Source: an uncultured Arenicella sp. (lineage in GTDB: Bacteria; Pseudomonadota; Gammaproteobacteria; Arenicellales; Arenicellaceae). From it: a stretch of 64,000 bases of DNA. Below are positions 1 through 64,000 of the stretch, piece after piece. The stretch lies in NCBI GenBank assembly GCA_937974565.1, contig CALJWL010000012.1, positions 1 to 64,000 on the forward strand. The letters run 5' to 3'. Position numbers and translations under genes: made by a program. Under the pieces are notes generated by a model. That model had not been told where the DNA came from and made no database searches. It worked only from the letters and a program-made list of their open reading frames with translations. Each line of letters begins with the position of its first letter. The first letter of the stretch is position 1.

Positions 1-144
1 GGCAGAAGAAGGGTGATTAGCTAACCACCGTGACAACTCCTTACGACTTAATTTTTGATTTGAGACAATCTTGCCAGACTTGGAAATAGCGACTTGAAAA
101 ACATTCTTTGCCAAATCAATGCCTACAACAGTATGATGATTTAT
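1..144 (-). pseudogene. IS110-family transposase, 5' end only (runs off the window)
   Basis: Read on the minus strand, bases 144 to 1 encode a peptide beginning around IINHHTVVGIDLAKNVFQVA, the N-terminal RuvC-like (DEDD) signature of IS110-family transposases; the D of GIDLAKN is the first catalytic acid. The rest lies outside the window. No ATG, GTG or TTG occurs where such proteins normally start: the codon expected to be ATG reads ATA at 142-144. The copy may therefore be a decayed remnant or use a non-standard start. It abuts a second, clearly broken insertion sequence. The family assignment is confident; whether the element is intact cannot be judged from 48 codons. Confidence 0.7.
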
Positions 145-177
145 GATGGGTACCTCGCAGTTAGTTTTAAAGAAACC

Positions 178-645
178 TCATATTGGACACATTGATGCCG
201 TAAGTCGAGGTATCCATCTCATCAGCAATGAGCCAAAGTAATGTGTTTTTTGTGCTGCGCAATAACCATGATTGGGTGACTGTTCGACTGTAACGCAACA
301 AATTTTCGAACGATTCGCTCTAGAAAATTTGCAAACTCCAACAGACATGCTGTCAATAATATGATACCAACTGTCGATCACAACCTCATGAGCCATAGCT
401 CGCGCCTGAACTCTTCAATCTTAAAGGCTAGTGAACGCCTTCTGCGATTGTAAACAGAGCGCTCTATCATTGGTTTTAGTTGATCTGGAAGTTGGTTTAA
501 ATAAGTAACGTTCAGAATCAATGACTGACGCTTCAGCGGTCAAGTTTAACGCTATTGATTGCTTATCGCTTAGCTGCGGTAAGCGAATTTGATTGAGAAA
601 ATTATCGTTTGGGTCAAGCTCGTGCAGCAAAATGTGTATTCTGTT
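178..645 (-). pseudogene. IS982-type transposase, frameshifted remnant
   Basis: Minus-strand pieces in different frames add up to one degraded DDE transposase. The N-terminal piece (about 630 to 421) reads HELDPNDNFLNQIRLPQLSD, followed by LNLTAEASVIDSERYLF. In a shifted frame comes RSVYNRRRRSLAFKIEEFRR, and another shift near 396 gives VIDSWYHIIDSMSVGVCKFS followed by GYCAAQKTHYFG. The order matches IS982-family transposases: an N-terminal helical part, then an IDSMPVEVCK-like segment holding the first catalytic Asp, then a KTHYFGYKLH-like segment. A further shift after KTHYFG loses the rest, and the 3' part of the gene is missing before the IS110 remnant begins. At least three frame changes mean no functional protein. 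The limits and family name are from pattern recognition only. Confidence 0.65.
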
Positions 646-776
646 ATAACCACGGAGTAAGTTACTAATATCATTGAATCTTTGGGGCGAAAAAGCAACG
701 GAAAACCTTATTGACTAATTAGCAACTTGCTTTTCAACTTCACTCTCTAACATCCTAAATGCACAACGGGCAAGGC

Positions 777-1436
777 TTATATTCTTAGACTTAAACCTGG
801 CAAACCAAGCCGTAAATGGTCGGCAAGCTCACTGATAATGGGGACAATTGAAGCCACCAACAATATCGCCATAAGGCGATTAAATAACACCGATCGAGCG
901 GGGTCGGAAAACCATCGCGCTAACCAAGAGCCAAACACCATCCACGCCCCCGCACTTGGAAACGCCATTAAGAAAAACACAAAGGCCATGACCGTGATCT
1001 GAGCAGACACGTCGCCCCCCACATCCGAAAAGGCCGCAATGGCGCCGGTCCCCATAAGCCAAGTTTTAGGGTTGATCCATTGAAATAACGCCGCCTGAAC
1101 AAAACTTATTGGCTTTTTAGCGCCTGCCCGAGTCGCTGATGAACTTTCCAGCGAATCGGGAGCCGCGGTGGCAATCAACCAAGCCAAGTAGAGCAAATAG
1201 GCCATGCCGACCAGCTGGATGGCCGCGTGCAGCCATAGGTATTGCTTGAATAGCAACGTTAAGCCAAAACCAACCGCCAAAAACATCGTTGGCACACCAA
1301 CAGCAATCCCTAACAAATGAGGTAAGCTGGCCTTGACCCCATAATTCAAGCCTGAGGCCATAATCATTATATTATTGGGCCCCGGCGTAAACGCCGCCGC
1401 CGCAACAAACAGAAGAAACGAGGGAGTTACCTCCAC
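777..1436 (-). CDS. LysE/RhtB-family amino-acid exporter
   Basis: A 219-residue inner-membrane protein of the LysE/RhtB translocator family, which exports amino acids or their analogues. The family hallmark is near the N-terminus, FTPGPNNIMIMASGLNYG at about residues 17-34, followed by GVPTMFLAVGFG and a loop ending in FQWINPKTWLMGTGA, which is also typical. Five to six hydrophobic segments are visible, with a basic loop in the middle (TRAGAKKP). Length is normal for the family. The start is a GTG whose valine-rich beginning fits; no strong ribosome site precedes it. It lies 61 bp downstream of arsM in the same direction, so they may be co-transcribed, but LysE-type exporters are not an established arsenic partner. 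Substrate unknown. Confidence 0.85.
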   Translation of the reverse strand: MEVTPSFLLFVAAAAFTPGPNNIMIMASGLNYGVKASLPHLLGIAVGVPTMFLAVGFGLTLLFKQYLWLHAAIQLVGMAYLLYLAWLIATAAPDSLESSSATRAGAKKPISFVQAALFQWINPKTWLMGTGAIAAFSDVGGDVSAQITVMAFVFFLMAFPSAGAWMVFGSWLARWFSDPARSVLFNRLMAILLVASIVPIISELADHLRLGLPGLSLRI

Positions 1437-1497
1437 GCTATCAAAGGGCGCCTAAATCGCGCAAAATTACAATTTAAACGCTTTAAATTCAATCACA

Positions 1498-2589
1498 TTA
1501 ACAGCAACTACTGGCCGTCGAATCGGTTGAGACAGCAGAGGCAGTCGAGCCCATGCTGGCTGAACTGCTGAACGGCATGGCAACACCACATCCTTCGAAA
1601 ATTCCGTAGTGCGTCTCCCAGTTACCCATAAATTCAAAGTGTTTTTTGAATCGAGTGTCGTGCAGCATCCTATAGGTATTTCCACAAACTGGGAAAACTT
1701 TGCCTGTTTCAATAATATGGTGTTCGTCTAATTCAAATTTGTCAGTGTGATGCTCTATCGTGCCTTTGTAACGCACGGCTTGTCCATAATCTTCACAAGC
1801 TGGCTCTAATACATCGATTTTAAATAACCGATACGTGGCTGAAAAAAAACGCCGATCGCCCAACTTTTCTTGTAAGCGCACGTTTTCTATCGCCAACGGC
1901 CTGCTCTTAACTAATCTCGGGTCTTTAAATCCGCATTTTTTGGACAAATTAATAAAATCATTCCAGTACAACGCACCGGAAATACATTCACCATAAAGCT
2001 CTTCATCGTCAATTAAATGCTGAGGCGTACGACGCTCGGAATACACATCAGAGAAATAGATTTCACCGCCCGGTTTTAGCAAGTTGTAGCACTGCTCTAA
2101 CACCGCTTCTTTATCCGGCGACAAGTTAATTACACAGTTTGATACGATCACATCAAACGAATTAGGCTCTAAATCAAGCTTGTCTAATTGCTCTATATAA
2201 CCTTTCTTAAATTGCACATTGGGGCCAGAAAAACCAAAGACATCAGCGTGGTATTGACGGTATTCGTCGGCCACTTTTAATTGCTCCTCGGTCATATCCA
2301 CACCCACCACTTCACCAGAATCGCCCACCAGCGCTGATAAGGCGTACACATCTCGACCCGCGCCTGAGCCCAGATCAAGGATGCGAGCGCCTTCCAGTTC
2401 TTCAGGCAACACCAGTCCACAACCGTAATAGCGCATAAGAACTTCATCGTGTACTTTACTCAATATGGGTTTTAGGTACGCCGGCAAGCCCTCGTCCGTA
2501 CAACAGGCATCGGTTTTTAAATCGTCGCTACTTTGTAGCACCTTACCGTAATAATCTTTGACTTGGCTGTAAGTTAGTTTTTCATTCAT
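1498..2589 (-). CDS. arsM: Arsenite S-adenosylmethionine methyltransferase
   Basis: ArsM transfers methyl groups from S-adenosylmethionine to As(III) in the cytoplasm, giving mono- to trimethylated, partly volatile arsenicals. The 363-residue protein has the class I methyltransferase glycine motif LDLGSGAGRD at about 71-80 and the acidic loop GVDMTEEQL at 96-104. Four cysteines match the arsenic-binding set of the family in position and spacing: Cys30 (in TDACCTDE), Cys57 (YYGCG), Cys152 (SNCVINL) and Cys202 (GECISGALY). The tail is a Ser/Thr/Ala-rich linker ending in SSCC, seen in many ArsM proteins and likely an extra arsenic ligand. It is divergent from an exported phosphoesterase across a 415-bp gap with a dyad at 2718-2741. 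No arsR or arsenite pump adjoins it; a second arsenic module (GAPDH plus arsJ) lies about 33 kb away. Confidence 0.93.
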   Translation of the reverse strand: MNEKLTYSQVKDYYGKVLQSSDDLKTDACCTDEGLPAYLKPILSKVHDEVLMRYYGCGLVLPEELEGARILDLGSGAGRDVYALSALVGDSGEVVGVDMTEEQLKVADEYRQYHADVFGFSGPNVQFKKGYIEQLDKLDLEPNSFDVIVSNCVINLSPDKEAVLEQCYNLLKPGGEIYFSDVYSERRTPQHLIDDEELYGECISGALYWNDFINLSKKCGFKDPRLVKSRPLAIENVRLQEKLGDRRFFSATYRLFKIDVLEPACEDYGQAVRYKGTIEHHTDKFELDEHHIIETGKVFPVCGNTYRMLHDTRFKKHFEFMGNWETHYGIFEGCGVAMPFSSSASMGSTASAVSTDSTASSCC

Positions 2590-3004
2590 AATTATTGGGG
2601 TGTTTGTGTGTCCACCGTGAGTTTAACTCGAATCACGCTCATTCGATAGACTCAGGAAACATCTGATTTAATCGATTTTGACTGTGCATCTCGATGAATT
2701 TGATTCGATTAGAAATAATTCAGTGCGATGTCGCTCTGAATGAACCGAGTCAAACGTTTTCGTTCTGTGTCGTTATGTTTGACAGGGCAGAAAATGAAGT
2801 TCAAAACCGATTCTACTGTAAGGTGTTATAGCGCGCTTTCGATAACACACGATTTTCGCTGACGACCAATTAACATCAAACTCTCAATCATGACCGCAAG
2901 TGGGTTATTTGGCTTTCAGCTCAAGCTTACATAATTTTACCACCACTTATGACACACTATACTCACGTACACTTTCAAACGACGCCTAAGCAAGCTATTA
3001 ATCT
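2590..3004. other. Divergent intergenic region between arsM and phosphoesterase gene
   Basis: This 415-bp stretch separates two divergent genes and must hold both promoters. It is rich in ATTCGAT/ATCGAT-like words (around 2640, 2670 and 2700) and holds one clear dyad, annotated separately. A possible -10 for the plus-strand gene is TATACT at 2958-2963, without a convincing -35. I see no coding sequence or RNA gene. Confidence 0.5.
2718..2741. promoter_or_regulatory. Inverted repeat, candidate regulator-binding site
   Basis: A 24-bp dyad with arms ATTCAG/CTGAAT and inner arms GCGA/TCGC, separated by a T-T mismatch on each side of a TG centre. It lies about 130 bp upstream of arsM and 264 bp upstream of the phosphoesterase start. 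The symmetry and the divergent position suggest a dimeric regulator; which one is unknown, and no regulator gene is adjacent. Confidence 0.4.
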
Positions 3005-4237
3005 GTGAACAAAAACCGTCGATTACTTATTACCGCAAGCCTTGGCTTGGCTGGCGCCAGCGTTGGATTATACAGCCACCAAAGAGGGTTGCGTTACCCC
3101 CGTATAGGCTATGAGCCTGAACCGTTGCCTGTTGAAATAAATGGCGCATTCGGTGGCTTTAAATTACACAACCTCATCCCTGTTTTACCCAACAAAACAT
3201 CAACCATCAACCAATCAATACCCACCGTGAGCCTACGGGCTATCGCACCGGATGCTCAGATTACCATTAACGCAAAGCGCGGCCAGGTCAACGTTATTAT
3301 TAATAATATCGCGCAAACAGCCACTCTTTTGGTAGAGGGAAGCGGCATTCGCAATATCGACGAACAGCAAGAAGGAATTACTCGTACAATTAAGATCGAT
3401 ACAGCAATAGAACAAGAGGTTAAACTGAGCTGGCCACTTCCTGATGAAGACGGTTACAAGTTCGCCGTGATCGGAGACAGCGGAGGCAATACGGAACTGG
3501 ATTGGTGCCTTAAACGTTCAACTCAATTGGGCGCCCAATTTCTTTTGCACCTGGGTGATTTCAATTACGGTAATGGCGATTACCAGCGCGCCATCACAGT
3601 CTTTCAGAATGCGCCCATCCCTTGTTATATCTCTATCGGCAATCACGACTTTAACGACAGCGGGTTAATTTACCATCACTTTCGAAGCAATCTTGGCGAG
3701 ATGAACAACGTATTTACCGTTGCTGGAACGCGGTTCGTTAATATTGACACCGCGGCGGACTTTCTACCAGCCAGTGCCGGTATGCGTGGTCGGCTTTTCC
3801 AAGAGTTGATCGAGTCACCCCAAGAACGCCAATTGTTTTTCACACACCGCCCGCTATGCGACCCACGCCCAGGCGAAGATCATAACGTGGGAAGTTATAA
3901 AGGGGTTGAATGGCTAAGCAACTCAATCAATGCGGCAGGCGGTGGCGCATTGCTGACAGGGCATGTACACCACAGCGCCGAACTCGATATTAACGGCATC
4001 CACCAGTACACCATTGGTGAAGGCTTAGGTCATGATGATGTGCTATTGCAAAGACAAGTGGCTAAGTTAATGGTGGGCACGGTGGAAAAAGGCCGAAGAC
4101 CAAAACTCAGCTGGGAGCCACTTAACATGCCTTGGTCGGCGCATAAAAGTCACACTCACCTGAAAAAACTAAAAAAGCGCGGCGACCCACGACTGATTGA
4201 CTGGTACAGTGCGCTTGATTTTCAAATTTCTGATTAA
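3005..4237 (+). CDS. Exported calcineurin-like metallophosphoesterase
   Basis: A 410-residue protein with the full set of dinuclear-metal phosphoesterase motifs in order: GDSG at about 157-160, GDFNYG at 184-189, GNHD at 212-215, FTHRP at 279-283 and GHVHH at 319-323. It should hydrolyse phosphate mono- or diesters; the substrate is not predictable. The N-terminus (NRRLLITASLGLAGASVGLY) is a basic stretch then a hydrophobic helix, resembling a Tat signal or membrane anchor, so it probably acts outside the inner membrane. Residues 50-145 form a separate beta-rich domain, as in purple-acid-phosphatase-like proteins. The start is GTG; no ATG lies close by that keeps the hydrophobic segment. The next two genes run in the same direction, but the 60 and 125 bp gaps do not prove an operon. 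Confidence 0.8.
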   Translation: MNKNRRLLITASLGLAGASVGLYSHQRGLRYPRIGYEPEPLPVEINGAFGGFKLHNLIPVLPNKTSTINQSIPTVSLRAIAPDAQITINAKRGQVNVIINNIAQTATLLVEGSGIRNIDEQQEGITRTIKIDTAIEQEVKLSWPLPDEDGYKFAVIGDSGGNTELDWCLKRSTQLGAQFLLHLGDFNYGNGDYQRAITVFQNAPIPCYISIGNHDFNDSGLIYHHFRSNLGEMNNVFTVAGTRFVNIDTAADFLPASAGMRGRLFQELIESPQERQLFFTHRPLCDPRPGEDHNVGSYKGVEWLSNSINAAGGGALLTGHVHHSAELDINGIHQYTIGEGLGHDDVLLQRQVAKLMVGTVEKGRRPKLSWEPLNMPWSAHKSHTHLKKLKKRGDPRLIDWYSALDFQISD

Positions 4238-4297
4238 AAGACGATTCAATAAGGCATTCACTACGAAATGATTGCCCAATCAGCTTAGACCTTTGCA

Positions 4298-4687
4298 ATG
4301 AAATTTCTTAAAGCCTTTACAAGCTTCCTGCTTACTTTTCTCACGATGGATGTGCTTTGGGTTACTTTGTTCGCACAAGGCATTTATCAGTCAGAAGTTG
4401 GCGGCTTATTAACTCAAAACCCAAAGTTTTGTGTCGTTGCCGCTTTCTACGTAGCCTACACTGTAATCGCAGTGCAACTTGCCATCGTGCCCGCAGTAAC
4501 ATGGAGGCAGGCCGCCTTAAACGGGATGCTTTTAGGAATAGCCGGTTATGGCACATACGCAATGACCAATTACGCCATACTCAAAGATTGGACCCACACA
4601 GTTTTAATTGTTGATGTGTGTTGGGGGGCAACAGTAACCTCCGTTTGCTCAGTAGCGGGTTTTATCGCATCAAGTAAACACGCTTAA
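4298..4687 (+). CDS. DUF2177-family inner-membrane protein
   Basis: A 129-residue protein with four predicted membrane helices (about 5-27, 45-67, 75-92 and 100-124). It matches DUF2177: an early DVLWVTLFAQGIYQSEVGGL segment, then GIAGYGTYAMTNYAILKDWT and a C-terminal DVCWGATVTSVCS helix. The family has no assigned biochemical function. Length is normal. It lies between the exported phosphoesterase and the membrane hydrolase with no overlap on either side. Confidence 0.75.
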   Translation: MKFLKAFTSFLLTFLTMDVLWVTLFAQGIYQSEVGGLLTQNPKFCVVAAFYVAYTVIAVQLAIVPAVTWRQAALNGMLLGIAGYGTYAMTNYAILKDWTHTVLIVDVCWGATVTSVCSVAGFIASSKHA

Positions 4688-4812
4688 GCCGGCGCCAAGT
4701 GCCACACACAATGAATGCACATAATATTCACTGCTAAACAAGGCGTTCACATCAACGTTGTGAACCGCGCTGCTTCTTAACGTATTATTGAGTTTTTTAA
4801 CCCAAACGTCAC

Positions 4813-5916
4813 ATGAGCAATATCAAATTCACTCTCATTCACGGCACATTTTCAGCAAACGCCGAATGGGTAAATGAAGGCATCAATGAAAACCCAAACG
4901 GATTCAGAGCCCGGCTGCGAAAGCGGTTTTCAGACTCAATCGATTTTTCAATACCACCGGCTTGGGGAAGTCGAGGCTTTCTCAAACTTAAAGATCTTAC
5001 CAATGCCGCTCGATTAAACGGCGCAAATAACTTAGCGGAACATGTTCTCAATCAAACCGACAAAGGCAAACATTTCATCGTGGCACACAGTCACGGTGGA
5101 AATGTCGCCATGTATGCCCTACAAAACACATTGGTTGCTGAGAAAATCGATGGTCTTATTTGCCTCGCTACGCCTTTTTTGTACCCTCGAAAGCGCCCTT
5201 TGAGTATCACGGCTTTGCTCTTATCTCTGGCAATCATGTTAGTGGGAATCTTAAGGTACATCGGCACAGCTAACCTAATGGAGCAAGGTTGGGCTGCTTG
5301 GTTAGGTGCTGCCGGCTTGCTGGTCTTTGGCTTTATTGTGCCTGCTTGTTTAACGTGGCTGGTAGTGTACGAACGTTATTTGGCTAAGATTAAAAGCAAC
5401 TTACGACTACAAGTCTTAATTGACAACTTAAGCTATCAAGACCCAAACATCCCCATATTGCTGGTGCGCACCATCGGTGACGAGGCCACAGGCCTATTGC
5501 GAGGGGCGCAATTTCTAAATTGGTTGGGCGGTATTGGCATGAAATTAGGGGGGCGACAAATATATTTACTGATCTGTGCCGCCGCCCTCACTCTGGCTTG
5601 GATGGCTTACCAGGGAGCCGGGATGGTGCCTGACTTTATCGTACCATTGCTTGGAAATGGCTTAACTGCCTCAGCCGCCGTGATGGTCGTATTGCTGATG
5701 GCATTAACCGTATCACGCATTTTTGTTGGCTTTGACTCATGGCGCTGGGTTGGGGAAATCGAAACGATGGTTGAGGATGGGCCACCGGGCATTACTTCCG
5801 AGCTTGTGGTGATTAAACCTAAAAAGGGGCCCAAATTATCTCATACCAGCATCTATTCCGAAGATGAAACGATTGAAGCAATTCATAAATGGTGCAATTC
5901 AATATTAAGCAAATAA
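4813..5916 (+). CDS. Membrane-anchored alpha/beta hydrolase
   Basis: A 367-residue protein with an N-terminal alpha/beta-hydrolase part. LIHGTFSANAEWV at 8-20 is the HG oxyanion loop, and VAHSHGGNVAMYAL at about 89-102 holds the nucleophile Ser in the variant elbow HSHGG rather than GHSxG. The middle region carries two pairs of hydrophobic helices (about 130-150 and 160-185, then 250-265 and 275-300), so the enzyme is likely held in the inner membrane. The C-terminal part (about 330-367) includes KPKKGPKLSHTSIYSEDETI; a catalytic His may lie in LSHTSIY. It may be a lipase or esterase; the substrate is unknown. Start ATG with no obvious ribosome site. Confidence 0.65.
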   Translation: MSNIKFTLIHGTFSANAEWVNEGINENPNGFRARLRKRFSDSIDFSIPPAWGSRGFLKLKDLTNAARLNGANNLAEHVLNQTDKGKHFIVAHSHGGNVAMYALQNTLVAEKIDGLICLATPFLYPRKRPLSITALLLSLAIMLVGILRYIGTANLMEQGWAAWLGAAGLLVFGFIVPACLTWLVVYERYLAKIKSNLRLQVLIDNLSYQDPNIPILLVRTIGDEATGLLRGAQFLNWLGGIGMKLGGRQIYLLICAAALTLAWMAYQGAGMVPDFIVPLLGNGLTASAAVMVVLLMALTVSRIFVGFDSWRWVGEIETMVEDGPPGITSELVVIKPKKGPKLSHTSIYSEDETIEAIHKWCNSILSK

Positions 5917-6030
5917 TCATTCGGCATGCTAGACAATGCGGCACCCGCATTTAAAGAACCGCCGTCGCTGAATGCACAGCCCCAAGCCCAAGCCCAAGCG
6001 CTGCATTTTTCACGTCAATTAGCAATACCT

Positions 6031-7167
6031 CTAAAACGCGTCTTCCTCTTCTTGAATGGCGACGTTCGCTAAGGTCTCGCCAAATTCGGTTTTCGAGGCG
6101 TCTTTACCGTGAAGCTTGATCGCTAAGCGCAGGTCGTTCTCAGATTCAGCGTTTTTAATGGCGTCCTCATAAGTAATCAAGTCAGCTTCATGCAGATGAA
6201 AGAGCGATTGATCGAAGGTTTGCATACCCCATTCGGTGGATTTTTCAATGGCCCCGCGAATCTCGTCAATTCTATGATCTTTGATCATATCCGCTATCAT
6301 TGGGCTGTTAATTAAAATTTCAACCGCGGGTACGCGCCCTTCGCGATCTTTCACAGGCAGCAAACGTTGCGAAACCAAACCATATAAATTGAGCGATAAG
6401 TCCATCGCCAGTTGGTCTCGGCGATCAGATGGAAAGAAATTAAAAATTCTGTCCAACGCCTGATATGAATTGTTCGCGTGAAGCGTGGCAATGCAAAGAT
6501 GTCCCGTTTCTGAGAATACAATGGCCGCATCCATGGTCTCTCGGGTTCTAATTTCACCAATTTGAATCACATCCGGAGCCTGGCGCATGGCATTAATCAA
6601 CGCTTTCTCGAACGAGTCCGTGTCCACCCCAACCTCGCGTTGAGTCACGATCGACTTTTTATGCGTGTGCATATATTCAATTGGGTCTTCGATGGTAATA
6701 ATATGGTCTTGAGAATTACGATTACGATGATCCACCAAAGACGCCATTGAAGTACTTTTACCCGTACCAGTCCCTCCCACAAAAATCATGAGCCCCCGCT
6801 TTTTCATGATCATTTTTTGCAAAACCGGCGGAATCTGTAACTCTTCGCAAGTCGGTATATTGGTCTTAATCGCCCTGAGTACCATACCCACGGCATTTTG
6901 CTGAATAAATACGTTCACACGGAAACGGCCAATTTGCTTAGGGTGAATTGCAAAGTTACACTCCTTCTCACCCTCAAACACCCGACGTTGCTCTTCGTTC
7001 ATTATGCTGTAGCACAATTCTTGAGACTCTCGCCCTGATAACGGGTTACCGGCAATGGGGTAAATTTTACCGTCAACTTTAAAACTGGGCGTGGCGTTGG
7101 ATGTGATGAAAAGGTCGGACGCATTTTTCACCATCATGGCTCGCAGCAAATCGGCCATCTTATACAT
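6031..7167 (-). CDS. pilU: Type IV pilus retraction ATPase PilU
   Basis: A 378-residue cytoplasmic ATPase of the GspE/PilT family, which supports pilus retraction in twitching motility as an accessory to PilT. The Walker A box is GGTGTGKST at about 131-139, followed by ITIEDPIEY (Asp box), the AIRMRQ-like ALINAMRQAPDVIQIGEIRT segment (Walker B) and the His box GHLCIATLHANN. The acidic C-terminal tail (EFGETLANVAIQEEEDAF) distinguishes PilU from PilT. The start is supported by CCGGAGTAAA just upstream of the ATG. It lies 50 bp downstream of pilT in the same orientation, the usual pilTU arrangement. Confidence 0.95.
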   Translation of the reverse strand: MYKMADLLRAMMVKNASDLFITSNATPSFKVDGKIYPIAGNPLSGRESQELCYSIMNEEQRRVFEGEKECNFAIHPKQIGRFRVNVFIQQNAVGMVLRAIKTNIPTCEELQIPPVLQKMIMKKRGLMIFVGGTGTGKSTSMASLVDHRNRNSQDHIITIEDPIEYMHTHKKSIVTQREVGVDTDSFEKALINAMRQAPDVIQIGEIRTRETMDAAIVFSETGHLCIATLHANNSYQALDRIFNFFPSDRRDQLAMDLSLNLYGLVSQRLLPVKDREGRVPAVEILINSPMIADMIKDHRIDEIRGAIEKSTEWGMQTFDQSLFHLHEADLITYEDAIKNAESENDLRLAIKLHGKDASKTEFGETLANVAIQEEEDAF

Positions 7168-7217
7168 AATTTTACTCCGGTTCTGTACTTATAAAGCAGC
7201 TGATAAATGAGATCAGC

Positions 7218-8255
7218 TTACATGAATTTGGATTTATCAACCGCTCGACTACGCGCGTCAGACGGTGTTATTAGCCGATCACGAAGCAGATTCAACAGGC
7301 ATTGATCCAACGTTTGCATGCCTTCATTTTGACCAGTTTGAATCATTGAATACATCTGCGCTACTTTGTCTTCACGAATGAGATTACGTATTGCTGGTGT
7401 GCCCACCATTATTTCATGCGCAGCCACTCGGCCACCACCAACGCGCTTGATTAGCGTCTGCGCGATCACCGCTTGAATTGACTCAGACAGCATCGATCTA
7501 ACCATGGATTTTTCCTCTGCTGGAAACACATCGACAATACGGTCTATGGTTTTAGGGGCCGAAGTGGTGTGCAATGTTCCCATTACAAGATGGCCTGTCT
7601 CGGCGGCGGTCATCGCCAAACGAATCGTTTCAAGGTCACGCAATTCGCCCACCAAAATCACGTCAGGGTCTTCACGTAACGCAGACTTCAAGGCATTAGC
7701 AAAGCTGTGCGTGTCCTTATGCAATTCTCGCTGATTGACCAAACACTTTTTGCTCTGGTGAACAAATTCGATGGGATCCTCCACCGTCAAAATATGTGAG
7801 CGATGCTTGGAGTTAATGTAATCAACCATGGCCGCCAGCGTCGTTGATTTGCCCGACCCCGTGGGGCCAGTTACTAAAATTAGGCCACGGGGTTTCTCGC
7901 ACAACTCACCAAAAATCATGGGCGCATCAAGGTCATCAAGGCTCAATACCACTGAAGGAATGGTACGGAACACAGCTGCTGGACCACGGTCTTGATTAAA
8001 CGCGTTCACACGAAAACGAGCTACATTGGGTATCTCAAACGAAAAATCGACCTCCAAACTTTCTTCATACGACTTACGCTGTTTATCATTCATGATGTCG
8101 AAGATCATCTTGATGACTGTTTCAGCGTCAAGAGCGGGTAAATCAATACGTTTCATGTCGCCATCAACACGAATCATCGGCGGCAAACCAGCCGAAATAT
8201 GTAAATCAGACGCCTTGTTCTTTTGACTAAACGCGAGTAGCTCAGCAATATCCAT
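7218..8255 (-). CDS. pilT: Type IV pilus retraction ATPase PilT
   Basis: A 345-residue hexameric ATPase that powers depolymerisation and retraction of type IV pili. Seen: Walker A TGPTGSGKST at about 129-138, Asp box LTVEDPIEFVH, Walker B region DPDVILVGELRDLETI, His box GHLVMGTLHT, and the PilT-specific C-terminal region around AIRNLIREDKVAQMYSMIQT. Length is normal. The ATG follows CCGGAGAAGG, a good ribosome site. It is divergent from yggS-proC-yggT-metX-metW as in many gammaproteobacteria. No pilin or assembly genes lie in this window, which is usual because pilT is commonly unlinked. Confidence 0.96.
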   Translation of the reverse strand: MDIAELLAFSQKNKASDLHISAGLPPMIRVDGDMKRIDLPALDAETVIKMIFDIMNDKQRKSYEESLEVDFSFEIPNVARFRVNAFNQDRGPAAVFRTIPSVVLSLDDLDAPMIFGELCEKPRGLILVTGPTGSGKSTTLAAMVDYINSKHRSHILTVEDPIEFVHQSKKCLVNQRELHKDTHSFANALKSALREDPDVILVGELRDLETIRLAMTAAETGHLVMGTLHTTSAPKTIDRIVDVFPAEEKSMVRSMLSESIQAVIAQTLIKRVGGGRVAAHEIMVGTPAIRNLIREDKVAQMYSMIQTGQNEGMQTLDQCLLNLLRDRLITPSDARSRAVDKSKFM

Positions 8256-8477
8256 ACCTTCTCCGGGGATTTAACTAGATAGACAGATTTATGAGGTGAA
8301 ATTTCAAGCCATTTTTAGTCAACAAGAGGTTCATGTTTCTCTCACGGGCACTCTTGATATCTTGGCAACCTCAGATTAATTATAAATGCCCTTAGACTTT
8401 CAAGCGGTGTCATAATGTAAAACTTTTATCGACCATCGGTCATAACGATCAGCCATCTTCGCAAAGTGTTAACTGGC

Positions 8478-8506
8478 CTGAAAGCAGTGCGAAAGGCGTT
8501 TATAAT
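8478..8506 (+). promoter_or_regulatory. Putative sigma70 promoter for the yggS operon
   Basis: A perfect TATAAT at 8501-8506 is preceded at 17 bp by CTGAAA (4 of 6 matches to the -35 consensus), 42 bp upstream of the yggS start. It lies within the pilT-yggS divergent gap (8256-8547), where I see nothing else of note. Confidence 0.4.
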
Positions 8507-8547
8507 TAATCATACGTTCACTAGTTAGTATAACCAGAATTATCGCC

Positions 8548-9264
8548 ATGAGTCAGCAACAATACGCGCAAGAAAAATTGCAATTCATTCAAGCACGTAT
8601 AAGCGAGGCTGAGCAAAAACACAATCGTGCTACCGATAGCGTCACCCTTGTTGGTGCCAGCAAACGACAGGAAATTGAGTTGATTAAGGCGTTTGCTAAT
8701 GCTGGGCTTTGCCATACGGGAGAAAACTACTTACAAGAAGGCATTGATAAACGAAGTGCGTTGACAGAGTTAAAGTTAACATGGCACTTCATAGGACACA
8801 TTCAGTCAAATAAAACCAAGTCCATTGCCGAGCATTTTGACTGGGTGCATGGCGTGGATCGGCTAAAAATTGCGCAGCGCCTAGCGGCTCAAAACCCCAG
8901 AAGCACCCCCATCAAACTGTTAATCCAAATCAATTTAGACAATGAAGACAGCAAAAGCGGCGTGAGTGTAGAAAAAGCCCCTGAGCTTGCCGATCAAATT
9001 CAACAATTGAACCATTGTTCGCAAATCACACGCGGTGGTGTCAGTCTCAAAGGGTTGATGGCCATCCCCAAAGCGAAAGACCACATCGACGAGCAACGCG
9101 CGACATTCGCCAAGGCACAAGAATTATTAGCCTTAACCAATCAACGCTACGGTTTGTCACTCACCGAGCTGTCTATGGGGATGTCCGGTGATTTGGAAGC
9201 GGCGATAGCCGAAGGCGCCACCATCGTGCGCATCGGCACAGACCTCTTCGGAGCGCGCAAATAA
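8548..9264 (+). CDS. yggS: PLP homeostasis protein YggS/PipY
   Basis: A 238-residue single-domain TIM-barrel protein binding pyridoxal 5'-phosphate, involved in vitamin B6 and amino-acid homeostasis without a known catalytic reaction. The PLP lysine is Lys39 in LVGASKRQ. Other family marks are GENYLQEG, WHFIGHIQSNK, LIQINLDNEDSKSGV, GLMAIP and the phosphate-binding C-terminus SMGMSGDLEAAIAEGATIVR followed by IGTDLFGAR. It is the first gene of the series with proC, yggT and metXW, the conserved neighbourhood of this family. Confidence 0.95.
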   Translation: MSQQQYAQEKLQFIQARISEAEQKHNRATDSVTLVGASKRQEIELIKAFANAGLCHTGENYLQEGIDKRSALTELKLTWHFIGHIQSNKTKSIAEHFDWVHGVDRLKIAQRLAAQNPRSTPIKLLIQINLDNEDSKSGVSVEKAPELADQIQQLNHCSQITRGGVSLKGLMAIPKAKDHIDEQRATFAKAQELLALTNQRYGLSLTELSMGMSGDLEAAIAEGATIVRIGTDLFGARK

Positions 9265-9361
9265 ATACCGCAACACTTGGGTTATTACCCCTTAAACCGC
9301 TACAATAAGTGTTCAGCGAGTCGTGCTTAAGCGAATTTCAATAATCGTTCACACTTAAAAA

Positions 9362-10234
9362 ATGACAACCTCAGATCAATCAATGCAAATTTCAAGCAAA
9401 ACTATCGCACGCGAACCTAACATTGGTTTTATTGGGGGTGGCAACATGGCATCCAGCCTAATCGTTGGTTTGCTAAATCAAGGCCAAGTAAACGCTCGCA
9501 ATTTGTTCTTATTCGAACCTAATACAGAGAAAGCCGCCGAACTGGAAAAGCAACACGGCATCAACATCGCAGCCAATAACAACGAGTTGGTAGAACAATG
9601 CGATGTGGTGGTGATTGCGGTCAAGCCTCAAGTGCTTAAGAATGTGCTGCAACCACTGATCGGCTCATTCAACAACAAGCGCCCACTTATTGTGTCAGTG
9701 GTTGCTGGCATAACAGCGTCATCAATTAATGGTTGGCTTAATGGCGATTTCGCTATTGTACGAGTTATGCCTAATACCCCAGCATTAATCGGCATGGGTG
9801 CCAGCGGCATGTACGCCAATGATCGTGTGTCGGCCGCCGAGCGTGAGTTGACCGCGCAACTAATGAATGCCGTGGGTCACAGCGTTTGGGTAACCAAGGA
9901 ACAAGACATAGACAGCGTCACCGCTTTATCAGGCAGTGGCCCTGCGTACTTTATGTTATTTATAAAAAGCCTAATCGAAAGTGCGCAGACCGCTGGGCTG
10001 GACACTGACGTAGCCAAGACCTTGGCATTGCAAACCGCCGCGGGCACAGCCGAACTAATACGCAGCAATAATTTACCGTTGCAAACGCTGATTGACAACG
10101 TCACCTCACCCAATGGCACCACAGAACAAGCTCTGCGCTCGTTTCAAAACGACGGTCTTTCTCGCATTGTTAATAATGCCTTCAGCGCGGCCAAACGTCG
10201 CTCAGAAGAGTTAGCCGAAGAATTAAAAAATTAA
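9362..10234 (+). CDS. proC: Pyrroline-5-carboxylate reductase
   Basis: ProC reduces 1-pyrroline-5-carboxylate to L-proline with NAD(P)H, the last step of proline synthesis. The 290-residue protein has a Rossmann glycine motif GFIGGGNMASSLI at about 22-34, VVIAVKPQVL, VRVMPNTPALIGMGASGMY and the C-terminal dimerisation domain with TALSGSGPAYFMLFIKSLIE and NVTSPNGTTEQALRSF. There is an N-terminal extension of about 18 residues before the usual start; an internal start is possible, but the first ATG is kept. It follows yggS after 97 bp and precedes yggT by 16 bp. Confidence 0.95.
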   Translation: MTTSDQSMQISSKTIAREPNIGFIGGGNMASSLIVGLLNQGQVNARNLFLFEPNTEKAAELEKQHGINIAANNNELVEQCDVVVIAVKPQVLKNVLQPLIGSFNNKRPLIVSVVAGITASSINGWLNGDFAIVRVMPNTPALIGMGASGMYANDRVSAAERELTAQLMNAVGHSVWVTKEQDIDSVTALSGSGPAYFMLFIKSLIESAQTAGLDTDVAKTLALQTAAGTAELIRSNNLPLQTLIDNVTSPNGTTEQALRSFQNDGLSRIVNNAFSAAKRRSEELAEELKN

Positions 10235-10250
10235 AACTCGACTTTAAACT

Positions 10251-10820
10251 ATGCAATATCTACAAAACGCGACATCCTATCTCGCCGCAGCGCTTATTAG
10301 CTTCGCTCTTTACTTAGTACTGATGAGGTTTTGGATGCAATGGGTGCGCGCTGATTTTCGTAATGAACTGGGCCAGTTTATTATCACTCTAACCAACCCA
10401 ATTATTATTCCTTTACGCAGAGTCATTCCAAGCATTGGGACAATAGATACGGCGACCCTGTTATTAGCGTATTTAATCAGTTTATTAAAGTTACTTACCT
10501 TAATCTGGCTGTCTTCGGCCACAGCACCTCTGAGCGCTTACTTTCCAGCCTTGTTGATAGTGGCTTTTGGCATTCTACTGCAAGCCTGTGTTTACCTGTT
10601 TATGGGCGCGATTTTCATTAGCATTATTGCCAGTTGGGTTGCTCCGCACAGTTATCATCCAATTTTGAGTGTGGTGCGTTCAATTAGCGAACCTATTTTA
10701 GCCCCCGCTCGGAAGCTCATTCCCCCGATAGGTGGCTTAGACTTATCACCGATGGTGGTTTTGTTGTTTCTGAACGTCTCCTTACACCTATTAGTTGCTC
10801 CCTTACTGAGCTTTTTCTAA
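10251..10820 (+). CDS. yggT: YggT family membrane protein
   Basis: A 189-residue inner-membrane protein made of two YggT repeats. Each repeat has two helices around an amphipathic segment carrying a P-hydrophobic-R motif: ITLTNPIIIPLRRVIPSIG at about 45-63 and VRSISEPILAPARKLIPPIG further on. Related proteins have roles in cell envelope or osmotic tolerance, but the exact function in gammaproteobacteria is not settled. It is encoded 16 bp after proC and 16 bp before metX, so most likely co-transcribed. Confidence 0.9.
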   Translation: MQYLQNATSYLAAALISFALYLVLMRFWMQWVRADFRNELGQFIITLTNPIIIPLRRVIPSIGTIDTATLLLAYLISLLKLLTLIWLSSATAPLSAYFPALLIVAFGILLQACVYLFMGAIFISIIASWVAPHSYHPILSVVRSISEPILAPARKLIPPIGGLDLSPMVVLLFLNVSLHLLVAPLLSFF

Positions 10821-10836
10821 TCACGGCACCTAATAC

Positions 10837-12024
10837 ATGTTTGTTCCCCCCGATCATTCCGTTGGCATCGTCACTCCTAAGACCGTTGTCTTCGATGAAC
10901 CATTAGAATTGGAAAGCAAAGGCCGACTCGAATCTTATCAGCTCGTCTACGAAACCTATGGCACGCTTAACTCAAATAAGAGCAACGCTGTTTTAATCTG
11001 CCACGCTTTAAGTGGGGACCATCATGTGGCCGGTTACCACGCCGTGGAATCAGGTCAAGATCAGTCCAAAACAAAAGGCTGGTGGGATACTATGATTGGC
11101 CCGGGCAAACCAATCGACACCAATCGTTTTTATGTGGTCAGCTCAAATAATGTAGGCGGTTGTAATGGCAGCACAGGGCCAAGTTCAACAAACCCCAATA
11201 CCAACAAACCTTATGGTCCTGACTTCCCTATTGTCACCGTTGCAGACTGGGTGCGCACTCAAGCTAAGTTAAGCGATCATCTTGGCATAGAGCAATGGGC
11301 TGCCGTAGTGGGTGGCAGCTTGGGTGGCATGCAAGCCCTACAGTGGAGTATTACGTTTCCAGACCGTCTACGACATTGCTTGGTCATTGCATCGGCCCCT
11401 AAGTTAAATGCACAAAACATCGGGTTTAACGATGTGGCTAGGCAAGCCATTCGCACAGACCCAGATTTTCACAACGGCAATTATTACAATCAACATACCT
11501 CTCCCGCTCGCGGCATGAGGGTAGCCCGCATGATCGGCCACATCACTTACCTATCGGAAGACATGATGGGGCTTAAATTCGGCCGTGACCTGCGTAAAAA
11601 ATCTAAATTTGATTATGAATTCACCCCGGAGTTTGAGGTCGAAAGCTATCTCCGCCACCAAGGTGATCGATTTGTGAATCGGTTTGATGCCAACACGTAC
11701 TTATTAATGACCAAGGCGTTAGACTACTTTGACCCAGCCGATGAGGCGGCCGGTTCTTTAACCAAAGCCCTTGATCAAGTTAAAGCCGATTTTTTAGTGG
11801 TGTCGTTCACTAGCGATTGGCGCTTTTCACCCGAACGTTCGCGAGAGATCGTTCGGGCTCTGCAAAGCAATAGAGTCAATGTTAGTTACTCTGAAATACA
11901 GTGCGATCAAGGCCACGATTCGTTTCTATTGGAAATCAAAGATTATATGGCGGTAATGCAATCCTACATGAACCGCATCGCTAACGAATGCTTACCAAAC
12001 CATCACGTTAAGGCGAATAAATGA
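10837..12024 (+). CDS. metX: Homoserine O-acyltransferase
   Basis: MetX acylates homoserine with acetyl-CoA or succinyl-CoA at the entry of methionine synthesis. The 395-residue protein is an alpha/beta hydrolase with nucleophile Ser161 in [10 protein letters not shown], Asp327 ([10 protein letters not shown]) and His360 (CDQGHDSF) completing the triad. N-terminal [14 protein letters not shown] and the [16 protein letters not shown] loop are family hallmarks. Which acyl donor is used cannot be told by eye; many gammaproteobacterial MetX proteins use succinyl-CoA. It overlaps metW by four bases (ATGA), indicating translational coupling. Confidence 0.94.
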
Positions 12025-12656
12025 CTGTACCCATTAGCCAATCCAAACTGCAATCAAATCTAACACGCTACGATCATCGCTTAATCAGTGAATGGGTGAC
12101 CGAGGGCAGCCGTGTGATTGATTTAGGATGCGGTAACGGTGCGCTACTCAAACATTTACACGCAGAAAAAAACGTCTCCGGTTATGGCGTAGAACTCAGT
12201 CAAGAGATGATCGCTCAGTGCATTGATAACGGAATAAACGTAATCCAATTTAACCTTGATCAAGGCTTAGGGCATTTTGACACCAACTCGTTTGATACCG
12301 TGATTCTCTCACTGACTCTGCAAGCCATGCGGCGCCCTAGAGAGTTGTTAAACGAAATGATGCGAGTCGGCAAGCAAGGCATTGTTACTTTTCCGAACTT
12401 CGCGCACTGGCGAAACCGTTGGCAGATCGCCATCAATGGCAAAATGCCCGAAAACGAACAACTGCCATACAAATGGTTTAATACCCCCAACATACATCTT
12501 TGTACCATTCGAGATTTTCATGCCTTGTGCCTAGATCTTGGCTTTGAAATCGAATCTTCAGTAGCGGTAAGAACAGACGGCCAACAGACCTTAGGCTTGA
12601 AAGCACTACCTAATGTATTTGGCGAAATCGCCTTATGTCGTTTTAGCAAACCTTAA
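12021..12656 (+). CDS. metW: Methionine biosynthesis protein MetW
   Basis: A 211-residue methyltransferase-fold protein that partners with MetX; in several proteobacteria MetW is needed for homoserine acyltransferase activity. The SAM-fold motif [15 protein letters not shown] lies at about 33-47, followed by [11 protein letters not shown], and the MetW-typical C-terminal half includes [30 protein letters not shown] and the end ALCRFSKP. The start codon overlaps the metX stop (ATGA). The next gene begins 13 bp later. Confidence 0.93.
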
Positions 12657-12668
12657 CCTTAAAATACC

Positions 12669-13154
12669 ATGAATAATAACGATATTTTGCGCCGCCTGCG
12701 GTTCGCTTTTGATTTTTCGGATAACAACGCCGTGAGTTTCTTTGGCTTAGACCCAAGTTCAAACGCACCAATGAACAAAGAAGGCTATCGCGCTCGTCTG
12801 ACAAAAGACGACGACCCGGATTTTGTCGCCTGCACCGACGGTGAGTTGTGCGCATTTTTAGATGGGTTTGTGGTTGACCAACGCGGCCTAAAAGAACCTG
12901 CCCCTGAAGCACAGCCGCCTAAAGGCAGCGACTTTCGCCTAAGCAAAAACGACATTCTTAAAAAACTTCGAATTGCCTTAATGTTTCGTGAAGATGAGAT
13001 GTTAGAAACGTTGGAAATGGGCGGCACCAAATTATCCAAAGGCGAACTCGGCGCGCTCTTTCGCAAACCAGGTCACAAGCATTACCGAGAGTGCGGAAAT
13101 CAAGTGCTGAGGAACTTCATTAAAGGGTTAACTGAGCAGATTCGGGGCGAATGA
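12669..13154 (+). CDS. DUF1456 (YehS-like) protein
   Basis: A 161-residue soluble protein with two copies of the DUF1456 repeat. The first begins NNNDILRRLRFAFDFSDN near residue 2; the second begins SKNDILKKLRIALMFREDEM near residue 94. Each ends with a characteristic LDGFVVDQRG or LRNFIKGL segment. The family is widespread in gammaproteobacteria and has no established biochemical role. It starts 13 bp after metW and its stop overlaps the start of the next gene (ATGA), so it is probably transcribed with the metXW operon. Confidence 0.88.
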   Translation: MNNNDILRRLRFAFDFSDNNAVSFFGLDPSSNAPMNKEGYRARLTKDDDPDFVACTDGELCAFLDGFVVDQRGLKEPAPEAQPPKGSDFRLSKNDILKKLRIALMFREDEMLETLEMGGTKLSKGELGALFRKPGHKHYRECGNQVLRNFIKGLTEQIRGE

Positions 13155-13873
13155 GGCTAACATTACTGACTAATTATGACGCTGCCTCATCTTTGGCGTT
13201 ACGCTACCTTTTGCCCGAGTTAAACGATCATAAACTCACTGTTTTTTATACTGATAAACCCGCCACACTCAAGCCAACCTCCAAAGCATTAAAAGAACTT
13301 TCTCAGTTCGAACGTTCGCTGGCGGGGTTTGAAACGCCATTTTTAGCATCCAATGCAAAACGTCTTAATCATATCAATCAAGAAGAAGGCATGCGATGCT
13401 TTGTTGAAAGCGAGCCAGAATTGGTCGTCAGCATTCGCCACATGTCAATACTCAAAGAACCGGCCATCAGCATTCCTAAACACGGAGTAATCAATCTTCA
13501 TTCTGGACTCCTACCCTCTTACAGAGGCGTAATGGCGACATTTTGGGCGATGAAAAATGGCGAACAAAAAATTGGAACAACACTGCACACTGTCGATGAC
13601 CGCCGCATCGATACTGGGCAAATAATATCTCAGTCCGCGGCGCCGATTGCCTACGACAAATCTTATTTATGGAATACGCTCAGCCTGTATGAACGTGGCT
13701 GTCTTGATATTATTAACGCAGTCAAAATAATCAGCACCAAAGAAACCTTAACCTTTGCCCAACAACCCAACAATGGGAATTATTTTAGTTTCCCAACACA
13801 ACAAGATATAGAGCGTTGCAATTTCAAACTGTTTTACCCTAAAGAAGCCATGACATGGTTGTGTAAACGTTAG
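13151..13873 (+). CDS. Formyltransferase-domain protein (Fmt/PurN fold)
   Basis: A 240-residue protein with the formyltransferase fold used by Met-tRNA formyltransferase, glycinamide ribonucleotide transformylase and sugar N-formyltransferases. The catalytic triad is present: Asn115 and His117 in INLHSGLLPSYRGV and Asp154 in DDRRIDTGQII. There is no Fmt C-terminal tRNA-binding domain, and the first 80 residues differ from classical Fmt or PurN, so the acceptor is unknown. It overlaps the DUF1456 gene by 4 bp (ATGA), implying translational coupling. The family is certain; the substrate is not. Confidence 0.7.
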   Translation: MRLTLLTNYDAASSLALRYLLPELNDHKLTVFYTDKPATLKPTSKALKELSQFERSLAGFETPFLASNAKRLNHINQEEGMRCFVESEPELVVSIRHMSILKEPAISIPKHGVINLHSGLLPSYRGVMATFWAMKNGEQKIGTTLHTVDDRRIDTGQIISQSAAPIAYDKSYLWNTLSLYERGCLDIINAVKIISTKETLTFAQQPNNGNYFSFPTQQDIERCNFKLFYPKEAMTWLCKR

Positions 13874-13910
13874 CAAGGAGTCAAGGTAAAACAGGAGAGT
13901 CAGACAACAG

Positions 13911-13932
13911 GCGCGCAGCCGCCGCGCTATAT
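13911..13932 (+). terminator. Possible GC-rich terminator
   Basis: GCGCG at 13911-13915 pairs with CGCGC at 13923-13927 over a 7-nt loop, followed by TATATTTATTTTATT, 38 bp after the formyltransferase stop and between convergent genes. The stem is short (5 bp), so this is tentative. Confidence 0.35.
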
Positions 13933-14811
13933 TTATTTTATTGCGGTTGGCGCTTGTGCCATCAAACACCCTACCAACATCAACCCAGCGCCCAACAATG
14001 CCGCGGCCGTAAAACTCTCATCAAACACCCAATACCCCGCCATGGCACCAAACACGGCTTCTAAGGATAAAATTAACGAGGCGGAAAAAGGATCTGCTTT
14101 GTCCATGATCACCACCTGCAGAGTGTAAGCAAACCCAACTACGACAACGCCATTCACCAAAGGCCAAAGGAAACCCATCAGTTGTTCAGGGAACAACGCA
14201 CGTTCAAAAGTCAAAGAAAAGATAACACTGCAAATTGCGCAAAAGCCGAACTGATAAGCGGAGAGTTTAATTTGTGGATGTGCGCCCGCTTTAATTGACA
14301 ACACCAGGATGTGTAAGGCCCACATAACAGCGCCGAGCAACGCAATAGCATCGCCTTTTAGTGAGGGGCTTTGAGTGCCACCGGTCATGAGGTATAAGCC
14401 GACCATAGCGGTAATCCCGCCGAGCCACACGATGGCTGCGTAACGTACCCCTAAGAAAAAAGAGAGGGCCGGCACAATAATGACGTAAAGGCCTGTAATA
14501 AAAGCCACATTAGCCACACTGGTTTGCAATAAGGCCAGTTGTTGCAGCAGTGCGCCAAAAAATAACAACACACCTAACGCTACACCCAGCAATAACGTGG
14601 CTTTAGCGCTTTGCGTGGTTTCTTCAGAAACCAATCTATTACTGGCAAACCTAATAACTGGCAACAATGTTAGGGCGCCCAGCGCAAAGCGCCACGCATT
14701 AAAGGCACTGGGCTCTAGATATTCCATACCCAGTTTTTGAGGCACAAATCCCACCCCCAAAATAATGGCAATAAGAAACAGGCCGCCATTAACGGTCATT
14801 ACACTGTTCAC
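13933..14811 (-). CDS. EamA-family (DMT superfamily) transporter
   Basis: A 292-residue inner-membrane protein with ten predicted helices in two EamA repeats. The first repeat begins NGGLFLIAIILGVGFVPQKL, includes LEPSAFNAWRFALGAL and ends near LMTGG; the second includes GAVMWALHILVLSIKAG and ends ESFTAAALLGAGLMLVGCL. These are drug/metabolite exporters, with substrate unpredictable from sequence. It lies 37 bp downstream of the NhaC-type antiporter gene in the same direction. A second, unrelated EamA gene occurs at 53047-53934. Confidence 0.85.
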   Translation of the reverse strand: MNSVMTVNGGLFLIAIILGVGFVPQKLGMEYLEPSAFNAWRFALGALTLLPVIRFASNRLVSEETTQSAKATLLLGVALGVLLFFGALLQQLALLQTSVANVAFITGLYVIIVPALSFFLGVRYAAIVWLGGITAMVGLYLMTGGTQSPSLKGDAIALLGAVMWALHILVLSIKAGAHPQIKLSAYQFGFCAICSVIFSLTFERALFPEQLMGFLWPLVNGVVVVGFAYTLQVVIMDKADPFSASLILSLEAVFGAMAGYWVFDESFTAAALLGAGLMLVGCLMAQAPTAIK

Positions 14812-14848
14812 TTTATCTACTGATTATGTGGCTAATTGGTGAAGCAGC

Positions 14849-16372
14849 TTAGGTTGTTTTAGGGCTAGTGCCGTTAACGGCTGCCTGATCGATGCGCTTA
14901 ATTTTAATCATGAACCAAGCGTACAGCAGGGTCATAAAGGGGCTAATCAGATTAAAAAAACAATACGGCAGATACACCAGCGTGCCTATACCCAGCACAC
15001 TGGCATGATAAGCGCCGCATGTATTCCAAGGAATCAATACGGACGTGACGGTACCAGTGTCTTCTAGCGTGCGGCTTAAGTTTTCTGAGGCGTAACCTTT
15101 TTCTTTGTAAAGGCCCGCATACATACGGCCCGGTATGGCTACTGAGATATACTGATCCGACGTACTCAAATTCGTAACAATACACGTGCCAGTAGTGCAG
15201 GCGATTAAGCTGAAAAAGCCTTTGGCTAAGCCTTTAACCGACTCCATAATTCTCGTTAAATTACCGCACGCGTCCATCACCCCACCAAAGGTCATGGCCG
15301 CTAAAATCAGCCATACAGTGCCCAGCATGCCTTCCATGCCAGAAGCACTAAACAGCTCCGTAAGCATTGGCATACTGGTTGGCACTTGCAGGCCCTTGTA
15401 TAGCGTGTCCATCATCAAAACATATTGGGCACTGGGGTCGAAAGCCCCGCTCATAAAGCCCGACAACAGCGGTGAACCTACCATGCCGTCTGACAAGCGG
15501 CTAAGGAGTGGTTGCTGAAAGATAACCGCACAGATGGCCCCCACAATTATCCCCACAAACAATGATGGAATGGCGGGCACTTTTTTCATGATCATGGTCA
15601 ACACCACCACTGGCGGAATCAATAGCCAAAAAGAGATGTTGAAGGTTTCTTTTATCGCGGCTAACTCAAGCGATACATCAACCGCTGAGCCAGATGTTTC
15701 TAACCTAAGACCAATAATGGTAAATAAGATTAGGGAAATCACCATGGAAGGCCCAGTGGTGAACAGTAAATAACGAATATGATCGAAAACAGGGGTTTCA
15801 GTAACCGCTGCGGCCAAGTTGGTGGTGTCAGAGAGCGGAGAAATTTTATCACCAAAATAGGAACCCGAGATAATCGCGCCGCCGATAAGACCGTCGGGTA
15901 TTTCCAAAGCACGGCCAACGGCCACCATTGCTACACCAATAGTGGCAGCGGTTGACCACGAACTGCCACTCATTACCGAGGTAAGCGCGCAAGCGATACA
16001 ACAAGCCACCAGAAATATCGCAGGATTAAGCAACTTAAGCCCGTAATACACCAACGTTGGCACGGTGCCACTTAACAGCCAGATGCTAGCCAATGCGCCG
16101 ACCAATAATAAAATAATGATGGACGGCATGGCATTGCTGATAGTGGCAACGATGCGCTCTTGTATGTATGTCCATGTAATGCCTCTGGCAAGGCCAATGG
16201 CAGCGGTAAAACCCGCAACCAACAAAATCACCATTTGACTGGAGCCAGAGAGCGCGTCGTCGCCGTAGACAAACAGCACATTCCATGTGAGCGCGCCAAT
16301 TAATACTAACACTGGCAACAAGGCTAACCAAAGCGGCATAGGTTGGCTTGAGGCGTTTGCTGATGAGTGCAT
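14849..16372 (-). CDS. nhaC: NhaC-family Na+/H+ antiporter
   Basis: A 507-residue inner-membrane protein of about 12 helices. It matches NhaC-type antiporters: SVMSGSSWSTAATIGVAMVA, ISGSYFGDKISPLSDTTNLA, GGVMDACGNLTRIM, NLSTSDQYISVAIPGRMYAG and EDTGTVTSVLIPWNTCGAYH are family signatures. The role is sodium extrusion coupled to proton (or, in relatives, malate or lactate) uptake, which fits a marine lifestyle. Start ATG. The 400-bp gap upstream separates it from the divergent TonB receptor gene. Confidence 0.88.
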   Translation of the reverse strand: MHSSANASSQPMPLWLALLPVLVLIGALTWNVLFVYGDDALSGSSQMVILLVAGFTAAIGLARGITWTYIQERIVATISNAMPSIIILLLVGALASIWLLSGTVPTLVYYGLKLLNPAIFLVACCIACALTSVMSGSSWSTAATIGVAMVAVGRALEIPDGLIGGAIISGSYFGDKISPLSDTTNLAAAVTETPVFDHIRYLLFTTGPSMVISLILFTIIGLRLETSGSAVDVSLELAAIKETFNISFWLLIPPVVVLTMIMKKVPAIPSLFVGIIVGAICAVIFQQPLLSRLSDGMVGSPLLSGFMSGAFDPSAQYVLMMDTLYKGLQVPTSMPMLTELFSASGMEGMLGTVWLILAAMTFGGVMDACGNLTRIMESVKGLAKGFFSLIACTTGTCIVTNLSTSDQYISVAIPGRMYAGLYKEKGYASENLSRTLEDTGTVTSVLIPWNTCGAYHASVLGIGTLVYLPYCFFNLISPFMTLLYAWFMIKIKRIDQAAVNGTSPKTT

Positions 16373-16773
16373 AAAAACCTTCTTATGATTTGTTTTTCAT
16401 GACGAATAGTAAATTTTTATTTTGTGTCGTTCTATATCTTAAATGCTTTTAGTAAAAAGCTTTTTTTGACATTGCACTTATTCAAAACATAATAAACGAG
16501 TTATCCAAATGAACCATCACTATTTATTTCATATTCATAATTATAATTAGATGAAAGCAGATGTTTTTACGACATACTTAACATCTGTTAATCAATTACT
16601 CAGATTGGCATCTTGTTGCGCAAAAAAAACAAGCGTAGCATTAGCGGTTCAGTGATCGACACTCAAGTTCACTGAGGGCGTCTAGTGTTACAATAATTCT
16701 AAAGACACATATAGTTAAAACCCTAAGACAATTAGAAATCGCGAATATCATTTATTCGCAGGAGAGTAAGTTA
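16373..16773. other. AT-rich divergent intergenic region
   Basis: A 401-bp AT-rich gap between the antiporter and TonB-receptor genes. It contains one good promoter-like sequence for the plus strand (annotated separately) and an AAAAGCTTTT palindrome just before it. I see no open frame or RNA gene. Confidence 0.5.
16466..16495 (+). promoter_or_regulatory. Putative sigma70 promoter for the TonB receptor gene
   Basis: A perfect -35 TTGACA at 16466-16471 is followed by CATAAT at 16488-16493 (16-bp spacing) or TAATAA at 16490-16495 (18-bp spacing). It lies about 280 bp upstream of the start codon, leaving a long leader in which I see no riboswitch. Confidence 0.4.
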
Positions 16774-19476
16774 ATGAAACTGTTTCAACCCAGAGTTACT
16801 GCAATAGCACTTGTAGTAGCATCAATGAGCGGTGTTTCGACACCAAGCTTCGCACAAAGTGAAGAGGCTATTGAAGAAATCGTCACCATTGGTACCCGTC
16901 GTGAGGCCCGTTCTTCGGCTGAATCGATTGCACCCGTTGACGTAATAAGCGCTAACGACATCAACGATCAAGCCGGCACGGACATATCAGATCTAATTAG
17001 GACTGTGGTTCCTTCATACCAGGTTAACACGCAGCCAATTTCTGATGCAGCGACTCTAGTGAGACCAGCTAACTTGCGTGGTTTATCACCGGATAATACA
17101 TTGGTGTTATTAAATGGCAAACGACGTCATCGTTCGTCAGTAATCACTTTCTTAGGCGGTGGTATTTCTGACGGTTCTCATGGCCCAGATATTGGCGCCT
17201 TTCCAGCCATTGGTCTAAAACAAGTGGAAGTACTTCGTGATGGCGCCTCGTCACAATACGGCGCGGATGCAATTGCTGGGGTTATGAACTTCACATTAAA
17301 GGACGCTCGTGAAGGCGGTTCCGTTGAAGTTAAATGGGGTTCAACCTATGAAGGTGATGGCGACAACATGCGCATTGGCGCCAATATGGGCTTTCCTCTT
17401 GGTGCCGAAGGTTTCTTAAATGTAACGGCTGAGTTCGCAGAGTCTGACGGCACGTTTCGTTCAGTACAACGTGACGATGCAGCGGCGTTGATTGCGGCGG
17501 GCAACACAGCCGTAGCGAGCCAAAATGTAAACACAGTCACCGATCGTTTTGTGCAGTACTGGGGCGCACCAGACGTTGAAGATGATATTAAATTATTCTT
17601 CAATTCAGCGTTCCAAATTACCGAAAACGTTGAAGGCTATGCCTTTGGTAACTACTCAGAGCGCACAGCCGAAGGTGGCTTTTTCTATCGCAACCCAACT
17701 AACCGTGGCGGCGTATTTGCTGGCCCATCGGTTGACCCAGTGACCGGTGCAGCATCAAGCGCTAGTAATGCCGTTTCTTCGGTGTCTGTTGGCGATCTAT
17801 CTGGTGACACCATTGGCGATTGCCCAGCGGGCATTCCACTCACCGCTGGCGGCGGCTTATTGCCAGACCCAACGGTATTAGCACAAGTAACAGCCGACGC
17901 TAACTGTTTTTCTTTCGTTGAGTTATTCCCAGGCGGTTTTACACCTCGTTTCGGTGGTGATTTGGAAGACAGCAGCTTAGTACTTGGTTTCCGTGGTGAA
18001 TTCGAGAATGGGTTGCGTTACGATGTTAGTTACACTTACGGCGAACACCAATCAAGTTTCTTTATCCGCAATACAGTAAATGCAAGCTTAGGCCCGAACA
18101 CGCCTACGTCATTTAACCCAGGCGCTTACACGCAAACGGATAACAACTTCAACATCGATTTAAGTTATGCCTTGCCAATGGAAGGGTTTGCGTCTGATCT
18201 GAACATCGCGGCAGGCTTTGAATATCGTGAAGAAGAGTTCGACATTCAAGCGGGAGACCCAGCGTCATTCGCGATTGGGCCACTGGCTGCGCCTTCAGCG
18301 GCGTTTCCAACCGGCCAAGGCTTCTCATCAAGTTCAAACGGCTTTGGTGGTTTCACGCAATCAACAACGGCAACACAAGACAACGTAGCGTTCTATGTTG
18401 ACTTAGAAGCTGACGTGACTGATCGTTTAACTCTACAAACCGCAATTCGATATGAGGATTTCAACACATTCGGTGACACCACTAACTACAAGTTGGGCGG
18501 CCTGTTCAGAGTGACAGACACAGTCTCATTACGTGCCACTTACTCCACAGGTTTCCACGCGCCAACCACGGGGCAAGCGAACGTGACTAACGTAACCACT
18601 CAAGCGGTTGGCGGCGTTCTGCAAGACCAAGGCACATTGCCACTCAGCTCCGCTGCGGGTCAATTTGTAAATGAGCAGCTAGGTGGCCGCTTTACCTTAG
18701 GCCCTGAAGACGCAACCAACATTTCATTGGGTGCTGGTTTTGAAATTGGTTCGGTCAGTTTCACCATTGACTATTTCAACATCGAAGTGGATGACCGCAT
18801 TGCCTTGACCGATCAACAAGATTTCTTAGGTCTACTAGGCACTGTTGCGGCCAACAATGGTGTGGCATTGCCAACCAATGCACAACCAAGTCAAATTTTA
18901 AACGCGCTTAACGGTGCTGGCGTATTGAACTCAGCCGACTTTGCGGGTTCTGAGGACCTTGTCTCATTTGGCTTTTTTGCCAATGACTTTGATACCGAAA
19001 CTGAAGGCGTTGATATCGTTGCCAGCACACCTTTGGACTTTGGCTCAGGTTTTACAACCCTATCTTTAGCGTTCAACTATACCGACACGGAAGTAACTCG
19101 TGGCGGCAACCTAAGTGCTACACGTACTCGTCAGCTTGAAGAAAACTTGCCTAATTTCAAAGGCAACGTAAGTCTTCGTCACAGCACTGACAAGTGGCGC
19201 GCACTTGGTCGTGTCAACTACCACAGCGATTACTTCGAAGCTCACCTAGACGACGGTACTTTACCTATCGAAGCAAGCAGCGAAGTGACTGTTGATGTTG
19301 AATTTGGCTATAACTTTACCGACAGCTTTGAAGTTGTTGGTGGTGTTTCTAACTTATTTGACGCGTTCCCAGATGAAAACGAATTTCAAGGCATTGTAGG
19401 GTCACTTTACCCAGCAACAGCGCCGTTCGGTTTCTCTGGTGGTCAATATTACTTGCGAGCTAAATACGACTTTTAA
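16774..19476 (+). CDS. TonB-dependent outer-membrane receptor
   Basis: A 900-residue outer-membrane transporter with an N-terminal signal peptide (about 1-27, ending SFAQS), a TonB-box-like EEIVTIGTRRE at about 34-44, and a plug domain with LRGLSPDNTLVLLNGKRRH and EVLRDGASSQYGADAIAGV. The beta-barrel ends in YYLRAKYDF with the terminal Phe needed for barrel insertion. The plug and the length are typical of receptors for organic substrates (oligosaccharide- or peptide-type TBDTs), but the ligand is unknown. The ribosome site GCAGGAGAG precedes the ATG. A strong terminator follows. Nearby genes (NhaC, AGCS) suggest a nutrient-uptake setting without naming the nutrient. Confidence 0.93.
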   Translation: MKLFQPRVTAIALVVASMSGVSTPSFAQSEEAIEEIVTIGTRREARSSAESIAPVDVISANDINDQAGTDISDLIRTVVPSYQVNTQPISDAATLVRPANLRGLSPDNTLVLLNGKRRHRSSVITFLGGGISDGSHGPDIGAFPAIGLKQVEVLRDGASSQYGADAIAGVMNFTLKDAREGGSVEVKWGSTYEGDGDNMRIGANMGFPLGAEGFLNVTAEFAESDGTFRSVQRDDAAALIAAGNTAVASQNVNTVTDRFVQYWGAPDVEDDIKLFFNSAFQITENVEGYAFGNYSERTAEGGFFYRNPTNRGGVFAGPSVDPVTGAASSASNAVSSVSVGDLSGDTIGDCPAGIPLTAGGGLLPDPTVLAQVTADANCFSFVELFPGGFTPRFGGDLEDSSLVLGFRGEFENGLRYDVSYTYGEHQSSFFIRNTVNASLGPNTPTSFNPGAYTQTDNNFNIDLSYALPMEGFASDLNIAAGFEYREEEFDIQAGDPASFAIGPLAAPSAAFPTGQGFSSSSNGFGGFTQSTTATQDNVAFYVDLEADVTDRLTLQTAIRYEDFNTFGDTTNYKLGGLFRVTDTVSLRATYSTGFHAPTTGQANVTNVTTQAVGGVLQDQGTLPLSSAAGQFVNEQLGGRFTLGPEDATNISLGAGFEIGSVSFTIDYFNIEVDDRIALTDQQDFLGLLGTVAANNGVALPTNAQPSQILNALNGAGVLNSADFAGSEDLVSFGFFANDFDTETEGVDIVASTPLDFGSGFTTLSLAFNYTDTEVTRGGNLSATRTRQLEENLPNFKGNVSLRHSTDKWRALGRVNYHSDYFEAHLDDGTLPIEASSEVTVDVEFGYNFTDSFEVVGGVSNLFDAFPDENEFQGIVGSLYPATAPFGFSGGQYYLRAKYDF

Positions 19477-19501
19477 GTCTTAATTCTCAATTAGAGAACC
19501 T

Positions 19502-19540
19502 AAAATAGCCGTGGTAATTTTTTGCCACGGCTATTTTTTT
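19502..19540 (+). terminator. Rho-independent terminator after the TonB receptor gene
   Basis: A perfect stem of AAAATAGCCGTGG and its complement CCACGGCTATTTT, with a 10-nt loop, followed by a T run (19534-19540). It starts 26 bp after the receptor stop codon. The A-rich 5' side could also let it act on the other strand. Confidence 0.9.
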
Positions 19541-19658
19541 ATCAACGCGTTGCTTACTCACATTTATATACCCGCGCCATTTCAAGTTTTATCATCGTCA
19601 AATAACCAACCTAGCTCATTTGTGTTAGAGTCGATAAATTATTAATGAAGAGGTAGAC

Positions 19659-20090
19659 ATGAACCGCTCAATAAAATTACCTATTTGGTTTTTTGCAGTT
19701 GGATTATTAGCTACCGCATGGAATGGTCTTGGTGTCGTGGCTTTTGTAGCCGAAACAATGCTGACCTCAGAACAACTTACCAAGCTGCCAGAAGCGCAGC
19801 AAGCGTTCTATGAATCTAGACCTATCTGGGCCTTGGTCGCATTCGGCATTGCTGTTTTTGCAGGTTTACTTGGCAGTCTGTCTTTACTGACTAAAAAGAG
19901 TTTCTCAGTGACGTTATTCGCCGCCTCTCTACTCGGCTTGATTGGGCAAAACACGTATCACTTCTTTATAGCGAAAGTTCAAAATACGATGCCATCCAAT
20001 ACTTTTATCATGCCCGCGGTGGTCTTTACTGTTGCCGTCGCCCTGCTTTTCTTTTCACACTCTTGCTCGCAAAAAGGTTGGCTTAACTAA
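19659..20090 (+). CDS. Small four-helix membrane protein of unknown function
   Basis: A 143-residue hydrophobic protein with four predicted helices (about 8-30, 55-76, 82-100 and 116-134). A loop between helices 1 and 2 reads TSEQLTKLPEAQQAFYESRP. Similar short proteins are common in marine bacteria and sometimes carry uninformative names; I do not recognise a characterised family. The start ATG follows GAAGAGGTAGAC, a plausible ribosome site. It lies 49 bp upstream of the AGCS symporter gene in the same direction. Confidence 0.7.
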   Translation: MNRSIKLPIWFFAVGLLATAWNGLGVVAFVAETMLTSEQLTKLPEAQQAFYESRPIWALVAFGIAVFAGLLGSLSLLTKKSFSVTLFAASLLGLIGQNTYHFFIAKVQNTMPSNTFIMPAVVFTVAVALLFFSHSCSQKGWLN

Positions 20091-20139
20091 AATACCTTTA
20101 GATTTTCAACCATCACAACAACTCTAATAAACGTCAATT

Positions 20140-21639
20140 ATGGAATCATTTGTTAACGCAGTTAATAACGTAATCTGGGGCACTTGGGGCCTATCAGTTT
20201 TGCCCGTACTGGCCATTTTATGCTTATTGGCTGGCCTGTTTTATACGATCGTCACTCGTGGTGTGCAGATTCGATTAGTCAGAGAAATGGTGCATTTACT
20301 CAAGTCAAACAAAAGCTCCGCACAAGGGATCTCTTCTTTCCAAGCATTAACCGTGTCATTATCAGGGCGTGTTGGTACAGGTAATATTGCTGGCGTTGCT
20401 ACGGCCATTGGTATTGGTGGCCCTGGCGCGGTGCTTTGGATGTGGGTTATTGCCATCCTAGGCTCGGCCACCGCTTATATAGAAGCCGCACTCGGACAGA
20501 TATACAAAGAAACCGACCCAGATACCGGCGAATATCGCGGTGGGCCCGCGTTCTACCTTGAAAAATGCATGGGACAAAAGTGGTATGCATGGCTGTTTGC
20601 AATCGCCACGATCATCGCTTGTGGCATTCTACTACCAACCGTTCAATCAAACGCTATTGGTGAAGCCGTAGCTCAAACGTTCGGCACGGGGTCGGAAATC
20701 CAAACCGGCATGGGGTTATTCAGCTCAACAAAAATCATCGTGGGTGTGGTGGTGATCACCTTACTTGGTTTCATTATTTTTGGCGGTGTAAAACGAATTG
20801 CGAATTTTGCTCAAATAGTAGTTCCATTTATGGCTTTGGCGTACATCATTACCGCCCTGAGCATCATCGCGCTGAATATCAGCGAGCTACCTGCGATATT
20901 CATGATGATTGTTAAAGATGCATTTAACCCCATGGCCGGGTTTGGTGCCGCTTTTGGTCTGGGCGTGAAACGTGGTGTTTATTCAAATGAGGCTGGGCAA
21001 GGTACCGCGCCACATGCCGCCGCTGCCGCTGAAGTTCAACACCCTGCACAACAAGGTTTGGTACAGTCATTTTCGATCTACATCGACACCTTGTTTATCT
21101 GCACCGCTACCGCTTTTATGATTTTGATCACGGGCATGTACAACGTTGGCACCGCCGAGACTGGCTTTTTCATTCAAAATTTAGCCGCAAACGTGTCACC
21201 TGAAGGCCCAGCCTTTACGCAAATGGCGATCGAAAGCGTGATGCCTGGCATTGGTAACCCGTTTGTCGCCATCGCCTTATTTTTCTTCTCATTCACCACT
21301 TTATTGGCGTATTACTACATTGCAGAGAGCAACGTTGCGTACATTAAGCGGTCTTTCAACATGCCAGGCGCCATGATGGCTTTGAAATTTATTCTGATAG
21401 CCGCTGTATTCTATGGCGCCGTTATCCAGAGCAAAATCGTGTGGGCCATGGGCGATATTGGCTTAGGTATTATGGCGTGGGTTAACATCATCGGCATACT
21501 GCTGATTTTCTTCCTTGGTCGACCTGCGGTAAAAGCTTTGCAAGATTACGAAGCGCAGCGCAGACAAGGAGTCGTTAATTATTCTTTCAACCCCAAAGCC
21601 TTGGGCATTAAAAACGCGGACTTTTGGGAAAACCGTTAA
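20140..21639 (+). CDS. Alanine/glycine:cation symporter (AGCS family)
   Basis: A 499-residue inner-membrane Na+-coupled amino-acid transporter. AGCS hallmarks are FQALTVSLSGRVGTGNIAGV, GGPGAVLWMWVIAILGSATA, ALGQIYKETD, GGPAFYLEK, GVKRIANFAQIVVPFMA and GVKRGVYSNEAGQGTAPHAA. About eleven helices are visible. Likely substrates are alanine or glycine. The gene ends inside a 20-bp tandem duplication that includes the stop codon, and a strong hairpin follows. Confidence 0.93.
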   Translation: MESFVNAVNNVIWGTWGLSVLPVLAILCLLAGLFYTIVTRGVQIRLVREMVHLLKSNKSSAQGISSFQALTVSLSGRVGTGNIAGVATAIGIGGPGAVLWMWVIAILGSATAYIEAALGQIYKETDPDTGEYRGGPAFYLEKCMGQKWYAWLFAIATIIACGILLPTVQSNAIGEAVAQTFGTGSEIQTGMGLFSSTKIIVGVVVITLLGFIIFGGVKRIANFAQIVVPFMALAYIITALSIIALNISELPAIFMMIVKDAFNPMAGFGAAFGLGVKRGVYSNEAGQGTAPHAAAAAEVQHPAQQGLVQSFSIYIDTLFICTATAFMILITGMYNVGTAETGFFIQNLAANVSPEGPAFTQMAIESVMPGIGNPFVAIALFFFSFTTLLAYYYIAESNVAYIKRSFNMPGAMMALKFILIAAVFYGAVIQSKIVWAMGDIGLGIMAWVNIIGILLIFFLGRPAVKALQDYEAQRRQGVVNYSFNPKALGIKNADFWENR

Positions 21640-21674
21640 TGACTTAATAGTGTGGTTAATGACTTAATAGTGTG
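21635..21674 (+). repeat. Perfect 20-bp tandem duplication over a stop codon
   Basis: GTTAATGACTTAATAGTGTG occurs twice head to tail (21635-21654 and 21655-21674). The first copy holds the stop codon of the AGCS gene, so the duplication lies at and after the gene's end and does not change the protein. It looks like a recent replication-slippage duplication. Confidence 0.95.
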
Positions 21675-21688
21675 TAAGGTCAGGTTTA

Positions 21689-21716
21689 CTAAAGTGCCCG
21701 TCTACGGGCACTTTAG
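21689..21716. terminator. Bidirectional hairpin between convergent genes
   Basis: CTAAAGTGCCCG and its exact complement form a 12-bp stem with a TCTA loop, between the AGCS gene (plus) and the TetR gene (minus). It lacks a long T run on either side, so it may be a weak or bidirectional terminator. Confidence 0.6.
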
Positions 21717-21827
21717 CACGTGCCATGCATTCCATTTTAAGCCTGTTCAGGCCGCGATGAAAATGTCCTTTATCTAACTCAGTGTGAGTTCGTTAACTTT
21801 CTATCACCGTTTCGTAAAACGCTGGCT

Positions 21828-22439
21828 TTATTCCCAAGAGCGGATTTGTTTTTCTACGGCGGCTAAGGACATCCCCAACCAATCCAAATTTTCATTAGCC
21901 ATCGCGTGATGACTAATGCTCACATAGCCATGCATCACGGCCCAGATATCTAGGGCGCCCGTCAGTCTTTCAATGTCTAATCCCTTCGATTGTATATAAT
22001 CACCGGTGTTTGAGACTAACTTTTTAAAGGCGCGAGTGGCCGCTTTACGAGCCTCGTCTGATGGTTGGTACCCCATATCAGCTTCGCCAAATATAAGTCT
22101 ATAATGGGCTTCGTTTTCGAATGCGACCCTTAAATAACTGGCGCAACTTTTAAGCATGTGGTTGATATCAACTTCTTCATTAACACCCAACTCCATTGCT
22201 TTGTAGACCTTGCTAAATCCTTCAATGTATAACGCGTCTAGCACGCCCTGTTTACCATTAAAATGGCTGTAAATTCCGATGGTCGACAAGCCTGCTCGCT
22301 TTGAAATTGCACGCACGCTCAATGCTGACACACCACCTTCAAGAAACAACTGTGATGCGGCTTCCAATATTTTAGCGCGGGTATTAGCACTGGGCTTACT
22401 TTGAACACCCGAACCTATAGGCTTTTCATTTGTCTGCAT
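21828..22439 (-). CDS. TetR-family transcriptional repressor
   Basis: A regulator of about 203 residues from the chosen ATG. The N-terminal HTH is typical: ANTRAKILEAASQLFLEGG then LSVRAISKRAGLSTIGIYSHF, where the last segment is the recognition helix. The C-terminal domain (about 75-203) is a helical ligand-binding domain of unknown ligand. In-frame codons upstream (to 22457) could extend the protein by six residues, but the ATG at 22439 gives the usual N-terminus. It is divergent from the FAD oxidoreductase gene, whose promoter carries two tandem near-palindromes, and is expected to repress that operon. Confidence 0.9.
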   Translation of the reverse strand: MQTNEKPIGSGVQSKPSANTRAKILEAASQLFLEGGVSALSVRAISKRAGLSTIGIYSHFNGKQGVLDALYIEGFSKVYKAMELGVNEEVDINHMLKSCASYLRVAFENEAHYRLIFGEADMGYQPSDEARKAATRAFKKLVSNTGDYIQSKGLDIERLTGALDIWAVMHGYVSISHHAMANENLDWLGMSLAAVEKQIRSWE

Positions 22440-22552
22440 TACTGTGACACCGACCACGTAAATTCAATACAAGGGCACTCACTTCCCACAGAATGCGGTG
22501 CCCTAATAAGTTTTCGTATTGTTATAGATTTCAATTCGCCAAGAGAGCCTCA

Positions 22553-22595
22553 TTGACTTGCATAACACTGTTATTTTATCATATAACACCGTTAT
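22553..22595 (+). promoter_or_regulatory. Promoter with two tandem TetR-type operators
   Basis: A -35 TTGACT (22553-22558) and -10 TATCAT (22577-22582) are spaced 18 bp. ATAACACTGTTAT (22562-22574, fully symmetric around one base) fills the spacer. A second copy, ATAACACCGTTAT (22583-22595), starts directly after the -10. The copies are 21 bp apart, two helical turns, so two repressor dimers could bind on the same face and block RNA polymerase. This fits control of the downstream two-gene operon by the divergent TetR protein. Confidence 0.75.
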
Positions 22596-22636
22596 ATTTA
22601 ATCATTAGCAATTGATTAAACGAAGGCTCAGGAATT

Positions 22637-24088
22637 ATGTCAATACAACACCATCAAACAACTCATCTCGAAACTGACTACCTGATCATTGGCGCCGGTG
22701 CCGTTGGCATGGCATTTGCAGATGTCCTACTGGCTGAAACCGATGCCAACATCCTTATTATCGATAAGCATCATAAGCCCGGCGGACATTGGAATGACGC
22801 TTACCCATTCGTTACTTTGCATCAACCGTCTAAATTTTACGGTGTCAGCTCTAAAGAACTTAGCTCTGATAATAAGGATGAGGTTGGACTTAATGAAGGG
22901 ATGCACGAACTGGCCTCTGGCAATGAAGTATTGGCCTACTATGACCAAGTCATGAAACATGTGTTTTTGCCTTCGGGCAGAGTTCAATACTTTCCTATGT
23001 GTGAATATCTCGGTGATGGCAAGTTCGAGTCCATTGTGACGAGGCAACCTTTTGAGGTGATGGTCAATAGAAAAGTGGTGGATGGCACTTATTTCAAAAC
23101 CTCTGTACCGTCCACACACACACCTAACTATGAGGTCGCCAGCCACGTTGAACTTATGCCTTTAAATGATCTGCCCTCTCTCGATAACCCCAGAGATGCC
23201 TACGTGGTCGTTGGTGGTGGCAAAACCGGCATCGACGCCTGTCTGTGGTTACTTAACAACCAAATCAACCCAGATAAAATCACTTGGATCATGCCCAGAG
23301 ATGCGTGGTGGATTGATCGTAAAAACACCCAGCCTAGCCGTGAGTTTTTCTTTGATTCAATTGGCGGGCAACTGCGACAGTTAGAAGCGCTTAGCACTGC
23401 AACGTCGGTCACGGATTTGTTTGACCGTTTAGAAGCTGCAGGCGTTCTTATGCGCTTAGATAAATCAGTGCGTCCAAGCATGTTTCATGGCGCTACGGTA
23501 AGCCAAGGCGAAGCTCGTGAACTGCGTAGAATAAATAACGTATTGCGGCACGGCAGAGTAAAAAAATTAATGCATGGGAAAATCATCTTTTCAGACACTG
23601 AAGTCGAAACTCCCGAGAACACGGTGTTCATTGACTGTTCAGCACGCGCCGTGCCCGTCAACGAAACCTACCCTGTATTTGATGATAAAAGGGTTTGTGT
23701 ACAAACGGTGCGCTCCTATCAACCGGTGTTCAGCGCGGCGTTTATCGCGCATATCGAGGTTTCCTACGATAATAACGAAATAAAAAATGACATTTGCGGA
23801 TTGGTTCCATTGCCTAATCACGATACCGACTGGCTGACTGGCATGGCCGCGCAAATGAGAAACCAACATCGTTGGTCACAAGAACCAGGTTTGCGCGATT
23901 GGCTCATAAAAAACCGTTTAGACGGATTCACAGCATTGGTTACTCCGTCAGATGACACCACGCCTGAAGAGTACGCTGTGTTAGGGAGAATAAAAGAAAT
24001 CGTGCCCGCCGCTATTGACGGCGTGAAACGATTAATGCCTGAAGTTATGGCAATTAGAGCCAAGTCCATTAGCAAAACACCAACGTAA
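22637..24088 (+). CDS. FAD/NAD(P)-dependent oxidoreductase (FMO-like)
   Basis: A 483-residue flavoprotein. The FAD-binding dinucleotide motif is LIIGAGAVGMAFADVLL at about 16-32 with IIDKHHKPGGHWNDAYP; a second glycine motif for NAD(P)H is VVVGGGKTGIDACLWLL at about 191-207. The segment TLHQPSKFYGVSSKEL is typical of flavin monooxygenase-like proteins in this subgroup. I do not see the Baeyer-Villiger fingerprint. It probably oxidises a small organic compound; the substrate is unknown. The DUF2855 gene follows after 14 bp, and both sit under a TetR-controlled promoter, so the two enzymes likely act in one pathway. Confidence 0.78.
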   Translation: MSIQHHQTTHLETDYLIIGAGAVGMAFADVLLAETDANILIIDKHHKPGGHWNDAYPFVTLHQPSKFYGVSSKELSSDNKDEVGLNEGMHELASGNEVLAYYDQVMKHVFLPSGRVQYFPMCEYLGDGKFESIVTRQPFEVMVNRKVVDGTYFKTSVPSTHTPNYEVASHVELMPLNDLPSLDNPRDAYVVVGGGKTGIDACLWLLNNQINPDKITWIMPRDAWWIDRKNTQPSREFFFDSIGGQLRQLEALSTATSVTDLFDRLEAAGVLMRLDKSVRPSMFHGATVSQGEARELRRINNVLRHGRVKKLMHGKIIFSDTEVETPENTVFIDCSARAVPVNETYPVFDDKRVCVQTVRSYQPVFSAAFIAHIEVSYDNNEIKNDICGLVPLPNHDTDWLTGMAAQMRNQHRWSQEPGLRDWLIKNRLDGFTALVTPSDDTTPEEYAVLGRIKEIVPAAIDGVKRLMPEVMAIRAKSISKTPT

Positions 24089-24102
24089 TCACAGCACCTA
24101 TT

Positions 24103-25191
24103 ATGCAATCCTATCAATGCCATCGAATTAATTTCAATGAAACGCGTTTAGTCAACACACCTAAGCAATCATTAAAAAATAGCGAAATACGCTTACAAAT
24201 TGAGCGATTTTCTTTCACGGCCAATAACATTACCTACGCGGTATTGGGTGATTTTTTAAAGTACTGGTCGTTTTTCCCGGCCATGAATGAAAACGGTGAA
24301 GACGTGTCCGATGAATGGGGACAAATACCTGTATGGGGGTTTGCGACAGTAACCGAATCTAATAATAATGAGGTCGCTATTGGAGAACGCTTTTTTGGCT
24401 ACTTTCCGCCCGCTGAAGAGTGCGTAATGCAACCAACAAACCGAACCAACAACGGCTTTATCGACGGCAGCGAACATCGTGTCAACTTACCTCAAAGCTA
24501 CAATGTGTATCGCGTTGCCCCTAAAGCCGACGAACAGTCTGATAATGAGCGAAGCATGCTATACCCGCTATTTGTGACGGCGTATTGCATCCATGACATG
24601 CTCACTGAACGCGATTGGGTTAACGCGGAACAAGTCTTAATAGTCAGTGCATCAAGTAAAACCAGCATTGGTGTCGCCTACGCCATACAAAACGACGCGA
24701 CCTCACCCAAAAGCATTGGTTTAACGTCGGCTCGTAATGTGGGCACTGTCGAAAAGTTGGCGCTTTACGATGCCGTAAACAGCTACGATCACATTAAGAG
24801 TATCGACCCCCGGCTCGCTACCGTTATTATTGATATGTCTGGAAACAAATCGTTGTTAAGTGAGCTACATCAACACTTGGGTGACGCCATGAAACTCACG
24901 TTAAATGTGGGAATCACTCACTGGGGGGATCTGGAAAACACAATGGCCATCAATACGGATCGCAGCGAACAATTTTTTGCCCCCGACCACATTCAATCAA
25001 TGATGAAACGCTTAGGGCCTCAAGCATTCCAAGCTCAATCAGGTGCATTTATCACCGAGTCAGCAATTAAAACTCGGCGCTGGCTCAACCACAAAGATCT
25101 GAATGGGCTAGAAGCGTTAGCCGTCAGTTACAACGACGTCTGTTCAGGTTTGGTAGATACCGCAACCGGCCTAATCGTGAAAATGACATAA
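24103..25191 (+). CDS. DUF2855 protein, MDR-like oxidoreductase fold
   Basis: A 362-residue protein of the DUF2855 family. Its layout resembles medium-chain dehydrogenases/reductases: an N-terminal half with NNITYAVLGDFLKYWSFFPA and WGQIPVWGFATVTES (a catalytic-domain-like pattern), then a Rossmann-like half with VLIVSASSKTSIGVAYAI and VVIDMSGN-type segments (VIIDMSGNKSLLSEL) near residue 245. No catalytic zinc ligands are evident. No reaction is established for the family. It is the second gene of the TetR-regulated pair and probably acts on the product or substrate of the FAD enzyme. Confidence 0.75.
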   Translation: MQSYQCHRINFNETRLVNTPKQSLKNSEIRLQIERFSFTANNITYAVLGDFLKYWSFFPAMNENGEDVSDEWGQIPVWGFATVTESNNNEVAIGERFFGYFPPAEECVMQPTNRTNNGFIDGSEHRVNLPQSYNVYRVAPKADEQSDNERSMLYPLFVTAYCIHDMLTERDWVNAEQVLIVSASSKTSIGVAYAIQNDATSPKSIGLTSARNVGTVEKLALYDAVNSYDHIKSIDPRLATVIIDMSGNKSLLSELHQHLGDAMKLTLNVGITHWGDLENTMAINTDRSEQFFAPDHIQSMMKRLGPQAFQAQSGAFITESAIKTRRWLNHKDLNGLEALAVSYNDVCSGLVDTATGLIVKMT

Positions 25192-25708
25192 GCTTCCAAC
25201 CCAAGTCTCAGTTCGAATACAAAATCGAAGGCCATCAAAAAATGGGAAGGGTTAACTGATCGACCTTTTCCATTCTTGAGTAATTTAGGAAGGGGGTTAG
25301 AATGATTAATTATCGTCATTTTAAACCCACACATCGCACCTATCGGTTCACAATTTCTGCAAGAAGCGTTAAGTTTAAACTGAACTAGCATCACTTTTTT
25401 CACACACATAGGCTTCTTACATCGCATCTTGATATCTCAGCAATACAAAGGCAAGGCTGACTCACAGTTCATCCAGCATCATTGAAACCATGAATTATTC
25501 TTACCTGAGATACACCAGCCAGTGGTTTTTTTTGTACTTGATAAATAGCTCAAACAAAGCTGCTGAAAAATTCGTTATTTTTGAGACATTCTCTGCGTCA
25601 AACTCATTTATTATCGTTAACCATCGGTTATCTTGCTACTTTTTGTCTGCTAGCCTACCCATACAACACGATATTCCTTGAAAAGAAATCACTCGAACGG
25701 AGCAAAAT
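25192..25708. other. 517-bp gap between DUF2855 and DUF885 genes
   Basis: Largely AT-rich. A hairpin near its start is annotated separately. Short open frames exist on both strands but none has recognisable protein features or a good ribosome site. I see no RNA gene or clear promoter elements. Confidence 0.5.
25241..25274 (+). terminator. Possible terminator after DUF2855
   Basis: AATGGGAAGGG can pair with CCTTTTCCATT (11 bp with two G-U pairs) around a 12-nt loop, about 50 bp after the DUF2855 stop. Only CTTGAGTAATTT follows, so the T run is poor; a hairpin is certain, terminator activity is not. Confidence 0.4.
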
Positions 25709-27598
25709 ATGCATAAACTTTTAAGCGTTGCTTTAATCTCGGCCGCTGTTTTAACAGCGTGTGACCAAGAGCAAGCCCCCTCCAGTAATAATGTAAAGCC
25801 ATCGCTTACAACTGAGCAAGGCTCACCCACTAAAGCGACAACACCATCAACAGCAGAAATCGCAGCGGAATCTAAAAAAGCCAATGATTTTTACGAGCGA
25901 ATATTCGAAGAAAGCGTTGCTCGTAGTCCTGAATTTTTAACCTATTTAGGTCGCAAAGAAAGACTGGGTGAGTGGAACGACCTCAGTGATGAGAACATGT
26001 TGCGCGAACACGAAATCACCAAACAAAACTTGGTGGATCTCGGTAATATTGACCGAGCTAAGTTAGACCCCGCAACAGCCTTAAGCTACGATTTATTAAA
26101 GCAATCACTGGAAAATCAGATTGAAGATTTTCAATGGCGCTATTACAACTACCCTGTGAATCAAATGTTTGGCCGTCATTCTGGCGTAGTGTCATTACTA
26201 ATCAATCAACACCGCATCGGCAGTGTTACTGATGCTGAAGCTTACGTATCAAGATTAAATGGCGTTAGCGCGCTATTTGATCAACTCATTGCCGGCATAG
26301 AAGCTCGCACCGCAGCCAATATTGTGCCACCAAAATTTGTGTTTCCACACGTCATTCGAGACAGCCAAAATATCATAAAAGGGGCACCATTTACCGAGGG
26401 CGAGCCAAGCACACTGCTTGCCGATTTTACAGGAAAGTTAAATAAACTCGCAGACAAAGAAGACAGTGAGTTATCGACTGACAAGAAAGCCGAGCTATTA
26501 TCAGCCGCCACGGACGCACTGAATAATTCTGTAAAGCCAGCCTATGAAAAGCTGATAGCGCATTTAACCGAGTTGGAAACAAAAGCCACTACCGATGACG
26601 GTGTTTGGAAATGGAAAAACGGCAACGCCTTTTTCAATAATGCGCTTAAGAGAACCACCACTACGGACTTAACCGCAGACGAAATTCACGAAATAGGTTT
26701 GTCTGAGGTTAAACGCATTCACAATGAGATGCGCGTTATTAAAAGCAAAGTCGGTTTCGAAGGCGACCTAACGGCCTTTATGCAGTATATGCGTGACGAC
26801 GACCAGTTTTATTACAGCAACGACTCACAAGGCAAAGCCAAATACTTAAAAGAAGCCACCGAGTTGATCGACACCATGAAGTCTCGTTTAGACGAACTGT
26901 TCATCACCAAACCCAAAGCGGACCTTAAGGTAAAGGCAGTAGAGGCGTTTCGTGAACAATCAGCGGGCAAAGCATTTTATCAGCAACCCTCTGAAGACGG
27001 TTCAAGACCAGGGCTTTATTACGCCAATCTGTATGATATGAAAGCGATGCCCACGTACCAAATGGAGGCACTGGCTTACCATGAAGGCGTGCCAGGCCAC
27101 CACATGCAGCTAGCCATTCAACAGGAACTTAAGAGCATCCCTAAGTTTCGCAAGTTTGGCCGTTACACGGCTTACACTGAAGGTTGGGGATTGTATTCAG
27201 AATTCTTACCCAAAGAAGTAGGCATGTATTCTGACCCGTATTCAGACTTTGGCCGATTGGCCATGGAGCTATGGCGTGCGTGCCGCTTAGTCGTGGACAC
27301 CGGTATCCATGCAAAAAAATGGACTCGCGAAGAAGGGATTAAGTACTACACAGACAATACGCCAAACGCCGTTTCTGATGCGGTGAAAATGGTAGAGCGC
27401 CATGTCGTCATGCCGTCTCAAGCCACGGCGTATAAGATTGGCATGCTAAAAATTCTAGAGTTGCGAGAAAAAGCCAGAGCAGAGTTAGGCGATGCGTTTG
27501 ATATTCGTGGATTCCACGATGAGGTTTTGAAGTATGGAGCGCTGCCATTAAATGTAGTAGAAGCAAAAGTTGATGCTTGGGTTGCGTCGAAAAAATAG
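25709..27598 (+). CDS. DUF885 metallopeptidase lipoprotein
   Basis: A 629-residue lipoprotein: signal peptide with lipobox LTAC (Cys18), then a Ser/Thr/Pro-rich linker to about residue 55, then the DUF885 domain. The zinc-binding motif HEGVPGHH lies at about 458-465, followed by YTAYTEGWGLYSEFL, which carries the downstream zinc-ligand Glu of the family. Family members are thought to be zinc carboxypeptidases or oligopeptidases, probably anchored facing the periplasm. Length and motif order are normal. A strong terminator lies about 120 bp downstream. Confidence 0.88.
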   Translation: MHKLLSVALISAAVLTACDQEQAPSSNNVKPSLTTEQGSPTKATTPSTAEIAAESKKANDFYERIFEESVARSPEFLTYLGRKERLGEWNDLSDENMLREHEITKQNLVDLGNIDRAKLDPATALSYDLLKQSLENQIEDFQWRYYNYPVNQMFGRHSGVVSLLINQHRIGSVTDAEAYVSRLNGVSALFDQLIAGIEARTAANIVPPKFVFPHVIRDSQNIIKGAPFTEGEPSTLLADFTGKLNKLADKEDSELSTDKKAELLSAATDALNNSVKPAYEKLIAHLTELETKATTDDGVWKWKNGNAFFNNALKRTTTTDLTADEIHEIGLSEVKRIHNEMRVIKSKVGFEGDLTAFMQYMRDDDQFYYSNDSQGKAKYLKEATELIDTMKSRLDELFITKPKADLKVKAVEAFREQSAGKAFYQQPSEDGSRPGLYYANLYDMKAMPTYQMEALAYHEGVPGHHMQLAIQQELKSIPKFRKFGRYTAYTEGWGLYSEFLPKEVGMYSDPYSDFGRLAMELWRACRLVVDTGIHAKKWTREEGIKYYTDNTPNAVSDAVKMVERHVVMPSQATAYKIGMLKILELREKARAELGDAFDIRGFHDEVLKYGALPLNVVEAKVDAWVASKK

Positions 27599-27717
27599 CA
27601 TTCAGCCGGCATTAAGCTTTCACCTGTATATTAAGAAAGCAGTTATATCAGGCGCTATTTTATAGCCAATTCACAGACTCAGCCTTCCATACTAACGTAG
27701 CAAGGCCAAGCGTACTG

Positions 27718-27745
27718 GGGCAGGTGTAACACCTGCCCTTTTTTT
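27718..27745 (+). terminator. Rho-independent terminator
   Basis: GGGCAGGTGT pairs perfectly with ACACCTGCCC over a single-base gap (folding with a small loop), followed by a run of seven T (27739-27745). It closes the DUF885 transcript and lies 40 bp before the next start codon. Confidence 0.9.
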
Positions 27746-27770
27746 GCCTGCGTAAGCCGCATTGGCAACT

Positions 27771-27787
27771 AAAGGAGGAATATCTTG
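27771..27787 (+). promoter_or_regulatory. Strong ribosome-binding site deciding a TTG start
   Basis: AAAGGAGG at 27771-27778 is nearly perfectly complementary to the 16S 3' end and lies 6 bp before TTG at 27785. This spacing, and the lipoprotein signal that follows directly, support TTG as the true start. Confidence 0.8.
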
Positions 27788-28867
27788 CTGAAACGTTTAG
27801 CCACCCTCTCGCACCTTAGTTTCATGCTGTTACTCAGCGGCTGCGCTACCTATTTTGAACGCGCCGCACAGAACGCCTGTTTTAACAAAGACTGGTTTGC
27901 AACGGGTTTTAATGCCGCTAAATATGGTCGAGCCTCAGATGAAATTTGGCAACGAGAAGACCGTAAGTGTGCCAAGCATAATCTTTGGTCGAATAAAAAC
28001 GACTTTCAACGTGGCTATGAGCTTGGGTTAGACGCTTTTTGTACAGAGCAAAATGGTTTCGAGTTTGGTTTGCGTAACCGCCGTTACGAGCCTCTGTGTA
28101 CCACTGATGTTCAATGGGACTTTGATCTTGCTTATTACGACGGTCAAACAATACATCACACTCGACGTAGCCTTTCAAACACCCAGCATGCAATAGACCG
28201 TGCCCATGATGTTATTAAACGTACAACTAAAAGGCGGAAACATTTGATCTGTGAAATACAGTCAGGAAAATTGGATGACGAAACGAAAAAGCGCTATGTT
28301 CATGAACACTATAACTTGAAAAAGCAACGCGAAAGCGCCCAATACGACCTATATGAATATCGAGACAGGGTTCGAAAACTAACAAGCAAACTCAATGACA
28401 TTGAATCGTCATTCCAACAACACTACTACCCCAACGGATACCCTCAAGAGACATCCTACTCCGTAGAACACTCAGTGGTCAGTGAAAATGACGTCGTCAA
28501 ACAAACCGCCATATTACTTTATAAACCAGTGGTTTTTGACCAAAGAGTTTTTAATAAAAAGCACACGAAAGACTTGAACGAGCAAATTAAAACCATTGTA
28601 GAACACATCCGTTTAAACCATCAGCGAGAGTTTCGGTTTCAGCTAATACGTGACGCAGATCTCTCTTTTTTAAAGTCAAATGGAAATGAAATCACGTTAA
28701 ACACCACAGAGAAGTTTGGCACACGATCTAGCCTTATTTTTTGGCACCCAGAACAAAACCCAGTATTTCAAGCGCTGAAGGTTGGCTCTACACCACCGTT
28801 GATTGCATTGGACTCTTTTATCAACCAACATGACAACAGCACTGCAGTTCAATCGGCTTCAAATTAG
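27785..28867 (+). CDS. DUF2799 lipoprotein with long coiled-coil extension
   Basis: A 360-residue lipoprotein starting at TTG with a very good ribosome site. The signal peptide ends in lipobox LSGC (Cys20). Residues 28-100 match DUF2799: KDWFATGFNAAKYGRASDEI, KCAKHNLW, YELGLDAFCTEQNGFEFGLR and RRYEPLC, with paired cysteines. Typical DUF2799 proteins end soon after this. Here about 250 further residues follow: a charged coiled coil (about 120-215) and a mixed alpha/beta end (about 230-345) that I cannot assign. Function unknown; probably periplasmic and anchored to the envelope. Confidence 0.75.
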   Translation: MLKRLATLSHLSFMLLLSGCATYFERAAQNACFNKDWFATGFNAAKYGRASDEIWQREDRKCAKHNLWSNKNDFQRGYELGLDAFCTEQNGFEFGLRNRRYEPLCTTDVQWDFDLAYYDGQTIHHTRRSLSNTQHAIDRAHDVIKRTTKRRKHLICEIQSGKLDDETKKRYVHEHYNLKKQRESAQYDLYEYRDRVRKLTSKLNDIESSFQQHYYPNGYPQETSYSVEHSVVSENDVVKQTAILLYKPVVFDQRVFNKKHTKDLNEQIKTIVEHIRLNHQREFRFQLIRDADLSFLKSNGNEITLNTTEKFGTRSSLIFWHPEQNPVFQALKVGSTPPLIALDSFINQHDNSTAVQSASN

Positions 28868-28920
28868 CGGCCATGAACGAAAAACGCGTTTGCCATTTTA
28901 ATCGTTTCACTAAAATAAAC

Positions 28921-29304
28921 TCAACTCATTATTGGCAACCCCATGTTAAGCTGAATCAGCGTGATTACATAAAGTAATAGACTTAACGCAAGGACCACCA
29001 CCACCGAACTACGAACAAAACCAACCTTAAGGTTGTTAAAGACAGAAGAAGGATTACGTTCTTCCCATATAATTAAGGCGGCAGCGATCATACTAACCCC
29101 TGAGATAATAGAGGCCCACCCCCAAAATTCGCCCAGGTGGCGCAAGCCATACCATAGACAATTCCATAAACCCAATATGAACAACGCCGCCATTGTGAAC
29201 GTAACAAATTTGCCACTCTGAGATTCTATGCGTTCATTACTCCACGGCGTTGGCCTTAATATCATCAAGCCTAACAGCATTGTTATCGCCACAACTATTC
29301 CCAT
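28921..29304 (-). CDS. Small membrane protein of unknown function
   Basis: A 127-residue hydrophobic protein with four predicted helices (about 2-16, 32-50, 60-78 and 98-122) and charged loops (NERIESQSGK, EERNPSSVFNNLK). I do not recognise the family. AGAGGTGATGAAGTA precedes the ATG, a plausible ribosome site. It lies 23 bp downstream of the MATE transporter gene in the same direction, so they may be co-transcribed. Confidence 0.6.
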   Translation of the reverse strand: MGIVVAITMLLGLMILRPTPWSNERIESQSGKFVTFTMAALFILGLWNCLWYGLRHLGEFWGWASIISGVSMIAAALIIWEERNPSSVFNNLKVGFVRSSVVVVLALSLLLYVITLIQLNMGLPIMS

Positions 29305-29327
29305 TACTTCATCACCTCTAAAAAGCG

Positions 29328-30713
29328 TTAAGATTTACCTAAAACCAAACGTTTGCCAGCCAACACAGTGTGTTGCCTGTGGGCTAACAAACGTCTAAGT
29401 AACAAAAGCCCAACCAAGGTCAAACTGATCACCATAGCCAACCACATACCTTTGGCTCCGTTTAAACTCGGCCACACATCAGAGAAGCTAAGTCCAACGC
29501 CTACTGGCAAACCGACTCCCCAAAACGCAAGCAGCTGATACTTAGGCGGGCTGCTGGTGTCATGATAAGCGCGCAGAGCATGCACAACAGCCACCTGCAG
29601 GCAATCGGCAAGCTGAAAGGCCGCGCCAAAGTATAGTAAGACCACCGCAAGCTCAATCACGCTATCATCACTACTAAACAAACGAATCAATGGTTCGGTA
29701 AACACAATAAAAGCTATGCAAATCAGCAATGCGATAAACATATTAAAGTAAGACCCAACTTTAATCGTAAACCATGCCGCGTTTGGCTGTTCGGCCCCTA
29801 AAAATTGAGAAGCTCTTATCGTCACACCTTGAGCCAAACCCATATAAATCATAAAACTAAACGCAGCCACCGTGATGGCCACCGCATGCGCCCCAGCTTC
29901 TATAGGGCCAAATACTGCAATCATCATCCCAGCGCCAGAAAACATACTAAGTTCAACCACAATAGACACCCCAATGGGCAACCCCATGGACAAGGTGCGT
30001 TTTATCGCGGCTTTGTCTGGGCGTTCAAAAGGCGAAAAAAGTTCAAGGTCTTTCAATTTCTTATGCCACTTCAACACCGCTAAGGCGATTAAGAAGCTCA
30101 CCCACATTAGCACAACGGTAGCCCACGCACAGCCAACCCCACCGAGTTTTGGAAGCCCATACAAGCCATTGACTAAAGCGTAATCCAAAGGGATGTTAAG
30201 TAAGAACGCTGAAAAATTAATCATAAAGACCATTCTAGGCAAATTTACGCCTTCCAACGTTCCCCGCACTGCCGGCATCAAGGTCATTGGAATCGCGCAG
30301 AGACTGATCACCAATAGATACTGCCTAGCAATTCCTAGCATTTGAGCGTCAAAGCCAGCAAACCCTAAGCACCACACGCCAAACCACGCCACCAACGTTG
30401 CGATCAGACCAAGACCTAAACACATCCAGATTGATTGATGCAGTTGATGTTTAACCCCACGTTGAGACCGAGCGCCAAATTGCTTAGCCACCAGCGGCTG
30501 CGTTGCAAAACCCACCCCCATAAAAAAAAGAATAATCATATTCCATGTATTGACCCCCAAATTCATTCCCGCTAACTCAATAGTGCCTGCATTACCGGCC
30601 ACTAATACATCCGTGGCAGACATACCCACCATCGACAGCTGCGCTAAGGAAACAGGAGTAGCAAGCTTAATCAGTTGTTTGAGCTCACTAGATAACGCAG
30701 GATTAAGGTTCAT
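29328..30713 (-). CDS. MATE-family multidrug/Na+ efflux transporter
   Basis: A 461-residue inner-membrane protein with about twelve helices in two halves. MATE signatures are LIKLATPVSLAQLSMVGMSATDVLVAG at the N-terminus, FFMGVGFATQPLVAKQFGAR, the second-half GLPIGVSIVVELSMFSGAG and LAQGVTIRASQFLGAEQPNA. Function: cation-coupled extrusion of organic cations. A GTG codon 30 bp upstream (30743) could add ten residues; the ATG at 30713 is preferred as it sits just before the conserved part. It is divergent from the FadR-type regulator. Confidence 0.88.
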   Translation of the reverse strand: MNLNPALSSELKQLIKLATPVSLAQLSMVGMSATDVLVAGNAGTIELAGMNLGVNTWNMIILFFMGVGFATQPLVAKQFGARSQRGVKHQLHQSIWMCLGLGLIATLVAWFGVWCLGFAGFDAQMLGIARQYLLVISLCAIPMTLMPAVRGTLEGVNLPRMVFMINFSAFLLNIPLDYALVNGLYGLPKLGGVGCAWATVVLMWVSFLIALAVLKWHKKLKDLELFSPFERPDKAAIKRTLSMGLPIGVSIVVELSMFSGAGMMIAVFGPIEAGAHAVAITVAAFSFMIYMGLAQGVTIRASQFLGAEQPNAAWFTIKVGSYFNMFIALLICIAFIVFTEPLIRLFSSDDSVIELAVVLLYFGAAFQLADCLQVAVVHALRAYHDTSSPPKYQLLAFWGVGLPVGVGLSFSDVWPSLNGAKGMWLAMVISLTLVGLLLLRRLLAHRQHTVLAGKRLVLGKS

Positions 30714-31013
30714 ACCAATAATGGAAACAAGTGAATGGGGCACGATTTAACCACAAAACCACCACACTGGGTTTGCGAGCATCCACTTTTTCTGTCTCTG
30801 AAATGGACATTGAGGGAAAAATGATAACTCCATAAAGATAGCCACATTTATCATATTTATGTACAATTAAACGCTGGGTAATACTTTTTGGCGCCTTGTT
30901 TTTTCATTACAGTTAGCATTTTTCTTTTCACATCACAGAAACTCGGAGACTTTTAGTAAACCTTCACGGTAACCTAGAGCGTCTCGCCCATGCAACCTTG
31001 ACACAATAGTAAT

Positions 31014-31754
31014 ATGAACAATGAACCAAATCGTGGCATGAACTTGACACAACAAGTGGCAAATACACTGGGTAACGCCATTATTAAGGGGGTATACGGC
31101 TCTCATAACCCAGTTCCAAGTGAAGCAACCTTGTGTGAACAAATGCAGGTAAGTCGCAGTGCGGCTCGTGAAGCCGTTAAATCACTGGCAGCAAAGGGTT
31201 TGATAACCTCACGCGCTCGTCAAGGCATACGAGTGCTGCCCGAAACCGAATGGAATTTATTTGATGCTGATGTATTGCGTTGGATACGCGATTCGAACCC
31301 ATCCTTAGAGTTATTAAGAGAATTCACTGAGCTACGCGTGGCAATAGAACCTGAGGCGGCTAAGTTGGCGGCCAATCGCCAAAATTCAGAGAAAATTTCG
31401 GCGATTAACGATGCGCTAGAGAGGATGTCTAAGGCTGAAAACGGCTTAGATGACCCTTTAGAATCGGACATTGCATTCCACCTAAGCATACTCAACGCTA
31501 GCGAGAACCGTTTTTTTATGCAACTGGGTCGCATCATTGATACAACCCTCAGAGTAAGTATACGCTTTACCAACATGCGTACTGGAGTGCGGGCCGGCAA
31601 CTATGCTGAGCATAAAAAAATATACGACGCAATTGCAAACAATCAACCTGAAATCGCGGCAGAGCAGGCGGCTAACTTAATGCAAGGTGCCCTTAATACC
31701 ATCGTTTCGGCTCTTAAAGAAGACAATCGCCCCGTTCCCGTTGTTAACAGTTGA
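31014..31754 (+). CDS. FadR-subfamily GntR regulator (FCD domain)
   Basis: A 246-residue regulator. The winged HTH (about 10-75) includes VANTLGNAIIKGVY, PSEATLCEQMQVSRSAAREA and VKSLAAKGLITSRARQGIRV. The FCD ligand-binding domain (about 95-235) includes EFTELRVAIEPEAAKLAA, DIAFHLSILNASEN and YAEHKKIYDAIANNQPEIAA, which carry the acidic/His residues that usually bind a metal and an organic acid ligand. Such regulators often control sugar-acid catabolism, but no such operon lies nearby. It is divergent from the MATE gene across 300 bp and convergent with leuA. Confidence 0.88.
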   Translation: MNNEPNRGMNLTQQVANTLGNAIIKGVYGSHNPVPSEATLCEQMQVSRSAAREAVKSLAAKGLITSRARQGIRVLPETEWNLFDADVLRWIRDSNPSLELLREFTELRVAIEPEAAKLAANRQNSEKISAINDALERMSKAENGLDDPLESDIAFHLSILNASENRFFMQLGRIIDTTLRVSIRFTNMRTGVRAGNYAEHKKIYDAIANNQPEIAAEQAANLMQGALNTIVSALKEDNRPVPVVNS

Positions 31755-31792
31755 CACCAATGATGGCCTAACGATCAATCAGTAGCTGTTAG

Positions 31793-33442
31793 CTACACAG
31801 CACGAGCAACGCAATTGAGAATAGCACCGAGCGTTGCCCCCAAAATATCTCGACTGCGGCCAGCACCGCAAACACGCTTAGAATCGATGCTTAACTGGAC
31901 GTAGGCCATGGCTTCTGAACCATCATCACGCCCAAGCGTGTGTTCGTTATATTCAATGATTACCAGCTCTTTCGCTAGGTATTGGCTTAGTGCTGAAATA
32001 AACGCTTCTAACACACCACGCCCCTGACCGCTCAAGCTGACTTGCTGATCATTGTGGCTTAGCATGGCATCAAATTTATCCACTCCATCAGCGCGACTGA
32101 CCTGATAACCATTAAGCTTCATATTTGCATTTGCATGCAAGTAAGTAGTATTAAATAAGTCCGCTATCTGTTCAACGTCAACCTCGGCTTTGGTGTTCTC
32201 TGCTTCGCGTTGCACCACTGGGCTGAAGTCTACTTGCAACCAGCGCGGCATCTTAATTCCGTATTCTTGCTCTAAAACGTAAGCCACCCCGCCTTTGCCC
32301 GACTGCGAATTGATGCGGATAACTTCTTGGTAATTACGCCCTAAGTCTCTCGGGTCTATAGGCAAATAAGCAACTTCCCATGTGTCGCCGTCCTCATACA
32401 TTGCCAAACATTTATTAATCGCATCTTGGTGGCTACCTGAAAACGCCGCAAACACCAACTCGCCCGCGTAAGGGTGACGAGGGTGTACTTTCAACTGAGT
32501 GCATTTTTCAACCACATTGATAATCCGATCCATGATCGAAAAGTCTAAGGTTGGGTCTATTCCTGCACTGTAGAGATTCATCGCCATGGTAACAATGTCC
32601 ATATTGCCAGTGCGCTCGCCGTTACCCAGCAAGGTGCCTTCAACTCGATCGGCCCCAGCCAATACGCCAAGCTCAGAGGCCGCTACACCACAGCCGCGAT
32701 CATTATGCGTGTGCAAACTGATGATCAATGCATCACGCTTTTGGATATGGTCACAAAACCATTCTATTTGATCGGCATAGACGTTCGGCATTGCGACTTC
32801 AACGGTGGCGGGAAGATTAAGAATAATATTATTGTCTGGAGTTGGCTGCCAAACATCAATGACGGCGTTACACACGTCTACTGCATAGTTGATTTCAGTG
32901 CCGGTGAAGCTTTCAGGCGAATATTGAAACTGCCATTGGGTCTCGGGTTGTGCAGCGGCGCCCTCCTTAACCCAAGTCGCACCATCGATCGCAATTTGTT
33001 TAATTTCATCTTTCGACAGTTTGAAAACTTGCTCACGCTGCACTTTTGATGTTGAATTATAAACATGAACAATCGCACGCTTTGCGCCTTGCAAGGATTC
33101 GTAGGTTCTATCAATCAATTTTTTACGCGCTTGAGTCAGTACTTGAATCGTCACATCATCAGGGATCCGGTCTTCAGTAATCAACTTTCTGACAAAGTCA
33201 AAGTCCGTTTGCGATGCAGCGGGAAACCCCACTTCTATTTGTTTAAAACCCACCGCAACCAGCATCTCAAACATCTCCAACTTTTGCGATGGCGTCATTG
33301 GGTCAATCAATGCTTGATTTCCATCACGAAGATCAACACTACACCACTGAGGGGCCGTATCCAGCGTTTTGTTGGGCCAGCGACGATCCTTTTTATCAAC
33401 GGTTGTTATTTTGGTGTATTTGCGATGGTTATACTGTTTCAT
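31793..33442 (-). CDS. leuA: 2-isopropylmalate synthase
   Basis: LeuA condenses 2-oxoisovalerate and acetyl-CoA to 2-isopropylmalate, the committed step of leucine synthesis. The 549-residue protein has a catalytic TIM barrel with WCSVDLRDGNQALIDP (metal and substrate site), ISLHTHNDRGCGVAASE and GNGERTGNMDIVTM, and a C-terminal LeuA regulatory domain (about 430-549) that mediates leucine feedback inhibition. The length and the WPNKTLDTAPQWCSVDLRDG start mark the type 2 (long) form found in many proteobacteria. It is divergent from an Lrp/AsnC gene that may regulate it. Confidence 0.95.
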   Translation of the reverse strand: MKQYNHRKYTKITTVDKKDRRWPNKTLDTAPQWCSVDLRDGNQALIDPMTPSQKLEMFEMLVAVGFKQIEVGFPAASQTDFDFVRKLITEDRIPDDVTIQVLTQARKKLIDRTYESLQGAKRAIVHVYNSTSKVQREQVFKLSKDEIKQIAIDGATWVKEGAAAQPETQWQFQYSPESFTGTEINYAVDVCNAVIDVWQPTPDNNIILNLPATVEVAMPNVYADQIEWFCDHIQKRDALIISLHTHNDRGCGVAASELGVLAGADRVEGTLLGNGERTGNMDIVTMAMNLYSAGIDPTLDFSIMDRIINVVEKCTQLKVHPRHPYAGELVFAAFSGSHQDAINKCLAMYEDGDTWEVAYLPIDPRDLGRNYQEVIRINSQSGKGGVAYVLEQEYGIKMPRWLQVDFSPVVQREAENTKAEVDVEQIADLFNTTYLHANANMKLNGYQVSRADGVDKFDAMLSHNDQQVSLSGQGRGVLEAFISALSQYLAKELVIIEYNEHTLGRDDGSEAMAYVQLSIDSKRVCGAGRSRDILGATLGAILNCVARAV

Positions 33443-33642
33443 GATCTACTGACGCAAAAATGCGTACGACGACTTGTAAAATTAAAAATCGAACGGCCAG
33501 TAATACGAGTTAAAAAGCTCGCACTGTGCCTGCATTTTGACAGTATAAAACGGAATCTTGAGTGTTTCTGACTAAAATGTGAGATCAAATCAACCATATT
33601 AGTTAATATCTCTAAAATTTCTAATTTAGTTAGCGAGTCACA

Positions 33643-34104
33643 ATGAATATAGACAAGATAGACAAACAAATACTCCATGAATTACAAATAAATGCACGCA
33701 TCAGCAACCTAGATCTCGCTGAAAAAGTGAACCTCTCCCCCACCCCTTGCGCTAGACGAGTCAAACAACTTGAACAAGCGGGCATCATCACCCAACATGT
33801 CACCCTGCTTGATCGTGAGAAGTTAGGGTTAAGCCTCATGGCTATGGTCAGCGTCACCATGGATAAACACACGGCAGACCGTTTTGAACGTTTTGAGGAA
33901 GCCGCCATGGAACTGCCCGAGGTCATGGAGTGTTATGTGGTGACAGGGCAAGACTCGGACTTTCTGATCAAAGTCTTGATCAAAGATATGCGACACTATG
34001 AAGAGTTTTTGCTGCGGCGGCTCACTAAACTCGAAGGCGTAAGTGGTTTGCACACGAGCTTCGTTTTACGTCAACCAATCAATAAGACAGCGTTGCCCTT
34101 ATAA
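33643..34104 (+). CDS. Lrp/AsnC-family transcriptional regulator
   Basis: A 153-residue regulator with an N-terminal AsnC-type HTH (DKIDKQILHELQINARISNL then ARRVKQLEQAGII) and a C-terminal RAM ligand-binding domain with MECYVVTGQDSDFLIKVLI, the loop that senses amino acids. Length is standard. It is divergent from leuA across 200 bp, which suggests control of leucine synthesis in response to an amino acid, but members regulate many targets and no operator is obvious by eye. Confidence 0.9.
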   Translation: MNIDKIDKQILHELQINARISNLDLAEKVNLSPTPCARRVKQLEQAGIITQHVTLLDREKLGLSLMAMVSVTMDKHTADRFERFEEAAMELPEVMECYVVTGQDSDFLIKVLIKDMRHYEEFLLRRLTKLEGVSGLHTSFVLRQPINKTALPL

Positions 34105-34186
34105 GTATAGACCCCCTGCAACGTTATGCATTAGGGCCTAACCGACATTGGGCATATGAACAATAAGAAAGAAGAGGAATTACAAC

Positions 34187-35347
34187 GTGAATATCATCAA
34201 AAAAGGGGTTATAGGCCTTGCAACCATTCTGGCGGTCGGCGTATTGGCACTGCTTGTAACTGGGCATGGCTTTATCTTCACCAGTATCCAACGTACCTAC
34301 CTGGCAGGGCACACCACAGCCAATATTAACGACCATACAGAGTTTAACGTTAGAGCTATAAAAACAAGCAAACCAGAACAACTGCCCAAACATAAAAAGT
34401 ACAATCAAAAACCATTGAGTAATGAGTTCCTACAAGAACTCAAGACGGGAGGAACAGCGTCTTTTTTAATCATCAAAGATGGGCAAGTCATCTCTGAAAA
34501 CTATTTCAACGGCTATGATGACCGCAGTAAAACTAATTCTTTTTCAATGGCCAAAACCGTAATGACCTTACTGCTGGGGATCGCAATAGATGAAGGGTAT
34601 GTGCGCGATTTGAATCAATCAATCGTAGACTTTATTCCAGAATTCGCGAACGATCCACTGGGCAGTAAAACGACCATCGCACAGTTTTCACTGATGAACT
34701 CGGGTTACGAATGGGATGAAAATTATTACACACCATTTAGCCCCACTGTTGAACTCTACTATGGCAATAATATTGAACAGTTTCTGCTCGCGGGAGAATT
34801 CAGTGAAGAACCTGGGGCTTTCTGGGAATACTCCAGTGCTTCGACGCAAATCATGGGAATTTTTGTATTACGAGCCATACAAAAAGCGGGGGCAGCGGAT
34901 ACGTTGAGTGACTACCTCAGCGAAAAAATATGGCAGCCCATGCGCATGAACGATGATGCCCTTTGGCATTTAGACAATAGCGGAATGGAACTGGTTTATT
35001 GCTGCTTGAACACCAACGCACGAAATTTTGCCAAGCTGGGTTTACTAATGCTTAATCGAGGTCGATGGGGCAATCAACAATTAGTGCCAGCGGACTTCGT
35101 GGATGAAATGATTAAGCCCGAAGGGCAAAAGCATTATGGTTTATCAACTTGGCTGGCACTAGAACACAACCCGAGTTATTACTGGTTCAGCGGTCATCTT
35201 GGGCAATACATTATTGTAGTGCCAGAACACAACATGGTGGTGGTTCGTTTGGGAGAACACATGAACCCCAATGAGGATTTTCGAACGGTCACCTTACCAA
35301 GATACGTTACTATGGCACTCGAAACCATCGGCACCAAGACTAATTGA
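34187..35347 (+). CDS. Class C beta-lactamase-fold serine hydrolase
   Basis: A 386-residue protein with an N-terminal membrane anchor or uncleaved signal (about 6-26) and a penicillin-binding-type hydrolase domain. Active-site motifs: SMAK with nucleophile Ser120 and Lys123, the Tyr motif YSS at 215-217, and SGHLGQ near 337 in place of KTG. These are marks of esterase- or peptidase-like members of the family rather than true beta-lactamases. GAGGAATTACAAC precedes the GTG start. The gene stands alone; substrate unknown. Confidence 0.8.
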   Translation: MNIIKKGVIGLATILAVGVLALLVTGHGFIFTSIQRTYLAGHTTANINDHTEFNVRAIKTSKPEQLPKHKKYNQKPLSNEFLQELKTGGTASFLIIKDGQVISENYFNGYDDRSKTNSFSMAKTVMTLLLGIAIDEGYVRDLNQSIVDFIPEFANDPLGSKTTIAQFSLMNSGYEWDENYYTPFSPTVELYYGNNIEQFLLAGEFSEEPGAFWEYSSASTQIMGIFVLRAIQKAGAADTLSDYLSEKIWQPMRMNDDALWHLDNSGMELVYCCLNTNARNFAKLGLLMLNRGRWGNQQLVPADFVDEMIKPEGQKHYGLSTWLALEHNPSYYWFSGHLGQYIIVVPEHNMVVVRLGEHMNPNEDFRTVTLPRYVTMALETIGTKTN

Positions 35348-35527
35348 ATAACCACCCAATCAAAAAAATAGAGTCGTTCAGACCACACTCTACGCACGTC
35401 ATTTTTTTGCAGAATAGAGTTTCGTAACACAAATGTCATATTAACGTTATGTCTAACCGTATAATTTAGCCTCAGTTGTACCTAACCCTGAACGCAATCA
35501 GATTTAGCTTTAACTCGCGGTGTAACA

Positions 35528-36574
35528 ATGACGATAAACGTTGGAATTAATGGTTTTGGCCGCATTGGTCGTTTGAGCTTAAGGGCTTTTTACGATTGGT
35601 CTACGTCAATTGAAACGTCGGCCTCGCCCTCAGGCCTCATTCAGTTTGTTCATATAAACGAGCCGTCAGGTGATGCTAATACAATGGCACATCTGATGAA
35701 CTTTGATTCGGTTCACGGGCGTTTTAAACACGAAGCCAAAGCCGACGGTGACGGTATAAAAATTGACAGCAAAACGATTAGTTTTAGCCAAAACCGCCGT
35801 ATTCAAGACACCGATTGGTCACAATGCGACATTGTCTTAGAAGCTTCGGGCAAATTCAAAAGCATCCACGCTCTACAGCCGTATTTTGAACAAGGGGTAA
35901 AAAAGGTGGTGGTGTGCGCCCCGATTAAAGAAGACGGTGCCTTGAATATTGTGATGGGAGTAAACGACTCATTATACGAACCAAGCAAACATCACATCGT
36001 AACCGCCGCCTCATGCACCACTAACTGCTTAGCACCGGCATTAGCCGTAGTTCACGAACGACTGGGCATCAAGCACGGTTCGATCACAACCATTCACGAT
36101 ATTACCAACACTCAAACCATTATTGACGCGCCACATAAAGACTTAAGGCGGGCACGTTCTTGTGGCTCAAGTTTGATTCCAACCACCACTGGCTCAGCCA
36201 CGGCGATCACCGAAATTTTCCCCGAGTTAAAAGGCAAACTCAATGGTCACGCGGTGCGGGTGCCATTAACCAATGCATCACTAACCGACTGTGTTTTTGA
36301 ATTACAAACCCCTACCTCAGTCGATAAAGTCAATGCGCTGTTAAAAGACGCTTCTGAAGGAAGCTTGTGCGGAATCATGGGCTACGAAGAGCGCCCCTTG
36401 GTATCCGTCGACTATAAAACAGACCCTCGTTCATGCATTGTTGATGCCCCATCCACAATGGTTATCAACAATACTCAGCTTAAATTATATCTTTGGTATG
36501 ACAACGAGTGGGGTTACTCAAACCGCGCCGCTGAACTCGTGCGTAAAGTAGCCATTGCTGGCTGGCCCACTTAA
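35528..36574 (+). CDS. ArsJ-associated glyceraldehyde-3-phosphate dehydrogenase
   Basis: A 348-residue type I GAPDH. With arsenate in place of phosphate it forms 1-arseno-3-phosphoglycerate, the substrate of ArsJ. Seen: NAD-binding [15 protein letters not shown], catalytic Cys163 in [10 protein letters not shown], His190 in [19 protein letters not shown] (the IIDAP and LRRARSC variants are typical of the ArsJ-linked subgroup), and [18 protein letters not shown]. It lies 60 bp upstream of arsJ in the same direction. A TATAAT element at 35460-35465 may be its -10 box. It is not the housekeeping glycolytic copy on the basis of its partner and subgroup motifs. Confidence 0.9.
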
Positions 36575-36634
36575 TAAACACCTCTGTTATCCACGATCTT
36601 AGGCGGCCTCCCTTTGAGTTAGATATTCTTTACC

Positions 36635-37864
36635 ATGTTTAACACCTTATCTAGCGACATACGTCAATACCTGCTTATCACTGCAAATTATTGGGCATTC
36701 ACATTGACCGACGGTGCCCTGCGTATGTTGGTCGTGTTGTATTTTCACCAGCTTGGCTATTCGCCTCTTGAAATTGCGCTGTTATTCGCATTCTACGAAT
36801 TGTTTGGGGTCATCACCAATTTACTGGGTGGGTGGCTTGGCGCAAGACTGGGCCTTAACCACACCATGAACATGGGTTTGTCACTGCAAATAGTGGCGCT
36901 TATTATGCTAGCCATACCACAGCCATTGTTGACCGTGGTTTGGGTCATGGCCGCACAAGCCTTGTCTGGCATAGCGAAAGATCTCAATAAGATGAGTGCT
37001 AAAAGCGCGATCAAATTGTTGGTGCCCGCTGAGGCGTCAAACACTCTTTACATTTGGGTTGCTCGGTTAACCGGGTCAAAAAACACCCTTAAAGGTGTTG
37101 GTTTTTTCTTAGGCGGTGCCTTACTTATTACTCTTGGGTTTAAGCATGCTGTGATGACCATGGCATGTGGTTTAGGGCTGGTTTGGATAATCAGTTTGGC
37201 CTTTCTAAAAAGAGATTTAGGCCGAGCTAGGCACAAGCCCAAAATCACACAGTTATTGTCGAAATCGAAACAGATTAATCGCCTGTCTTTAGCGCGTTTA
37301 TTTTTGTTTGCGGCAAGAGACGTCTGGTTTGTGGTCGCCTTGCCGGTGTTTTTAGCACAACAACTGTCTTGGACCCACTGGCAAATAGGTGGCTTCATGG
37401 CAAGCTGGGTAATTCTCTACGGTTTTGTGCAAACCCAAGCTCCTAAGATAACAAAGAAAAATGGCGAACCCAATGGCAAAAGCGCCCGTAATTGGGTCGC
37501 ACTCTTAAGCTTTTTACCCGCATTCATCGCATTGTCACTGATGCTACTGCGCGGCTATGACTCTAATAACGCAACGGCCATCGCACTGATTATCGGCTTA
37601 TTGGTGTTCGGCCTGGTGTTTGCAATCAATTCATCTCTACACAGCTTCCTCATTGTGAATTACGCAAGCGCAAACACCATCTCTATGGACGTTGGCTTTT
37701 ATTATATGGCTAACGCGGCGGGCAGACTGTTGGGCACGGTGTTATCGGGTTGGGTATTTCAGCGGTTTGGTTTAGAAGCCTGCTTAATAGTCTCGACCGC
37801 TTTGCTGATTATTGCGACCTTAGCCTCAACCAACTTACCGTCAAATCAACACTCCGCGACCTAA
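36635..37864 (+). CDS. arsJ: Organoarsenical efflux MFS transporter ArsJ
   Basis: A 409-residue major-facilitator protein of about 12 helices that exports 1-arseno-3-phosphoglycerate, which then breaks down outside to release arsenate. Family marks are YLLITANYWAFTLTDGALRM at the N-terminus, LGARLGLNHTM, AQALSGIAKDLNKMSAKSAI, RLTGSKNTLKGVGFFLGG and LFLFAARDVWFVVALPVFLA. Together with the GAPDH upstream this is the complete arsenate-detoxification pair. No arsR or arsenate reductase gene adjoins it. Confidence 0.92.
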   Translation: MFNTLSSDIRQYLLITANYWAFTLTDGALRMLVVLYFHQLGYSPLEIALLFAFYELFGVITNLLGGWLGARLGLNHTMNMGLSLQIVALIMLAIPQPLLTVVWVMAAQALSGIAKDLNKMSAKSAIKLLVPAEASNTLYIWVARLTGSKNTLKGVGFFLGGALLITLGFKHAVMTMACGLGLVWIISLAFLKRDLGRARHKPKITQLLSKSKQINRLSLARLFLFAARDVWFVVALPVFLAQQLSWTHWQIGGFMASWVILYGFVQTQAPKITKKNGEPNGKSARNWVALLSFLPAFIALSLMLLRGYDSNNATAIALIIGLLVFGLVFAINSSLHSFLIVNYASANTISMDVGFYYMANAAGRLLGTVLSGWVFQRFGLEACLIVSTALLIIATLASTNLPSNQHSAT

Positions 37865-37917
37865 CGCATTAGCCATCGAATTTTATTGGAGTTATTCGGC
37901 ATTGAAGCAATACCATT

Positions 37918-38634
37918 TCACAGCGATAGTTCTTTTACAAACGCTTCAGCCTCGGCTATCGAAGCTTCCATCTCTCGAATCAAGGCCGACACGTCTTGTT
38001 CAATAACCACACTTTCCTGTTTTAATGAATTCACCGCTTGTGTGTTTAAGTTGTGCTTTAGAAACAACACCTGATCCCTGAATGCGCCGAGCACGGGTTC
38101 GGTCTTTTGCTCGGCGTTACGCATCACGGCAATCAGCTGCTCGGCTTTTTTTCGTGTTTCATCAAACTGATTCTGCGCGCGCCGTTTAATACTTGCATCA
38201 TGATATTGGTTCAATTCACCGCGCCACTCATCCAACAGACGGTTCGTAGCGTTGACCACTCGATCGATTCTGTTACGCACGTTACTCGCGGCGGCTTCAC
38301 TTTGCTCGAATGCGGCATTCAACGTGTTAAATTTTTTCTCCAGATCACCACCATCAAACCCAGTAACCGATTTGAATTTCTCCAACGCTGAGCGAAATTC
38401 GTTTGCAGTTTCTTGCTGAGCCTCACTTGCAGCCTCAACACGAGTCACCAAAATGTCTCGAGGTTCTTTATAAAACGTATCGTAACTTGGGATGCCCCAA
38501 TCGGCCCCCACCCCGTTAGGGCTAAAAGTCTGATACAAAGTGAACACGACTGCGGCCATACTTAACCAGCGCTTTTTCCCGCGCAAGGCCTTGGCATTGA
38601 ACAGTAAAGGAATAAAACGAACCATGGAATTCAT
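37918..38634 (-). CDS. DUF2959 protein, paralogue 1
   Basis: A 238-residue helical protein of DUF2959. The family core is present: EPRDILVTRVEAASEAQQET, FDGGDLEKKFNTLNAAFEQS, LDEWRGELNQYHDASIKRRA, PVLGAFRDQVLFLKHNLNTQ and MEASIAEAEAFVKELS. Long coiled-coil helices are predicted over most of the length. Unlike its divergent neighbour it has no lipobox; instead there is a basic stretch (ALRGKKRWL) before one hydrophobic helix at about 24-40. Function unknown; probably envelope-associated. Confidence 0.8.
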   Translation of the reverse strand: MNSMVRFIPLLFNAKALRGKKRWLSMAAVVFTLYQTFSPNGVGADWGIPSYDTFYKEPRDILVTRVEAASEAQQETANEFRSALEKFKSVTGFDGGDLEKKFNTLNAAFEQSEAAASNVRNRIDRVVNATNRLLDEWRGELNQYHDASIKRRAQNQFDETRKKAEQLIAVMRNAEQKTEPVLGAFRDQVLFLKHNLNTQAVNSLKQESVVIEQDVSALIREMEASIAEAEAFVKELSL

Positions 38635-38740
38635 AACAATTTAAAAGAAACAATGTTGCTACAAAATTTAGCATGTTTTAACTGGAGCAAATGCGCATTT
38701 TTGTTAACATCACTCAACATCAACCACATTGAGTGTTTTC

Positions 38741-39391
38741 ATGAAACTCCTTAGCATCTTACTTCTTACTCTTTCTCTTAGCGCCTGCGGCGTCGCGCAA
38801 AAAGTTCAATACTCCGCGCTAGAGAAAGTCGGCGTACACAAACGAGACATTTTGGTCGATAGAATTGAAAAAACCAGCGAGACACAAGAGAAGACCAAAG
38901 AACAATTTCAATCGGCGTATGAGGAACTCGTAAGTTTGGTCGACGTTGACGATCAAGCACTGGAAGAAAAATATAAAAAAATGGCCAGTGCTGTCGAACG
39001 AAGCGAAGACAAGGCCCGTGAATTAGAGTCTCGTATTAAATCGGTCGATAGCGTAGCCAAAGCATTGTTTGTCGAGTGGGAAGAAGAATTGAGCCAGTAT
39101 CAAAGTCAAAACTTACGAAAAGCAAGCGAGCAAAACTTAGTGGCCACCAAACAACGTTACGCTGTAATCCACCAAAAAATGAAAGAGTCGCATCAACGAG
39201 TGGAACCCGTACTGCAGGTGCTGCAAGATAACATTTTGTTTTTAAAGCACAACCTAAACGCGCGTGCGGTTAGCAGTATATCCGGCGAGGTTTTGGTTAT
39301 TGAAGCCAAGGTTAAACAACTGATAAACGAGATGGAAGCGTCCATCGTCGAATCCAAAAAGTTTGTCGATAACATGCAAAGCACAGGTTAA
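38741..39391 (+). CDS. DUF2959 lipoprotein, paralogue 2
   Basis: A 216-residue lipoprotein: MKLLSILLLTLSLSACG with lipobox Cys16, then the DUF2959 domain (EKVGVHKRDILVDRIEKTSE, VDDQALEEKYKKMASAVERS, FVEWEEELSQYQSQNLRKAS, PVLQVLQDNILFLKHNLNAR and MEASIVESKKFVDNM). An upstream in-frame TTG at 38729 is not used here because the ATG gives a perfect lipoprotein signal. It is divergent from paralogue 1 across about 106 bp. Function unknown; helical, envelope-anchored. Confidence 0.85.
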   Translation: MKLLSILLLTLSLSACGVAQKVQYSALEKVGVHKRDILVDRIEKTSETQEKTKEQFQSAYEELVSLVDVDDQALEEKYKKMASAVERSEDKARELESRIKSVDSVAKALFVEWEEELSQYQSQNLRKASEQNLVATKQRYAVIHQKMKESHQRVEPVLQVLQDNILFLKHNLNARAVSSISGEVLVIEAKVKQLINEMEASIVESKKFVDNMQSTG

Positions 39392-39481
39392 CGCTAAGCG
39401 CTAGCTTAAACTCACAAGGTGAAACACGCAGCCATATTATTTGACCGTAATACATGGACTTCTAAAACGGTCCATCATTGC

Positions 39482-40177
39482 ATGCCAAAACAAATAACAC
39501 TGATAACAGCATTTGCCTTTGCCGCTTGGCTAAACGCCGCTGATGCCGCCACAGTTCAATCGAGCGTTCATGTGGAATCAGCCCGCTTTGTCGACGGCAG
39601 CAATATTACCGGTGATCGCCCGGCCGTTTCCCTTACCACAGACGTTAGTTTTAACAATGGCGCGTTCATTGGTCTTGAATGCTATGCTGCGGATGTGCAA
39701 AAAAATAGAGGCTTAAAGTCTGGTTGTGATGTTTATGCTGGGTACTTTCAGGCTTTAAAGAATAAACAAGCGCTCACGCTTACAGCAACCCGCCATCACT
39801 ATTCTCGAGGTTTTAATCGAGAATGGGACTACACCAGTTTAGAAGCGACTTGGCATGCCAGCAAGAACTCTTCGCTTTCAATCGCTTATGCTAATGACTG
39901 GTTTGACCGCCCTTTTGACACCATCGCACTCAAGCACAAATCGCGATTTAAATTGTCTAACGCTCTAACACTGAATCTCACAGCCAGCGCCACGGTGGTG
40001 GAAAACGGTGCGCCCACCGATTTAATTCACTTTGCCAAGCTTTCTCTAGAATACAGCACAGAGCGCTGGACCATAGAGCCCGCAATCAACGTGAGCGACA
40101 GTGATCTGACCGATATGTTTGCTTTTGATATTGATCAGCCCGATATATCACTGACAATAAGTTATCGCCTTTACTAG
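39482..40177 (+). CDS. Predicted outer-membrane beta-strand protein
   Basis: A protein of about 231 residues with a signal peptide (MPKQITLITAFAFAAWLNAADA, cleaved near residue 22) and then alternating hydrophobic/polar segments typical of a beta-barrel, ending in LTISYRLY with a terminal aromatic residue. It resembles the short proteobacterial outer-membrane proteins of the TIGR02001 type, but I am not sure of the family. An in-frame GTG at 39419 would add 21 residues ahead of the signal peptide and is less likely. It converges on the subtilase gene with a 13-bp gap. Confidence 0.6.
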   Translation: MPKQITLITAFAFAAWLNAADAATVQSSVHVESARFVDGSNITGDRPAVSLTTDVSFNNGAFIGLECYAADVQKNRGLKSGCDVYAGYFQALKNKQALTLTATRHHYSRGFNREWDYTSLEATWHASKNSSLSIAYANDWFDRPFDTIALKHKSRFKLSNALTLNLTASATVVENGAPTDLIHFAKLSLEYSTERWTIEPAINVSDSDLTDMFAFDIDQPDISLTISYRLY

Positions 40178-40190
40178 AGACTTAAGCCGA

Positions 40191-41468
40191 CTAAGTGCCA
40201 TTAGTCAGCTCGTCTAACAACTCATCCGCCGCTGACGCATTGGCTAAGTTTCGCCAGTCATGATGTCGAGCCTGTTGTTTTTCGCCCCACGCTTGTTTTC
40301 GAAGAGCCAACACACCACTGGTGTATGCCGAGGCCACGGAGTGCCCATGCATATAGTCGTATTGATTGCCAGGCTTTGCCACAACGCGCTCACCTGGCGC
40401 TGTGAAAACGTCTGAATAACGATCATCCAGCCCTTGCGCGCGCACAATTAGTACGCCGTCACGTGGCGTGGGAAAGCGTGTACGCATTGACCTTTGAGGG
40501 TCGAAGGCTGCCACCACAATGGCACCACGCCGCACAATTCGTTCAATTAAACGGTCAAGTAACTCATCTTGCGGCCCAGACAAACTTAGGTTCAAAATAT
40601 CGGCCCCACTCTTTGCCACCGCATCCAACGCTCTGGCCAAAGACAAGGTATTACAGCGCGTTAAATTTGAATCTGCATGCTCCCAGCACCCTCGGTAAGA
40701 CTCTAAGGTGATCGCGGGTGAAACGCCAACCACACCAAGTTCAGTGCCCGCTTGTGAGATCATTACTCCTGCGATGGCGGTGCCATGACTTTCACCGCTT
40801 GTATCACTGACACCTCTAATTCCAGAAACAAAATCAACGCTCTTATTTCTGGCACCAGCAAAGTCTCGATGTGAGCCGTCCACGGCTGAATCAATGATGG
40901 CAACAATCACCCCAGCCCCGTCTGCCGATACATTGGCGTTTAGTTCGCTTGTATTCGGCGACCTTCTGTCTAATTCGTTGCGTTGAGTGTCTTTAGCTGA
41001 CGAAAGTAAACGAAACTCGTTAGACCGCTGTACCCATTGCACGCGTTTATTGCTTTTCAGAGCTGCCACCGTCTGTTTGGCATCGCCGTTAAAACGCACC
41101 ACTAAGCAGTACACCGATAAGCTTTCGATAAACCACTGGTCGCGCAAATCTAAGTTATATCGATTGGCCTGTTTCTTACTAAATCGTTTTAATTCCAATG
41201 AAGCGCGGTACCCGCCTCCGTTTTTACTGTAACCTGACGCCAGCCAATCTTGTAACCGCGCAGGCCTTGGGTCGTCAAAGACCACGACCCATTCGTCTTC
41301 AGACTGGTCTTGTAAATCATCACTCGAAACTTCGATCAATGGATTTAAGGCAAGGTCACTGAGTTCACCGTTGGCGTTTTCAACCTCGGCTGAGTGATGT
41401 CGGGTCTGAGCGTTAACACTAATGAACATGCAGCAGCCAACCACAACAATGAGGACGCGACGAATCAT
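40191..41468 (-). CDS. Subtilisin-like (S8) serine protease with pro-region
   Basis: A 425-residue exported protease. Signal peptide 1-20 (ending ISVNA), a pro-region at about 57-155, then the S8 domain with Asp193 (VAIIDSAVDGSH), His228 (ESHGTAIAGVM) and Ser377 (HGHSVASAYTSGV). The oxyanion-hole Asn expected in an AAGN-type motif appears as Asp323 in VVAAFDPQ, an uncommon substitution that may lower or alter activity. It is the third gene of an operon with an ECF sigma factor and an anti-sigma factor (gap 86 bp). The part of the pro-region before the catalytic domain (YCLVVRF ... KQTVAALKSNKRVQWV) is similar to the periplasmic end of the anti-sigma factor. Target unknown. Confidence 0.82.
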   Translation of the reverse strand: MIRRVLIVVVGCCMFISVNAQTRHHSAEVENANGELSDLALNPLIEVSSDDLQDQSEDEWVVVFDDPRPARLQDWLASGYSKNGGGYRASLELKRFSKKQANRYNLDLRDQWFIESLSVYCLVVRFNGDAKQTVAALKSNKRVQWVQRSNEFRLLSSAKDTQRNELDRRSPNTSELNANVSADGAGVIVAIIDSAVDGSHRDFAGARNKSVDFVSGIRGVSDTSGESHGTAIAGVMISQAGTELGVVGVSPAITLESYRGCWEHADSNLTRCNTLSLARALDAVAKSGADILNLSLSGPQDELLDRLIERIVRRGAIVVAAFDPQRSMRTRFPTPRDGVLIVRAQGLDDRYSDVFTAPGERVVAKPGNQYDYMHGHSVASAYTSGVLALRKQAWGEKQQARHHDWRNLANASAADELLDELTNGT

Positions 41469-41554
41469 ATGTAATACCTATCTTAACTGAAGATTACTGG
41501 CCACTAGACCCATTGATTACTAAACCTAGCAACGTTTATATTTAACTGTCTTAA

Positions 41555-42304
41555 TTATTCCGAGGTCGTGAATAATGTCACTTCTTTCACTCGGCTGTCA
41601 GCTCGCCACGCCAACGTCTGAGAAGATGATATCTTGGCAGTCGAATACACATACAACTCACCGTTTTTAGCACCAGACTCAAACGTGGATAATCCGTAGG
41701 CAACCAGCATATTACTTACTTCTTCCGCTGATAAGTCTCGGGATACGGTGAATTTTGCCAACCGGCCTTGTTCAACTAAAGTACCAAAATCCACTTTTTG
41801 TGATGCCGCTCCGTCAGACAAAGTGGTGAAATTAGGCTGAACCGAATCAACGTAGTTGTTAACGAATAACAGCGCAACAAACGCAAGTGATGCGGCAGCG
41901 GCCATAGGGCCCACAAGTGAGCGGTTTACCAAGCGAGACATAAAGTCAATGGGAGTCTTGCGGCTCAACGGCGTCTCTGTTTGACTGATTAAAGGCTTTG
42001 AAAGAGCCTCAGTTTGATCAACCTCGTCTGTTTCTTGCGTCTCGCTCTCCAACCTATCGTCTTGCGCCATATCTATACGCGCAAAAAGATCATCAATATT
42101 AGACATCGATATGGCCGCATCTGTTCCGGCCTCGGCCATTTGGGCGCGCAATTTTCGTTCGGCCTGAACGTCAGCCGCTAACCCAGAATCATTGCCCATT
42201 ATGCGCTCAAAGTTACGTTTAGCAGACGGCGTTTGATCGCCTGACACGTAGTCAAAGATTGCCAATTCTCTCAACATTTCAGATTTCTCATTAGAAGAAT
42301 TCAT
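41555..42304 (-). CDS. Membrane-spanning anti-sigma factor
   Basis: A protein of about 249 residues from the chosen ATG (an in-frame codon at 42352 would add 16 residues). The N-terminal part (1-80) is helical, reads LRELAIFDYVSGDQTPSAKR and ERKLRAQMAE, and resembles anti-sigma domains but has no HxxxCxxC zinc motif. One membrane helix lies at about 132-150 (VGPMAAAASLAFVALLFVNN). The periplasmic part (about 180-249) has an alternating strand/helix pattern: RLAKFTVSRD, SAEEVSNMLVAYG, GELYVYST and SSSQTLAWRADSRVKEV. It lies 90 bp downstream of the ECF sigma gene and 86 bp upstream of the subtilase, so it should hold the sigma factor at the membrane. Confidence 0.8.
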   Translation of the reverse strand: MNSSNEKSEMLRELAIFDYVSGDQTPSAKRNFERIMGNDSGLAADVQAERKLRAQMAEAGTDAAISMSNIDDLFARIDMAQDDRLESETQETDEVDQTEALSKPLISQTETPLSRKTPIDFMSRLVNRSLVGPMAAAASLAFVALLFVNNYVDSVQPNFTTLSDGAASQKVDFGTLVEQGRLAKFTVSRDLSAEEVSNMLVAYGLSTFESGAKNGELYVYSTAKISSSQTLAWRADSRVKEVTLFTTSE

Positions 42305-42394
42305 TACATTACCCCAACCGGTTTTACTCTTAATTTGTATGCCACCAGCCAATCGACCCTAACTCTATTAAAACCTATGCTCACTGTTGCAAAA

Positions 42395-42970
42395 TTAGTG
42401 TTCGTCATCTTTATCGACCATCGTTTTTAACTTTTGCCTTGCGTGGAACAATCTTGTCTTCACGGTATTAAGCGGCAACTTTAATATTTGCGAAATCTCT
42501 TCAAGGCTGTGCCCGTCAAAATAGGCAAGCTCTATTACATCACGGTGAAGTTCTTTTAATTGAGCCATGGCACGCTTAATCTGATCCAAACGGTCTTCTT
42601 GCAATGCATTTTCCTGCTCAACTTTCTCCGGCAATGAATCGAAATCAATATCACTGCTGTCTTTAGTGTGTTTTTGCTCTTTCCGTACGTGCGTTAAGCA
42701 AACGCGATAAGCGATACCATAAATCCAAGATGAAACCTTTGCATCCGCACGAAAGGAACCCGCTTTCTGCCAAACAGCAAACATCACATCGTTGTATATC
42801 TCATCCACCAATTTAGGCTCGAACACTCTACGACGTATATAGCTGCCAATGTTGTGTCGGTAACGCGCGTAAATTTCAGTGAGCGCATCTCGGTCTTGAT
42901 GCCCGGCAATTAAGTCAATCAATTGCTGGTCTTCAAGTTCGGTTAATTTATTTGACGCTTTCAATTTCAT
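42395..42970 (-). CDS. ECF-type RNA polymerase sigma factor
   Basis: A 191-residue sigma-70-family factor with only regions 2 and 4. Region 2 (about 25-95) includes YARYRHNIGSYIRRRVFEPK, DEIYNDVMFAVWQKAGSFRA and VSSWIYGIAYRVCLTHVRKE. Region 4 (about 128-180) includes LKELHRDVIELAYFDGHSLE and ISQILKLPLNTVKTRLFHAR. It leads an operon with an anti-sigma factor and a protease and is divergent from an outer-membrane gene. An inverted repeat with outward-facing TGAACCTTTT in the gap may be the recognition element. Confidence 0.92.
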   Translation of the reverse strand: MKLKASNKLTELEDQQLIDLIAGHQDRDALTEIYARYRHNIGSYIRRRVFEPKLVDEIYNDVMFAVWQKAGSFRADAKVSSWIYGIAYRVCLTHVRKEQKHTKDSSDIDFDSLPEKVEQENALQEDRLDQIKRAMAQLKELHRDVIELAYFDGHSLEEISQILKLPLNTVKTRLFHARQKLKTMVDKDDEH

Positions 42971-43284
42971 GTTCTTTGGGTTCTCAACCCGTTGTATACG
43001 CCTAATAAGTAATGAATGCCAAACAAAAGGTTCAAAAAAACTAAAAATATAAATTCAATTAACAATGAACCTTTTTCATTTAACAAGACATTTACTAACG
43101 AGAACTAAATAACTTCTCTGGTTTAGCAAATGATTGGTATCGGCCAACGCAGCGCTCTTGAGAGAAAAGAGCCACGGTCATGCACACATTGTAACTGGGG
43201 ATCTAACCACCGCATTCGCTAGCGATAATGCCTACCAAACGCTCAGGCTAACGAACGCAATTTACGATTTAATTAGAGGAATTT
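42971..43284. other. Divergent region between sigma factor and outer-membrane gene
   Basis: A 314-bp gap with the 10-bp inverted repeat annotated separately. An open frame on the plus strand overlaps the outer-membrane gene's 5' end but looks non-coding. I see no other feature. Confidence 0.5.
43025..43075. promoter_or_regulatory. Inverted TGAACCTTTT elements, candidate ECF promoter -35 pair
   Basis: AAAAGGTTCA (43025-43034) and TGAACCTTTT (43066-43075) are exact reverse complements 31 bp apart, so the same 10-bp word faces both the sigma operon and the outer-membrane gene. GAAC is the common core of ECF -35 elements. No matching -10 pair is obvious at 16-17 bp, so use by this sigma factor is inferred. 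Confidence 0.4.
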
Positions 43285-44010
43285 ATGAATATCAGAAAGA
43301 CTTGTTTACTCATTGGCCTAGCGGCTGTGATTTCAACACCGTCAGTTAATGCCGAAGATAAAGCTTGGTACGTGGGTATCAACGTCAGTGAAACCGACTT
43401 AGACAGCATTAATACAAATAGTACTTCTCAAGTAGGCGGCGTTACACGTCGAATTGGTATTGATACCGACAGCGACACCGGCTTTGGTATTACCCTGGGC
43501 CGTAACTTATTCACTTCCGATAATGGCAATACCTTAAGCGTGGAACTCAACTATTCTGAATCAGACCATGATCTGGAAAATCTTCGCTTCATGAATAATA
43601 GTTTCTTGGCCAGCGAAGGCCGAGGTGCTGGCTCAGCCGAAGTCGAAACAGTACAAGCCCGCTTAAAATACCAATTCGACTTGGGTGCATTCAAACCGTA
43701 TTTAGGCGTTGGTATCGGCCAATCAGATTTGTCTGTTGAGGCTATTTATGGCGGCTCTATTGGCTCCACTCCTGGAACTCAACCTCCTTTTGCAACAGGC
43801 AGTGACAGTGCCACATCATTCGAATTACGCGCGGGTCTTGCGTATCAGCTGACTGATTCATTAGATGCATTTATCGAATACACAACAAATGATGTAGACG
43901 ATATTGAATTCAGTCGCACAGGGGGTGGCCCTGGTGGTTTGGCCACCACCACTCAAGAAGGTGACTTCGAATTTGACTCCCTGAGTCTTGGGATCAATTT
44001 TCGATTTTAA
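43285..44010 (+). CDS. Outer-membrane beta-barrel protein
   Basis: A 241-residue protein with signal peptide 1-23 (ending SVNAED), then alternating strands ending in SLGINFRF with terminal Phe. Typical small-barrel segments are WYVGINVSETDL, TGFGITLGRNLF, YLGVGIGQSDLSVE and SFELRAGLAYQLTDSLDAFI, as in OmpA-like or OmpW-like barrels of eight strands. GAGGAATTT precedes the ATG. It is divergent from the ECF sigma operon. Exact function unknown. Confidence 0.78.
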   Translation: MNIRKTCLLIGLAAVISTPSVNAEDKAWYVGINVSETDLDSINTNSTSQVGGVTRRIGIDTDSDTGFGITLGRNLFTSDNGNTLSVELNYSESDHDLENLRFMNNSFLASEGRGAGSAEVETVQARLKYQFDLGAFKPYLGVGIGQSDLSVEAIYGGSIGSTPGTQPPFATGSDSATSFELRAGLAYQLTDSLDAFIEYTTNDVDDIEFSRTGGGPGGLATTTQEGDFEFDSLSLGINFRF

Positions 44011-44024
44011 CCTTAGCTAGGTGG

Positions 44025-44090
44025 CCCGAAAGCACGTCTTTTTAAGTTTTTGGTTGGTGGACTTATTTTGACGTGTTTTCGGGTACTTTT
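44025..44090 (+). terminator. Hairpin after the outer-membrane gene
   Basis: CCCGAAAGCACGTC (44025-44038) pairs with GACGTGTTTTCGGG (44070-44083), 14 bp with one G-U pair, around a 31-nt loop, followed by TACTTTTAAGG. It starts 15 bp after the stop codon. The loop is long and the T run short, so it may be a weak terminator. Confidence 0.5.
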
Positions 44091-44426
44091 AAGGAAGAAC
44101 TAATAAGGACATCACACTTAAAACGATTCCCCCCTCCCCCCACTTCAAGCCCAATTCCGAGCTAAAGCTTCATATTTTTTATTCTAACTGTGCCAAGTTT
44201 CACGCAAACGCAGTGACCCACATTTCATTCAAACACAAGAAAAGGTTCGATCTTTTAATATCAGCGGTACGACGCCTCAAACAATAAAACGGCTATGGCC
44301 GCGCGCAAGCACAGGGTACGCAACACTATCAAACCTACATCAATGACGCACAGTGCATCATTAAAGTCATCAAAACGACTGTTTCAGAACAAAATTAGTG
44401 TTCCCTACCATTCAACAACCATTGAC

Positions 44427-44478
44427 TGAAGCATATAATTTACGTTAACGTAAACGTAAACAAACATTATATGCTTCA
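44427..44478. promoter_or_regulatory. liu operon operator inside a long inverted repeat
   Basis: TTTACGTTAACGTAAA (44439-44454) is a perfect 16-bp palindrome followed by a further half-site CGTAAA, a pattern like LiuR-type MerR operators. It sits between perfect 13-bp inverted arms, TGAAGCATATAAT at 44427-44439 and ATTATATGCTTCA at 44466-44478. It lies just upstream of liuR, so it should control the whole operon. A possible -10 is CATTAT at 44465-44470, paired with TTTACG at about 20 bp, the long spacer typical of MerR-controlled promoters. Confidence 0.75.
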
Positions 44479-44496
44479 ATTTTTATTAATAGATTA

Positions 44497-44871
44497 ATGT
44501 CAATAGAGTATTCCATTAGAGAGCTTGCTGATGAGTTTGGCGTGACCACTCGAACCTTGCGGTTCTACGAGGAAAAAGGGTTGCTATCACCCAAACGACA
44601 CAACCACACTCGCACCTACTCAAACGCCGACCGAACTCGACTTCGATTAATTCTGCGAGGAAAACGTTTGGGCTTAACATTGGAAGAGAGTGCCTCAATC
44701 ATACTTATGTATGATTCGAAGACCGGCAATACCGAACAGCTTGAAGCCTTAATTACTAAGATACGAGGCAAACGCAATCAGCTTATTCAACAACAAAGAG
44801 ATTTAGAATTGATGTTACTTGACCTTAAGGTGGCCGAAGACCGATGTATTCAATCACTCACTAAAGTGTGA
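44497..44871 (+). CDS. liuR: MerR-family regulator LiuR
   Basis: A 124-residue regulator with a MerR HTH ([26 protein letters not shown], then [20 protein letters not shown]) and a C-terminal coiled coil (about 75-118) rather than a metal-binding tail. In gammaproteobacteria LiuR controls leucine/isovalerate degradation, and here it is the first gene of that cluster. It may regulate itself through the palindrome 42 bp upstream. No ribosome site is visible before the ATG. The next gene begins 67 bp later. Confidence 0.9.
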
Positions 44872-44938
44872 CTTACATTACCCCCAAAGCTCTGTATCAC
44901 GTTCCAACAACACTCGCATTTCAATACTGAACAATACA

Positions 44939-46108
44939 ATGACCAAGCACTATCAATCACTGAATTTTAACTTGGGCGAAGAAATAGACATGCTTCGCAA
45001 TATGACGCATGAGTTTGCCAATAACGAAATCGCCAACAGGGCACAACAAATTGATCTGGATAACCAGTTTCCGAATGACTTGTGGCGCAAATTCGGCGAC
45101 CTAGGCTTGCTCGGCATCACCGTAGAGGAAGAGTATGGTGGCAGTAATATGGGGTACTTGGCACACTGCGTTGCCATGGAAGAAATCAGCCGTGCCTCTG
45201 CATCGGTGGGCCTGTCTTATGGCGCGCACTCAAACCTTTGTGTTAACCAAATACGAAAGAATGGCTCACAAAAACAAAAGTTGAAGTATTTACCCAAACT
45301 GTGTTCAGGTGAGCATGTGGGTGCGTTGGCCATGTCCGAGCCCAGCGCCGGATCTGACGTAGTGAGTATGCGTTTACGAGCCGATAAAAAAGGAGACCAT
45401 TACGTCTTAAATGGCAACAAAATGTGGATCACTAACGGCCCTGATGCAGACACCTATGTAATTTATGCAAAAACCGATATCCATGGCGGTTCCAAAGGCA
45501 TTACGGCGTTCATCGTAGAGCGCGACTTTCCGGGTTTTTCTCAAGCCCAAAAATTAGACAAACTCGGCATGCGCGGCTCAAACACATGTGAGTTGGTATT
45601 TCAAAATTGCGAGGTTCCCGAAGAAAACATACTCGGCTTTGACGGCGGCGGCGTGCGCGTCTTAATGTCTGGGCTAGACTACGAACGAACGGTCTTATCC
45701 GGTGGGCCGGTGGGCATCATGCAGGCCTGTATGGATATTGTGGTTCCTTACATTCATGAGCGTAAACAATTCGATAAAGCCATCGGCGAGTTCCAGCTCA
45801 TGCAAGGGAAAATTGCTGACATGTACACTTCGATTACGGCTTGTCGCGCTTTCCTTTACGCCGTAGGCGCGGCCTGTGATCGCGGTGAAGACAGCCGCAA
45901 AGACGCCGCGTCTGTTATTTTATATACCGCGGAACAAGCCACGCAGATGGCACTCCAAGCCATACAAACGTTGGGAGGAAACGGTTATATAAATGAGTAC
46001 CCCACAGGCCGATTACTACGAGACGCCAAACTTTATGAAATTGGCGCAGGAACCTCAGAAGTACGCCGTATGTTAATCGGCAGAGAACTGTTTAACGAGA
46101 CGCGCTAA
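44939..46108 (+). CDS. liuA: Isovaleryl-CoA dehydrogenase
   Basis: LiuA oxidises isovaleryl-CoA to 3-methylcrotonyl-CoA with FAD, passing electrons to ETF. The 389-residue protein carries acyl-CoA dehydrogenase motifs [16 protein letters not shown] and [20 protein letters not shown], with the flavin/tail region [20 protein letters not shown]. The catalytic base is Glu249 in [12 protein letters not shown], the position used by isovaleryl-CoA dehydrogenases, while the usual later Glu position reads [11 protein letters not shown]. An upstream in-frame stretch from 44819 overlaps liuR and is not coding; the ATG at 44939 gives the normal N-terminus. The stop overlaps the liuB start by one base. 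Confidence 0.95.
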
Positions 46109-47718
46109 TGCCCATTATTAAAAGCAAAATCAACGTTCGCTCAGACGAATTTCAAACCAACGCCGAGCATGTGCGCGCTCAGGTCAGTGACTTATCTAAG
46201 CTGGTAGAACAAATTAAATTAGGCGGAGGGCCAACGAAACAACAACGACACCAGAATAAAGGCAAACTGTTAGTACGCCAACGCATTGAAGGCCTACTAG
46301 ATGAGGGTTCACCTTTTTTAGAGATCGGGCAGCTTGCGGCGCACAATGTATACGAAAACGAGAACGTCGCCGCCGCCGGAGTGGTGGTTGGCATAGGCCA
46401 AATAGCGGGGCAGGAATGCATGATTGTGGCCAATGATGCCACGGTTAAAGGCGGCAGCTATTACCCACTCACGGTAAAAAAACACCTGCGTGCGCAGACC
46501 ATCGCCGAACAAAACCATCTGCCTTGTATCTATCTAGTAGACTCCGGCGGAGCTAATCTCGCACGCCAAGAAGAAGTGTTTCCTGATCGGGAACACTTTG
46601 GCCGTATCTTTTATAACCAAGCTCGTATGTCAGCAAAGAATATCCCGCAAATTGCCGCCGTTATGGGCTCCTGCACGGCTGGCGGCGCCTACGTGCCGGC
46701 CATGGCCGATGAGTCGATAATTGTTAAAGATCACGCGACCATTTTCTTAGCTGGCCCTCCTCTGGTTAAAGCCGCAACGGGCGAAGAGGTAAGCGCTGAA
46801 GAATTGGGAGGCGCGGATGTGCATTGCCGAGATTCTGGCGTGGCTGATCACTTTGCTGATAACGATGAACACGCCTTGGTATTGGCGCGCAACTCAATTG
46901 AGCGCCTAAATCGAGTTAAGTTACTCCAATTAGACAGAAAAGACTCTCTGGAACCGCGTTACGATATTGAAGAACTTTACGGCATCATGCCAACCGACAT
47001 GCGGCAACCCTTTGATGTACGTGAAGTCATAGCACGCATTGTCGATGATTCCGATTTTGATGAATTCAAAGCGTTATTTGGCACAACGCTAATCTGCGGT
47101 TTCGCTAGACTCTATGGCTACCCTGTCGGCATCGTTGCCAATAATGGCGTGTTATTCAGCGAGTCAGCGCAAAAAGGAGCGCACTTTATAACGCTTTGCG
47201 GACAACGAAAAATCCCTCTTGTATTTTTACAAAACATCACGGGGTTTATGGTTGGAAAACAATACGAAGCAGGCGGCATTGCCAAGCACGGTGCAAAAAT
47301 GGTCAACGCCGTTGCTAACGTCAATGTACCTAAGTTGACCCTTATCATCGGCAACTCTTATGGGGCTGGGAATTATGGTATGTGTGGCCGCGCTTATGAA
47401 CCCAACTTTTTATTCATGTGGCCCACAGCGCGTATCTCCGTGATGGGCGGTGAACAAGCCGCCGGAGTGTTGGCACAAGTCAAACGTAGCCAAAAAGAGC
47501 GTTCAGGGCAAGAATGGTCGGAACAAGAAGAAACCGAATTTAAACAACCCACTCTAGATTTGTACGAACAAAAGAGTCACCCCTACTACGCATCAGCACG
47601 CCTGTGGGACGACGGCGTCATTGATCCCGCCGACACACGTCAAGTGTTAGGTTTGGCATTGTCCGCTTCGTTAAACAAACCCATTGAAGAGTCTCACTAC
47701 GGCGTTTTCAGGATGTAA
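46108..47718 (+). CDS. liuB: Methylcrotonyl-CoA carboxylase, carboxyltransferase subunit
   Basis: The beta subunit moves CO2 from biotin to 3-methylcrotonyl-CoA, giving 3-methylglutaconyl-CoA. The 536-residue protein has the N-terminal carboxyltransferase half ([23 protein letters not shown]-type [38 protein letters not shown]) and the C-terminal half ([56 protein letters not shown]). Length is normal. The start overlaps the liuA stop (TAATG), implying coupling. Confidence 0.95.
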
Positions 47719-47720
47719 TC

Positions 47721-48521
47721 ATGATCGACATTAGAAAACAAGAAAACGGCATCGCGGTCGTTACGTTAAATCGACCCTCGAAACACAACGCATTCGATGA
47801 ACACCTGATAGCGTCGATGACCCAAACGTTTCGCGATATTGAAAGCGATGATGAGGTGCGTTTAATGGTACTTGCAGCCGAAGGGAAAAACTTTTCTGCT
47901 GGCGCAGACTTAGCTTGGATGCAGCGCATGGCAAGTTATAACCATGATAAAAATTTAGAAGATGCGCAAAGCTTAGCAGAAATGCTGCGCACCTTGAATT
48001 TTCTAAAAAAGCCCACCCTTGCTCGCATTCAGGGCGCGGCGTTCGGTGGGGCCGTAGGTCTGGTGAGTTGTTGTGACATTGCGGTTGCCGCGGATAACGC
48101 ACGCTTTTGCCTTAGTGAGGTGAGGATAGGCCTAATTCCAGCCACAATATCACCGTACGTTATTGCGGCCATAGGTGAGCGCGCGGCGCGGCGATATTTT
48201 CTCAGCGCCGAACATTTCTCCGCCACTCAGGCTCTAACCTTGGGGCTTGTCAGCGAAATCACATCATCAGACAAACTTGATGAGTGTATTGATTCAATAA
48301 CTCAGCAAATTTTGAACAATAGCCCTACGGCTATCAAAGAAGCGAAACGGTTGATTGCCGATGTGGCTAATGCTCAGATCACAACGGAATTGATCAACAA
48401 CACCAGTGAGCGTATAGCCCGCATTCGCACCTCCAATGACGGGCAAGAAGGCGTGACTGCGTTTTTGGAAAAACGTCCGCCGACATGGCTAAACCAGCCG
48501 CCGCCTGCGGAGGCTGAGTGA
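47721..48521 (+). CDS. liuC: Methylglutaconyl-CoA hydratase
   Basis: LiuC hydrates 3-methylglutaconyl-CoA to 3-hydroxy-3-methylglutaryl-CoA. The 266-residue crotonase-fold protein has RPSKHNAFDEHLIASMTQTF, the oxyanion loop AAEGKNFSAGADLAWMQRMA, the second loop IQGAAFGGAVGLVSCCDIAV and SEVRIGLIPATISPYVIAAI, the pattern of the methylglutaconyl-CoA hydratase subgroup. Two base pairs separate it from liuB, and its stop overlaps the liuD ATG (TGATG). Confidence 0.93.
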   Translation: MIDIRKQENGIAVVTLNRPSKHNAFDEHLIASMTQTFRDIESDDEVRLMVLAAEGKNFSAGADLAWMQRMASYNHDKNLEDAQSLAEMLRTLNFLKKPTLARIQGAAFGGAVGLVSCCDIAVAADNARFCLSEVRIGLIPATISPYVIAAIGERAARRYFLSAEHFSATQALTLGLVSEITSSDKLDECIDSITQQILNNSPTAIKEAKRLIADVANAQITTELINNTSERIARIRTSNDGQEGVTAFLEKRPPTWLNQPPPAEAE

Positions 48522-50533
48522 TGTTTACTAAGATATTGATCGCCAACCGCGGTGAAATTGCATGCCGTATTATTCACACCGCCAAACGACTCGGCATTAA
48601 AACGGTGGCGGTCTACTCTGACGCCGACGAACATGCCTTGCACACAATGTCGGCTGATGAGGCTATCCACATTGGCGAATCACCAGCAAGTGAATCCTAC
48701 TTACTCAGTAATCGCATTATTCAAGCGGCAAAAAAAACGGGCGCACAAGCCATACACCCCGGTTACGGGTTTTTATCCGAGAACGCCGATTTTGCTCGAA
48801 GCTGCGCGGAACATGCGCTTATTTTTATTGGTCCCTCAGCAAAGTCAATCGAATCAATGGGGTCAAAGTCGGCCGCAAAAAATTTGATGGGAAGCGCCAA
48901 TGTACCTCTGGTGCCCGGCTACCATGGCGATGATCAGAGTGTCTCTGGGTTAAAGCAAGCGGCGGATAATATAGGCTACCCTGTGCTGCTTAAAGCGATT
49001 GCTGGCGGCGGCGGCAAAGGAATGAGAGAGGTGTGGCAAGAACATGAGTTCTCACAAGCACTTGATGACGCTAAGCGTGAATCAAAAGCCAGTTTTGGCA
49101 ATGACGACATGTTAGTGGAAAAGTACCTTACTAAACCTCGGCATGTCGAGGTTCAAATTTTTTGTGACCAACACGGAAACGGGGTTTATCTGTTTGAACG
49201 AGACTGTTCGGTGCAACGTCGGCACCAAAAAATTATCGAAGAAGCCCCCGCACCGAATCTTTCCCTAGAACAACGCGAAGCCATGGGTGAAACCGCCGTG
49301 CGAGCCGCAAAAGCCATTGATTATGAAGGCGCCGGCACGGTGGAGTTTTTATTGAACAGCGATGGCTCGTTCTACTTTATGGAAATGAACACGCGTCTTC
49401 AGGTTGAGCATCCGGTTACCGAAATGATCACTGGGCAAGACTTAGTCGAATGGCAACTCAAAATCGCCAACGGCGAAAAACTTCCTTTGCAACAAGACGA
49501 ATTAGCAATCAGTGGTCACGCCTTTGAAGCTCGAATATACGCAGAAGACCCTGATAACAACTTTTTACCCGCCACGGGTATTTTAACGGGTTTAACAACG
49601 CCCGAACCGAGCGCCAATGTTCGGATCGATACTGGCGTGATTGAAGGCGATGAAATTAGCCCATTCTACGACCCCATGATCGCAAAACTTGTGGTGTGGG
49701 ATGAAGATCGTAACAGGGCACTGAACCGGTTAACAACTGCGCTTCGCGATTACCATGTTAATGGTTTAGCCACCAACATAAACTTTTTGCACCGACTGGC
49801 CAGCAGCCAACCCTTTATTGATGCCAAGTTAGACACAAGATTCATCGAGACTCATCAAAAAGCTCTGTTTGAAAAAGACAACATGGACGTTGGCTTAACA
49901 ATCGCATTGGCGCAAGCCGGTTTGTTTTTGATCTTAAGATCCAAAGCGCGAGCGAGGAACGACCCGTGGCACTCAAGAAATGGATGGCGAATGAACCAAG
50001 CGTGCAGCCATGCGTATGACATTGGTCTGAACAACGAATTTTATCGAGTTCTACTGGAAGAGCAACGAGGGCCTCATTCCTACAAAATCACCACGAACGA
50101 TAAGAGTGTTGAAGCAACCGCAAGCCTGCAAAGTAACCAATTGGTATGCACAATTGACGGTCATCGACAATCACTGAACGTCAATCAAACGGGGCTTGAT
50201 AGCCATGGCCTCTTTTCAATTCATGGTGAAAAAGGTTCCGTCGAGTATCACTTAAAGCAAACAGTCATTACAGAGAAACAAGCTCGGAACGGTCAACATG
50301 GATTTGCCGCCCCCATGAATGGCCGAGTGGCGGATATTTTAGTGACCGCAGGTGAAGACGTTAATCAAGGTCAAGCCTTGATTATTTTAGAGGCCATGAA
50401 AATGCAGCACGCAATAGAAGCCCCCAGCAACGGCACCGTCAATGAACTTTTTTTTAAGCCAGGAGACTTAGTAGAGGGAGGCACTCAACTCCTAAACTTC
50501 AGTGAAAGTGACAAAAACGGCGATGCGGAATGA
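48521..50533 (+). CDS. liuD: Methylcrotonyl-CoA carboxylase, biotin-containing subunit
   Basis: The alpha subunit carboxylates its biotin with bicarbonate and ATP. The protein of about 670 residues has a biotin carboxylase domain (ILIANRGEIACRIIHTAKRL, YGFLSENADFARSC, KAIAGGGGKGMREVWQE, EMNTRLQVEHPVTEMITG), a middle linker and a C-terminal biotinyl domain with the lysine in ILEAMKMQHAIEAP. I start it at the ATG at 48521, which overlaps the liuC stop and follows GGAGG by about 7 bp; an in-frame GTG at 48518 is possible. The stop overlaps the liuE start (ATGA). Confidence 0.95.
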   Translation: MFTKILIANRGEIACRIIHTAKRLGIKTVAVYSDADEHALHTMSADEAIHIGESPASESYLLSNRIIQAAKKTGAQAIHPGYGFLSENADFARSCAEHALIFIGPSAKSIESMGSKSAAKNLMGSANVPLVPGYHGDDQSVSGLKQAADNIGYPVLLKAIAGGGGKGMREVWQEHEFSQALDDAKRESKASFGNDDMLVEKYLTKPRHVEVQIFCDQHGNGVYLFERDCSVQRRHQKIIEEAPAPNLSLEQREAMGETAVRAAKAIDYEGAGTVEFLLNSDGSFYFMEMNTRLQVEHPVTEMITGQDLVEWQLKIANGEKLPLQQDELAISGHAFEARIYAEDPDNNFLPATGILTGLTTPEPSANVRIDTGVIEGDEISPFYDPMIAKLVVWDEDRNRALNRLTTALRDYHVNGLATNINFLHRLASSQPFIDAKLDTRFIETHQKALFEKDNMDVGLTIALAQAGLFLILRSKARARNDPWHSRNGWRMNQACSHAYDIGLNNEFYRVLLEEQRGPHSYKITTNDKSVEATASLQSNQLVCTIDGHRQSLNVNQTGLDSHGLFSIHGEKGSVEYHLKQTVITEKQARNGQHGFAAPMNGRVADILVTAGEDVNQGQALIILEAMKMQHAIEAPSNGTVNELFFKPGDLVEGGTQLLNFSESDKNGDAE

Positions 50534-51444
50534 ACCATTTAGTGAGTCACCTTCCAAAAAGAGTCAGCCTGTTCGAAGTGGGCCCACGCGACGGCTTGCA
50601 AAATGAAAAAGCGGCTATTACGGTTGCGGACAAGGTCAAACTGATAAACCAACTATCGCAAACAGGTTTAACTCGCATAGAGGCCGGCAGCTTTGTATCC
50701 CCAAAATGGGTGCCACAAATGGCCAACAGTTCGCAGGTGTTTGCCGCAATCAACCGAAAGAATGGAACTGTCTATTCTGCATTGACTCCTAACGGTAAGG
50801 GTTTGCAAGCCGCATTAGCCGCTAAAGTGGATGAGATTGCCGTGTTTGGTGCTGCTTCAGAAACGTTCTCGCGCAAAAACATCAATTGTTCTATCAGCGA
50901 GAGTCTAGAGCGTTTCGCGCCCGTCATCAAATTAGCAACTGAACATGGCCTTAGAGTCAGGGGCTACGTATCTTGTGTGATGGGGTGCCCTTATGAAGGC
51001 CATATCGACGTCAAGAGTGTGGCCAACGTAAGTGAGCAATTGGTTAAGCTTGGTTGCTACGAAATTTCGTTAGGCGATACCATAGGCTGCGGCACGCCAG
51101 AACAGGTAAAACGAGTTGTCAATGAAGTGTCTGAACGGGTGGCCATTGAGGCACTGGCTATCCATTGTCACGACACCTATGGGCAGGCGATCGCCAATAT
51201 ATACGCCGCCCTGCAGTGCGGTATAAGCACGATTGACAGCTCGGTAGCGGGTTTGGGCGGATGCCCATACGCCGCAGGTGCCAGTGGCAATGTGGCCAGT
51301 GAAGACGTTGTTTACCTACTTCAGGGCCTTGGCATCGAGTGTGGCGTTAATCTTGCTGGTTTAATTGACGCCGGTAATACCATCTCACGCACGTTGGGGC
51401 GCCAAAATCAATCAAAAGTGGCGCGGGCGATGAATAAACAATGA
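50530..51444 (+). CDS. liuE: Hydroxymethylglutaryl-CoA lyase
   Basis: LiuE splits 3-hydroxy-3-methylglutaryl-CoA into acetyl-CoA and acetoacetate, ending leucine degradation. The 304-residue TIM-barrel protein has EVGPRDGLQNEKAAI at about 16-30 (catalytic Arg20 and metal-binding Asp21), AIHCHDTYGQAIAN (metal-binding His pair), and the catalytic-Cys loop GLGGCPYAAGASGNVASEDV. It overlaps liuD by 4 bp and is followed by a thiolase gene after 25 bp. Confidence 0.95.
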   Translation: MNHLVSHLPKRVSLFEVGPRDGLQNEKAAITVADKVKLINQLSQTGLTRIEAGSFVSPKWVPQMANSSQVFAAINRKNGTVYSALTPNGKGLQAALAAKVDEIAVFGAASETFSRKNINCSISESLERFAPVIKLATEHGLRVRGYVSCVMGCPYEGHIDVKSVANVSEQLVKLGCYEISLGDTIGCGTPEQVKRVVNEVSERVAIEALAIHCHDTYGQAIANIYAALQCGISTIDSSVAGLGGCPYAAGASGNVASEDVVYLLQGLGIECGVNLAGLIDAGNTISRTLGRQNQSKVARAMNKQ

Positions 51445-51469
51445 AGCCAATGTAAAACAACTAACCACA

Positions 51470-52645
51470 ATGAAACCCATTTATATTACCGCTAGCGCTC
51501 GCACCCCTCTTGGAAGTTTTCAAGGCTCACTGTCTTCGCTCAGCGCACCTGAACTAGGAGCCGCATCGATCCGTGCTAGCCTTGGGCGTTCGGCCTGCTC
51601 GCCTGAATTCATTGATAACGTTTTCTTTGGTAACGTGGTGAGCGCCGGCCTAGGCCAAGCCCCCGCCAGACAAGCGGCCCTTAGAGCTGGGCTTCCCGTA
51701 TCAGTGCCTTGCACAACGGTTAATAAAGTCTGCGGATCAGGCATGCAGGCGATTATACTCGCGGCCAACGCGATTCAATGCGGTCAAGCTCACAGGGTCA
51801 TCGCCGGCGGCATGGAAAGCATGAGTAACACGCCTTATCTATTGGATAAAGCCCGTCAAGGCTACCGGCTAGGTCATCACACAACCAAAGACACCCTATT
51901 TTTGGATGGGCTTGAAGATGCCGAGACTGGGCGTCTGATGGGAGCATTCGCTCAGCACACAGCCGATTGTTTAGACATCACTCGCAAAGCCATGGATGAC
52001 TACGCACTTGAGTCGTTAAAACGAGCGCAAGCAGCCAATATTCGAGGCTTATTCAAAGCAGAAATTACTCCGCTTACCGTCACCAGCAACAAGGGGGAGA
52101 TCCTTGTTGATCTGGACGAACAAATCACTCGTGCAAAGCCAGAAAATATACGCAAACTTAAACCCGCATTTAAAAACGACGGCACCGTCACCCCCGCAAA
52201 CTCCAGCTCCATCTCTGATGGTGCGGCTTCGTTATTGGTGTTCGACGAAGAGGCTCTAAGCGTCTCAGCTCTTAAACCTGAAGCGCAATTAGTTGGGCAC
52301 GCAAGCCACGCACAACGGCCCGAAGAATTCGTTCTGGCCCCTATTGGCGCAATAAAAAAAGTGCTTAAGGCCACGGGGTGGTCAGTCAACGATGTGGATT
52401 TATTTGAAATCAACGAAGCTTTCGCAGTGGTAGCGATCCAAGCCATGTCGGAGTTAGGCTTGGATCACAACAAGGTGAATGTACATGGCGGCGCCTGTGC
52501 TTTGGGCCATCCACTGGGCGCATCAGGGGCAAGAATTATCGTAACGTTGATTCACGCACTCAAATCAAAAGGTAAAACCAAAGGCATTGCAAGCTTGTGT
52601 ATCGGCGGTGGTGAGGCTACAGCGATTGCAATAGAGTTGACATAA
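51470..52645 (+). CDS. atoB: Acetyl-CoA C-acetyltransferase (thiolase II)
   Basis: This thiolase splits acetoacetyl-CoA (from acetoacetate after activation) into two acetyl-CoA. The 391-residue protein has the nucleophile Cys88 in TVNKVCGSGMQA, NEAFAVVAIQAM, HGGACALGHPLGASGARI with the catalytic His, and SLCIGGGEATAIAI with the second Cys. No CoA transferase or acetoacetyl-CoA synthetase gene follows in this window. The function is firm as a thiolase; the symbol is by context. Confidence 0.85.
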   Translation: MKPIYITASARTPLGSFQGSLSSLSAPELGAASIRASLGRSACSPEFIDNVFFGNVVSAGLGQAPARQAALRAGLPVSVPCTTVNKVCGSGMQAIILAANAIQCGQAHRVIAGGMESMSNTPYLLDKARQGYRLGHHTTKDTLFLDGLEDAETGRLMGAFAQHTADCLDITRKAMDDYALESLKRAQAANIRGLFKAEITPLTVTSNKGEILVDLDEQITRAKPENIRKLKPAFKNDGTVTPANSSSISDGAASLLVFDEEALSVSALKPEAQLVGHASHAQRPEEFVLAPIGAIKKVLKATGWSVNDVDLFEINEAFAVVAIQAMSELGLDHNKVNVHGGACALGHPLGASGARIIVTLIHALKSKGKTKGIASLCIGGGEATAIAIELT

Positions 52646-52701
52646 GCCAGCGTTCCGTTAGGGCTCAAAGTCATAATCGACCACCTTCATGCTGTACTCT
52701 T

Positions 52702-52736
52702 AATCACCGGTATTAATTTTCAATCACCAGTATTAA
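52702..52736. repeat. Imperfect 20-bp tandem duplication over a stop codon
   Basis: AATCACCGGTATTAA (52702-52716) and AATCACCAGTATTAA (52722-52736) match at 14 of 15 bases with a 20-bp period. The right copy includes the end of the cupin gene (minus strand), so, as in the AGCS gene, the duplicated unit spans a stop codon. Confidence 0.85.
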
Positions 52737-53046
52737 CAACACCTTGAGGTTCAACCAAAAGCGCTTTGACTTCCTGCTCAGCAAAAGGCCTATGCTCAAG
52801 GCCTTTTGGAACTACGTGCATTTCACCTGGGCCAATATCAATACTTCCGTCCCTAAAATCAATTCTTAGATTACCTTCTAATACGATGAATGCCTCGTCG
52901 GTATCATTGTGTTTATGCCAAACAAACTCTCCTTTTAAACGCACCAGTTTAAACTGATAATCGTTTAATTCAGCAACCACTCTAGGCGACCAATACTCGT
53001 TTATCAAATCTAATTTTTCATCGAAATTAATTGCTTTGTATTCCAC
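52720..53046 (-). CDS. Small cupin protein
   Basis: A 108-residue single-domain cupin. The metal site reads WHKHNDTDEAFIVLEGNLRI (two His and the Glu of cupin motif 1) and the second motif includes GPGEMHVVPKGLEHRPFAE with a His. Related proteins resemble mannose-6-phosphate isomerase-type cupins; the substrate is unknown. The GTG start follows the TAA stop of the EamA gene with no gap, so the two genes are probably co-transcribed and coupled. Confidence 0.78.
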   Translation of the reverse strand: MEYKAINFDEKLDLINEYWSPRVVAELNDYQFKLVRLKGEFVWHKHNDTDEAFIVLEGNLRIDFRDGSIDIGPGEMHVVPKGLEHRPFAEQEVKALLVEPQGVVNTGD

Positions 53047-53934
53047 TTAAGCCCCCGTCACACGGTGTGATTTATTAAGAATAAACAGTAATATCCCACC
53101 CAGCACCATGACCGATGATATCACTAAACGTTGGCTTATTGCCTCACCCGCAAATGCCAGTCCCAAAAAAGCCGCAAGAACAGGAACCGACAGTTGAGAA
53201 ACGGCCGCAGTCGTATTTTTCAAATTTCGTAGTGCGGCGTACCATAAGGCGTAACCCACACCGGATGTAATTGAGCCTGATATCACCGCCAACATAACCC
53301 CTTCTAATGACAACTTAATCGCTCCGAAAACACCAAACAGCATCAGCAAGGCAAGCAAGGCTAACAGCGGCCAAGTTTTAAGGAAGTTATAAGCGGTGTC
53401 GGCCAAAGGGTTTACAGAACCTTGACCTTGCACTGTGTAAGTCGCCCAAGCCCCTCCCGCAATGATCATCAGAATTAAGCCTATGCCACTGGGTTTAGAG
53501 GACTCTGGCCATAATAAATAGGCAAACCCAAGACAAGTGATGATGAACCCTATGCACTCAAAAATAGAAAGGCGTTCGCCTTTTAAAATGCCATAGACAA
53601 TCAAAACAATTTGAACCGTACCAAACAAAATAAGCGCACCGGTTGCGGTGTCCAAGGTAATGTATGCGTATGAAAAGAAAGCGGCGTAAACAAATAAAGA
53701 AGCACCGCCCACCCAACTACCAAACGACAACCGATTTGGCGTTTCTTGAAGCCCGCGAGTCCGCTTCTCGATCAACAGAAGTATAAAAAGCATCACCATT
53801 CCAGCCACGATTCGAAGCAATGTAAAGCTGCTGGCATCAATGTTTTCTGTTTTAAGCGCCAAACGGCAAAGTATGGAATTACCAGCAAAAGCAAACAGTG
53901 CAAACAATGCTAATAAAAATGTTCTCATATCCAT
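53047..53934 (-). CDS. EamA-family (DMT superfamily) transporter
   Basis: An inner-membrane exporter of about 295 residues with ten helices in two EamA repeats: FALFAFAGNSILCRLALKTE and SSFTLLRIVAGMVMLF in the first, GGAWATYTVQGQGS and GVGYALWYAALRNLKNTTAA in the second, ending LAFLGLAFAGEAISQR-like and a lysine-rich tail. Substrate unknown. The ATG at 53934 is preferred; in-frame codons to 53955 lack membrane character. It is followed without a gap by the cupin gene. Confidence 0.82.
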   Translation of the reverse strand: MDMRTFLLALFALFAFAGNSILCRLALKTENIDASSFTLLRIVAGMVMLFILLLIEKRTRGLQETPNRLSFGSWVGGASLFVYAAFFSYAYITLDTATGALILFGTVQIVLIVYGILKGERLSIFECIGFIITCLGFAYLLWPESSKPSGIGLILMIIAGGAWATYTVQGQGSVNPLADTAYNFLKTWPLLALLALLMLFGVFGAIKLSLEGVMLAVISGSITSGVGYALWYAALRNLKNTTAAVSQLSVPVLAAFLGLAFAGEAISQRLVISSVMVLGGILLFILNKSHRVTGA

Positions 53935-54344
53935 ATTATCTTTTTCGCAGCTCAATCAGTCATATTGAAAGACTAACATATGGCCCAGCAGTTAACTCCA
54001 CCGAAAGCCAAGAACATAAGAACCTTAATTAAAAGGATTAGGGTCGGTTAGCGTGTGGAGAATGTAAGAGCTTTTTCAAGAACAATGCGGTCACAAGGGT
54101 CGTGAACCATTAGCCCTTCCCTTCTTTGAAAAAGCAGTTGCCGTCATCAATGTTAAAAGCCACTGAAACGTAATGGCACTTTGTAAGTGTAGGTGGCGTA
54201 AATGTAGTAACCTTTAGGGCGGCTCTGGGCTCAGTTCGAGCGTGTGCTGAGGTGAAATCTATAAAAAGAAGAGTGTGCGTTAAGCTAAATCGATTACTGT
54301 AAATCAGTACACGGATTCAGCTCAACGCATTGACTGTATTTCAA
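53935..54344. other. 410-bp gap between EamA and orphan secreted-protein genes
   Basis: Contains the minus-strand hairpin annotated separately. Otherwise no open frame with protein features, no RNA gene and no clear promoter is seen. Confidence 0.5.
54260..54328 (-). terminator. Terminator of the orphan secreted-protein gene
   Basis: On the minus strand the sequences at 54328-54314 and 54291-54277 pair over 15 bp (two G-U pairs), with a nested 5-bp hairpin TACTG/CAGTA in the loop, followed by ACACTCTTCTTTTTAT. It lies 16 bp after the stop codon. The T-rich tail exists only on the minus strand. Confidence 0.65.
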
Positions 54345-55022
54345 CTACTGAGAAGGTGTTGAATCATCCATAATTAAGTCAATAATAGGGTTTAGTGACG
54401 CTGAAGCACCCTCTGGTTTAAACCCAGCTTCCTCAGCCGAAATTTGACCGGTTCCAACTTTGAAAAACACAATGTTACTGCGCTCTCTAATGTTATTAAA
54501 TCCCAGGGAATTTCGAGTAATTCCAGCCACCATAAACCCAATGACCGTTCCATTCGGCACTCGGCCGTTAGGAATGTTTCCACCAACACCTTGTGAACCG
54601 AAAGCATTAAACTTATCTAACGGTGGAAAGCGCAGATGCCTAGGACCACGCAAAGCGGTTTGAGTTTTTGTGATTTGGCCATTGCGTAAAAATTCCCATG
54701 TTGCGCCGTACCACACATCTTCTATTTCGATGAATGCCCATGCATTAGCTACACAACAACGTAAGTCAGTGCTACCATTTTGCCCTCGACCATTTGGCCA
54801 TATGTTTCTCCTATCGTAATCCATAGTGATGAGATTACCTGGAAAAGTAACGTTCAAGGTTGTGGTCTCTTCAAATGTGTTAATGAAGTCGGTTAAACCT
54901 GGGGTCAGCGCTTCTTCGAGTAATACGACACCACTCTCTAAGTCGTTGGGGAAAGCCGCATTGGCGGTCGAAACGTTATAAGAAACCAATAACGTGAGTA
55001 AAGAAGCAACTATTTTTTTCAT
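54345..55022 (-). CDS. Secreted protein of unknown function
   Basis: A 225-residue protein with a signal peptide (MKKIVASLLTLLVSYNVSTANA, cleaved near residue 22). The mature part has a CC pair in DLRCCVANAWAFIEIEDVWY and the segment YGATWEFLRNGQITKTQTAL, but no family I recognise. Its shape suggests a small beta-rich exported domain. It stands alone with its own terminator-like hairpin. Confidence 0.65.
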   Translation of the reverse strand: MKKIVASLLTLLVSYNVSTANAAFPNDLESGVVLLEEALTPGLTDFINTFEETTTLNVTFPGNLITMDYDRRNIWPNGRGQNGSTDLRCCVANAWAFIEIEDVWYGATWEFLRNGQITKTQTALRGPRHLRFPPLDKFNAFGSQGVGGNIPNGRVPNGTVIGFMVAGITRNSLGFNNIRERSNIVFFKVGTGQISAEEAGFKPEGASASLNPIIDLIMDDSTPSQ

Positions 55023-55202
55023 AATTAGTATAGGGGAACGTTAAGTCAAGGGAATCAAGAATATAATACTATAGGCGAGTATAAGAATTTGCCTCAGTTT
55101 ACACAACACTAAGCTCTAAACCTAACACGGAATTAAATTATGCAACACAATATGCCTTGATGAACTTTTCAAAGCGTTCATACGAGATAACTCTGACACC
55201 GA

Positions 55203-56294
55203 CTATACGTTAAAGCGAAAGTGTACTACGTCACCATCTTGCATAACGTAATCTTTCCCTTCCAAGCGAAACTTGCCGGCTTCTTTTGCTCCTTGTTCAC
55301 CACCATATTGATCATAGTCAGTGTAAGCCGTGGTTTCGGCTCGAATAAAACCACGCTCAAAATCGGTATGAATTACCCCGGCCGCTTGAGGGGCGGTATC
55401 ACCTTTACGAATGGTCCATGCCCTGACTTCTGTTTTACCTGCCGTGAAATAAGTTTGCAAACCTAATAACTCATAGCCAGCACGAATAACTCGATCCAAG
55501 CCCGGTTCATCTTGGCCAATTTCTTCTAGAAATTCGGCTTTTTCATCATCATCAAGTTCCGCTATTTCCGCTTCAATTGCCGCGCAAATCACGACCACGC
55601 CCGCGCCTTCTTTATTTGCAATCTCGACCACTGTATCAAGATGAGGGTTGTTTTCAAAACCCGCTTCATCCACATTAGCGATGTACATCGTGGGCTTGGC
55701 CGTCATCAGGCACAAATGTTTGATCTTGGCATAATCGTCTTTATCTAAGCCTAATGAGCGAACTGGCTCACCGGTATTAAGATGCTCGGCGACTCGTTCA
55801 AGCACAGCTTTAATGGCTATTTGTTCCTTATCACCCGATTTTGAGCGCTTCGCTGCGCGGTCGACGGCTTTCTCGACTGTTTCCAAATCGGCCAAACCAA
55901 GTTCGGTGTGTATCACTTCAATATCTGAAGCCGGATCAACTTTGCCCGCGACGTGTATAACGTTTTCATCGTTAAAACAACGAACCACATGAGCAATGGC
56001 GTCCACTTCACGAATATTGGCTAGAAACTGGTTGCCTAAACCTTCACCTTTTGACGCGCCTTCAACCAAACCGGCAATATCGACAAATTCCATGGTGGCC
56101 GGAATAGTCTTACTTGGTTCGGCTAATTCAGTTAGACGATGTAAGCGCGGGTCTGGCACTTCTACCATGCCAACATTTGGTTCAATAGTACAAAAAGGGT
56201 AATTCTCGGCTTGAATGCCGGAGTTAGTTAATGCATTAAATAAAGTGGATTTTCCTACATTAGGTAAACCCACAATCCCACATTTGAATCCCAT
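55203..56294 (-). CDS. ychF: Redox-regulated ATPase/GTPase YchF
   Basis: A 363-residue Obg-type P-loop protein that binds ribosomes and hydrolyses ATP. G1 loop [20 protein letters not shown] at about 6-25, [39 protein letters not shown] (G3) and the NVDE motif (TMYIANVDE) used for ATP preference. The C-terminal TGS domain includes TVFTAG-type [15 protein letters not shown] and [10 protein letters not shown]. It follows pth by 52 bp in the order rplY-pth-ychF. Confidence 0.96.
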
Positions 56295-56346
56295 GATAGA
56301 GTCCCGAACTAATATGTTCTAAACGTAATGTAAATTTAACAACAGT

Positions 56347-56937
56347 TTATTTAACTAAACTTGTGTGTAATTCATTCATTGCACGTGGAAATTCACCCCG
56401 TACAACCAAGTCCATAACGCGCAAGCTCTCAGCAATGGCGTTATCTATCGCTTGCTGGTCCGATTTACTGGCTGGTTTTAACACATAGCCCGACACATCT
56501 CGCCCAACACCCGGGTGACCGATACCGATTCTCAACCGCGCAAACTCATTACTTGCGCTTTTTTGCGTTATATCACGCAAACCGTTATTACCGCCATGGC
56601 CCCCTCCTAACTTCAATCGAGCGACACCCGCATCTAAGTCCAACTCATCGTGAGCGACCAATACAGAAGATAAGGCAATTTTATAATACCGACAGGCCGC
56701 AACAACGGCTTTGCCACTCAGGTTCATAAATGTGTCGGGGGCCAGCAAACGAATTTCTTGATCAGCTAACGTCACTTTGCTACTGCGCCCAAAACAATGC
56801 TTATCCGCCTTGAGTACACCGCCAGCATGACTAAGTAAACGATCTAAAAACAAAAACCCGGCATTATGCCGGGTCTTCGTATACTTCTCGCCCGGATTGC
56901 CGAGTCCGACAATCAGTTTGATCGGCGATGGCTCCAT
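56347..56937 (-). CDS. pth: Peptidyl-tRNA hydrolase
   Basis: Pth releases tRNA from peptidyl-tRNA that drops off ribosomes. The 196-residue protein has VGLGNPGEKYTKTRHNAGF at about 10-28 with the catalytic His in RHNAGF, LLAPDTFMNLSGKAV, VAHDELDLDAG with the conserved Asp, and KLGGGHGGNNGLRDI. Length is normal. Five base pairs separate it from rplY. Confidence 0.96.
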   Translation of the reverse strand: MEPSPIKLIVGLGNPGEKYTKTRHNAGFLFLDRLLSHAGGVLKADKHCFGRSSKVTLADQEIRLLAPDTFMNLSGKAVVAACRYYKIALSSVLVAHDELDLDAGVARLKLGGGHGGNNGLRDITQKSASNEFARLRIGIGHPGVGRDVSGYVLKPASKSDQQAIDNAIAESLRVMDLVVRGEFPRAMNELHTSLVK

Positions 56938-56942
56938 AAAGA

Positions 56943-57590
56943 TTACTCTTTGGTTGCCTCGTCTTCACCGCCTTCAGCTTCTCCACTGACTTCTTCAGCA
57001 GAAGCACTTGGGCCTTTAGGCGCCAATACAGAAGCAACAGGCAATTCCAAGTCTTGCTCTTGATAAGATGCAGCAAGCTCCACACCTTCTGGAAGCTTCA
57101 CTTCACCTAGGTGTACAGATTCGCCTTTACCAAGACCCGAACAGTCAACTTCGATGTACTCAGGAAGATCACTACCCAAACATGATACGTCAACCGAAAC
57201 CATGTTGTGACTCATGATACCGCTATCAATCTTTACACCAGGCGCGTCGTCTTCGCCCACAAAGTGGAACGGCACAGTCATGCTGATCGTGTCTTTACGG
57301 CTCACGCGTTGAAAGTCCAAGTGCATTACTTGAGATTTATAAGGGTGCATTTGCACATCACGCAATACCGCACGCTGCAAATCATCATCCACTCTTAATT
57401 GAACCAATGCGGAATGGAAAGCTTCAACTTCTAATTGGTGCATGATCTTGTTGTGATCCACCAATAGATATTGCTCATCTTCTCCACCGCCATAGACCAC
57501 CACTGGAACTTGACCGTTACGACGCGCACGACGTGAGGCAGCGGTACCAGATCCGGCTCTTACTTCAGCTTCTACTATAAAATTAGCCAT
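56943..57590 (-). CDS. rplY: 50S ribosomal protein L25 (long, CTC/TL5 form)
   Basis: A 215-residue ribosomal protein binding 5S rRNA. The N-terminal L25 domain (1-95: EVRAGSGTAASRRARRNGQV, MHPYKSQVMHLDFQRV) is followed by the C-terminal TL5 domain and an acidic tail (EEVSGEAEGGEDEATKE). This is the long form; E. coli has only the first domain. A perfect hairpin lies just before the start. The order prs-rplY-pth-ychF is the usual one. Confidence 0.95.
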   Translation of the reverse strand: MANFIVEAEVRAGSGTAASRRARRNGQVPVVVYGGGEDEQYLLVDHNKIMHQLEVEAFHSALVQLRVDDDLQRAVLRDVQMHPYKSQVMHLDFQRVSRKDTISMTVPFHFVGEDDAPGVKIDSGIMSHNMVSVDVSCLGSDLPEYIEVDCSGLGKGESVHLGEVKLPEGVELAASYQEQDLELPVASVLAPKGPSASAEEVSGEAEGGEDEATKE

Positions 57591-57607
57591 ACTATTTCTC
57601 TAAATTA

Positions 57608-57631
57608 ACCCATCAAATAACAATGATGGGT
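57608..57631 (-). promoter_or_regulatory. Hairpin in the rplY leader
   Basis: ACCCATCA (57608-57615) and TGATGGGT (57624-57631) form a perfect 8-bp stem with an 8-nt loop. On the minus strand it ends 18 nt before the rplY ATG. It could be a terminator or a translational control hairpin; the following TTAATTTA is a weak T run. Confidence 0.5.
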
Positions 57632-57811
57632 GTTTCCAAAACGCATCAGCCATTGCCGATACGATCATAAAACGGTTCTACTAAATAAAACCGAATGTAA
57701 AGAGCAACGTTTCAATGTTGCTCTCAAACAAAGCGTCGAGCGTGCGCAAAAACGTGGCTGTGTAAAAAACGCACGCCACCCATTCAAACACACCCACAAC
57801 GCTCATGGAGC

Positions 57812-57837
57812 AAAAATCGGCCTTTACGGCCAAATTT
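57812..57837 (-). terminator. Terminator overlapping the prs stop codon
   Basis: On the minus strand AAATTTGGCC pairs with GGCCGATTTT around GTAAA (one mismatch, one G-U), followed by TTTTTG. The stem includes part of the prs stop codon region, so it terminates very close to the gene's end. Confidence 0.7.
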
Positions 57838-58793
57838 TATATCTCTTCCTGAAAGAGACTGCTCACCGAATCACTTACCGTAATTCGACGAATTGACTCA
57901 CCAAGCAAATGAGAAACAGACAGTTGTCTTATTTTCTCACTTGCTGCGGCCGCATCTGACAGAGGAATGGTGTTAGTCACAACCACTTCATCCATCGTTG
58001 ACGCATTAATTCTATTCACGGCCTCACCGGATAAAACTGGGTGAGTACAATACGCCCTTACCGCTGTTGCACCGTGTTCTTTCAAAGCATCGGCGGCTTT
58101 ACATAAAGTATTGGCCGTATCGACCATATCGTCAATCAGCACACAACTGCGCCCATCAACGTCGCCAATTATGTTCATCACCTTAGCGACATTGGCTTTA
58201 GGACGACGCTTATCAATGATCGCAAGATCAACGCCCAAGCGTTTTGCCAAGGCTCTGGCACGAACCACGCCTCCCACATCCGGTGACACTACAACCAGAT
58301 TATCTTCATTCAAATTTTTGATGTCATCTAACAACACTGGCGAACCGTAAATGTTGTCAGTAGGGATGTCAAAAAAGCCTTGGATTTGATCTGCGTGTAA
58401 ATCCATGGTCAGCACGCGGTCAGCGCCAGCAGTACTCATCATGGATGCAATTAACTTAGCGCTGATTGGCACTCTAGAATTACGAGGGCGGCGATCTTGG
58501 CGTGCGTAACCGTAATATGGCATGACCGCCGTAATACGATGCGCTGATGAGCGATTACACGCATCGATCATCAACAATAATTCGATCAAGTTTTTGTGGC
58601 TGGGGGCACACGTCGGCTGGATGATAAACACATCTCGGCCTCGCACATTCTCTTGAATCTCAACGGTTATTTCACCGTCGCTAAACTGTTCAACTCGGGC
58701 TTTGCCCAATGGAACTTTTAGATAATCAACCACTTGAGCCGTAAGCTCAGGGTTAGCGTTACCAGAAAATACAAGTAAGTTTTCAAGTGCCAC
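57837..58793 (-). CDS. prs: Ribose-phosphate pyrophosphokinase
   Basis: Prs makes PRPP from ribose 5-phosphate and ATP for nucleotide, His and Trp synthesis. The 318-residue protein has [52 protein letters not shown] (flexible catalytic loop), [20 protein letters not shown], and the PRPP loop [13 protein letters not shown]. The GTG start follows CAGAGG. It lies downstream of tRNA-Gln and upstream of rplY. Confidence 0.96.
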
Positions 58794-59117
58794 TGTAAAA
58801 CCTCTGTTTCGCTGCCAACATCGTTGTGTGACGGCTTATGTTTTGGTTAGAACTTATATTATTGAACGGTTATTCGATGCTTCTTCGACTCAGCCTTAAC
58901 ACTCTAAGTCGACGACCAATTTAGCAATAACGATCAGGTAACGGTAAATAGTAAAGTTTGGGAATTATAAGTGTAAGTAAAAATTTTTTCAGCGCACACA
59001 ATGGAAAATCCGAAACATTCAATGCCTGTGCTTTATTAATTACACGGGTAAAAAATATTGAACGCGCTAGCCACGAATAAACCGCTAACAGACGATAACG
59101 ATAAAACGAAGAAAGAA
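58794..59117. other. Gap between prs and tRNA-Gln
   Basis: A 324-bp AT-rich gap upstream of prs on the minus strand. It must contain the prs leader and promoter, but I cannot pick a clear -35/-10 pair, and no other gene is visible. Confidence 0.5.
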
Positions 59118-59194
59118 TGGCTGGGGTGGAAGGATTCGAACCTTCGAATGCCGGAATCAAAATCCGGTGCCTTAGGCCACTTGGCTACACCCCA
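59118..59194 (-). tRNA. tRNA-Gln (UUG)
   Basis: On the minus strand a full cloverleaf is visible: acceptor TGGGGTG paired with CACCCCA, D arm with AGCCAAGTGGC, anticodon stem CCGGA/TCCGG around TTTTGAT (anticodon TTG), T loop GGTTCGAATC and an encoded CCA end. The starting U at position 1 is typical of bacterial tRNA-Gln. It lies between ispE and prs as in pseudomonads. Confidence 0.95.
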
Positions 59195-59259
59195 GTAGGT
59201 TTCTTAACTGATATCGTCTTCACTTGGCGATCCGTGCCGTTCATGAACCGGAGCGTATT

Positions 59260-60174
59260 CTACTCCAATTTTTCGAACAATGGGTGAAAATTTTCACCTT
59301 TAGCAACGAAACCCGATGAATTTAATGGTCGTTTTTGCAATACGCTTAACCCCACCTGCTCACTTTCAACCGGAAGGAATACCGAACCGCCTGAACCACT
59401 CATTCTAGGCTTACCAAACTGCGACAACCACTCAAGAAGATCATTGACCTCTGGATGCTCAACACGAACGATTTCTTCAAGTTGATTAACACCAAAAGTG
59501 GCGTCTATAACACCTTCTGATGATCCGCTTTCGCCAACGTCAGCATCAACGCCTTTCTTGAGAGCGCGTATTTTCTTCATCTGAGGCATCGGTGTCAAAC
59601 GTTTATTTGAAAAAATTTGTGCCGTTGACACTTCAATGTTCGGTATTAATACCAGATACCACGATTCTGGCGGAGTAATCGGGGTTAAATGCTCCCCAAC
59701 TCCTTCAGCCCACGCTGATCTTCCTTCAATGAAAACCGGCACGTCAGCTCCAAGTTCTAAGCCGATAACGGCAAGCTCTTTCTTACTTAGGCCCAGTTGC
59801 CATAAGTGGTTAAGGGCAATCAAAACCGTTGCCGCATCAGAGCTGCCACCCCCCAGTCCTCCCCCCATAGGCAACCGTTTGGTCAGGCTGATCGTAACCC
59901 CACAATGGGGCTCGGCAAACGCTTTTAATTTATGCGCCGCTCGCAAACACAAATCACTCTCTTCACTAAAACCCAAATTGTAGCTTCGCCCTATCAGTCC
60001 TTGAGTATTTAATTCAAAAAACAAGTCATCTTTGACGCTTAAAAACTGAAATGCGGTCTGTAAATTATGATAGCCATCGGCGCGTTTACCCACCACATGT
60101 AAAAACAAATTAATTTTAGCGGGAGCGGGCCATGGTCCAGATCGTTGAGTTGAATGTTCAAATGAAATTGTCAT
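59260..60174 (-). CDS. ispE: 4-diphosphocytidyl-2-C-methyl-D-erythritol kinase
   Basis: IspE phosphorylates CDP-methylerythritol in the MEP isoprenoid pathway. The 304-residue GHMP kinase has PAPAKINLFLHVVGKRADGY at about 16-35, the ATP-binding loop PMGGGLGGGSSDAATVLIAL, ELGADVPVFIEG and the C-terminal MSGSGGSVFLP. A loop near 200-225 (KKGVDADVGESGSSEG) is slightly longer than usual. It lies between lolB and tRNA-Gln. Confidence 0.95.
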   Translation of the reverse strand: MTISFEHSTQRSGPWPAPAKINLFLHVVGKRADGYHNLQTAFQFLSVKDDLFFELNTQGLIGRSYNLGFSEESDLCLRAAHKLKAFAEPHCGVTISLTKRLPMGGGLGGGSSDAATVLIALNHLWQLGLSKKELAVIGLELGADVPVFIEGRSAWAEGVGEHLTPITPPESWYLVLIPNIEVSTAQIFSNKRLTPMPQMKKIRALKKGVDADVGESGSSEGVIDATFGVNQLEEIVRVEHPEVNDLLEWLSQFGKPRMSGSGGSVFLPVESEQVGLSVLQKRPLNSSGFVAKGENFHPLFEKLE

Positions 60175-60290
60175 TGAAATAAGCGCTTTTAATTAGAAAC
60201 CAAAAACCCAGGCTCACTCACGGAGCCAACGAAGTTAATTAACCTTTAGCGTGACGGCTTTGGTTCGCCGCTAACCTAAGATGGCCATTA

Positions 60291-60974
60291 TTACAGTCGC
60301 GTCCATGACTTCACAACCAATCGCACCTTAGCGGTTTCTTCAACACCACCATAAAATGCCGTTTTAGTTGCCACAATTTTTTTGGGTAAGCTGGGAGTTA
60401 ACCCATTAGGTTCTTGAAACTTTGAATAATCAATTTGCCACCCACGCTGGCCTATTGCCACCACGGCGTCTTCATTCATCAAATATTGCGTAACTGACTT
60501 AGGTTCAGGCACCACAAAAAGCCAATATTTCAACGCGCTGATCGGTATTGGCCAACCGGTAATTCGAGACAACAAGGCCTCGGCGCTGCGGCCTTGATGA
60601 GTGCGCCCGCGAGTATCGGTTAGCGTAACGCCATTAGAGTCAAATTCGATACGAATGGAACCCACGCCAAGAGGACCAAACAAGCGCATGACATTCGAAT
60701 CGCCATTAACTTGCCACACAAGGTTGGCGGATTCTTTAATTTGGGGAGTACTGATGGCAATTTTCGCGGTCAGCTTCCAAGCATACAACTCATTGTGCCA
60801 AGCTTGACGATCCGAAAACACCTCAGTGTCATTTTTCCAGCCATCTCTTATCACCTCTTTGTGCTTAACTGAGTGGCAAGCACTTAATACCAAACCGGTC
60901 ATCACTATTAGAAATAGCCTCAACAGCGTAATTCCAGTAGCAAAATGAATCCGTGCCTGACTCATTATTACCAT
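60291..60974 (-). CDS. lolB: Outer-membrane lipoprotein insertion factor LolB
   Basis: LolB accepts lipoproteins from LolA and inserts them into the outer membrane; it is itself a lipoprotein. The 227-residue protein has a signal peptide with lipobox LSAC (Cys33 from the first ATG). The domain begins WHNELYAWKLTAKIAISTPQ and includes GPLGVGSIRIEFDSNGVTLT and GWPIPISALKYWLFV, typical of LolB. A second ATG at 60965 is equally possible as start. Three base pairs separate it from the TPR gene, and ispE follows. Confidence 0.92.
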   Translation of the reverse strand: MVIMSQARIHFATGITLLRLFLIVMTGLVLSACHSVKHKEVIRDGWKNDTEVFSDRQAWHNELYAWKLTAKIAISTPQIKESANLVWQVNGDSNVMRLFGPLGVGSIRIEFDSNGVTLTDTRGRTHQGRSAEALLSRITGWPIPISALKYWLFVVPEPKSVTQYLMNEDAVVAIGQRGWQIDYSKFQEPNGLTPSLPKKIVATKTAFYGGVEETAKVRLVVKSWTRL

Positions 60975-60977
60975 TAT

Positions 60978-62789
60978 CTAAGACCCGCTTCTGATGTGAT
61001 CAACTTGCAAAGCCGAGTCCACGGTAATCCCATAACGTTGCATGGTTTCAAGCAACAAGCGGTTGTCTCCTTCTCGGTCAATCCAACTAAGCCAGATTTC
61101 TTTGGCTCTGGCCTGCTGACCTGATTCCCACAGCACTTCGGCCAAATGGGTGGCAATTTCCACTTCCTCACTAGCAGCATAGGCTCTTTCTAAAAATTCA
61201 ATTGCGGTCTCATAATCTTTCTGTCGATACGCCACCCAACCCATGCTGTCTAAAATGTGAGCATCATTGGGCCGCAATTTAACGGCTTTTTCAATCAGGG
61301 CACGCGCTTCTTCATAGCGCTCGGTTTGATCCGCCAAGGTATACCCAAGGGCATTTAACGCATTTGCATGCTCTGGCTGCGCTTTGATAATCTCTCGCAG
61401 GTCAGGCTCGGCAATGTCTAATCGTTTCAATTCTGCGGCCACCAAAGCCCGCGCATACAACAAATCGTAATTATCAGGCAGATAGTAGAGTACTTCGTTA
61501 ATCGCACCCAGTGCTTCTTCATACTGGTATTCAGACATTAATAAATAATGACGACTCAATGCCAAATTCAAATATTGTGCCTCGGTGCGCGGTTCCAAGC
61601 CAGCCAACGTATTAATTGCGGAATCCAAACCGTAAAGCTCATAACGCGCATTAGCCACTTGAACTTGTGCGCTGAACAATAAATCTTGGTTCGCGATGTC
61701 ATTAAAATGACGCTCGGCTAACTGGTAATTTTTCTCTATATAATGGCGCCTAGCTAACGCCCAGCGTATATCGTCATTACTAGGGTCAATGTTTAATGCG
61801 CGCTGATAATATCGAATGGCCGCCGCACTGTCTTTTCGATCTTCGGCTAACGCACCTGCGTATTGCAATGCATCAATATCTCTGGGGGCCTTCTGCAACA
61901 ACGTTTGAATCGACATAAAGGCCGCATCAGCGTCGCCTTTACGCAACAGTTCAGCCGCATGATTAATTTGCATCATCACTGAGTCAGGATGGGATTTGAC
62001 GTATTGAGCAATAAATTCGCCCCGCTCATCCAGCTTATCTTGCGAAGCCAATAGCTTGGCCTTCATTTGCGCGGCCAAATCCCAATCAGGGCGTTGCTCT
62101 AAGGCTTTGCGTACCCACACTTCAGATTGCTCAAAATCATTAAAATACTCGGCCACAAACGCCGAACTCAACGCGGCTTGAGGCGACTCTTGATATTGTT
62201 CAACCAGATAGTCAGCGGCCACCAAAGCACTTTCCTTATTTTTCTGACGCGTCAGTAGCGCCGCTATTTGCTTTACGTGCGAATCCAACTCTTTACCCTG
62301 CTTATGAAGGTCGATGCTGTTTTTGGCACCGTCTACGTCACCCGAACCCAATTGAGTAATCAACAGCATATTCAGCGGATCAGCCTCACCCGGCTCTAAT
62401 TCATGCCACAGTTGGGCACCCAGCAAGCCCTTTTGGTAATCGTCATCTCTCAATGCCAGCAACGTGGCCAGCCTCGCCAGCCTGTAGTCTTTGGTCGACA
62501 ATGCCGTCTGCTGCGCCTTTTCCGCCGCTAACGACCATTGCCCTTGATAGCTGGCTAAATTAACCACCAACAAATTTTCCAACGTTTGAGCATCTAAACC
62601 CAGTTTAGGCAACTTCGGGTCATGAGACAGTTCCGCGTCAGACTTAATACTCAGCTGATCTGGGCTTGCTTCAATAAGCGCTTCGGCCTTCGCCGTATCA
62701 ACACGCTCACTCTCAACACCATTGGTCGCGCATGCACTTAGGCCGGCCACAAACGTGAATAAAGCCAACAACCTCAGCTTCTTTAACAT
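60978..62789 (-). CDS. Tetratricopeptide-repeat lipoprotein
   Basis: A lipoprotein of about 603 residues: MLKKLRLLALFTFVAGLSAC with lipobox LSAC, then TPR repeats over nearly the whole length (for example AAIRYYQRALNIDPSNDDIR, ALNALGYTLADQTERYEEAR, AVKLRPNDAHILDSMGWVAY). It belongs to the group encoded next to lolB in gammaproteobacteria. TPR proteins act as scaffolds; a direct role with LolB is suggested only by adjacency. An ATG at 62828 is in frame but would put 13 extra residues before the signal peptide. No clear ribosome site. Confidence 0.85.
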   Translation of the reverse strand: MLKKLRLLALFTFVAGLSACATNGVESERVDTAKAEALIEASPDQLSIKSDAELSHDPKLPKLGLDAQTLENLLVVNLASYQGQWSLAAEKAQQTALSTKDYRLARLATLLALRDDDYQKGLLGAQLWHELEPGEADPLNMLLITQLGSGDVDGAKNSIDLHKQGKELDSHVKQIAALLTRQKNKESALVAADYLVEQYQESPQAALSSAFVAEYFNDFEQSEVWVRKALEQRPDWDLAAQMKAKLLASQDKLDERGEFIAQYVKSHPDSVMMQINHAAELLRKGDADAAFMSIQTLLQKAPRDIDALQYAGALAEDRKDSAAAIRYYQRALNIDPSNDDIRWALARRHYIEKNYQLAERHFNDIANQDLLFSAQVQVANARYELYGLDSAINTLAGLEPRTEAQYLNLALSRHYLLMSEYQYEEALGAINEVLYYLPDNYDLLYARALVAAELKRLDIAEPDLREIIKAQPEHANALNALGYTLADQTERYEEARALIEKAVKLRPNDAHILDSMGWVAYRQKDYETAIEFLERAYAASEEVEIATHLAEVLWESGQQARAKEIWLSWIDREGDNRLLLETMQRYGITVDSALQVDHIRSGS

Positions 62790-63236
62790 AAAATAAAGTT
62801 TTGTTTTTTTATACATAAAAATTCTCATACGGCCAAGCTGGGGTTACGGCAATTAATACGCGCCAAATAAACTCGGCGCACCTCGTTCTGGTCGCAGAAA
62901 ACACCAACACCACGATCAAGCAAACCTTCACCAAATAACACACGGCTAAGACCTCAATTTGTGCATTATAAACATAAGACCGGCAAGCGACACGTCATCG
63001 CACTTAAGTATTAACAAAGATCGACCATAGGCACTTCTTACACGCATTGGTAAGACTGTTCTTAACTTTATCCTAATGAATCACTACAATAAGCATGTAT
63101 TGCGGCTAATCAATGCATCGTTTCTTTTAATAGATGCGCCACTTCGGCACAATTGGCTAAGACACATTGCCCGCTCTCGGCCCTAATAACGCATTTACAT
63201 AGGCGATATTACAAACCGCACACTAGATCAATTCAT
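62790..63236. other. 447-bp gap before the last gene
   Basis: A divergent gap between the TPR lipoprotein and the final gene. A short open frame exists on the minus strand but has no protein features. I see no hemA-like sequence (often next to lolB), RNA gene or clear promoter. Confidence 0.5.
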
Positions 63237-64000
63237 ATGCTTAATAGCTTAACTGTGTTTCTCACACTCATCGCCTTCATTGCCTTTGGTTATCTAAGCC
63301 TACTGCGCCTGTTGACCAAGCAATATTTTAGCCCTAAATCTAAGAACACTTTGTTTCAAAAACCTTCGGTTCTATTTGAAAATAATTATTTACTCAGAAA
63401 TCTAGGCAGCAGTGCTTTTTTTGTTAGTTTACCGGCAACCGCTCTCTTATTGTTTTGGGGTGCGGGGCCGGCATTGATATGGCTGATTATTTTCCATTTC
63501 TTGGCCGAATCAATTTTTCACCTGCAGTACAGCAGCCAACAATCCGATTCAACCATCGCCGATCACTTATTACGCTCTAATAGTGCGATCATGGCCACCG
63601 TTGAACAAGGCATGATTCAAGCTTTCTTTTTATTGTGCATGGCGGTTGTTGTTGCCTTGGTTGCCACGCTATTGGATCGCCAGCCGGGTTTACTCTTCGC
63701 CCTTCTCTTTCTGTTGCCTGCCCGTGGTTTGATTAGCCACCCAAGCGCCGCAATACCCACATTTGCTAGAGTGTTGGGGGCCATTGGTTTGCTCGCCTTA
63801 GGCTTAGCTTTCAGTGATCAATTAGGGTTTTCCGTTTACGGTGATTGGGCACCATTGGGAACGACAGTACCCTGGTTAGTGTTTAACATGCCCACCTTAA
63901 TTGCCGCTATAATTGTGGCAGCCGTGTTTCAATTAGAAACCAATCGCGGCTTCAAGCAAGACCTGTCGCTCTTGTCTGGGATTATCATCGTCTTACTCAT
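63237..64000 (+). CDS. Multi-membrane protein, CstA-like (truncated by window end)
   Basis: From the ATG at 63237 the frame is open to the window end (254 codons seen). The protein has a hydrophobic N-terminal helix (about 3-24) followed by TKQYFSPKSKN, then several helices. The segment GAGPALIWLIIFHFLAESIF followed by HLQYSSQQSDSTIADHLL resembles the second helix and SIGE/SIAD region of CstA peptide/pyruvate transporters, and NMPTLIAAIIVAAV could match a later CstA helix. The likeness is distant, and the N-terminal GAGPIVGP-type motif is not seen. It could be a divergent CstA paralogue or another family. Confidence 0.4.
   Translation, partial: MLNSLTVFLTLIAFIAFGYLSLLRLLTKQYFSPKSKNTLFQKPSVLFENNYLLRNLGSSAFFVSLPATALLLFWGAGPALIWLIIFHFLAESIFHLQYSSQQSDSTIADHLLRSNSAIMATVEQGMIQAFFLLCMAVVVALVATLLDRQPGLLFALLFLLPARGLISHPSAAIPTFARVLGAIGLLALGLAFSDQLGFSVYGDWAPLGTTVPWLVFNMPTLIAAIIVAAVFQLETNRGFKQDLSLLSGIIIVLL

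Follow-up and report, generated by a model that had tools for sequence, protein, structure and literature searches.

The stretch of DNA analysed here (the window, 64,000 nucleotides of Arenicella, Gammaproteobacteria) carries three consecutive genes on the minus strand, as are all the features within them described below, and these encode, in order, an ECF sigma factor, a single-span anti-sigma factor and an exported subtilase. The sigma factor gene (42395-42970) specifies 191 amino acids that match Sigma70_r2 (PF04542, E 5.9e-10), Sigma70_r4_2 (PF08281, E 6.3e-15) and the NCBIfam model sigma70-ECF (E 3.1e-23). The anti-sigma factor gene (41555-42304) encodes 249 amino acids from its ATG, or 265 if an upstream TTG serves as the start, and its assignment is based on its position after the sigma gene, on one hydrophobic span and on the anti-sigma model matches of its relatives. 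The third gene (40191-41468) encodes a peptidase S8 of 425 amino acids with a PF00082 match (E 9.5e-17) and a hydrophobic N-terminal signal. Because the intergenic gaps, taken from the coordinates, measure 90 bases (sigma/anti-sigma) and 86 bases (anti-sigma/subtilase), the three genes likely form a single operon. The original prediction of such an operon was correct as to genes, strand and order; the interval that it gave, 41555-42970, covers the sigma and anti-sigma genes but omits the subtilase. Among named records of the public collection, the closest relatives belong to Arenicella, and the sigma/anti-sigma operon is found in the window and in 10 relatives within the genus.

Just past the subtilase gene, at 39419-40177 on the plus strand, lies a gene for a small outer-membrane-type protein with a weak match to the Gcw_chp family (PF09694). 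A Gcw_chp protein (PF09694, E 6e-9) also lies just past the subtilase in Sphingorhabdus (L052, 4929-5825), proteins that resemble the Gcw_chp one by eye occupy that place in L196 (4264-4983) and L200 (4844-5587), and the protein may belong to the sigma/anti-sigma/subtilase system. Upstream of the sigma gene and divergent from it, an outer-membrane beta-barrel gene (PF13505; 43285-44010, plus strand) recurs in that position in several Arenicella genomes and may be one of the sigma factor's targets. A divergent pair of genes (37918-38634, minus strand; 38729-39391, plus strand) appear similar to each other on inspection, and the plus-strand member belongs to DUF2959 (E 6e-67). PADLOC gave no sign of a defence system, its sole match being a general subtilase model.

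No Pfam or NCBIfam model recognizes the window's own anti-sigma protein; among its relatives there are matches to anti-sigma models, and many of these relatives carry zf-HC2. The Kyte-Doolittle profile of the window protein has one maximum (2.28, residues 130-148, 41861-41917) and no second segment above 1.6, in agreement with the single span originally proposed. The protein thus has the adjoining ECF sigma gene, the cytoplasmic anti-sigma part and the one span that define the membrane-bound ECF anti-sigma class, and, judging from its family, it would bind and inhibit the sigma factor.

The subtilase is predicted by AlphaFold2 to possess a pro-domain of its own (residues 59-153, 41010-41294), consisting of strands at residues 59-65, 106-114, 119-126 and 143-148 and helices at 91-103 and 130-138; residues 99-147 match PF22148 weakly (E 0.19). 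Uncleaved pro-subtilisin E is the top PDB match of the subtilase model (E 1.4e-17), and the complex 1v5i of the inhibitor POIA1 is another of the model's matches. The catalytic residues are Asp193, His228 and Ser377, which together with Asp323 at the oxyanion position span 40338-40892. The Asp-His-Ser triad is invariant in 26 of 26 aligned subtilases and, along with the S8 domain, places the protein in peptidase family S8. The Asn of the subtilisin oxyanion hole is absent from all Arenicella members, which have Asp323 (window 40500-40502) instead; in most aligned relatives the position is Asp, Pro, Gly or Thr. Counted by alignment column, only 3 of 26 have Asn there, to which inspection by eye adds L093, and the alphaproteobacterial-type subtilases retain the usual AAAGN motif with the oxyanion Asn. 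The replacement, as read from the aligned residues, would leave S8 membership standing but questions whether activity is normal. Several of the relatives' subtilases have a lipobox, making them predicted lipoproteins, which would be consistent with a location at the membrane.

The predicted fold of the periplasmic domain

The original prediction set out from a short match between the periplasmic end of the anti-sigma factor (residues 226-242, 41579-41629) and the pro-region of the subtilase (residues 129-146, 41031-41084). Both segments lie at the residues given for them, but they are 17 and 18 residues long, respectively, so that their alignment requires one gap. At the level of letters, the 17-residue resemblance is that expected by chance (local alignment score 24.0 versus a shuffled mean of 24.2, p = 0.49), the best Smith-Waterman local alignment of the two regions misses the proposed register, and BLASTP reports no match between the anti-sigma periplasmic end and the subtilase pro-region. 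Because the pairwise match is at chance level, the letters alone gave no justification for the claim, and with BLASTP and shuffle-controlled Smith-Waterman both giving no signal, the letter match was dropped as evidence.

The structural setting of the two segments fared better. With 50 sequences as input, AlphaFold2 predicts a strand-helix-strand-strand-helix-strand unit for anti-sigma residues 182-244 (41573-41761), with a mean pLDDT of 83.2 that rises to about 90 or more over most of the core, and the order of elements is that of subtilase residues 59-148. In both models the quoted segment corresponds to the final helix and strand of the unit (helix 227-235 and strand 239-244 in the anti-sigma periplasmic domain; helix 130-138 and strand 143-148 in the subtilase pro-domain), bearing out the shared strand-helix-strand setting that had been proposed. 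Among the 50 PDB matches listed by Foldseek for the anti-sigma domain, subtilisin pro-peptides and pro-subtilisin rank first by probability (0.97-0.99) and show the smallest rmsd (from 2.1), with no E-value below 0.001 in the search; RRM domains rank first by E-value, and other ferredoxin-like folds match as well, the fold being a common one. The predicted folds of the anti-sigma domain and the pro-domain accordingly agree, as judged by matches to solved pro-peptides and by equal element order. Searches of PDB sequences, by phmmer with the anti-sigma factor and by a profile of the domain, returned no pro-peptide; the best match there, AcaB (E 0.016), was judged to be chance.

The end of the domain is also reminiscent of a pro-peptide. 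A pro-peptide ends at its cleavage site, and the anti-sigma domain likewise ends the protein shortly past its last strand: most anti-sigma relatives terminate 3-10 residues beyond that strand, and in the window protein the tail comprises residues 245-249 (41558-41572), which might enter an active site as a pro-peptide tail does. The C-terminal consensus of many relatives reads V.F.P.A....I..LL....A.IVDGP...G.Y.L.........L..L.....V.

Profiles detect the relationship that pairwise comparison misses. The distant anti-sigma relative L034 matches PF22148 (Fervidolysin_NPro-like) in its C-terminal end (E 2.4e-5, 25.1 bits, cut-off 21), a second distant relative, L055, falls just under the cut-off (E 0.0011, 19.8 bits), and 10 of 59 anti-sigma sequences match the model at E up to 0.1; the window anti-sigma protein itself has no PF22148 match. 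When families are compared by hhalign, the Arenicella anti-sigma domain scores 92% (E 5.5e-7) against other anti-sigma domains, which ties the window protein to the relatives that match PF22148, and those other domains score 69% against subtilase pro-regions. The Arenicella domain scores 18% against those pro-regions and, weakly, 3.5% against the cognate Arenicella pro-regions, the latter in the register originally proposed. With the anti-sigma domains pooled and the pro-regions pooled, the comparison gives 86% (E 4.7e-6) over 69 collinear columns, from the first strand to the last, and profile-profile alignment of both families places the two quoted segments in that same register. The observed score was reached by none of 200 column shuffles in each of three pairings with pro-regions, and by 4 of 200 for the Arenicella-only pair. 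Reversed pro-region profiles score low, as do ACT domains, which have the same strand-helix order and are unrelated. An individual reversed score is noisy, though, since the profile of the anti-sigma domains from outside Arenicella, when reversed, still reached 41% against its own family. The similarity between the pooled profiles therefore exceeds chance as measured against the shuffled, reversed and ACT controls.

These results bear on the alternative that the resemblance is a short letter match and nothing more. The chance level of the pairwise comparison speaks for that explanation, yet the controlled profile comparison, the PF22148 matches of relatives and the predicted fold all stand against it; on the profile and fold evidence it was rejected and is very improbable. 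Profiles and models together indicate that the anti-sigma periplasmic domain very probably has the fold of a subtilase pro-domain. Since every subtilase whose pro-region was read carries such a region ahead of its catalytic domain, the anti-sigma domain is an additional, second copy and not a displaced pro-domain. Thus the structural half of the original idea holds, on grounds other than those given for it; the functional half, that the protease acts on the anti-sigma factor through this domain, is plausible and draws its motivation from genomic linkage.

Linkage of the domain to subtilase genes

Searching outward with anti-sigma profiles, and not with the protease, recovered similar anti-sigma factors in other Gammaproteobacteria and in other classes of the phylum; one search that started from the protease found the three genes arranged in the same way in Sphingomonadaceae and Burkholderiaceae. 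The set used to measure linkage consists of 45 loci found by anti-sigma profiles, from which Arenicella, protease-found loci and three loci at contig ends were excluded. A subtilase gene lies within about 1.5 kb of the domain-bearing anti-sigma gene in 42 of the 45 (28 genera, 23 families), versus none of 20 ECF or zinc-finger loci that lack the domain, read for as much as about 5 kb in both directions; the longer distance was used for the zinc-finger (zf-HC2) control loci because flanks of 1.5 kb are too short to exclude a subtilase. The corresponding Fisher p values (6e-14 for loci, about 3e-11 for genera) are guides only, since the loci have a shared descent and the genera in the negative set were counted approximately. 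Linkage between domain and subtilase extends over Gammaproteobacteria and further Pseudomonadota and covers no fewer than 28 genera. Within Arenicella, the anti-sigma factor is present in 11 of 17 other genomes, and the subtilase accompanies it in 11 of the 12 genomes that have it (the window's included) and occurs in 0 of 6 that do not (Fisher p 4e-4, uncorrected for shared descent).

Linkage of this kind could reflect co-regulation rather than contact. One explanation of that sort holds that the domain shares ancestry with the pro-domain, either by derivation from it or as a related ferredoxin-like sensor, and that it now binds another ligand or dimerizes; the protease would simply belong to the regulon, its gene staying close for the sake of co-expression. 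ECF operons often include their target genes, and the loci at which domain and protease part company agree with this account: in L074 and L077 the domain-bearing anti-sigma gene lies between housekeeping genes with no protease nearby, in L078 (the same locus as L124) a caspase-like peptidase replaces the subtilase after it, and the Arenicella genome G015, in which no close subtilase relative occurs anywhere in the assembly, retains the domain. Against it, linkage to subtilases is confined to anti-sigma factors with the domain (42 of 45 versus 0 of 20), a restriction that co-expression alone would not predict, and the linkage persists though gene order varies, with the subtilase on the opposite side of the sigma gene in L106 and L113 and the anti-sigma gene reversed in L095. 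Shared ancestry without contact is, on this evidence, unlikely.

Several of these loci can be described further. In G015 (L026, 3358-6315) both the sigma and the anti-sigma gene are kept, the anti-sigma factor with its C-terminal domain. The caspase-like peptidase of L124 (4461-6478; PF00656, E 3e-37) has Sel1 repeats and follows the domain-bearing anti-sigma gene. Sigma and domain-bearing anti-sigma genes without a protease nearby occur in L122 (5050-6345) and L123 (4870-6144), from two genera of one family, where the flanking housekeeping genes look like dnaJ, dapB and carA/carB.

Proposed protease docking and sigma release

Because a subtilase is almost always encoded beside the domain-bearing anti-sigma factor, the protease may be part of the switch. 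On balance it is somewhat probable that the mature subtilase docks on the anti-sigma module and thereby controls release of the sigma factor, the binding, a site-1 cleavage and the direction of control all being proposals. The computed support comprises the predicted fold, the remote profile similarity, the register and the genomic linkage.

In the sequence of events envisaged, a further module resembling a subtilase pro-domain would project from the anti-sigma factor into the periplasm, and the co-encoded subtilase would be exported with its own pro-domain and then mature. The mature enzyme would dock on the module by the same surface to which its pro-domain ordinarily binds, making a single sensing unit of the membrane anti-sigma factor and the periplasmic protease. 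Pro-peptides are bound tightly by their proteases and degraded slowly, so on general reasoning regulated intramembrane proteolysis would naturally begin with a cut in the anti-sigma domain. Free, active protease would make this first cut, leading to release of the ECF sigma factor, and where the protease is occupied or inhibited the anti-sigma factor would stay intact. A bolder version would be a widespread type of ECF system whose anti-sigma factor, anchored in the membrane, temporarily inhibits a dedicated subtilase in the manner of a pro-peptide, and in which free periplasmic subtilase activity is what is measured: occupied protease would leave the anti-sigma factor intact, and free protease would bind it, cut it slowly and fire the sigma factor. 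A probability of roughly 0.4 is attached to this bolder version.

The same fold, profile and linkage evidence agrees with a stable complex in which the protease, bound as to a pro-domain, is mainly inhibited and held at the membrane. Such a complex would protect the anti-sigma factor, and loss of the protease or its capture by substrate would expose the anti-sigma factor to another site-1 protease and release sigma. Replacement of the oxyanion Asn with retention of the triad, in Arenicella and several relatives, may mean that catalysis is slow and binding is retained, which would favour this arrangement. Relatives in other groups retain the canonical oxyanion Asn, so sluggishness of the protease is not general, and a co-repressor or tether role of this kind is considered rather doubtful.

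The preferred reading, of a protease that docks on the module and cuts it, can be set beside several known systems. Stand-alone pro-peptide-like inhibitors of subtilisins exist, for example POIA1. The anti-sigma module resembles these inhibitors and the subtilase pro-domains (PF22148; subtilisin pro-peptides) in its predicted element order, in its collinear remote profile similarity, in ending soon after the last strand and in having a subtilase partner encoded nearby. It differs in standing at the end of a membrane anti-sigma factor and not at the front of a protease, as a putative inhibitor, and in that the protease also retains its own pro-domain. Similarly, the protein is like anti-sigma factors of the RseA or zf-HC2 type in having the sigma gene first, a cytoplasmic N-terminal part, a single span and a periplasmic C-terminal part, and unlike them in its pro-domain-like periplasmic module and in the dedicated subtilase of the operon; the DegS/RseP scheme operates without such a dedicated operon subtilase. 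Cleavage of anti-sigma factors by site-1 and site-2 proteases is itself established. An anti-sigma factor with a subtilase pro-domain-like end was not found described in the open-access literature searched.

Two further described systems are comparable. The anti-sigma factor RsiV is a lysozyme receptor, and in the account given in PMC5014341 an enzyme likewise triggers anti-sigma loss as a ligand of the extracytoplasmic domain, the role proposed here for the subtilase. Unlike the enzyme of that account, the one considered here is a subtilase that the cell itself makes from a neighbouring gene, and the putative binding module is similar to the pro-domain of that very protease. The ECF54 sigma factors have a subtilase gene in their neighbourhood and no anti-sigma factor, and the control proposed for them is proteolysis of the sigma factor itself (PMC8999054). 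They share with the present system an ECF sigma factor with a nearby subtilase gene and a proposal of proteolytic control (PMC8999054), but an anti-sigma gene is present here, which sets the operon apart from ECF54 in this respect.

If the preferred reading is true, a transcription switch has taken over the inhibitor fold of a protease as its sensor, and the state of the protease would be read directly as gene expression. It would explain why at least 28 genera of Pseudomonadota have an operon of sigma factor, anti-sigma factor and subtilase. For many anti-sigma factors that still lack a signal it would suggest a ligand open to testing, and it would also provide a modular reporter of protease activity.
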